This document shows, one piece after another, positions 1-32,518 of a DNA stretch of 32,518 nt (position 1 is its first letter; each line of letters begins with the position of its first letter). The stretch spans positions 1-32,518 of the forward strand of contig NZ_RZNH01000052.1 of assembly GCF_013141825.1 (NCBI RefSeq), in the 5' to 3' direction. The position numbers were made by a program, and so were the translations under genes. The notes under the pieces were generated by a model. That model did not search any database. It saw nothing but the letters and a program-made list of their open reading frames with translations, and was not told the DNA's origin. This stretch comes from Marinifilum caeruleilacunae. Lineage in GTDB: Bacteria; Bacteroidota; Bacteroidia; Bacteroidales; Marinifilaceae.

Positions 1-10
1 CTTAAGTCAT

Positions 11-120
11 GTCGGCAGAAGTCTAATTCGGGACATAGGTTACAAACCTTAAACTATCGTTAGTTTACTTCTGCTGACTGGTTAATCACCACTAAACTAC
101 AAAATCAGAAGGACTAACCA
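11..120 (+). ncRNA. Candidate structured RNA at the left edge, identity unknown
   Basis: No coding frame is convincing here, but the DNA folds in an ordered way. Bases 11-21 (GTCGGCAGAAG) pair with 68-78 (CTTCTGCTGAC) over 11 bp with one G-U wobble that works only if the plus strand is transcribed. Inside it sit two back-to-back perfect hairpins: 37-41 with 45-49 (AGGTT/AACCT) and 50-56 with 61-67 (TAAACTA/TAGTTTA, loop TCGT). A further 6-bp pairing, TGGTTA (79-84) with TAACCA (115-120), follows directly. This looks like a three-way junction plus an extra helix. I compared it by eye with the 3' half of tmRNA, RNase P RNA, SRP RNA and tRNA and found no defining motif such as a T-loop or CCA end. 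It could be part of an RNA that begins outside the window, or chance structure in AT-rich DNA. Confidence 0.35.
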
Positions 121-187
121 TGACTATGCAAACCTAAGGGATAGCTATTGGGAATGAATTCGGAATTATAAATTAGGCTGATAGAGT

Positions 188-218
188 AAAAAAAATGCCA
201 TTCCAAAAGGAACGGCAT
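188..218 (-). terminator. Rho-independent terminator of valS
   Basis: On the minus strand a 10-bp stem (AUGCCGUUCC/GGAAUGGCAU, one G-U pair, UUUU loop; bases 195-218) is followed by a run of seven U (188-194). It lies about 48 bases past the valS stop codon. The wobble position would be an A-C mismatch on the plus strand, so it belongs to minus-strand transcription. Confidence 0.85.
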
Positions 219-265
219 TTATATTATCTGCGATCATCATAAACAATCATGATCATCTGCATCTT

Positions 266-2890
266 TTATTTCATACTAGCAATGCGCTCTTCTAAAACTT
301 TAATTTTAGCTTCGGCATCGGCCATTTTCTTTTTCTCCATTTCAACCACTTTGGCAGGTGCGTTGTTCACGAAGCGTTCGTTGCTCATTTTCTTCTGAAC
401 AGAAGCAAGGAATCCCTGAGTGTATTTCAACTCTTCTTCCATCTTCTTCAACTCTTCTTCAACATCAACCAAATCGCCAAGAGGAATGAAATACTCAACA
501 GCTTTTACAATGAAAGACATTGCTCCGGCCATTTCGCCATTGGCAGCAGAAATTTCGTTAAGATTACACATCTTAGCAACTACAGTATCAAAAGAAGAAT
601 CGTAATTGCCTTCTTTCAAACGGTAGTTCATTGCCAATGCATCTTTAAATGCGATGTTTTTCTGCTTACGGATATTACGAACTGCAACAATTACTTCCTT
701 CACCTGCTCGAATTTCTCCAATAAAGCTGGATCGTATGCTTCAGGCTTAGGCATTACAGAAACCATAATGCTATCCTCATCCTTTCTATCAGCCAATAGC
801 TGGTAGATTTCCTCAGTTAAGAATGGCATAAATGGGTGCAACAATTGCATCAACTTCTCGAACAAGCCAACTGTAGCTTCGTAAGTTTTCTTATCGATTG
901 GTTGCTGATAACCTGGCTTCACCATTTCCAAATACCATGATGAGAACTCATCGCGGAACAAGGTGTAAACCGTCATTAATGCCTCACTGATTCTGTACTG
1001 CTTGAACTGCTCATCTAAAGTTTCCATGGTTTTATTCAAACGTGCATGGAATACTTCGGTTGCAATTCTTGCCGATTCTGGTTGTTCGATATCTGCAACT
1101 TCCCAACCTTTAACCAAACGGAATGCATTCCAGATTTTGGTGGTAAAGTTACGACCCTGCTCAGGTAAATTTTCGTCGAACAACAAATCACCACCTGCAG
1201 GCGAACAAAGCAACATACCCACACGAACACCATCGGCACCATATTTGGCAATCAAATCAAGTGGATCTGGTGAGTTCCCTAATGACTTAGACATTTTACG
1301 ACGTTGGCTATCGCGTACGATACCTGTTAGGTATACATTGCTAAATGGCTTTTCGCCGATATATTCATAACCCGCAATAATCATACGTGCAATCCAGAAG
1401 AATAGAATATCCGGACCAGACACCAAATCGTTGGTTGGGTAATAGTATTTAATCTCTTCGTTACCTGGCTTGCGAATTCCGTCGAAAACCGAAATTGGCC
1501 ACAACCACGATGAAAACCATGTATCCAGTACATCCTCATCCTGACGCAAATCGTCTGCCTTGTACTCTTTTCCTGTTTTTGCTTTGGCTTCAACAAGAGC
1601 TTCCTCAACAGTTTTGGCAACTACATATCCGCCTTCAGGCAGGTAGTAAACAGGAATTCTTTGTCCCCACCACAACTGACGAGAAATACACCAGTCTTTC
1701 ACATTCTCCATCCAGTGGCGATATGTGTTTTTGAATTTCGCCGGATGCAACTGAATGTCGTCGTTCATTACATGCTCCAATGCTGGTGCAGAAAGTTCTT
1801 TCATTTTCAGGAACCACTGCATACTTAGCTTCGGCTCGATTACGGCATCGGTTCTTTCAGAGAAACCAACTTTGTTCACGTAATCTTCCATTTTCACCAG
1901 GTTGCCAGCTGCTTCCAGGTCAGGAATAATTAAATCGCGAACCTCGAAACGATCTTTTCCAATGTACATTTGAGCAGCTTCGCTCATGGTACCATTGTCG
2001 TTGAAAATATCGATAGACTCCAAATTATGACGATCACCAATTTCGTAGTCGTTCAAATCATGAGCTGGAGTAATTTTTAAGGCACCAGTACCAAACTCCA
2101 TATCAACATATTCATCCTGAATAATAGGTACAGAACGGTTTACCAAAGGAACAATTACACGCTTTCCTTTCAAGTGAGTAAAACGCTCATCGTTTGGATT
2201 TACACAAACAGCGGTATCACCTAAAATGGTTTCCGGACGAGTCGTAGCAATTGTTACATACTCATCTTCGCTTCCTTCAATTTTATATCTTAAATAGTAA
2301 AGTTTCGATTGCAGTTCTTTGTAGATTACCTCCTCATCAGAAACAGCTGTTTGCGCAGCAGGATCCCAGTTTACCATACGAACACCGCGGTAAATTTTAT
2401 CCTTTTTGTACAAATCGATAAATACATCGATTACTGATTCGTAAAGAGATTCATCCATGGTAAAAGCAGTACGCTCCCAATCACACGAAGCACCTAATTT
2501 TTTCAACTGCTCCAAAATGATTCCACCGTGCTTCTCTTTCCATTCCCATGCATGTTTCATAAACTCATCGCGTGTGATATCCGCTTTAGCGATACCTTCT
2601 TGCTTTAATTTGTTTACTACTTTGGCTTCGGTAGCAATAGACGCATGGTCGGTTCCTGGTACCCAACAGACATTTTTTCCCTGCAATCTGGCTCTGCGGA
2701 CCAATACATCTTGAATTGTATTGTTTAGCATATGCCCCATGTGTAACACACCGGTGACGTTTGGTGGCGGAATTACAATTGTATACGCCTCTCTCTCGTC
2801 TGGTACTGAGTGGAAGAATCCTTTATCCATCCAATACTTGTACCACTTGTCCTCCGATTCTGCAGGATTGTACTTAGTTGGGATTTCCAT
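266..2890 (-). CDS. valS: Valine--tRNA ligase (ValRS)
   Basis: Class I aminoacyl-tRNA synthetase that charges tRNA(Val) in the cytoplasm. The 874-aa length is normal for bacterial ValRS. The HIGH motif appears as HMGH at residues 50-53, after PPPNVTG. The CP1 editing domain, which hydrolyses Thr-tRNA(Val), carries TTRPET at 216-221. The KMSKS loop is intact at 532-536 (KMSKSLGNS). Residues about 806-874 are rich in Glu and Lys in a heptad-like pattern and form the C-terminal coiled-coil arm typical of ValRS. The start ATG at 2888-2890 gives the expected N-terminus (MEIPTKYNP). The gene is monocistronic, with its own terminator and a 283-bp gap from the divergent aminotransferase gene. No T-box-like leader is visible. 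All signature elements are present and I see no truncation. Confidence 0.98.
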
Positions 2891-3120
2891 TTGTTTAACT
2901 ATAATTTATTAATTCTATATTTTCAAAAAAATTTGGCTCAAAATTAAGAAATTCTGCGGGATATTACTTCACTGAATGACAATAAAATGAGGGAAATAGT
3001 AAATATGAGCCTGCAATCGTTTTATCCTTTGAATCAATCGACTGCTTCTTCCTAATGGTCAGTTTTTTAAATCAATGTTGAAAAGCATTAAAAATCATTT
3101 TTTTTACCTGCTTTTTTATC

Positions 3121-3128
3121 TATTTTTG
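3121..3128 (+). promoter_or_regulatory. Candidate -7 box of the aminotransferase gene
   Basis: TATTTTTG fits the Bacteroidota -7 consensus TAnnTTTG and lies 45 bases before the ATG at 3174, giving a predicted leader of about 40 bases. The rest of the 2891-3173 gap is AT-rich; no clear -33 TTTG or other element is visible. Confidence 0.4.
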
Positions 3129-3173
3129 GCGAATTAGAAAACCTTATTCATAAAATATATAAACACATAACAA

Positions 3174-4373
3174 ATGCCACAAATATCAGACAAAGGAAGA
3201 TTGATGCCTGAGTCACCAATTCGTAAATTGGTTCCTTATGCAGAAGGCGCAAAAGCAAAAGGCAGAACAGTTTATCACTTGAACATTGGTCAGCCTGATA
3301 TTAAAACTCCGGAAGTTGCAATGGATGCTATCAGAAATTGCACGGAGAAAGTGATTGAATACTCTCACTCAGCAGGGAATGTTTCTTATCGCAAGAAATT
3401 GGCAAAAATGTACCAGAATATTGGTATTGATGTTAACGAAGAGGAGATGTTGATTACAACTGGTGGATCTGAAGCAATTACTTTTGCTTTGATGACTTGT
3501 TTGAATCCTGGTGATGAAGTTTTGATTCCTGAGCCATTCTATGCAAACTACAATGGTTTTGCGATTTCGGCTGGTGTAAAGGTTGTTCCAATTACATCAA
3601 GCATCGAAAATGATTTTGCATTGCCATCGATCGAAGAGTTTGAAAAACTGATGACTCCAAAAACAAAGGCAATCGTAATTTGTAATCCTAACAACCCTAC
3701 AGGTTACTTGTACTCTAAAGAAGAATTGAATCAGTTGCGTGAGTTAATCATGAAGCACGATTTATTCTTATTCTCTGATGAAGTATACCGTGAATTCTGT
3801 TATGGTGGAGAAGAACATTTCTCGGCAATGAATTTGGAAGGTATTGAGCAGAATGTTGTAATGATGGATTCAGTATCGAAGCGTTACAGCGAATGTGGTG
3901 TTCGTATTGGTGCTTTAATTACCAAAAACAAAGAAGTAATTAACACAGCATTGAAATTTGCACAGGCACGTTTATGTCCTCCTGCATTTGGTCAGATTGC
4001 TGCCGAAGCTTCTTTGGATACTCCACAAGAATATTTCGACGAAGTTTACGATGAGTACATTGCACGTCGCGATTTTATGGTGGCTGCTTTAAATGACATG
4101 GAAGGTGTATATTGCCCAATTCCTAAGGGTGCATTTTACACGGTAGTAAAACTTCCAATTGATGATGCTGATAAATTTGCGCAGTGGATTTTGGAAGAGT
4201 TCGAACACAAAAACCAAACGGTTATGGTTGCTCCGGCTACCGGTTTCTACGCTACTCCTGGTTTAGGTAAAAACGAAGTTCGTATTGCATATGTATTAAA
4301 GAAAGAAGATCTTGCCAATGCAATGGAAACTCTTGCTGCTGCCTTAAAGGTTTATCCTGGTAGAGTTTTATAA
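3174..4373 (+). CDS. PLP-dependent class I aminotransferase (aspartate aminotransferase-like)
   Basis: Fold-type I PLP enzyme of 399 aa that transfers an amino group between an amino acid and a 2-oxo acid. Visible landmarks are the N-terminal pocket segment NIGQPDIKTP (37-46), NPNNPTG (171-177) that contacts the cofactor and substrate, SDEVYREF (201-208) with the Asp and Tyr that hold PLP, the Schiff-base lysine in SVSKRY (Lys236), and the substrate carboxylate-binding Arg370 in NEVRIAY. These fit the aspartate aminotransferase Ig-like group, but the exact substrate cannot be read from sequence; aromatic or alanine aminotransferase activity is possible. The start follows a plausible -7 box, and a strong terminator closes the gene, so it is a single-gene unit. 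It is divergent from valS. Confidence 0.92.
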   Translation: MPQISDKGRLMPESPIRKLVPYAEGAKAKGRTVYHLNIGQPDIKTPEVAMDAIRNCTEKVIEYSHSAGNVSYRKKLAKMYQNIGIDVNEEEMLITTGGSEAITFALMTCLNPGDEVLIPEPFYANYNGFAISAGVKVVPITSSIENDFALPSIEEFEKLMTPKTKAIVICNPNNPTGYLYSKEELNQLRELIMKHDLFLFSDEVYREFCYGGEEHFSAMNLEGIEQNVVMMDSVSKRYSECGVRIGALITKNKEVINTALKFAQARLCPPAFGQIAAEASLDTPQEYFDEVYDEYIARRDFMVAALNDMEGVYCPIPKGAFYTVVKLPIDDADKFAQWILEEFEHKNQTVMVAPATGFYATPGLGKNEVRIAYVLKKEDLANAMETLAAALKVYPGRVL

Positions 4374-4395
4374 GTCGAAAAAGACGATAAGATAT

Positions 4396-4427
4396 AGCGG
4401 TTCCTTTTGTAAGGAGCCGCTTTTTTT
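4396..4427 (+). terminator. Terminator of the aminotransferase gene
   Basis: An 11-bp stem, AGCGGTTCCTT/AAGGAGCCGCT with one wobble pair and a TTGT loop, is followed by seven T. It begins 23 bases after the stop codon. Confidence 0.88.
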
Positions 4428-4509
4428 ATGTGTTATTAGTCCAAAATTTCCGAATTGAATACTTTACGAAATTTGTATTATTAAAGTTTTTATTAATTTT
4501 AAGACTTAT

Positions 4510-4528
4510 TACTCTTAATTTAAGAGTA
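4510..4528. promoter_or_regulatory. Perfect 19-bp palindrome, possible operator
   Basis: TACTCTTAA-T-TTAAGAGTA is a perfect 9+1+9 dyad centred about 50 bases upstream of the Omp28-like lipoprotein ATG. There is no T-run after it and the stem is AT-rich, so it looks more like a dimeric regulator's binding site than a terminator. The rest of 4428-4568 is very AT-rich with no other clear element. Confidence 0.35.
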
Positions 4529-4568
4529 GTACAATCAAATCATTATTAATTTAATACTAATCAATCAC

Positions 4569-5447
4569 ATGAAAAATTTCAAACAATGGTTTCTGCCAAC
4601 CATTTTATTCTTAGGAATTGTAGTGAGTTCTTGTAGCAGTGGCGGCGATGGTCCGGGCCCAAATCCAGAGCCTGATAAGCCTGATCCAACTCCAAAGGAG
4701 TCAAGAAAGAACTCAAATGTGAGCGTAAGCTCAACTGATGCCCCTGCCAGCTATACAACAAAAATCCTTTTAGAGGATTATACGGGAACCTGGTGTGGAT
4801 ACTGTCCGCGTGTTGCCCATGCAATGGAAGAAGCAATTGCACAAAATGGCAATATTATCGGAATTGGCGTACATGATGACAGTGACATGGGATTCACTCA
4901 TGTTAAGAGCATGCTTCAAAAGTATAATATTAGCGGATTCCCTACCGCTGTATTAAACCGTTCGGCAAAATGGCTGGAAACATTTGCCACCTTAAACCCA
5001 TTTCTTGAAAAAGAAAGCGATTTGGGTATTGCTCTTGAAAGTTCGCTTAACAATACAACGGTAACAGGAAAAATTAAAATTGGTTTTAAGGCCGACCTTA
5101 CAAAAAGTATAGATTATGTAATCTATCTTGTAGAAGATAAAGTGGTTGCCAACCAAGTAAATTATTACAATGACGTTTCAAGTTCTCCTTACTATAATAA
5201 AGGAAATCCGATTGTTGGTTTTGAACATGCGAATGTCCTAAGAAAAACGATTACCGATGTTTATGGTGATATCATTCCTGAAGATTATACCAAAACCGGA
5301 AATGTTATTGAAGCCGATTTTAGTGTAGAACTTGATACTTACGTTCCGGAAAATTGCTACATCGTGGCATTTGTTCTGGAGGAAGGTGGTGAAGAGATCA
5401 TCAACACTCAAATTGTTAAAGTAGGATCCAATCAAGATTTTGATTAA
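4569..5447 (+). CDS. Omp28-like thioredoxin-fold lipoprotein
   Basis: Secreted 292-aa lipoprotein. The signal peptide ends in the lipobox VVSSC (Cys22), followed by SSGGDG and a Pro/Asp-rich linker to about residue 60, as expected for an outer-membrane or surface-exposed Bacteroidota lipoprotein. Residues 66-130 carry a thioredoxin-like active site, WCGYCP (Cys76 and Cys79), and a cis-Pro motif GFPT (Pro125), arranged as in the Omp28-related outer membrane proteins. The C-terminal half (about 150-290) is beta-rich and not recognised in detail. It is probably a thiol-disulfide oxidoreductase at the envelope, or a Cys-containing binding protein; the family's function is poorly known. It stands alone between two terminators, behind a palindrome at 4510-4528. 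Confidence 0.82.
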   Translation: MKNFKQWFLPTILFLGIVVSSCSSGGDGPGPNPEPDKPDPTPKESRKNSNVSVSSTDAPASYTTKILLEDYTGTWCGYCPRVAHAMEEAIAQNGNIIGIGVHDDSDMGFTHVKSMLQKYNISGFPTAVLNRSAKWLETFATLNPFLEKESDLGIALESSLNNTTVTGKIKIGFKADLTKSIDYVIYLVEDKVVANQVNYYNDVSSSPYYNKGNPIVGFEHANVLRKTITDVYGDIIPEDYTKTGNVIEADFSVELDTYVPENCYIVAFVLEEGGEEIINTQIVKVGSNQDFD

Positions 5448-5460
5448 TCAGTACAAATAT

Positions 5461-5492
5461 AAAGAGCTGTCCAAATGGACAGCTCTTTTTTT
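5461..5492 (+). terminator. Terminator of the Omp28-like gene
   Basis: A perfect 12-bp stem, AAAGAGCTGTCC/GGACAGCTCTTT with loop AAAT, runs into a T-stretch (5486-5492). It starts 14 bases after the stop. It also separates this gene from the convergent metallopeptidase gene. Confidence 0.9.
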
Positions 5493-5569
5493 ATTCCCCC
5501 GACCCCAACTTAAATCCTCCAAATTATTCTTATTAGTTCTCACTTAGAAGAAGTAAGTTTGGCTGCTAC

Positions 5570-6568
5570 TTATTTTGTTAGATTATGAACTTTTTTAGGA
5601 TCGCCAAATGTATTGGCTTTTTTCCATGCACCAGCTTTAGGCAAGATCATGCGTGAACGCTTCGTTTTTGTATTGTTGCGAATGTAATTCCTCAATTCAA
5701 TCAGTTCTTCATACTCATACAGCATTCTCACTTTCTGGTCGGCAATTGAATTTCCGCTTGGTTTGTCACCTTTAATTACAAAATAGGTAAAGGTTTCGGC
5801 AATATCTTCGCCAGGATTTGTTGAAGCATACTGGGTTACAAATCGTTCCTTATATTTTTCGTAAAATGCAGCAAGTTTTTCCTCATCTTCACTATTGCTG
5901 GCTTCCTGGTATTCATCCCAGATATCGGCCCAATAATTTTGATACAATTTATTAATGTAAGAATTGGCTTTTGAAGATCCCTCTCCTGTATGGTAAGTAT
6001 CGCTTGAGTTTGCATCTGTACCAGCAGTTACTTGAGTATTGTTTAATGTTACAATGTGTCCAAACTCATGAATAATCGTATAGGCCAATTCACCATCCGA
6101 ATTGATTACGCCATTAGGAAAGGCATAGGCCATAGCAATACCAAATTGCCACTTCGTCAAGTCTTCTTTGGTTTGAACCACATATCCTGCAGTTCCTGAT
6201 TTTTCCCCATGGAATAGCATGAAATCCGACAGGTAATTTCTATTCGCATCAGGAATAACATCCATTACAAGCTTCCAAATGTCTTTGTGCTGTTTTTCGT
6301 TTTTTTGAAATGTTAAACTTTCACCTGTTACATCATAGTCTTTTATCTTTTTTAACTGATCTCCTTTTACTTCATAATTGGTAATGTAATCGAAATCGGA
6401 AGAGCCATGGTCATGTCCGTTATCCCCATCTTTATCATCTTTCCCAATATTATCAGTTATTTGCTGATCCTGGTTATCAGGTGTATCATCATCTTTACTA
6501 CACGATACAATTACAAAAGAAAACAACAATAGAATTAATGCCCATTTCAATCTTAATAAATACTTCAT
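5570..6568 (-). CDS. Lipoprotein zinc metallopeptidase (HExxH)
   Basis: A 332-aa lipoprotein with lipobox VIVSC (Cys23) followed by SKDDD, then a linker to about residue 60 rich in Asp, Gly and His. The zinc site is HEFGH at 167-171; downstream, NPGEDIAE (251-258) supplies the likely third ligand (Glu258, or Glu254), as in the Bacteroidota putative zinc-binding metallopeptidases (Peptidase_Mx1-like). That class often sits in loci for nutrient uptake. The gene is divergent from the sigma factor/FecR/TonB-receptor operon with an 89-bp shared intergenic region, so a joint role in import or processing of a peptide substrate is plausible but inferred. The start at 6566-6568 gives a normal signal peptide (MKYLLRLKWALILLLF). 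The substrate is unknown. Confidence 0.75.
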   Translation of the reverse strand: MKYLLRLKWALILLLFSFVIVSCSKDDDTPDNQDQQITDNIGKDDKDGDNGHDHGSSDFDYITNYEVKGDQLKKIKDYDVTGESLTFQKNEKQHKDIWKLVMDVIPDANRNYLSDFMLFHGEKSGTAGYVVQTKEDLTKWQFGIAMAYAFPNGVINSDGELAYTIIHEFGHIVTLNNTQVTAGTDANSSDTYHTGEGSSKANSYINKLYQNYWADIWDEYQEASNSEDEEKLAAFYEKYKERFVTQYASTNPGEDIAETFTYFVIKGDKPSGNSIADQKVRMLYEYEELIELRNYIRNNTKTKRSRMILPKAGAWKKANTFGDPKKVHNLTK

Positions 6569-6593
6569 AATAAATTGTTTTAGTGATATAATT

Positions 6594-6601
6594 TATCTTT
6601 G
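6594..6601 (+). promoter_or_regulatory. Candidate -7 box of the sigma/anti-sigma/TonB operon
   Basis: TATCTTTG is a perfect TAnnTTTG match. A TTG at 6575-6577 lies 16 bases upstream, a little close for a -33 element. Transcription would start near 6607, about 50 bases before the ATG at 6658. Confidence 0.42.
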
Positions 6602-6657
6602 TTTGAAGTTGTAACAGTTAATTGTCGGTATACCCTACCAAAATTTATTTTTTTTTA

Positions 6658-7158
6658 ATGTCCATCTGCGAATCGAAAACATACGAAGCCATTTTTAACA
6701 GATATTCCGAAAGCATTAGAAATTTCGTGTACTATAAATGTGGAGACATGGAGAAAGCAGAGGATATCACACAGGAAGCTTTTATCAAGCTATGGAAGCA
6801 GTGTGCAAGCATTATCGTTGAAAAGGCAAAGTCGTTTCTTTACACAGTGGCCAATAATCTTTTTATTAATGATTACAAACACGGGAAGGTTGTGCTTCAA
6901 CATCGCAGTTCAATCAAAGAGTCTGTGGAGGCAAAAACCCCAGAGTATTTGATGGAAGAAGAAGAGTTTATGCTCAAACTAAAAGAGGCAATTTCAAACT
7001 TAAAATCAAATCAAAGAGAGGTATTTTTACTCAGTAGAATAGATGGTAAAACCTATAAGGAAATAGCCGAAATAATAGGAATTTCGGAAAAAGCGGTTGA
7101 AAAAAGGATGCACAAGGCTTTGCTGAATTTAAGGGCGAAAATAAAATTTCATATTTAA
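6658..7158 (+). CDS. ECF RNA polymerase sigma factor, FecI-like
   Basis: A 166-aa sigma-70 family factor of the extracytoplasmic-function type. Region 2 lies in residues about 12-60 (FNRYSESIRNFVYYKCGDM followed by AEDITQEAFIKLWKQ, which binds core polymerase and the -10 DNA). Region 4 lies at about 105-160, with the helix-turn-helix GKTYKEIAEIIGISEKAVEK. There is no region 1 or 3. An in-frame TTG at 6622 would add 12 residues, but the ATG at 6658 gives the normal N-terminus for the family and is preferred. It is followed after 43 bases by a FecR-type anti-sigma gene and then a TonB-dependent receptor, the standard order for cell-surface signalling. It likely directs transcription of this operon and possibly others. 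Confidence 0.92.
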   Translation: MSICESKTYEAIFNRYSESIRNFVYYKCGDMEKAEDITQEAFIKLWKQCASIIVEKAKSFLYTVANNLFINDYKHGKVVLQHRSSIKESVEAKTPEYLMEEEEFMLKLKEAISNLKSNQREVFLLSRIDGKTYKEIAEIIGISEKAVEKRMHKALLNLRAKIKFHI

Positions 7159-7201
7159 AGTAGGGGCTTTGTATTTTATCTTGTTTTAGAAGAAAGAGAT
7201 C

Positions 7202-8104
7202 ATGAAATTTAATGATATGAAGGATACTTTTTTGGCACGATGGCTTGATGGTAAATTGAGCAAATCAGAACTGGATGATTTTGAAAAAAGCCAGGAACAC
7301 CAGGATTACAGCAAAATAATAGAGGCGAGTAATAGACTCTATGTATCGCCATATGACAAAAAGAAGGCTTTCGAGAACTTGCAGTTCAATTTAAAACAGG
7401 AACAAAAACGAAAAAAAATACAGCTAAGATGGATAACTGGTGTTGCTGCTTCCATCATTATTTTATTTGGAATCAATTATTTCTTTCTCGATTATAAAAC
7501 TGTCAAAGCAGGATATGGAGAAAGTATTGCTTACGTCCTTCCAGATCAATCAGAAGTCATTCTTAATTCTCGCTCCCAAATTAAATACAATCCTTTTACA
7601 TGGAAATACAAGAGAAAAATTAAACTGGAAGGAGAAGCCTATTTTAAAGTAAAAAAAGGGAAAGATTTTGAAGTACTCAACAATGGTTCAGCTGTATTGG
7701 TTTTGGGTACAGAATTTAATGTTCGGGCCTTCCCTGATTATTTTGAGGTAAGCTGTTTCGAAGGAAAAGTAAAAGCACAAGCTGGTGGTGATAGTGCTAT
7801 TTTAATAGCTGGCAATGCCTTCAGATCTATTGGTACTGATACAGAAAAGTATCAATTTTCAGAAGAAATCCCTCAGTGGCTGAAAGGAGAAAGCAGTTTC
7901 TATAGAGTTCCTCTTTTGCAGGTGATTAAAGCTCTTGAAGCGCAATATCAATTAAAGATTATATCGGAGAATGTTGATGTAAACCAAAAATTTACTGGAA
8001 GCTTTACTCACAAAGATCTTAGTTTAGCACTGGAAACAGTTTTCTCAACCATGGAAATTGAATATAGAATAGAAAAGAAGAACACCATTATTTTGTCTGA
8101 TTGA
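7202..8104 (+). CDS. FecR family anti-sigma factor / signal transducer
   Basis: A 300-aa inner-membrane protein. The cytosolic N-terminus (1-75) would hold the sigma factor. One membrane helix spans about 77-95 (WITGVAASIIILFGINYFF). The periplasmic part has a FecR domain at about 103-195, including GYGESIAYVLPDQSEVILNS and LGTEFNVRAF, and a DUF4974-type end at about 232-298 (VPLLQVIKALEAQYQLKI), which is STN-like and contacts the receptor. It lies between the ECF sigma gene and the TonB receptor, with only three bases to the receptor's ATG, so the three are co-transcribed. It should relay the substrate-bound state of the receptor to the sigma factor. The length and domain order are normal. 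Confidence 0.92.
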   Translation: MKFNDMKDTFLARWLDGKLSKSELDDFEKSQEHQDYSKIIEASNRLYVSPYDKKKAFENLQFNLKQEQKRKKIQLRWITGVAASIIILFGINYFFLDYKTVKAGYGESIAYVLPDQSEVILNSRSQIKYNPFTWKYKRKIKLEGEAYFKVKKGKDFEVLNNGSAVLVLGTEFNVRAFPDYFEVSCFEGKVKAQAGGDSAILIAGNAFRSIGTDTEKYQFSEEIPQWLKGESSFYRVPLLQVIKALEAQYQLKIISENVDVNQKFTGSFTHKDLSLALETVFSTMEIEYRIEKKNTIILSD

Positions 8105-8107
8105 TAA

Positions 8108-10684
8108 ATGAAGAGATTTGCACTATTTATTTTGTTTATACTGCTCCACTTCTTGTCTTTTTCACAAGATAAAGGTCTCGATTTGAATTTTAAGAACACG
8201 GCCTTATCTGAAGTTCTTATTTTTCTGGAAAAGGAATATGACATTAAGTTCTCTTACAAAAATCAAATTATAGAGAATTTGAGTGTTTACATGATTCAGA
8301 AGGTTCATTCGAAAGAAGAAGTATTTAAAAAAATAGAAGGCGACTTACCCATTATTTTCACAAAAATTAATGAGCGATACTTTATAATCAAACGCAAAGT
8401 CGATGCTAAAAATCTAAAAAGCATATCTGGTTTTGTCATGGCAAAATCATCGGGAGAGAAATTGGTTGGAGCAGAGGTAATGAGTTTGGAGAAAAGAGTA
8501 GGAATCCTTACAAACCAAGAAGCTTACTTCAGGCTCGATAACATTCCTATAAACGATACCATTCTTATTAGATACCTGGGCTACGCTCCACAACTCATAG
8601 CTGCCCGAAGCTTTTCCCTCCAGGACACAATACAAATGATTGAGGAGATCGTGGGGTTGAATGAGGTAATCGTTAGAGATTATTTGACTTCTGGACTTGA
8701 CAGAAATGATAATGGTTCATTCAAAATTAATCCGAATCGGTTAGGATTACTTCCCGGACTTACCGAACCCGATTTATTCGAGAGTCTGCAGATGTTACCT
8801 GGAATTCAAAGTCCGGACGAAAGTGCATCAGGACTTCACATACGAGGAGGAACCCCCGACCAGAATTTGGTTTTATGGGATGGGATTAACATTTTCCAAA
8901 GTGGTCATTTGTTTGGTGCCATATCAGCATTAAACCCATATGTTACCAAAGATGTTCAGGTATTTAAAAGTGGAGTGAGTGCCCGCTATGGAAACAGAAT
9001 TTCCGGCGTAATAGATTTTAACTCCGGAGAAAAAGTTCCTACAAAAACAGAAGGTGGATTGGGTTTTAATATGACCCATGCCGATGCTTACCTTAAAACC
9101 CCTCTTGCCAATAAAAACATAGGTTTAATTTTATCTTTCAGAAGATCTTACACCGATGCATTTAATACTTTCACCAATAAACGTTTGTCTAAAAAAACCT
9201 TTCAGGCAACCAGGAAATTAAATATCGAAAATAATTTAGGCTACGATCCCTTAATTAGCAATAACTCCTACTATTATATCGATTATAACATTAAAACCAT
9301 TGCAAAATTATCTTCTAAAGATCAGTTGACTATGAATTATCTGCTCATACAAAATGAGTTGGACTATGTTACAAATGACATAGTAATAAAGGATGCTACC
9401 AAAGATGATTTAAAAATCAAAAACAATGGATTCCATATCTCCTGGAAAAGAAATTGGACGAACAGGTTCAGTCACTCGCTAAAGTTTAGCAACTCCCTGT
9501 ACGATTTAAATTACCGAGGCACATATTCCTATGAAAATGAATTACTCACCATTAAGTTGAAAGAAAATCAGATTAATGATCTTAGTGCTGAATTTCAAAG
9601 CAATTACAAAATTAGCCAAACAAAATCCCTGGTGTTGGGTTATCAGTTTGGATACAATAATACCTCATTTGGAATTGATGTAGAGGAGCTGTTCAACCAG
9701 GAAGATTCATATCGCATAAGCGATGATTATAAAGATGTAAATCATGCAGTTTATTTAGAGTACCAAATGAAAAGCAAGGCCTATTATCTAAATGCTGGAG
9801 TTCGAATGAATCGATTCGCTAAAAGTAAAGAAACATTTCTTGAGCCACGCTTGAATATTGAGTATTCGTTACATAAAAATTTAAGAATGAGATTGTCGGG
9901 AGGAATTAAAAATCAACCAATTAGTCAAATTGTGGAGTATGAGACCTCAGATTTCGGATTAGAAAATCAATTGTGGATATTGGCAGATGGAGAATCGTAC
10001 CCATTTCTTAGAAGCAAGCAAGTTTCATGGGGATTGATCTGGAAGAAAAACAACTGGCAAATCGATATTGAATCCTATTATAAACGAATAAAGGGATTAA
10101 CATCCTTAACCAGGGGCTTTACAAATGATGTTGCCGATTTCTCTTATGGAAAAAATACTAGCATAGGATTAGAGATTTTGGTGAAAAAGAGAATTAAAAA
10201 TTTCCGCACATGGGTAAGTTATACGCTTGCGAAATCCGATTTCAGATTTTCCAATTTAGAGGAAGCCAATCGCTTTTCGGGCAATTACGATGTAAGGCAC
10301 AATTTAGTCCTGGCCAATTCTTACAAGTATAAAAACATTGAGTTATCATTGGGTTGGAGGTTTCACTCCGGAAAACCATATACGCATCTCGAGTTAGACC
10401 AATCTGATAATGAGACCAACATTGTTTATGAAAAAGTGAATGGCAGTAGATTGCCGGTTTACCATAGACTCGATTTATCTGCAACTTATAAGCTTCAGCT
10501 TTCCAAAACATCAAAGTCCAATATGAAATTAGGATTTTCTATTCTCAATTTATACGACAGAAAAAACATTGTGAATCGATATTACTACCTATTAAGTGGG
10601 GGCGAAAATGGAGAGGTTTTAATAAGAAATGACAGGAGAGCACTTGGAATCACACCAAATGTAATATTCAGGTATCATTTTTAA
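8108..10684 (+). CDS. TonB-dependent outer-membrane receptor with STN signalling domain
   Basis: An 858-aa receptor. After a signal peptide (1-19) comes an STN domain (about 22-95; NTALSEVLIFLEKEYDIKFS), which contacts FecR. Then come a carboxypeptidase-regulatory-like beta-sandwich (about 104-180), a possible TonB-box region (GLNEVIV, 183-189), a plug domain (about 207-310; LHIRGGTPDQNLVLWDGINI) and a beta-barrel ending in the typical aromatic residue (FRYHF). It moves a substrate across the outer membrane using TonB energy and signals through FecR. No SusD-like gene follows, so it is not a SusC/D pair. The size and plug resemble the receptor/transducers paired with FecI/FecR. The substrate is unknown; the divergent metallopeptidase lipoprotein hints at a peptide or protein-derived ligand. 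Confidence 0.92.
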   Translation: MKRFALFILFILLHFLSFSQDKGLDLNFKNTALSEVLIFLEKEYDIKFSYKNQIIENLSVYMIQKVHSKEEVFKKIEGDLPIIFTKINERYFIIKRKVDAKNLKSISGFVMAKSSGEKLVGAEVMSLEKRVGILTNQEAYFRLDNIPINDTILIRYLGYAPQLIAARSFSLQDTIQMIEEIVGLNEVIVRDYLTSGLDRNDNGSFKINPNRLGLLPGLTEPDLFESLQMLPGIQSPDESASGLHIRGGTPDQNLVLWDGINIFQSGHLFGAISALNPYVTKDVQVFKSGVSARYGNRISGVIDFNSGEKVPTKTEGGLGFNMTHADAYLKTPLANKNIGLILSFRRSYTDAFNTFTNKRLSKKTFQATRKLNIENNLGYDPLISNNSYYYIDYNIKTIAKLSSKDQLTMNYLLIQNELDYVTNDIVIKDATKDDLKIKNNGFHISWKRNWTNRFSHSLKFSNSLYDLNYRGTYSYENELLTIKLKENQINDLSAEFQSNYKISQTKSLVLGYQFGYNNTSFGIDVEELFNQEDSYRISDDYKDVNHAVYLEYQMKSKAYYLNAGVRMNRFAKSKETFLEPRLNIEYSLHKNLRMRLSGGIKNQPISQIVEYETSDFGLENQLWILADGESYPFLRSKQVSWGLIWKKNNWQIDIESYYKRIKGLTSLTRGFTNDVADFSYGKNTSIGLEILVKKRIKNFRTWVSYTLAKSDFRFSNLEEANRFSGNYDVRHNLVLANSYKYKNIELSLGWRFHSGKPYTHLELDQSDNETNIVYEKVNGSRLPVYHRLDLSATYKLQLSKTSKSNMKLGFSILNLYDRKNIVNRYYYLLSGGENGEVLIRNDRRALGITPNVIFRYHF

Positions 10685-10695
10685 ATTAAGCCAAT

Positions 10696-10724
10696 AAAAA
10701 AAGGTCCCAATCAATTGAGACCTT
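10696..10724 (-). terminator. Terminator of the DUF6029 gene, perhaps used from both sides
   Basis: On the minus strand an 11-bp stem (AAGGTCTCAAT/ATTGGGACCTT, one G-U pair) is followed by seven T. It lies 26 bases after the DUF6029 stop and 11 bases after the convergent receptor's stop. On the plus strand one pair becomes an A-C mismatch and the T-run is poor, so it favours the minus strand. Confidence 0.8.
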
Positions 10725-10749
10725 CTTAATGATTCAAAAATATCTTTGA

Positions 10750-12348
10750 TTAAAAGCTCTTGCTTAAACTTATTGTCAGTCCGCTTGCTGCCGGCACCAT
10801 TCTACATACTCCGCCAACACACAACAAACCTTCTCTTTGTCTTCCATAACTTAGTGAGAAACGAGTTGAATTTTTCACAAAGCTTCCTCCTGCGTTAATG
10901 TAGTGCGTGTCGCTAACTCCCGAGTTGTACATATCAGAAATAAAGAAAGACCATTTGCTGCCAATATTATACTCCAATGCACCTGCTATCCAATCGCCCA
11001 TATCCTGATCGGTACTTAAGTACTGCACCTCAGTTCTAAGTGCTTTTCCTTTTTTGAATTTATACAGGAAATCGGCAACATAAATTTTACTCTTTACCAA
11101 ACCTTTGTCACCACCTTCGAGTGCACTTTTATTGTATTCAAGATTTATGAATGCAAAAGTTGATTTCAGCTTTTTAGACCATTTCTTATTTATCTCCACA
11201 TTAAAATCGCGATACAATTTGTCTCCATCCAAGCCTAAGAATTCACTGTCGCTGTAAAATACGCCATCAACCAAAGTTCCTTCCAATTTATTGTAGTGGG
11301 AATAATTAAAGGCAATTCTGGTTCCATATTTTCCTCCCAGGGCAGTTTTCTTTTTAAATGTGTACACAAAATCGATCTGAGCACCAATTTCGCCCATTGC
11401 CTGGGTTGAATAAGGGTAAATATTTGCAAGGCTATATTTATGCTGTTTGGTATTGGCTGGCAAATAATTAATCAGCAATTCGTTGTTAGCTGCTTCTCTT
11501 TCCGATCTGAAAAGCATATTTTCCAATCGACGGAACGAAAAATTAAAACCTAAACCTCTTTGCGTATAGCTGTAGTTGGCCAAAAGTGCATTCCCTTCGG
11601 AAACAATTTGGGGCGTGTTTGCATTACCATCCTTGCCTTTACTTACATATTCGAATTGTAAGGCACTGCGTCCCGAGGTAAAATCCATTCTTGCCGACCA
11701 TGCATCAACGCTCGACGGATAACCTTCAACTGGTCCTGTATAATCCTGGTAACGGTTCACATATCCAGCTCCTACAATAAAAACCGAATTCGTTTTGGCT
11801 TGCAAAGCAGTAAGTACATCCAGTTCTCCATCAAAACCTCTTACTCTTCCCTTACCTGTGTCGAAATATTTTCGTTGTTTTCCATATACAGCTTTTAAGC
11901 TGATATAGTCGGTAGGTTTAAATTTAACGTTTACCCCTTCCAGAGCGTTATTCAATCCCAACTGCCTGTCTTCATAGGCTCTAAAAAGCAAGCCGCTTCC
12001 AAACTGCTCATAAAAATTCCCAACGGTAATGGACAAATCCTGGTTTTCATAGCTAACAAATCGATGAACGATTCCATTGTCTTCCAGCTGGAAATCATAT
12101 CCCAAAAGGGGAGGCAAATAGGCTTCGTACTGGATTCCAGCTTTAAAATTTCCATAGGTATAATCAAGCTTCAGGTAATTGTTCGATCCAAATTTGTCTT
12201 TGGGTGCTACTGCCCCAATTTTACTGTCGTTTTTGTAAATTTGGTTGTTACTTTCAAAACTCCCGGTAAGCGTTCCTTTATTTTGCGAATGTGCCATATT
12301 GCCACAGCACAGCAATAGCAAAATAAGGCATGTATATACTTTATTCAT
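10750..12348 (-). CDS. DUF6029-family outer-membrane beta-barrel protein
   Basis: A 532-aa protein with a signal peptide (cleavage near MAHSQ, residues 18-22), then many alternating amphipathic strands and a C-terminal Phe, as in outer-membrane barrels. The pattern matches the Bacteroidota DUF6029 family from memory (GNFYEQFGSGLLFRAYEDR at about 110-130). The mature protein has exactly two cysteines, C510 and C515, in LLCVGGVCRMVP close to the last strand. It is the last gene of a cluster on the minus strand, 31 bases after a TlpA-like thioredoxin, with a PRX-like1 gene further upstream. That pairing suggests the C-x4-C pair is oxidised or reduced by the TlpA protein, but this is inference. 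The transported molecule, if any, is unknown. Confidence 0.75.
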   Translation of the reverse strand: MNKVYTCLILLLLCCGNMAHSQNKGTLTGSFESNNQIYKNDSKIGAVAPKDKFGSNNYLKLDYTYGNFKAGIQYEAYLPPLLGYDFQLEDNGIVHRFVSYENQDLSITVGNFYEQFGSGLLFRAYEDRQLGLNNALEGVNVKFKPTDYISLKAVYGKQRKYFDTGKGRVRGFDGELDVLTALQAKTNSVFIVGAGYVNRYQDYTGPVEGYPSSVDAWSARMDFTSGRSALQFEYVSKGKDGNANTPQIVSEGNALLANYSYTQRGLGFNFSFRRLENMLFRSEREAANNELLINYLPANTKQHKYSLANIYPYSTQAMGEIGAQIDFVYTFKKKTALGGKYGTRIAFNYSHYNKLEGTLVDGVFYSDSEFLGLDGDKLYRDFNVEINKKWSKKLKSTFAFINLEYNKSALEGGDKGLVKSKIYVADFLYKFKKGKALRTEVQYLSTDQDMGDWIAGALEYNIGSKWSFFISDMYNSGVSDTHYINAGGSFVKNSTRFSLSYGRQREGLLCVGGVCRMVPAASGLTISLSKSF

Positions 12349-12379
12349 CTTGATTTTTTTACTGATAAAACTTTAAGGA

Positions 12380-12868
12380 TTACTTGATTAACTGGCGTAC
12401 TTGCTCGATTACCTCATCCTCGTTTCCTGGATTATAACTGGTATGTTCCCAAACAATTTCGCCCTTCCCATTTAAAACAAATGTATGAGGTACATTTACC
12501 ACGTTTAAGGCACGTTTTAAATCCTGGTTCTGATCCAGGTATACCTCGAAAGGCCAGTCTTTACCATACACGAGGCTTTTTACCCTGGCACTGGCACGAG
12601 TATCATCAATTGAAATGGCAATAATTTTCACCCCTGTTTCTTCATGCCAATCATCAAATTCATCAGTAAAAGCCGATAACTCATTCAGGCAAGGTTTACA
12701 CCAGGTTGCCCAAAAACTAATAATCATTGGCTTTCCATCGTTGGAAAACTCAACGGAAGATACTTCTTCTCCATCAAGAGTTTTTACACTCACTTCAGGC
12801 ATCTTTTTCTGTGCCTGAATACCGATACTTACACTCAACAAAAGGAGCGCGAATAAGAATTTTTTCAT
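12380..12868 (-). CDS. TlpA-like exported thioredoxin-fold protein
   Basis: A 162-aa periplasmic thiol-disulfide oxidoreductase. The start is placed at the ATG ending at 12868 because it opens a clear signal peptide (MKKFLFALLLLSVSIGIQAQ); the longer open frame up to 12958 adds 30 residues with no export logic. The active site is WCKPC (Cys57, Cys60) and the cis-Pro loop is VPHT (Pro127), with the TlpA/ResA-type insertion between. Such proteins keep cysteines reduced in the periplasm. It is 31 bases upstream of the DUF6029 barrel gene, so the two are probably translated from one mRNA and the barrel's two cysteines are a plausible target. There is no lipobox cysteine. Confidence 0.88.
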   Translation of the reverse strand: MKKFLFALLLLSVSIGIQAQKKMPEVSVKTLDGEEVSSVEFSNDGKPMIISFWATWCKPCLNELSAFTDEFDDWHEETGVKIIAISIDDTRASARVKSLVYGKDWPFEVYLDQNQDLKRALNVVNVPHTFVLNGKGEIVWEHTSYNPGNEDEVIEQVRQLIK

Positions 12869-13061
12869 GTTAAAAAATATAGATTGATTAGTGGTTAAGA
12901 GTCTGAATATAATATTTTTTAATATGATTCTGGAAACTTGGTAATGAAAGATTTGCAATATTCTGTAAAGAATAAAAGTGAAAGGCTCGGATTATAAGGC
13001 TTAAGGGAAATTAGCCAAGAACGAAAATTTTAATGCAGATTCTTATCATCAGCAGGATGAA

Positions 13062-13136
13062 ACACAAATAACGCGGATCTGACAAACTGTTACGAAATAC
13101 ATTCGTATTGATCTGTTCTATCCGCGTCATTTACGT
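13062..13136. repeat. Imperfect inverted repeat with CGCGGAT/ATCCGCG arms
   Basis: AAATAACGCGGAT (13066-13078) mirrors ATCCGCGTCATTT (13120-13132) with one mismatch, and TACGAA/TTCGTA (91-96 with 102-107 of this hundred) forms the tip. Together they make a long interrupted hairpin between the PRX-like1 and TlpA genes. The arms resemble a dispersed intergenic repeat (GCGGAT..ATCCGCG type) that I recall from Bacteroidota genomes. The remaining bases of the 12869-13154 gap show nothing else. Confidence 0.55.
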
Positions 13137-13154
13137 TCACTTATTGATGAAGCA

Positions 13155-13742
13155 TCACACCAAATCGCAGGCATCAGCTGGCATCCAGTGTTTATCTTTT
13201 CCATCCCATTTTACATTACAGCCAATTGGGTTGGTAACAGGAGTCGAAACTGATTTTCCATCCAGGTATTCAATAATTGCTCGTTCCAAATCACGAACTG
13301 TAACCTTCGAAGTATCTTTTGGATTATCAACAGCACGTCCTGTATAAATCAATTCTCTTTTTTCGTTAAACAGGTAAAAATGCGGTGTTCGCAAAGCACC
13401 ATAGTTTACCGCTATTTCTTGTGTTTCATCGTGAAGGTACACCCAAGGAAAATCATTTTCTTCCATGCGTGTTACCATGTGGTCATAATCATCTTCTTCG
13501 TATGTATTTGGAGAGTTCGAATTGATTCCAACAAATTCAACTCCATGTGGAATGTACTTATCTGCAATGGCTCGGGTGTCCTCATCCGAACCTGTAACGT
13601 ACGGACAATGATTGCAGGTGAAAAAGACTACCAGTAGTTTTGAAGACTTAAAATCATTCAACTTGTATCTAATTCCATCGGTTGCAATCAGGTTAAACTC
13701 GGGAGCTTTATCTCCTATTTGTAAGGTAAATGCCATTTTCAA
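13155..13742 (-). CDS. Thioredoxin family protein, PRX-like1 (AhpC/TSA-related)
   Basis: A 195-aa cytosolic protein with the AhpC/TSA thioredoxin fold: GDKAPEFNL at the N-terminus and CNHCPYV with Cys43 and Cys46 at the active site, as in the PRX_like1 group, rather than a lone peroxidatic Cys. The C-terminus [18 protein letters not shown] ending in ACDLV adds two more cysteines (about 175 and 192), a family hallmark from memory. It has no signal peptide. Members are thought to act in thiol redox chemistry or peroxide defence, but the substrate is not known. The start could instead be the Met two codons on (MAFTLQIG). It is upstream of the TlpA gene on the same strand, but a 286-bp gap with a hairpin repeat lies between, so co-transcription is uncertain. 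Confidence 0.85.
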
Positions 13743-13949
13743 ATTCGTTTTAGGTTGTTACTACATTAAATTTACCGATTATTTTGATAAGTTCTAAATT
13801 ATTAAGTCTCATTTTTTGCATTAAACTTCCATTAAGTTAACATTATCGAATTAAATTTTGCCATTCATTTTTAACACACTTTTAATAAAGGGTTCAGATA
13901 CATCAGCTTGGTATTTTATAAACTTGTTGTAGTAAAAAAATAGATCAAC

Positions 13950-14504
13950 ATGCTTATGAAAGGCAGGATAATTAGTGCAGGTTTTATACCCGATAGAGCA
14001 CATTTCGACAAACAACAATTGAAGTTGACCAATATAAAGGTAGATGATTCATTTCATTGGAATCAATTATCCAAAAAGCAGTCGCAAAAAGAGATCGAAA
14101 TCAAAAGTTTATTGTACGCTATGCGAAGAAAATCAGACAAGCTATACAATAAGCATTTGAGATTGATTTCACCCGTACTGAACCGACATACAAAATTTTG
14201 GAAATTACTTACAGAATCGGAACAAAATGCAAAAGCATTTAGTGGCTGGTTGGAGCACATGAGAACTTTTTATGATTTAATTATCAGTGATCCCAAATAC
14301 AAAGAAGCTTTAAACGAGTATTCTATTGATTTATCGGAGTTCCATAAAGGCTTGATAATGCTGCAAGGAATTCAACAAACTCATCGTAAGTTGCAAAAGT
14401 GTATTTGTGAGAAAAGACTTATGCTGAAGCGAATCAATAAAGTTCCAATTGATTTTGATTCGGTAAATTCATACTACGCAAACAGAAACCACTATGTATT
14501 TTAA
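13950..14504 (+). CDS. Hypothetical protein, 184 aa
   Basis: I do not recognise this protein. It opens MLMKGRIISAGFIPDRAHF and is rich in Lys, Arg, Leu and Ile with long predicted helices (about 38-150), few Gly or Pro, and a Tyr/Asn-rich end (YYANRNHYVF). There is no signal peptide, membrane helix or CxxC pair. The start may be at 13950 or at the Met two codons later. It stands alone: its left neighbour is divergent across a 207-bp AT-rich gap in which I see no clear promoter, and its right neighbour is convergent with 90 bp between. The sequence looks like a small helical cytoplasmic protein. The long uninterrupted frame and natural composition argue that it is real; the function is unknown. 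Confidence 0.6.
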   Translation: MLMKGRIISAGFIPDRAHFDKQQLKLTNIKVDDSFHWNQLSKKQSQKEIEIKSLLYAMRRKSDKLYNKHLRLISPVLNRHTKFWKLLTESEQNAKAFSGWLEHMRTFYDLIISDPKYKEALNEYSIDLSEFHKGLIMLQGIQQTHRKLQKCICEKRLMLKRINKVPIDFDSVNSYYANRNHYVF

Positions 14505-14594
14505 ATAATGATATCCCTCTGAAGCAGGTCACCGGATTTTGTCAATTAAGTCGATACTACTTTCCTTTCGCCTCCGGTGCACCTGTTTCCGATT

Positions 14595-15779
14595 TTATTT
14601 CCAATCGGAATAAATCAGGTATTTTTTTCGAATTTCTTTATAGGATTCAAGATCTTTTTGCCAAGTGGCCCTGATCTCTTCTTCGCTCATTCCTTTTTCG
14701 ATCTGCTTTCGCAAGGTATCGGTTCCAGCCAGGTTTTTAAAGAAAGCATTAAAAAATTTAGTGTTGGAATGCAATTGTTGGTGAGCCAATAGCAGGAAGG
14801 ATAAATCCAAATTTTTACGTTTTCTGAAATCCATTAAATCAAACTTGCTTAAATCCTTACCAAAACATTTTTCTCCTTCAAATTTTGGATATTTACTTGC
14901 ACCTGGAATGCTACGCGGTGTGAAAGAAAAATCGCCTTGATTCATTTTAGGATGTCCAAAGCACTGAAAAGGCTGATCGGTACCGCGACCTGCACTAACT
15001 GGTGTTCCTTCGAAAAAACAGAGCGAAGGATACAAAGCAACCGACAAGGCATTGGGAAGGTTTGGAGAAGGTTTTACAGGCAAATCATAAACCTGATTTC
15101 TTGTCCAGTTCTTACATGGAATTACCTTCAAATCACATTTTACTTTTCCCTTTAGCCAGGATTCACCATTAATCATTTTAGCATACTCACCAATGCTTAA
15201 ACCATACACAACAGGAACTGGATGCATGCCCACAAAAGATGAATATTTTTTCTCTAAAACCGGACCATCGATATAGTGTGCATTCGGATTGGGTCGGTCC
15301 AAAACGATAAGAGGAATATTTTGCTCGGCACAAATTTCCATAACATAGTGCAGTGTAGAAATATAGGTGTAAAATCGAACTCCAACATCTTGAATATCAA
15401 ATATCATAATATCCAGATCCTGAACCTCTTCGATACCAGGTTTAAAATGTTTACCATACAAAGAAACAATAGAAATACCTGTTTTTACATCCTTACTGTT
15501 CTTGATTTTCTCCCCGGCATCGGCAGTTCCACGAAAACCATGTTCGGGACTAAAAATTCTTTTGATCCTGATATTTTTAGAAAGTAAAAAATCTACCAGG
15601 TGCTGATCTCCAACCAATGAAGACTGATTGCCAACCAGACCAACCGACTTATTCTGCAACATCGGCAAATAAAGATGATCCCTTTCGGCAGCAGGAATCA
15701 CTTTCTCATCATTTTGCGCTACACAAGATGTGCTGACTGATATCAGTAAAATTAGAATTACAAACAAATTATTTCTCAC
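14595..15779 (-). CDS. namZ: DUF1343 protein, exo-beta-N-acetylmuramidase NamZ (GH171)
   Basis: A 394-aa exported enzyme of the DUF1343 family, now known as GH171, which removes terminal MurNAc from peptidoglycan fragments. Recognisable motifs are the N-terminal block VGLVGNQSSLVG (46-57), SPEHGFRG (77-84), the very characteristic FDIQDVGVRFYTYIST (127-142) and VLDRPNPN. The signal peptide (1-21) ends in STSCVAQ; the cysteine could make it a lipoprotein, but the -3 residue is Ser rather than Leu, so ordinary cleavage is equally possible. There is no other peptidoglycan-recycling gene directly beside it; an MltF-like transglycosylase lies 13 kb away. It is divergent from the permease gene. The assignment to the family is firm; the substrate is by family. 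Confidence 0.88.
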   Translation of the reverse strand: MRNNLFVILILLISVSTSCVAQNDEKVIPAAERDHLYLPMLQNKSVGLVGNQSSLVGDQHLVDFLLSKNIRIKRIFSPEHGFRGTADAGEKIKNSKDVKTGISIVSLYGKHFKPGIEEVQDLDIMIFDIQDVGVRFYTYISTLHYVMEICAEQNIPLIVLDRPNPNAHYIDGPVLEKKYSSFVGMHPVPVVYGLSIGEYAKMINGESWLKGKVKCDLKVIPCKNWTRNQVYDLPVKPSPNLPNALSVALYPSLCFFEGTPVSAGRGTDQPFQCFGHPKMNQGDFSFTPRSIPGASKYPKFEGEKCFGKDLSKFDLMDFRKRKNLDLSFLLLAHQQLHSNTKFFNAFFKNLAGTDTLRKQIEKGMSEEEIRATWQKDLESYKEIRKKYLIYSDWK

Positions 15780-15827
15780 ACTAATCTCTTTTCGAATTTT
15801 AATAAAATGAAATAAACATGAATTTAC

Positions 15828-15835
15828 TACTTTTG
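15828..15835 (+). promoter_or_regulatory. Candidate -7 box of the permease gene
   Basis: TACTTTTG is a perfect TAnnTTTG match, 28 bases before the TTG start at 15864. Transcription would start near 15841. No clear -33 element is visible. Confidence 0.4.
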
Positions 15836-15863
15836 TGTTAATCTTAACAAAAAGAATGTCGAT

Positions 15864-17105
15864 TTGAACCTGGAACTGTTTATAGCCAATAAAATTACTA
15901 CTGGTGAAAAGGGCGAAAAAAAAATGTCTCGCCCAATTATTAAGATCGCCAAAGTTAGCATTTCACTTGGAATCAGCGTAATGATTTTGGCAGTTGCTAT
16001 TGTAACTGGTTTCAAATCGGAAATTACCAATAAAGTAACGGGTTTTGGTTCTCACATACAGATTACCAATTACGATAACAACTCCTCTTTCGAAACACAA
16101 CCAATAAGCAAGGACATTATCGACACCAGTCTGATTCAACAGATTGATGGCATTCGACACATTCAATCATTTGCTACAAAACCAGGTATTCTGAAGGCAA
16201 AATCGGAAATTCAGGGCATTGTTTTAAATGGCATTGGAAAAGATTTCGACTGGAGCTTTTTTGAGCAACACCTGGTGGATGGAGAGATTTTTGAATTGGG
16301 AGATCAGAGAAGCAATCAAATCCTGATTTCGGAGAAACTCTCAGATTTACTTCAGGTAGGCGTTGGCGATAAAATTACAGTTTACTTTATTCAGCAACCG
16401 CCACGCGAACGCAGGCTAACAATATCAGGCATTTACAATACAGGAATGGAAGAATTCGACAAGCTTTTCCTTGTTGGCGATATGCGACACATTCAGAAAC
16501 TGAACGACTGGGAAGAAAACCAGGTAAGTGGTTATGAAGTTTATATCGACGATTTTAGTGAGCTATCTGAACTTACCTACCTTGTAAAACAAATCACTGC
16601 AAGTTCTTTTACCCAGGAAGGCGGAAGCATTAAAGTAAGAAGTATTGTTCGAAAATATCCGCAAATATTCAGTTGGCTCGATATGCTCAACATTAATGTT
16701 TGGATTATACTTTCACTCATGATTATTGTGGCAGGCATTAATATGATATCTGGCTTGCTGATTATCATCCTTGAAAAAACCAATATGATTGGAATATTGA
16801 AAGCTTTGGGTACATCCAATTGGTCAATCCGAAAAGTATTTCTTTACCAGGCCAGCATGATTATTGGCAAAGGAATGCTTTGGGGAAATGTAATTGGAAT
16901 TGGTCTATGCCTGATTCAGCATTATTTTGAAATCATTCCACTGGATCCTACCAACTACTACGTAGACACTGTACCTGTAAATCTTAAATTAAGCCATTTA
17001 TTGCTATTAAATGTTGGAAGCTTAATCGCTACAGTGTCCATGTTGTTGATTCCATCTTATCTGATCACAAAAATAAGCCCGGCAAAAGCCATTAAGTTCG
17101 ATTAA
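15864..17105 (+). CDS. FtsX/LolC/E-type ABC transporter permease
   Basis: A 413-aa inner-membrane permease of the lipoprotein-release (LolC/LolE) and MacB/FtsX superfamily. One helix near 27-50 is followed by a large periplasmic domain (about 51-275) and three helices (about 278-302, 325-348 and 378-400). The cytosolic segment EKTNMIGILKALGTSNWSIR is the usual coupling element for the ATPase. No ABC ATPase gene is nearby, so the partner must be encoded elsewhere; this is common for Bacteroidota Lol permeases. The start codon is TTG: the family N-terminus MNLELFIANKI begins exactly there, no in-frame ATG exists upstream, and the ATG at 15856 is in another frame and meets a stop after three codons. 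The role is probably transfer of lipoproteins toward the outer membrane. Confidence 0.83.
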   Translation: MNLELFIANKITTGEKGEKKMSRPIIKIAKVSISLGISVMILAVAIVTGFKSEITNKVTGFGSHIQITNYDNNSSFETQPISKDIIDTSLIQQIDGIRHIQSFATKPGILKAKSEIQGIVLNGIGKDFDWSFFEQHLVDGEIFELGDQRSNQILISEKLSDLLQVGVGDKITVYFIQQPPRERRLTISGIYNTGMEEFDKLFLVGDMRHIQKLNDWEENQVSGYEVYIDDFSELSELTYLVKQITASSFTQEGGSIKVRSIVRKYPQIFSWLDMLNINVWIILSLMIIVAGINMISGLLIIILEKTNMIGILKALGTSNWSIRKVFLYQASMIIGKGMLWGNVIGIGLCLIQHYFEIIPLDPTNYYVDTVPVNLKLSHLLLLNVGSLIATVSMLLIPSYLITKISPAKAIKFD

Positions 17106-20100
17106 TTACTTCTGCCAGCTGGCCACTGCCAGGCGCTTTTTACCATCCATTTTAATCACAAGTGGCTTTTTAAACCTAACATGTTTCACCGCTCCATATT
17201 CGGCTATTAAATCTTGTTTGCCCAACAATTCATAATCTACAAGCGAGGTTTCTGAATGATGATGAACCGAACAATAACCAATATTCATTGAGGTTACATT
17301 GTGAAAAAAGTGCGATCCCGATGAAGCTTCCAAAGGATAATCGGCAAAGCTGGTTTCAACAATTAGTTTTGCTTTAGAGATATCGTTCCATTTTACTGGA
17401 ATTCCAATCCATTTGTCCCTGGTACCCCATCGTCCCGGACCAATCAGCACATAATTCTTGTTTTGCAATCTCATTTTTTCGTTTACCGATGAGATAGTTG
17501 CAGCAATATCTGGTGTCATCTCTTTTTTAAACAATTCGGGAGCTACATAAATTACATCGCACACATTATCAACCAAACCATTTCCCATGCTCATTTCCGA
17601 AAGCAACATCAATTGCTTTTGGTTTACCTGCTCTAAATCTACATTGTAATCGTCTACATTCCCTATTAATGGTTTAATTTGCAGCAAATAAAAAGAGGCT
17701 CTGCCATTTTTATCCTTGCTCAAATCAACCGCAAATTCTATCTCGATAGGCGATCCCATTGCTTCTTTCACAATATCCAAAACCAATTCGATAGTCTTGG
17801 CCAATGGGATGTAATCGTATTTCAAGATATTGGCAAAATTTACAATTCTTGGTCCGTAGGCATCCAATCCAGGACTTATGGTATCGTTAACCGAATTGTA
17901 AACCGAAGCACAATGAGTCAGGTTTCCATGCACTTCTGCATCGTCTATTTCCAAACGGGTTAATCCGGCGGTTTCGCCTTCCAGCAAATCGATGTCTTTC
18001 TTCTTTAAATCAATGGCGTAAAATTCCACCTGCGAATTTTTGAACTGATCCTTTGGTGAATTGTTCTCAATGGTCGGAAAAACAGGTGAAAATCTACAGG
18101 CTTTTTCCCCATCAACTACATATTTCCCCAAACCAACTGCAATAACCGCATATCCTTCTTCAGGTTTCATATGACCGTAAGGATAGTAGTTGTATGATTG
18201 TGCCACGCCCGAAATATGAGGGTAAAAAGTATCTTCATAACGATTTCCCACCACTTCCTGAATCACAACCGCCATTTTTTCCTCTTCAAGTTTGTAATTC
18301 AAAGCCTGCACATTGGCACGCGATTCCTCAGAGAAAATCGAAGCATATACCAATTTAATGGCATCGGTTACTTGCTTTACACGCTGATTTAAATCGGGAT
18401 GATTGTTGGGAACAAGATAGGTTTGGAACACTCCTGCCACGGGTTGCAATAAGGAATCTTCGAACAAACCAGAGGATCGAATGGCCAAAGGTTGGTCGAA
18501 ATTCATTAGCATGACCCTGATTTTCTGCACCAGCCTAATGGTCAGGTCAGAAGCCAAAAACAGGCGCTGCACCTCTTTAAAATCGGGCAAATCTTTTGTT
18601 CTGTCCAATAGGTTATTTCTATCGATAAAGGATTCATACTCATCCACACCAATTACGGCTGTCATGGGTGCTTTAATGTTGATGTCCTTAATGTATCGGC
18701 TCAATTCAAGATTAAACAGCATGGAATTAATAAATGCCAAACCCCTTCCTTTTCCGCCCAAAGATCCTGTTGAAAGGGTAACAATATTATTCGCATTTAA
18801 TACCTGGTCGGAATTAAACTCAACCACTTTCCCCTTATTCTTCTCGTTCCGATAATTCTGAATTACATTAATCAGGTAATCCCTAACATCTTCGGCCGAT
18901 TTAAAATCTCCAATTTTGTATGGAGCAATCATCTTTGCAATACGAATTTCGCCTCGTGCCATCAACCATAGCGAAAAATGATTCTTATTAGCATGATATA
19001 CCAGCGATTCAGCAGGAATATGATAGAGGTATTCTTCAAACTCTTTTAGCGATTTTGCCGTAGCAATTTCGTTCCCATCTGCATCTTTGTATACGAAGTC
19101 ACCAAATCCGAGAAACTGGCGAATAAACAAACGAATATCGTGGCGCAAGGTTTCCGAATTCTTGTTAATGAAACTGCATTTTAGGGTAAAAGCATGGGCT
19201 GCATTGGTCACATCCGATGATTGTAAAATCACTGGCAGGTTCGGGTATTCATCTTTTATTTCCTTTACCAGCTGTATTCCGGCATCTTCTTCAAAAACAC
19301 CTTCTTTCGGGAACTTCACATCCGAAATTAAACACAACAAATACTCTTTAAACTTGTGGTAAATATTCATCGCTTCCTCGTAATTCGAGGCCAATAAAAT
19401 TTTCGGACGAGCTCTTAACCTTAATATTTTATATTGTGCATCGGTGCTTACATCATCAATAATCCTTTGGGTTTGTGCCAACACACTCTGGTAAAGCATT
19501 GGCATGTACCGCGAGTAATATTTGGCTGAATCTTCAACCAATAATATTACACGGGAAAGTCCAATCTTCGTATCATTGTCAACATTCACCTTATCTTCCA
19601 ATGATTTAATCATGGCAAAAAATACCTGCGATTCCCCATTCCATACAAACAATTTATCAACTGTTTTGTGTTCGGTTCTTTGCTCTTCGAACAGGGCAAT
19701 ATCCGCATCATTATTTAGAAGAAGGAAGATGGAAATGTAAGGAAATTCGCTTTTGATTTTTTCGCTGTATTCAATGGGTGTTTTCTTATCTACTCCAACC
19801 ATAAGAATAATCATATCGAAATGCTTACTGTGCAACTGTTCCATGGTTTCTTCCAAAGTAGAAACACCGGTAACACGAGGCATAGAAGTAAGGTTCAATT
19901 GCTGATATTCTCCTGAAATTTGTTCTGCAAATCGTCCTTCTCTCTCAATACAATAGGCATCGTATAGGTTCGCTACCAAAAGAATTTCTTTCACCTTAAA
20001 AGGCATTAAGTCATGATATATATCTCGATCGGCATTGTTCTTATTCAGGAAATTTTGAAGCAGTTTGCGATTGGTAACAGGCACGTATGGTCCTATTATC

Positions 20101-20564
20101 TCTTTTTTTTCTTCCTTTGTCTGTTGAACCTGGGTAAGAAGTTGTTTCCCGGTTTCACTATTGATATAACCAACAATGATATTGGCCAGGTTCTCAATCA
20201 AGTGTCTCTCTTCTTTCAAAAAAGGACCTTCGTCGAGGTTGGGAAATTTCTTTACGTAACAGATTTCTATTCTCCCACTTTTATTGTCAATGGTCATGAA
20301 TTCCTGGGTCATGGTCCATTGCGACAAACGAAAACCTGAGCTGAGATACTCGCTCCCATCAAAAATAATTCTGGCTACGGTAAACTCCGGATATTGCCAA
20401 GCCTTTGGCAGGATAAAGCAAATTTGTTGCAAGGTGTCCTCTATGGATCTGCCTTCCTTAATAATACCTGTAGTTTGATTAATTGCAGCAAGTTCTTTGA
20501 GTCTTTCAATATTTTCTGCAATAATTCTGTTAAGACCTTGATTATTATCTGATTCTGGGTTCAT
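17106..20564 (-). CDS. Receiver-domain/PEP-pyruvate-binding (ATP-grasp) fusion protein
   Basis: A 1152-aa soluble multi-domain protein. The N-terminus (about 1-150) looks GAF-like. Residues about 192-325 resemble a degenerate response-regulator receiver (ILLVANLYDAY, FDMIILMVGV). Residues about 338-487 form a more complete receiver: VILLVEDS (acidic pair 344-345), likely phospho-acceptor Asp415 in LISDVKFP, Ser449/Ser450 and Lys468. The stretch 597-966 is a PPDK/PEP-synthase N-terminal ATP-grasp domain: STGSLGGKGRGLAFINS (598-614), LAIRSSGLFEDS (693-704), and ...IEFAVDL with FYLLQIKP (941-965). I find no swivelling phospho-His domain and no PEP-binding TIM barrel, so it is unlikely to be a working PEP synthase. 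The last 180 residues (with GPGRWGTRDKWIGIPVKW) are not recognised. It is divergent from gdhA and its stop abuts the permease's stop. Confidence 0.78.
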   Translation of the reverse strand: MNPESDNNQGLNRIIAENIERLKELAAINQTTGIIKEGRSIEDTLQQICFILPKAWQYPEFTVARIIFDGSEYLSSGFRLSQWTMTQEFMTIDNKSGRIEICYVKKFPNLDEGPFLKEERHLIENLANIIVGYINSETGKQLLTQVQQTKEEKKEIIGPYVPVTNRKLLQNFLNKNNADRDIYHDLMPFKVKEILLVANLYDAYCIEREGRFAEQISGEYQQLNLTSMPRVTGVSTLEETMEQLHSKHFDMIILMVGVDKKTPIEYSEKIKSEFPYISIFLLLNNDADIALFEEQRTEHKTVDKLFVWNGESQVFFAMIKSLEDKVNVDNDTKIGLSRVILLVEDSAKYYSRYMPMLYQSVLAQTQRIIDDVSTDAQYKILRLRARPKILLASNYEEAMNIYHKFKEYLLCLISDVKFPKEGVFEEDAGIQLVKEIKDEYPNLPVILQSSDVTNAAHAFTLKCSFINKNSETLRHDIRLFIRQFLGFGDFVYKDADGNEIATAKSLKEFEEYLYHIPAESLVYHANKNHFSLWLMARGEIRIAKMIAPYKIGDFKSAEDVRDYLINVIQNYRNEKNKGKVVEFNSDQVLNANNIVTLSTGSLGGKGRGLAFINSMLFNLELSRYIKDINIKAPMTAVIGVDEYESFIDRNNLLDRTKDLPDFKEVQRLFLASDLTIRLVQKIRVMLMNFDQPLAIRSSGLFEDSLLQPVAGVFQTYLVPNNHPDLNQRVKQVTDAIKLVYASIFSEESRANVQALNYKLEEEKMAVVIQEVVGNRYEDTFYPHISGVAQSYNYYPYGHMKPEEGYAVIAVGLGKYVVDGEKACRFSPVFPTIENNSPKDQFKNSQVEFYAIDLKKKDIDLLEGETAGLTRLEIDDAEVHGNLTHCASVYNSVNDTISPGLDAYGPRIVNFANILKYDYIPLAKTIELVLDIVKEAMGSPIEIEFAVDLSKDKNGRASFYLLQIKPLIGNVDDYNVDLEQVNQKQLMLLSEMSMGNGLVDNVCDVIYVAPELFKKEMTPDIAATISSVNEKMRLQNKNYVLIGPGRWGTRDKWIGIPVKWNDISKAKLIVETSFADYPLEASSGSHFFHNVTSMNIGYCSVHHHSETSLVDYELLGKQDLIAEYGAVKHVRFKKPLVIKMDGKKRLAVASWQK

Positions 20565-20605
20565 AGCTTTGGGGCTTACGTAGATACAATAAAAATTAAA
20601 TATTG

Positions 20606-20692
20606 GAATTCAATTCTTTAGCACTATTACTGGGCTCTTTTAAATTTAATGAATTTAAACGAATTCTAACAGCTTGACCTTGAACGAATTCT
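20606..20692. repeat. Three GAATTC cores and a repeated AACGAATTCT in the gdhA intergenic region
   Basis: The 219-bp gap between two divergent genes carries GAATTC at 20606, 20661 and 20686. The last two are within the identical decamer AACGAATTCT (20658-20667 and 20683-20692, 25 bp apart). A further 6-bp inverted repeat, AGCAGT/ACTGCT, sits at 20713-20734. These could be regulator sites, but the region is AT-rich and no known operator is recognised. Confidence 0.3.
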
Positions 20693-20771
20693 TTCATACC
20701 TTTAATAGAGCAAGCAGTTATCCAAAAGACTGCTGGTATGTTACACCCAAAATAAATCATGTCTAACTTAA

Positions 20772-22139
<1,368 letters not shown>

Positions 22140-22160
22140 TTCAATAGTTACAATAAAAAT

Positions 22161-22192
22161 AAGCTTGCTTCAGTTTTGGAGCAAGCTTTTTT
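22161..22192 (+). terminator. Terminator of gdhA
   Basis: A 9-bp stem, AAGCTTGCT/AGCAAGCTT with a 10-base loop, leads into six T. It starts 21 bases after the gdhA stop. Confidence 0.85.
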
Positions 22193-22214
22193 ATTTTACA
22201 AGATTGCTTTTCAT

Positions 22215-22222
22215 TAGTTTTG
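22215..22222 (+). promoter_or_regulatory. Candidate -7 box of the CPBP/beta-lactamase operon
   Basis: TAGTTTTG matches TAnnTTTG exactly and lies 34 bases before the ATG at 22257. No good -33 TTTG is present at the right distance. Confidence 0.38.
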
Positions 22223-22256
22223 TTAACTTTAAACACCTTAATAAAACCTATACATC

Positions 22257-23144
22257 ATGGACCAAATCAACTCAAATCCAGCCATAAAACATGGTTGGTT
22301 ACGTGCAATTTTAATCATCATTCCATTTTTTATTGTAAGCGGAATATTCCAGGCAATTGGCCTTATTTTATATGGCGCAATCACAGGAACTCTCGATCTT
22401 CAAAATTTGCAAAATGTTAATATGTCAACGGGTTTCAGGCTAACCACCCAATTTACCGGCATGTTAGGCACTTTATTAATTGTTTGGATTTTCGCCCGCT
22501 TTATCGACAAAAGAAAGTTTGTTGATTTGGGATTTTCGCTGAAAAACAGAGGTAAAGATATTTTTTACGGATTAATTGCCGGTATTGTCATGATGGGTTT
22601 GGGAACTATCATCTTACAGGTAAATGGTAACCTAACAATAGATTCCATTCACTTCGCTGCAACAAGCCTTTTGCAGTCCGTTTTCTTATTCATAATTGTA
22701 TCGGTAAACGAAGAAGTGTTGGTTCGAGGATATATCCTGCCAAATTTTATGGATTCAATGAACAGGTATTTGGCCCTGGTTCTTTCATCCCTAATCTTTA
22801 CAGCATTACACCTATTCAACCCAAACGTGTCATTCCTGGGCATTACAAACATATTCCTGGCAGGTATTCTTTTAGGAATTGGATACATTTTCACGAAAAA
22901 CCTATGGTTCCCATTGGCCTTGCATTTTAGCTGGAACTTTTTCCAGGGACCGATTTTTGGGTTCGAGGTAAGTGGTACAGATACCGATACCTTAATTTCT
23001 CAAAGCATTACGGGCAACGAATTGCTAACCGGTGGTAAGTTTGGTTTTGAAGGTTCCTTGCTTGCCAGTTTATTGTGTACTGCAGCCATTATTCTTTTTT
23101 GGTATGTCTATAAAAAACAAGATTTCCGATTACAAAACGCCTAA
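22257..23144 (+). CDS. CPBP (CAAX/Abi) family intramembrane metalloprotease
   Basis: A 295-aa polytopic membrane protein with about seven hydrophobic segments. The CPBP motif set is complete: NEEVLVRG (151-158) with the paired Glu and Arg157, FTALHLF with His185, and LALHFSWNF with His223 and Asn227. These residues form the metal-type active site seen in Rce1 and bacteriocin-immunity homologues. The bacterial substrate is unknown. The gene's stop codon lies four bases before the ATG of a class D beta-lactamase, so the two are co-transcribed. That link suggests an envelope-stress or beta-lactam-related role, but CPBP genes occur in many contexts and this is inference. A terminator upstream and a -7 box mark this as the first gene of the unit. 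Confidence 0.88.
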   Translation: MDQINSNPAIKHGWLRAILIIIPFFIVSGIFQAIGLILYGAITGTLDLQNLQNVNMSTGFRLTTQFTGMLGTLLIVWIFARFIDKRKFVDLGFSLKNRGKDIFYGLIAGIVMMGLGTIILQVNGNLTIDSIHFAATSLLQSVFLFIIVSVNEEVLVRGYILPNFMDSMNRYLALVLSSLIFTALHLFNPNVSFLGITNIFLAGILLGIGYIFTKNLWFPLALHFSWNFFQGPIFGFEVSGTDTDTLISQSITGNELLTGGKFGFEGSLLASLLCTAAIILFWYVYKKQDFRLQNA

Positions 23145-23148
23145 AGCT

Positions 23149-23952
23149 ATGAAATACATTCTTGTACTTTTTGCTGCTTTTTTTCTATTAGGATGTGAGA
23201 AGCAAAATGAGTCAATTCTCGATCAGTATTCTACAAAGACTATCCAGAGTATATTTGAGAAGGAAAATACCAGTGGTTGTTTTATCATTCATGATTTTAA
23301 GAACAACAAATCATTGGTTCACAATTCGGCCAGACTCGATTCTGCTTACCTACCAGCCTCTACTTTCAAAATCATCAACTCGATGATTGCTTTAGAAACA
23401 GGAGTAATAAAAGATGAAAAAGAAATTGTAAAATGGGACGGCAAAAAACGTTTTGTGGATGCCTGGAACCGTGACCATAACCTGGAAACAGGAATTAAAT
23501 ATTCGGTGGTTTGGATGTACCAGGAACTGGCCAGAAAAATTGGTAAAGAAAGAATGAGCCATTGGGTAAAGAAAGCAGAATATGGCAATCGGAATATTGG
23601 TGGTAAAATAGACCTGTTTTGGCTGAATGGAGACATCAGAATTACAGCCAATCAACAAATTGATTTTTTGAAAAGGCTCTATTTAAACCAACTGCCATTT
23701 GAAGCAAAAAATCAGGAAACTGTAAAGAAAATAATGATTGTTGAGCAAAACGACAGCTATACAATTAGGGCCAAAACAGGTTGGGCAGCTCGCGTCAAGA
23801 AGCAAATGGGCTGGTATGTTGGCTATCTCGAAAATGAAAGCAATGTGTACTTTTTTGCATTAAATATGGATATCAGAAATTCGGAAGAAGCAAAAAAACG
23901 AAAGGAAATCACCAATAAAATTCTAGAAACCTTAACTTTAAAAAGTTTATAA
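23149..23952 (+). CDS. Class D (OXA-type) beta-lactamase, lipoprotein form
   Basis: A 267-aa serine beta-lactamase. The start at 23149 gives a lipoprotein signal with lipobox LLGC (Cys16); the longer frame from 23032 runs inside the upstream gene and is rejected. All class D landmarks are present in order: STFK (Ser71-Lys74, nucleophile and the lysine that is usually carbamylated), SVV (119-121), YGN (145-147), WLNG (158-161) and KTGW (209-212). AWNRDHNLETG before SVVW is also typical. The enzyme should hydrolyse beta-lactams in the periplasm, anchored to a membrane. It follows the CPBP protease gene by four bases and precedes a DUF2059 gene by 24 bases. I see no sensor/repressor pair beside it and no mobile element, so it looks like an intrinsic chromosomal gene. 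The substrate range cannot be told from this. Confidence 0.93.
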   Translation: MKYILVLFAAFFLLGCEKQNESILDQYSTKTIQSIFEKENTSGCFIIHDFKNNKSLVHNSARLDSAYLPASTFKIINSMIALETGVIKDEKEIVKWDGKKRFVDAWNRDHNLETGIKYSVVWMYQELARKIGKERMSHWVKKAEYGNRNIGGKIDLFWLNGDIRITANQQIDFLKRLYLNQLPFEAKNQETVKKIMIVEQNDSYTIRAKTGWAARVKKQMGWYVGYLENESNVYFFALNMDIRNSEEAKKRKEITNKILETLTLKSL

Positions 23953-23976
23953 TCTACTAAACCAAAACAAAGCGTA

Positions 23977-24462
23977 ATGAAAACAATAGGGTCGAAGATA
24001 CTTTTAGTAATTCTGTTATTTGCTGCTTGTAACAGTTTTGCCAATAACAATGAGCTAAACGATGAATATGCAAAGGATGTGAAGCACCTATTCGAAGTAA
24101 ATGGATCAGCAAACAGTTTCAAACAATCGATCAAAACCATGATACAGCATTTTAAATCCCAGGAATCGGATGTTCCTTCAAGCTACTGGGAAAAGGCTGA
24201 GCAAGAGTTTCTAAAAACTTCTTTCGAAGATTTGTATAATATGATTGTACCAATTTACAGAAAGAATTTATCTCATGATGATGTGAAGGCGATGATTGCA
24301 TTTTTTGAATCGGATGCCGGAAAAAGGATTGCTCATAAAATTCCTAATATTACTGCTGAAAGCATGCAAGCCGGTATGATTTGGGGACAGGAAATTGGCA
24401 AGAAAATTCACGAAGATATCCAGAGTAAAGGCTACAAAATCAGGCTACCATTCATGCCTTAA
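23977..24462 (+). CDS. DUF2059 domain protein, exported
   Basis: A 161-aa small exported protein. The N-terminus (MKTIGSKILLVILLFAAC...) is a signal peptide; LFAAC may be a lipobox, or cleavage may follow NSFA. The rest is helical and matches DUF2059: YWEKAEQEFLKTSFEDLYNM, YRKNLSHDDVKAMIAFFESD and AGKRIAHKIPNI. Members are periplasmic proteins of unknown function. The 24-base distance to the beta-lactamase stop suggests it is the third gene of the CPBP/beta-lactamase unit. There is a 91-base gap to gatE, with T-rich sequence but no clear terminator. Confidence 0.85.
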   Translation: MKTIGSKILLVILLFAACNSFANNNELNDEYAKDVKHLFEVNGSANSFKQSIKTMIQHFKSQESDVPSSYWEKAEQEFLKTSFEDLYNMIVPIYRKNLSHDDVKAMIAFFESDAGKRIAHKIPNITAESMQAGMIWGQEIGKKIHEDIQSKGYKIRLPFMP

Positions 24463-24553
24463 TTTCTTTGATTTTTAGTACATAAACCTGTCATTTATCA
24501 TTTTTGGTGACACGAATAATATGTACTTTTTAGGGTTACTAATTTAACCCGAA

Positions 24554-26527
24554 ATGAGTACTAAAATCACACCCAAACAAAACTATGAACTCACCCGACA
24601 ACAAATTGGCTATGTAGACCGAAGGATCGCCACTCCTGAAGACTATCGTAGAATTGGATTTAAGTCGGGTTTAGAAGTTCATCAGCAACTTGCTACTAAA
24701 GAGAAGTTGTTTTGCCATTGCCCTTGCGGCGTATTTCAAAAAAACGGAGATTATGATGCCGAAGTAATTCGCCACATGCGACCTGCCATGAGTGAACTTG
24801 GTGGATACGATGGTACAGCGCTTATGGAATTCAAAACCCGTAAGAATATTATTTACCGTATCAATAACGAAACGGCCTGTACTTACGAAGTAGATGATAC
24901 TCCTCCGTTTAAAATTAATCCTGAAGCATTAGAAATTGCATTAAAAATATCCTTACTCAGCAAATTAAATGTTGTTGGTGAGGTTCATATTACACGTAAA
25001 CAATACCTCGACGGAAGTATTCCAACTGGTTTTCAGCGTACAGCAATTCTTGGCGTAAATGGGCACATTCAGCTTCGCAATAAAAAGGTGAATCTGATTC
25101 AGTTGAGTATCGAGGAAGATTCGTGCAGAGAAATTGCCGATGTAGGTCACGAAAGATGGTATAAAACCGACCGATTGGGCATGCCCTTAATTGAAACCGT
25201 TACTGCTCCCGAACTTGTTACACCTGATGAATTAAGAGAAGCGGCCGAATACATTCGATTTTTAAATAGAAGTACTGGATTGGTACGAACTGGAATGGGA
25301 GCCGGAAGAGAAGATGTAAATGTAAGTTGCCGTGGTGGTTCTCGAGTAGAAATTAAAGGAGTTGCTCACAACAAATGGATCCCTGAGCTTTCGCACAACG
25401 AAGCATTTAGGCAATGGGCCTTACTTCATATCAGAAAATTATTACTGGAAAGAATAACAAAGGAAAAGTGGCAGCCAAGACATATGGAGTTAGATCCTCA
25501 TGAGTTCAAATTCACTTACCTGCTATTGGTAGAATGCAAGGAGAAAAAGCATAAAATTATAGCCATCAACATCCCTGAATTTAAAGGATTCCTTTCTCAT
25601 TTTACGCAACCAGAACAGGTTTTTGCCGACGAAATTTCGCAAAGATTAAAAGTAATTGCCTGTATTGAAAAACCAAACATGATTCACTCCGAGCAGGAAG
25701 ATGTGCTCATTTCGGATCATGATTTTGCCACAATCCGTACTAAAATGGGTGCGAAAAATAAGGATGCACAAATCATTATATGGGGTCCTGAAGAGGACAT
25801 TGAAACAGCCATTGAAACCGTAATTGAACGTTGCGAAATGATTTTTGATGGTGTTCCGAATGAAACACGAAAATCCTTTGCCGACGGTACAACCATATTC
25901 GAAAGGGTTTTACCAGGGGCCGACCGAATGTATCCTGATACAGACTCCTGCCCGATTCCCCTGTCTGATGAATATATCGAAAGGTTAGGAAAAGATTTAC
26001 CTCAGGATATCTCCAAGAGAATCGAATTATTAAGCAAATGGGGCGTTCCCGAAGATGCCTTCCATTTTATTCTTAGTAAAAATATCTATCCAATTATTGA
26101 CGAAATCTGTAGTCGTTTCCTATTCGATCCGAAACGAGTTGCCATTTTCTTTGGCCACACCTACAAGAATATTGTGGGAAAACAAAAGGCTCATACCGAT
26201 TTCAATTACAGAAAACTGGTGGGCTTGTTCAAATTTATCCATGAGCAAGGTTTGCACATTAACATTGCAAAATACCTTCTTCCAATATTGTATCAGCATC
26301 CAAGTATGGAGTTTAATTCGATGCTTACCGCTTTAAAATTTAAGAAGAGAAGCCTGGAAGAGTTGGCCGCTCCAATCGATTTTCTTGCCGAGAAGTACCG
26401 CGATATCAGGAAAACTGATGAGCAGGATGATGCTGCTAACTGGATTATGGGGCAACTTCACAAACAAGCAATTGGAAATATTGAGTTAAGAGATTTAAGA
26501 GAAATCATCGATAAACGATTACAATAA
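24554..26527 (+). CDS. gatE: Archaeal-type Glu-tRNA(Gln) amidotransferase subunit E
   Basis: A 657-aa GatB/GatE-superfamily protein. Unlike bacterial GatB (about 475 aa) it has the GatE layout. The kinase/transamidase cradle (about 35-300) has GLEVHQQL (39-46), LFCHCPC with Cys54, Cys56 and Cys58, RKQYLDGSIPTGFQRT (148-163), IEEDSC (186-191), DRLGMPLIE and EDVNVS (253-258), and VEIKGV. An insertion at about 305-430 corresponds to the AspRS-like GAD domain. Then come VPNETR (434-439) and LPGADRMYPDTD (453-464), which in archaeal GatE reads close to PGxARMYPETD, and a helical tail ending in a YqeY-like domain (about 490-657). The family phosphorylates and amidates Glu on tRNA(Gln). The stop overlaps the gatD start by one base. 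The start at 24554 fits the N-terminus. Confidence 0.93.
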   Translation: MSTKITPKQNYELTRQQIGYVDRRIATPEDYRRIGFKSGLEVHQQLATKEKLFCHCPCGVFQKNGDYDAEVIRHMRPAMSELGGYDGTALMEFKTRKNIIYRINNETACTYEVDDTPPFKINPEALEIALKISLLSKLNVVGEVHITRKQYLDGSIPTGFQRTAILGVNGHIQLRNKKVNLIQLSIEEDSCREIADVGHERWYKTDRLGMPLIETVTAPELVTPDELREAAEYIRFLNRSTGLVRTGMGAGREDVNVSCRGGSRVEIKGVAHNKWIPELSHNEAFRQWALLHIRKLLLERITKEKWQPRHMELDPHEFKFTYLLLVECKEKKHKIIAINIPEFKGFLSHFTQPEQVFADEISQRLKVIACIEKPNMIHSEQEDVLISDHDFATIRTKMGAKNKDAQIIIWGPEEDIETAIETVIERCEMIFDGVPNETRKSFADGTTIFERVLPGADRMYPDTDSCPIPLSDEYIERLGKDLPQDISKRIELLSKWGVPEDAFHFILSKNIYPIIDEICSRFLFDPKRVAIFFGHTYKNIVGKQKAHTDFNYRKLVGLFKFIHEQGLHINIAKYLLPILYQHPSMEFNSMLTALKFKKRSLEELAAPIDFLAEKYRDIRKTDEQDDAANWIMGQLHKQAIGNIELRDLREIIDKRLQ

Positions 26528-27909
26528 TGGAAGATCTTTTTCAAGGATATAAGGGTGATGCTCTGGAAACCCTCAAAAAATATAATGTTCGTGTATGGGG
26601 AAAAACTCATATCGTAACCACCAGAGGAGAATTTGACGGAACCATTCTTCCGCGTGCAGAAAATGATGACGATCAGCATATCGTATTAAAAATAGATACA
26701 GGTTACAACATCGGTATAAATGTAAGCACCATTAAGGAAATGAAGGAAACTGGCTACAAAAAAGCCAATTACAAAGTTCCCGAAAAAGAGTTTCCTTATA
26801 CCGAAGGCCAACCAAAAGTAAAATTGTTTGGTACCGGGGGAACCATAGCTTCTCGATTGGATTATCGAACGGGTGCTGTTATTCCTGCATTTTCACCTGG
26901 TGAGTTGTATGGATCGGTTCCTGAACTGGCCGACATCTGTAATCTGACTACCGAGAAAGTTTTTGCTGTTTTTAGTGAAAATATGGGGCCACAACAATAC
27001 ATTTCATTGGCCATTGCCATTGGTAAAGAAATAGAGAATGGCGTGGATGGAATTATCATTGCGCACGGTACCGATACCTTGCACCATACAGCAGCAGCAC
27101 TTACCTATATGGTTCAGAATTTGCCTGTTCCGGTTGTTTTGGTAGGTTCGCAACGATCATCAGACCGACCATCATCCGATGCTGCCCTGAACCTGATGCA
27201 TTCGGCAATTGCCGCAGGTCATGGCGATATTGCAGAAGTAATGGTATGTATGTTTGGTCCTACCTCCGATGAATATGGATTCCTACATAGAGGAACAAGA
27301 GTACGTAAAATGCATTCGAGCTACCGTTCCACTTTTAGAACTTTGGGAGACACACCACTGGCAACAGTTACCAGGAAAGGAGTGGAAGCCATCAAGAAAA
27401 AGTACAATCATCGCCGCAAGGACAAGGATGTAAAAATATTACCTTATTTCGAGGAAAAAGTAACGATTTTGTACTACTATCCGAACATGCAACCCGATGT
27501 GGTTGATGCCTTGGTTGATTGTGGCTACAAAGGAATTATAATTGCAGGAACCGGACTCGGACACGTGAACAAACCTGTGTATCCGGCTTTAAAAAGAGCA
27601 GTAGAAAAGGGAGTTCATATTTTCATGACTGTTCAAACCCTTTGGGGATATACGCACATGTTTGTGTATGATACCGGTAGAGATTTAATGGCCATGGGTG
27701 TGGTTCCTTTAGACAATATGCTACCCGAAGCAGCTTACATTAAATTGGGTTGGGCATTGGGTCAAACCACCAATAGAAATGAGGTGATCGATTTGATGCA
27801 AACGTCAATTAATGATGAAATCACAAAACGAGAACCATATAATGGATACCTGCTTTACCAGGGAGGTGTGCCCGAAGTAGAGCAGTTTGTTAAGAATTTT
27901 AGAAAGTAA
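26527..27909 (+). CDS. gatD: Archaeal-type Glu-tRNA(Gln) amidotransferase subunit D
   Basis: A 460-aa asparaginase-family protein that would release ammonia from Gln or Asn for GatE. The N-terminal SH3/Tudor-like domain (about 20-70; VRVWGKTHIVTTRGEFDGTI and KIDTGYNIGI), absent from plain asparaginases, is the diagnostic GatD feature. The asparaginase core has FGTGGTIASR (101-110, Thr103 as nucleophile), AHGTDT (179-184; Thr182, Asp183) and RKMHSS with Lys261, which match the Thr/Thr/Asp/Lys quartet known for archaeal GatD. The ATG overlaps the gatE stop (TAATG), so the two are translationally coupled. Downstream is a terminator. Plain L-asparaginase is the main alternative, but the extra domain and coupling to gatE make it unlikely. 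Confidence 0.95.
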   Translation: MEDLFQGYKGDALETLKKYNVRVWGKTHIVTTRGEFDGTILPRAENDDDQHIVLKIDTGYNIGINVSTIKEMKETGYKKANYKVPEKEFPYTEGQPKVKLFGTGGTIASRLDYRTGAVIPAFSPGELYGSVPELADICNLTTEKVFAVFSENMGPQQYISLAIAIGKEIENGVDGIIIAHGTDTLHHTAAALTYMVQNLPVPVVLVGSQRSSDRPSSDAALNLMHSAIAAGHGDIAEVMVCMFGPTSDEYGFLHRGTRVRKMHSSYRSTFRTLGDTPLATVTRKGVEAIKKKYNHRRKDKDVKILPYFEEKVTILYYYPNMQPDVVDALVDCGYKGIIIAGTGLGHVNKPVYPALKRAVEKGVHIFMTVQTLWGYTHMFVYDTGRDLMAMGVVPLDNMLPEAAYIKLGWALGQTTNRNEVIDLMQTSINDEITKREPYNGYLLYQGGVPEVEQFVKNFRK

Positions 27910-27915
27910 CCTAAG

Positions 27916-27938
27916 CCCGGCCATTTGCCGGGTTTTTT
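27916..27938 (+). terminator. Terminator of gatE-gatD
   Basis: CCCGGC/GCCGGG, a 6-bp GC-rich stem with loop CATTT, is followed by six T. It begins seven bases after the gatD stop. Confidence 0.85.
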
Positions 27939-27967
27939 AATGAATTTAGGTAAAGATTAATCTTTTT

Positions 27968-28000
27968 TTGACATCTCAGGGAAACTTTATTTCTATCTTT
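27968..28000 (+). promoter_or_regulatory. Possible promoter of the Nudix gene
   Basis: TTG (27968-27970) and TATCTTT (27994-28000) resemble the -33 and -7 elements of the Bacteroidota sigma factor, but the 23-base spacing is slightly long and the final G of TAnnTTTG is an A. Confidence 0.3.
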
Positions 28001-28024
28001 AAGTAAGATTTGAAAAAGGATGAT

Positions 28025-28684
28025 ATGAGTTTATTAGATACTACTTTTGATTTAGAAGTGTTCAAGGCGCAATTGAACGAAGAGCTTAATAAAGGTCTTC
28101 CGGGTTTCGATGCACAAAAAATAATGTCGCCATCAATTCGCGAACATGCTCTTAAAAAAAGTGATCCATCCCTGGCCAGAGACAGTAGTGTATTGTTACT
28201 TTTCTATCCAAAAAACGGCCAGTTGTACCTTCCTTTTATGAAAAGAACCACGGGAAACACAAGTCACAGTGGACAAATTAGTTTGCCAGGTGGTAAATAC
28301 GAAGAGAGCGATACCAATCGAACGGTAACTGCCATTCGCGAAACCAACGAGGAGCTGGGTGTAGATTGTAAAAAGATTAAAATTCTGGGATTCTTAACCG
28401 AATTGTACATTCCGGTGAGCAATTTTATGGTTCTTCCTGTTTTGGGATATTGCAAGCAGCGTCCCGAATTTAAATTGAATCCACACGAAGTTGAAGAGGT
28501 GATTGAAATGCCTGTACAGGAACTTCTTGCCGAAAAGAATATCTCGGAATTTAGTTTTAACACAAACGGACATAAAATAAACGCCCCATACTTCGATGCC
28601 AAAGGCCACAAGGTATGGGGAGCTACTGCAATGATTTTATCTGAACTTCGTGAGTTGTTTTTACGAGCTGGCCTGATCCGTTAA
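28025..28684 (+). CDS. Nudix hydrolase, CoA pyrophosphatase-like (NudL type)
   Basis: A 219-aa Nudix enzyme. The start is set at ATG 28025; a TTG at 28010 would add only MKKDD. The CoA-pyrophosphatase pre-motif LPFMKRTTGNTSHSGQISLP is followed by the Nudix box GGKYEESDTNRTVTAIRETN with EELG (residues 89-112). The box keeps RE..EELG (105-112) and carries Asp96 where many Nudix enzymes have Glu, as I recall for NudL, which also has Asp at that point. Such enzymes split CoA into 3',5'-ADP and phosphopantetheine. The gene follows gatD and its terminator and is convergent with the transglycosylase, whose 3' end it overlaps by 24 bases on the opposite strand. The role in CoA turnover is inferred from the family. 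Confidence 0.85.
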   Translation: MSLLDTTFDLEVFKAQLNEELNKGLPGFDAQKIMSPSIREHALKKSDPSLARDSSVLLLFYPKNGQLYLPFMKRTTGNTSHSGQISLPGGKYEESDTNRTVTAIRETNEELGVDCKKIKILGFLTELYIPVSNFMVLPVLGYCKQRPEFKLNPHEVEEVIEMPVQELLAEKNISEFSFNTNGHKINAPYFDAKGHKVWGATAMILSELRELFLRAGLIR

Positions 28685-30088
28685 GGCCATGTTTTTATAG
28701 TGTTTGTATCGATCCAGAATCTTGATAACATACCAGTAAGGTTCCTGTCCGCGACAGTATCCATATTTTACTACCGGATCATTAAAAAATTCAGGTTTCG
28801 ATTTGTTTAAGAGGTAATAATCTACACTACCTTTCCACTGGTCAGGATTTTTTCCATTCTTAAGTGCCAATCTTCGGGCATCAAGAATATGTCCCAATCC
28901 AACATTATAGGAAGCCAATAGAAACTCCAGTTTATCTGTTTTATCGTCTAAGGTTTTATCCAACTTGGCTTCAAGATATTTTAAGTGCTTTACTCCTGCT
29001 TCTACATTCTCCTGTGCTGTCGAAAGTGTATCCACATCATACCTGTAAGCCGTTTCAGGCATTAACTGCATCAAACCAAAAGCGCCTACCCATGAACGAG
29101 CCTTAGGATCAAAATTCGATTCCTGGTAAACCAGGGCCGATAATAATCTCCAGTCCCAATCAATGTGCTTGGCATGTTTCTTTAACAAATCGTCGTATTC
29201 TGAAATCTTCCCACTTTTCAGGGTAAAATATTCACTTTGAAGCATCTCTTCAATTCGGCTACTTTTGAAATATCTTCTGTAAATAATTCGATATTCCTTT
29301 GTTTTCTGAAAATCTATCAGCCACATATTAATGTCCTTGGTCAATTGATCTGTCCCTTTTCGTAAAGCCCAGGCCAAATTTTGAGGTTCACTTAAGTGAG
29401 TACGAATATCGATATTCGGATAATAAGTTTGATTTACCATCGCCACATTTTCATCGGCAATCGTATAAGAAATTTCTCTGTTCGCTACTTTCGAAATTAA
29501 TTCCTCTACTTCAATCTGATCAACAGGAACAATATCTATATTTTCATTTCCCGTATTTGATATTCTGTGCAAGCGTTCCTCGAAAGATGATCCTTTGGGC
29601 ACGTGAATTTGCTTTCCAAACAGTTGAGATTTTTCGTTTACATATCCAATAGGGCGAATTGAATCGTTAATCTGAATCAATACCTGGCGCGACTGACTAT
29701 GAGGTACAGTGAAATTGAACTTCTCCACTCTATCTCCTGTAACTGCCAAATTCATACCTAATAAATCAACATCACCACGTTCCAAAGCATCAAAAGACGA
29801 TACCAGATCATTATTTACGGTCAACTCAAGTTTTACATCCAAATGTTTTGCCAGAGCTTTCAGCATTTCGTACTGAAATCCCATGGTTCTACCTTTGTAT
29901 ATAAAATAGTTGGTTGAATTATAATCGGTAATCACTCTTAGCTTTCCACGCAGCTTTACATGCTTCAATTCTACAACAGGTTTCTCCTGCATTTGTAACT
30001 GCACCAGCTTACGCTGCTGATTACATGTCTGCAGAAATACCATGAAAATCAAAGGTATAAGTAGCTTTATGTATTTTACTTGTGACAT
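28661..30088 (-). CDS. MltF-like membrane-bound lytic transglycosylase
   Basis: A 475-aa envelope enzyme with two parts. After an N-terminal hydrophobic anchor (1-22; FLQTC is a possible, imperfect lipobox at Cys22) comes a solute-binding-protein-like domain (about 45-275; LRVITDYNSTNYFIYKGRTM and GFQYEMLKALAKHL). Then a lysozyme-like SLT domain runs from about 305 to 475, with catalytic Glu323 in VYQESNFDP and GLMQLMPETA (338-347). This order is that of MltF, which cleaves peptidoglycan to make 1,6-anhydro products. The longer frame from 30139 adds 17 residues before the Met (MSQVKYIKLL), and the shorter start gives the better signal region. It is between the convergent Nudix gene and the porin gene on the same strand, about 90 bases downstream of the porin stop. 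Co-transcription is possible but unproven. Confidence 0.86.
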   Translation of the reverse strand: MSQVKYIKLLIPLIFMVFLQTCNQQRKLVQLQMQEKPVVELKHVKLRGKLRVITDYNSTNYFIYKGRTMGFQYEMLKALAKHLDVKLELTVNNDLVSSFDALERGDVDLLGMNLAVTGDRVEKFNFTVPHSQSRQVLIQINDSIRPIGYVNEKSQLFGKQIHVPKGSSFEERLHRISNTGNENIDIVPVDQIEVEELISKVANREISYTIADENVAMVNQTYYPNIDIRTHLSEPQNLAWALRKGTDQLTKDINMWLIDFQKTKEYRIIYRRYFKSSRIEEMLQSEYFTLKSGKISEYDDLLKKHAKHIDWDWRLLSALVYQESNFDPKARSWVGAFGLMQLMPETAYRYDVDTLSTAQENVEAGVKHLKYLEAKLDKTLDDKTDKLEFLLASYNVGLGHILDARRLALKNGKNPDQWKGSVDYYLLNKSKPEFFNDPVVKYGYCRGQEPYWYVIKILDRYKHYKNMALTDQASS

Positions 30089-30179
30089 AAAATTCTCCCT
30101 TCCTAATATTAAATTAGAAATAAACAGGTCTCGAACCAAGAATTATTTGACTTAGGTTCTTGCTTATTTTTAAGAATTC

Positions 30180-32156
30180 TTAATTGTAAAAAGTCCAAAT
30201 TAATCCGTATTTCAACATCGACGGATTGATTGGATAATGAAGTGCTGAAAAATAGTTTTTACTACCAATAGAAGCGTTCGCGTGCTCATACATGATAAAT
30301 AAACGTGTTCTTTTAATTCTAAAGTTAAAGTACACATTCACCTTAGGATAATCCCCCAGTTCCTTTTCGTTTTGTAAATAGAACTGTCCTGTAGCAGGCA
30401 TATAGTTTGGTGCGTAAAAACCAGTATTATAGTGTATCGACACACCGGTTTGAAGTCCTAATGCGCCATTAAAAAATTCATTTTTATAATAGTTATTACT
30501 ATAGATTGATAAAGTTGGAAGTGGCAAAATGTTTTCATCCGAACTATTTTGACCAACTAAGCTTTGGTTTAGATAAAAGTTACCTAGCTTGAAATTTTTC
30601 TGCAAATATCCGGTGATAACAGAAATTCCACTACTGGCCTGTTCAGGTGTTGCCTGCAAACCAAAATAAGTGTAATTATCTATCTGACTGAAACTTGCAC
30701 CAATTTTAAACCTATATTTTTTATTAAAATATTCACCACCAACACGTAATTCCGTTTTCTTATCGAGATTTAAATCCCATTGCTGATGGTTTCCGTAATA
30801 CTTCTCCAGAATAAAATCAGGAGTAGTCGATTCCAATCTTCCGGAAAGCTTAAAGCCATGTCCTGCATCTTTTTCACCAATCCATTTTGTCAATTGATAA
30901 TCCAGTTCAAAGTCATTTTGGCGATACCCTTCAAAAGTGTATTTACCAACTGCTTTCCAATTTAAAGATTTTCCAGATAAACTAAATAAGCTGGCAACAA
31001 GTTCGTTGTTGTGGATGTTTTCATCTTTTTGCTGCCATGCATATTGAGAGACATTTCTTCTAAGGTTATATTTTAGAAATTCGCTTTCGATACCAAACCT
31101 GGCTCCTAAACGAATCCATTTATTTTCATTTTCATTAAAAACAACCTGAAAAGTATTTCTAATAGCTGATTGCTTTACCTTATCGAAGGTAGAGTTTGTG
31201 TTTAAAAGAAAGTCGGTATAAAAATCTGAATTCAAATTATCATCTTTGTATTGCCAACTATTATTCTCATAATTCAAGGTATATAATAAATCAATCGCGT
31301 AAGAGTAAGTGGTATCTTCCTCTACAACGATCTCCTTTTCCTTACCAATACCATACGAGTGGTTCATGAACAAATTAAAATTTGTCAATTTCGATCTCGC
31401 ATTAGTAAGATTTACTTGTATATTTTCGGCTTCTTCATCGGTATCAGTAATCAATGAATCTCTAAAAACCCCGCCATTCTCTTCGGCACTCATACGATTC
31501 ATATTAAGAACCATATTCATACCATAGTTTGTTCTTTTATAACTTGAGAAAATGGTAAAATCGTAAAGTTTTGTTTTCTGATTCTGATATTGGCCATCAC
31601 TCGAAATCAAATCGTAATTGATTCCTACATTCCAATCAGGCGTAATATTTTGAGTTTGTAGAACTCTTAGTAAATTTTCTGATTGACCTTTAGGACCACC
31701 TGTCTCATAAAATAGTCGGGTATAAGGAGTGGTGGTATTAAAGTAAACGATATCCTCAGGCTTTACCATATAAGCGCGGTAAGGCTTAAAGAAAAGAAAT
31801 CCTTCATCATTTACTCTATCCGTATAGATATTGCTTTGATATGCTGATCCAAGATTACCCAGGTATGAATTTGAGATGCTTCTACGATATATGGGATTGT
31901 AATTTTGAATTTCTCCTAAGATGGTATCCAGTTTGAATGGTTCCACTGCCGAATTCATATCAGTCAGCTTCCAGGTTTTAATTACCGATTCAACATCATA
32001 TCCAAGACTATCCAACATTCCAGAATCATCCTTCTTTTGTTGTTCTGTCATCGGTCTACCATCTGGTCCAATGCTAACTCCAGTTAAATCTCTTTGTGCA
32101 AAAGAAATCACTGAAAATCCAAATACAAGAGCTAATATTATGAAATATTGTTTCAT
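30180..32156 (-). CDS. Putative outer-membrane porin (Porin_10-like)
   Basis: A 658-aa outer-membrane protein. The ATG at 32154-32156 opens a signal peptide (MKQYFIILALVFGFSVISFAQ); an in-frame TTG three codons upstream is not needed. The body has amphipathic strands rich in Tyr, Asn and Phe, with repeats of the kind seen in large barrels, and ends in a short tail (GLIWTFYN). The composition and the N-terminal domain (YFNTTTPYTRLFYETGGPKG at about 145-165) match my memory of the Bacteroidota putative porin family. The substrate is unknown. A perfect TAnnTTTG box sits only six bases before the ATG, so the mRNA may be leaderless. It lies downstream of the rRNA operon tail, with a terminator and about 170 bases between. 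Confidence 0.75.
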   Translation of the reverse strand: MKQYFIILALVFGFSVISFAQRDLTGVSIGPDGRPMTEQQKKDDSGMLDSLGYDVESVIKTWKLTDMNSAVEPFKLDTILGEIQNYNPIYRRSISNSYLGNLGSAYQSNIYTDRVNDEGFLFFKPYRAYMVKPEDIVYFNTTTPYTRLFYETGGPKGQSENLLRVLQTQNITPDWNVGINYDLISSDGQYQNQKTKLYDFTIFSSYKRTNYGMNMVLNMNRMSAEENGGVFRDSLITDTDEEAENIQVNLTNARSKLTNFNLFMNHSYGIGKEKEIVVEEDTTYSYAIDLLYTLNYENNSWQYKDDNLNSDFYTDFLLNTNSTFDKVKQSAIRNTFQVVFNENENKWIRLGARFGIESEFLKYNLRRNVSQYAWQQKDENIHNNELVASLFSLSGKSLNWKAVGKYTFEGYRQNDFELDYQLTKWIGEKDAGHGFKLSGRLESTTPDFILEKYYGNHQQWDLNLDKKTELRVGGEYFNKKYRFKIGASFSQIDNYTYFGLQATPEQASSGISVITGYLQKNFKLGNFYLNQSLVGQNSSDENILPLPTLSIYSNNYYKNEFFNGALGLQTGVSIHYNTGFYAPNYMPATGQFYLQNEKELGDYPKVNVYFNFRIKRTRLFIMYEHANASIGSKNYFSALHYPINPSMLKYGLIWTFYN

Positions 32157-32162
32157 AGCGTA

Positions 32163-32170
32163 CAAAGATA
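32163..32170 (-). promoter_or_regulatory. Candidate -7 box immediately before the porin ATG
   Basis: On the minus strand TATCTTTG is a perfect TAnnTTTG match that ends six bases before the ATG, predicting transcription to start at or next to the start codon. No convincing -33 TTTG lies at the expected place, so chance is possible. Confidence 0.35.
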
Positions 32171-32327
32171 TACAAACTGTAGCGAACTTAAACAGAATGA
32201 TTGAAAATATAGGTTAAAAAACCTTAAGCACTAGTTAATGAATCTAAATTCCGGATTAGTGAATATGAAATTGAATCCTAAAATGAAATGGTGTGGCAGT
32301 TATTGATTAGTAAAAATCCGGGAATAT

Positions 32328-32362
32328 AAAAAAAGGATAGTAAATCATAAGACTTACTATCC
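32328..32362 (-). terminator. Terminator of the rRNA operon (after 5S)
   Basis: On the minus strand a 9-bp stem, GGATAGTAA/TTACTATCC (32354-32362 pairs with 32335-32343), is followed by seven T (32328-32334). It begins six bases after the 5S 3' end. Confidence 0.88.
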
Positions 32363-32368
32363 TTTAAA

Positions 32369-32478
<110 letters not shown>

Positions 32479-32518
32479 AAATCGTTGTTGACTATCTAGT
32501 CAAACTAATATCATAGAC

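Follow-up and report, generated by a model that had tools for sequence, protein, structure and literature searches.

GatD and GatE genes alongside GlnRS in Marinifilum caeruleilacunae and other Bacteroidota: a putative Glu-tRNA(Gln) amidotransferase with a proposed role in backup or error correction

In this study, a stretch of 32,518 nucleotides from Marinifilum caeruleilacunae (contig NZ_RZNH01000052.1 of assembly GCF_013141825.1; the whole stretch is called the window hereafter) was investigated. We observed that it harbors two genes on the forward strand, gatE and then gatD, which have one base in common (TAATG), exactly as a first-pass annotation had claimed for the two subunits of GatDE. 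The features of the locus are as follows.

24554..26527, + strand: gatE, encoding subunit E of the Glu-tRNA(Gln) amidotransferase, 657 aa (scores above the NF003107 and TIGR00134 cut-offs, structure matches, tree)
24554..24640, + strand: N-terminal extension of GatE, residues 1-29 (the alignment with 2d6f and 1zq1 begins at residue 30), with a predicted helix at residues 7-18 (structure model)
25460..25852, + strand: AspRS-like (GAD-type) insertion of GatE, residues 303-433
26009..26524, + strand: all-helical C-terminal part and YqeY-like tail of GatE, residues 486-657 (structure model)
26527..27909, + strand: gatD, glutaminase/asparaginase-type subunit D, 460 aa, whose ATG overlaps the gatE stop
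26614..26733, + strand: N-terminal (SH3-like) domain of GatD, residues 30-69 (PF18195, 46.7 bits against a cut-off of 25.7)
26815..27798, + strand: asparaginase-type catalytic domains of GatD, residues 97-291 and 311-424 (PF00710, PF17763)
27913..27938, + strand: probable intrinsic terminator of gatED, a 9-bp stem followed by a U run, 5' of the NUDIX gene

The terminator candidate folds at -14.8 kcal/mol (z -3.0) and is absent from the list of the consensus scan, while the PF02637 match on the tail of GatE reached 25.3 bits, slightly below the cut-off of 27. The GC3 of gatE and gatD is 0.36, which falls inside or close to the values of three neighbour genes (0.29-0.36), so the window bears no sign of recent import. 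Among the closest named relatives are Marinifilum breve and M. flexuosum, with GatE identities of 92-95%, and between gdhA and the porin gene the Marinifilum and Labilibaculum loci have their genes in the same order. Contamination of the assembly was rejected, since this locus, with its gene order, is also found in Marinifilum isolates.

With regard to family identity, GatE scored over the equivalog cut-offs of NF003107 (461.6 against 456 bits) and TIGR00134 (403.2 against 319.55 bits) and displays the AspRS-like insertion, while GatD exceeded the NCBI equivalog cut-off for archaeal GatD and carries the GatD_N domain. The nearest solved structures of both subunits are archaeal GatDE complexes, 2d6f and 1zq1. 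Residues T103, T182, D183 and K261 of GatD, which we take, as the first-pass annotation did, to be catalytic, were invariant in 55 of 55 sequences. Across 64 bacterial GatEs, some of them merely 34% identical to that of the window, 106 columns were invariant, of which 72 are identical in two archaeal GatEs; 24 bacteria-invariant columns differ from both archaeal sequences, five of them within residues 193-216. Since the GatE columns and the GatD quartet were kept although the identity to the GatE of the window is as little as 34% for some GatEs, selection appears to have retained an amidotransferase. Judged from its sequence, the pair is a genuine GatDE with intact catalytic residues, and misannotation of a GatB or an asparaginase was rejected on the family cut-offs and the tree.

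GatD shares its catalytic fold with Type I L-asparaginase, of which a separate asparaginase-like gene (L002) is present in the same genome, but it differs in having the GatD_N domain, in passing the GatD cut-offs and in being encoded next to gatE. Bacterial GatCAB catalyzes the same type of reaction as GatDE, and its GatB is homologous to GatE; however, GatE splits from GatB at an SH-aLRT of 100, the genome of the window has no GatB that we could find, and the ammonia-making subunit is here the asparaginase-type GatD, whereas in GatCAB it is the amidase-type GatA. The GatDE identity proposed by the first-pass annotation, together with its SH3-like domain and residue quartet in GatD and its GAD-type insertion in GatE, was borne out on all these grounds.

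The GatE tree suggested in that annotation was built as a quick tree with SH-aLRT support only, from 64 bacterial GatEs (that of the window and 63 of 122 relatives), three archaeal GatEs and 12 of 33 GatBs. The 67 GatE rows were separated from the 12 GatB rows at an SH-aLRT of 100, which places the bacterial GatEs outside GatB. The archaeal rows formed one group (99), as did the bacterial rows (87), and Bacteroidales grouped with Neomarinimicrobiota (100), their common stem being long. Six Neomarinimicrobiota rows (five so labelled, and L050 by our own assignment) were nested within Bacteroidales, and the tree points to a transfer of GatE from Bacteroidales into Neomarinimicrobiota. The deep branching order is unsure, as long branches meet (the archaeal rows with GatB, a single GatB row, the Natrinema row) and nine rows are of odd composition. 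The archaeal sample consists of the sequences of the two structures and a long-branched, frameshifted copy from Natrinema. With three archaeal sequences and bacterial monophyly at an SH-aLRT of 87, the tree is compatible with more than one direction and number of inter-domain transfers, and the old transfer from Archaea suggested by the first-pass annotation is one possibility.

The genome of the window was further surveyed for glnS, gltX, gatB and tRNA(Gln), as the first-pass annotation had proposed. It encodes a complete GlnRS with the catalytic and both anticodon-binding domains (three Pfam domains), as well as GluRS, AsnRS, AspRS and LysRS (the last named from its sequence by eye). GatB, which is used throughout as a stand-in for GatCAB, was not found in this genome, where the PF02934 search matched GatE only; neither a complete GatCAB nor a placement within GatB or asparaginase therefore speaks against the GatDE identity. 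Two identical tRNA-Gln(UUG) genes were found, with U1-A72 and A73, and the tRNA-Asn likewise has U1-A72. In a relative that has GatE, GatB and GlnRS (G050), a tRNA-Gln(CUG) beside glnS displays U1-A72 and G73. Replacement of GlnRS by GatDE was rejected for the window because of the complete GlnRS, and Asp-tRNA(Asn) is less likely as a required substrate because AsnRS is present. An Arg at the position of Thermus thermophilus GluRS residue 358 marks the discriminating type; it was noticed in 58 of 58 aligned GluRSs, including that of the window, so that as a mark of relaxed specificity this residue is uninformative here and was rejected.

This setting departs from that of archaeal GatDE, as in Methanothermobacter thermautotrophicus (2d6f) and Pyrococcus abyssi (1zq1), whose hosts are habitually without GlnRS, whereas here the host is a bacterium that has one. 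The GatE of the window also has about 29 extra N-terminal residues compared with archaeal GatE, in addition to the 24 differing columns. Archaeal GatDE hosts reportedly have tRNA-Gln with A1:U72, in contrast to the U1-A72 of both tRNA-Gln genes here. Neither of these host traits, the missing GlnRS or A1:U72, belongs to what defines the GatDE family. In the available text of PMC9499178, archaeal GatDE is described as contacting A1:U72 and the D-loop, and U1-A72 is, in the available part of PMC9976931, the pair on which bacterial amidotransferases depend. Given this difference, recognition would have to differ in these bacteria if tRNA-Gln is the substrate.

Across the order, GatE was detected in 127 of 295 sampled genomes, comprising 124 with a GatE-type PF02934 match (130 minus six with GatB only) and three with incomplete pieces (G233, G263, G287), and 101 of the 295 exceeded the strict NF003107 cut-off. 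The family of the window is represented by three further genomes in the sample, and none of the three has GatE. GlnRS was counted as present where TIGR00440 matched at a best E-value under 1e-50 (272 genomes) and otherwise as absent (23), with 266 of the 295 genomes over the TIGR00440 family cut-off. On this count, GlnRS occurred in 115 of 127 GatE-positive against 157 of 168 GatE-negative genomes (p 0.39), so that the two are uncorrelated and those 157 genomes manage without GatDE. GatB, in contrast, tracks with a missing GlnRS, which was lacking in 7 of 14 GatB-positive genomes against 16 of the 281 others. Nine GatE-positive genomes showed neither GlnRS nor GatB (G034, G075, G141, G180, G233, G246, G250, G253 and G287); draft gaps are favoured for these, since for every one of them GlnRS is present in another sampled genome that shares its family code, and for G075, given as 99% complete, a life on GatDE only is conceivable. 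In the sample of the phylum, a TIGR00134 match at E<=1e-30 was present in 22 of 296 genomes, namely that of the window and 21 from other classes, with none labelled as of the same class or order. Two class Ic synthetases were seen in 20 of these 22; of the exceptions, G543 shows a fragment only, and G579, which has GatB, a GluRS-sized class Ic synthetase only. GatE is not rare in this phylum, where it extends beyond the order to other classes.

Among the best 80 of at least 526 GatE relatives, 70 belong to named Bacteroidota groups, nine are labelled Neomarinimicrobiota (L034, L036, L037, L038, L040, L041, L043, L044 and L063) and one only 'bacterium' (L050). In 72 of these 80 loci gatD lies directly 3' of gatE (71 by an automated distance rule and L082 by inspection). 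The remaining eight are L060, L081 and L089 with less than 0.8 kb left, L062 with 1.9 kb left, and L035, L064, L079 and L080, which have at least 4 kb 3' of gatE without gatD. The neighbouring clusters vary among the 80, the most frequent neighbour being a NUDIX hydrolase gene (26/80), and an MltF-like transglycosylase gene lies on the opposite strand in 25. No GatE relative was confirmed in viral contigs searched with two short peptide patterns, and no plasmid match covered 80% of GatE.

The family of G579 (f151, 54 genomes) allows GlnRS, GatB and GatE to be compared. GlnRS was counted there as a PF00749 match in a frame of at least 559 aa, with broken or edge pieces in G611, G616 and G637 counted as GlnRS-minus. 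By this count, GlnRS is present in 30 genomes, none with GatB, and GatB in 20, none with a recognizable GlnRS, so that the two exclude each other in this family; the four genomes with neither are G607, G617 and G633 (72-84% complete) and G637, where a class Ic piece is cut at the contig edge. In the GluRS tree of the family, four changes of the GlnRS-minus label are required on the best tree, and no fewer than two if supported branches alone are considered, so GlnRS and GatB were swapped more than once. Arg is found at the GluRS 358 position in all 20 GluRSs from genomes of this family without detected GlnRS. GatE mostly accompanies GlnRS here, being present in 26 of 30 GlnRS-positive and 10 of 20 GatB-positive genomes (Fisher p 0.016, uncorrected for descent), a pattern to be expected were GatCAB able to process the substrate of GatDE in its place; the only two independent pairs on well-supported branches, too few for a phylogeny-corrected test, gave no signal for GatE against GatB. 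GatDE is never the sole clear solution, and there is a weak indication that genomes with GatB lack it more often. The unusual bacterial route to Gln-tRNA raised by the first-pass annotation is therefore not required, GlnRS being complete in the window's genome and no surveyed genome convincingly GatDE-only.

We consider it fairly probable that the pair is a working Glu-tRNA(Gln) amidotransferase which acts alongside GlnRS as a backup or in error correction. GatD would hydrolyse Gln (or Asn), and the ammonia released would pass to GatE, which would use ATP to activate and amidate the Glu of a mischarged Glu-tRNA(Gln) and so yield Gln-tRNA(Gln); this scheme follows the ammonia transfer of archaeal GatDE. 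In Bacteroidota the enzyme would work beside GlnRS and not instead of it, and would turn Glu-tRNA(Gln) that arises from errors or relaxed specificity of GluRS into the correct product. In this way it would prevent Glu-for-Gln misreading and would provide a second, dispensable supply of Gln-tRNA(Gln) when Gln or GlnRS runs short. Because GlnRS is present, we favour a role in rescuing Glu-tRNA(Gln) or as a second route on standby. A narrower version, "proofreading by completion", according to which GatDE has long been kept to rescue the Glu-tRNA(Gln) made by GluRS and not to supply Gln-tRNA(Gln), is a serious though tentative possibility.

A larger share in translation seems rather doubtful, namely a true second route in which a non-discriminating GluRS and GatDE make much of the Gln-tRNA(Gln) alongside GlnRS, perhaps under Gln shortage. 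Relaxed GluRSs do exist in the phylum, since the single GluRS must charge tRNA-Gln in several f151 lineages without GlnRS, and U1-A72, which the tRNA-Gln of G050 shares with that of the window's genome, is in keeping with such a route. A parallel is offered by Bdellovibrio, where, in the available text of PMC4206432, GatCAB coexists with GlnRS and is retained beside AsnRS. Yet none of the 24 f151 genomes without detected GlnRS is clearly carried by GatDE alone, as 20 have GatB and four are incomplete or cut, and GlnRS without GatCAB (12 of 14 Bacteroidetes) was taken to mean a discriminating GluRS in a 2014 survey (PMC3927822), the text found of which makes no mention of GatDE.

That the enzyme has been repurposed is in our opinion unlikely, be it for a different acceptor such as Asp-tRNA(Asn) or some other substrate, tRNA-linked or free, or for a pathway outside translation. 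Neither charging function is needed where GlnRS and AsnRS are both present, and the 24 bacteria-invariant GatE columns, the U1-A72 of tRNA-Asn and the NUDIX hydrolase gene next in 26 of the best 80 loci could be read in favour of a new role; against it, the catalytic and tail parts are kept, the equivalog cut-offs are passed, and neighbours as variable as the NUDIX and MltF-like genes suggest no pathway. It is highly improbable that GatDE is a relic, an early arrival now being lost and of little function. Its patchy occurrence in the order, its absence from the three other sampled genomes of its family and its lack of correlation with GlnRS would suit a relic, but 106 invariant columns over 64 divergent GatEs, intact gatE-gatD pairs in 72 of the best 80 loci and the gene order that Marinifilum and Labilibaculum have in common argue otherwise.

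With reference to the literature, GatDE is restricted to archaea according to the available text of two reviews, PMC8007984 (2021) and PMC9499178 (2022), the latter of which ties this restriction to LUCA and the missing archaeal GlnRS. No report of a bacterial GatDE was found by titles and abstract openings, and it is quite likely that public gene databases list these proteins as GatD and GatE already. Both routes to Gln-tRNA(Gln) in one bacterium were reported in PMC4206432 as a combination unknown as of 2014. A bacterial GatDE clade alongside GlnRS would undo the archaea-only statement and make the link to LUCA and archaeal GlnRS testable in cultured Marinifilum strains. It would also unsettle, for Bacteroidota, the step from GlnRS present and GatCAB absent to a discriminating GluRS, as drawn in the available text of PMC3927822. 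Should GatDE indeed rescue the Glu-tRNA(Gln) that GluRS makes, these Bacteroidota would become the first known bacteria with both routes to Gln-tRNA(Gln), and they may hold two routes to one product.

Within the Bacteroidota family f151, GlnRS, the direct route to Gln-tRNA(Gln), was detected in 30 of the 54 genomes and GatB, our stand-in for GatCAB, in 20, and the two were never observed together (0/54); its genus g330 contains genomes with GlnRS as well as genomes with GatB. GatE is present in G075, a genome of the Bacteroidales sample listed as 99% complete, and our search of this genome detected neither GlnRS nor GatB. Since G179 and G271, from the same genus, harbor GlnRS, its absence from G075 is probably a gap.

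The following features accompany gatED in the window and its genome:

window 17106-20564, 1152-aa protein with an ATP-binding domain of the pyruvate phosphate dikinase type
window 28010-28684, NUDIX hydrolase gene, next after gatED
window 32369-32479, minus strand, 5S rRNA gene, close to the contig end
G000:C126:38922-39977, second asparaginase-type, GatD-like gene (L002), in the window's own genome

The 1152-aa protein also displayed response-regulator and DUF5752 matches, both weaker than the dikinase-type domain. L002 scored 231 bits, below the GatD cut-off of 324. Among close relatives (window 24554-27909 compared with L018-L028), the conservation of GatE was far below that of GatD, and a Labilibaculum example gave 93% for GatD and 78% for GatE against the window.

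Of the 80 named loci, the best 80 of at least 526 GatE relatives, 26 carry a NUDIX hydrolase gene after gatED, with a spacing from gatD of about 6-11 nt in several of them; in the window, a probable terminator lies between gatED and this gene.

An archaeal GatE without annotation (L204) was also observed on the Natrinema thermotolerans plasmid CP031304, its reading being frameshifted part-way along.

In the GatE tree, the Neomarinimicrobiota sequences L034, L036, L038, L043, L050 and L063 were enclosed by those of Bacteroidales, a nesting that, judged from sequence, looks as if gatE had been transferred between the phyla.
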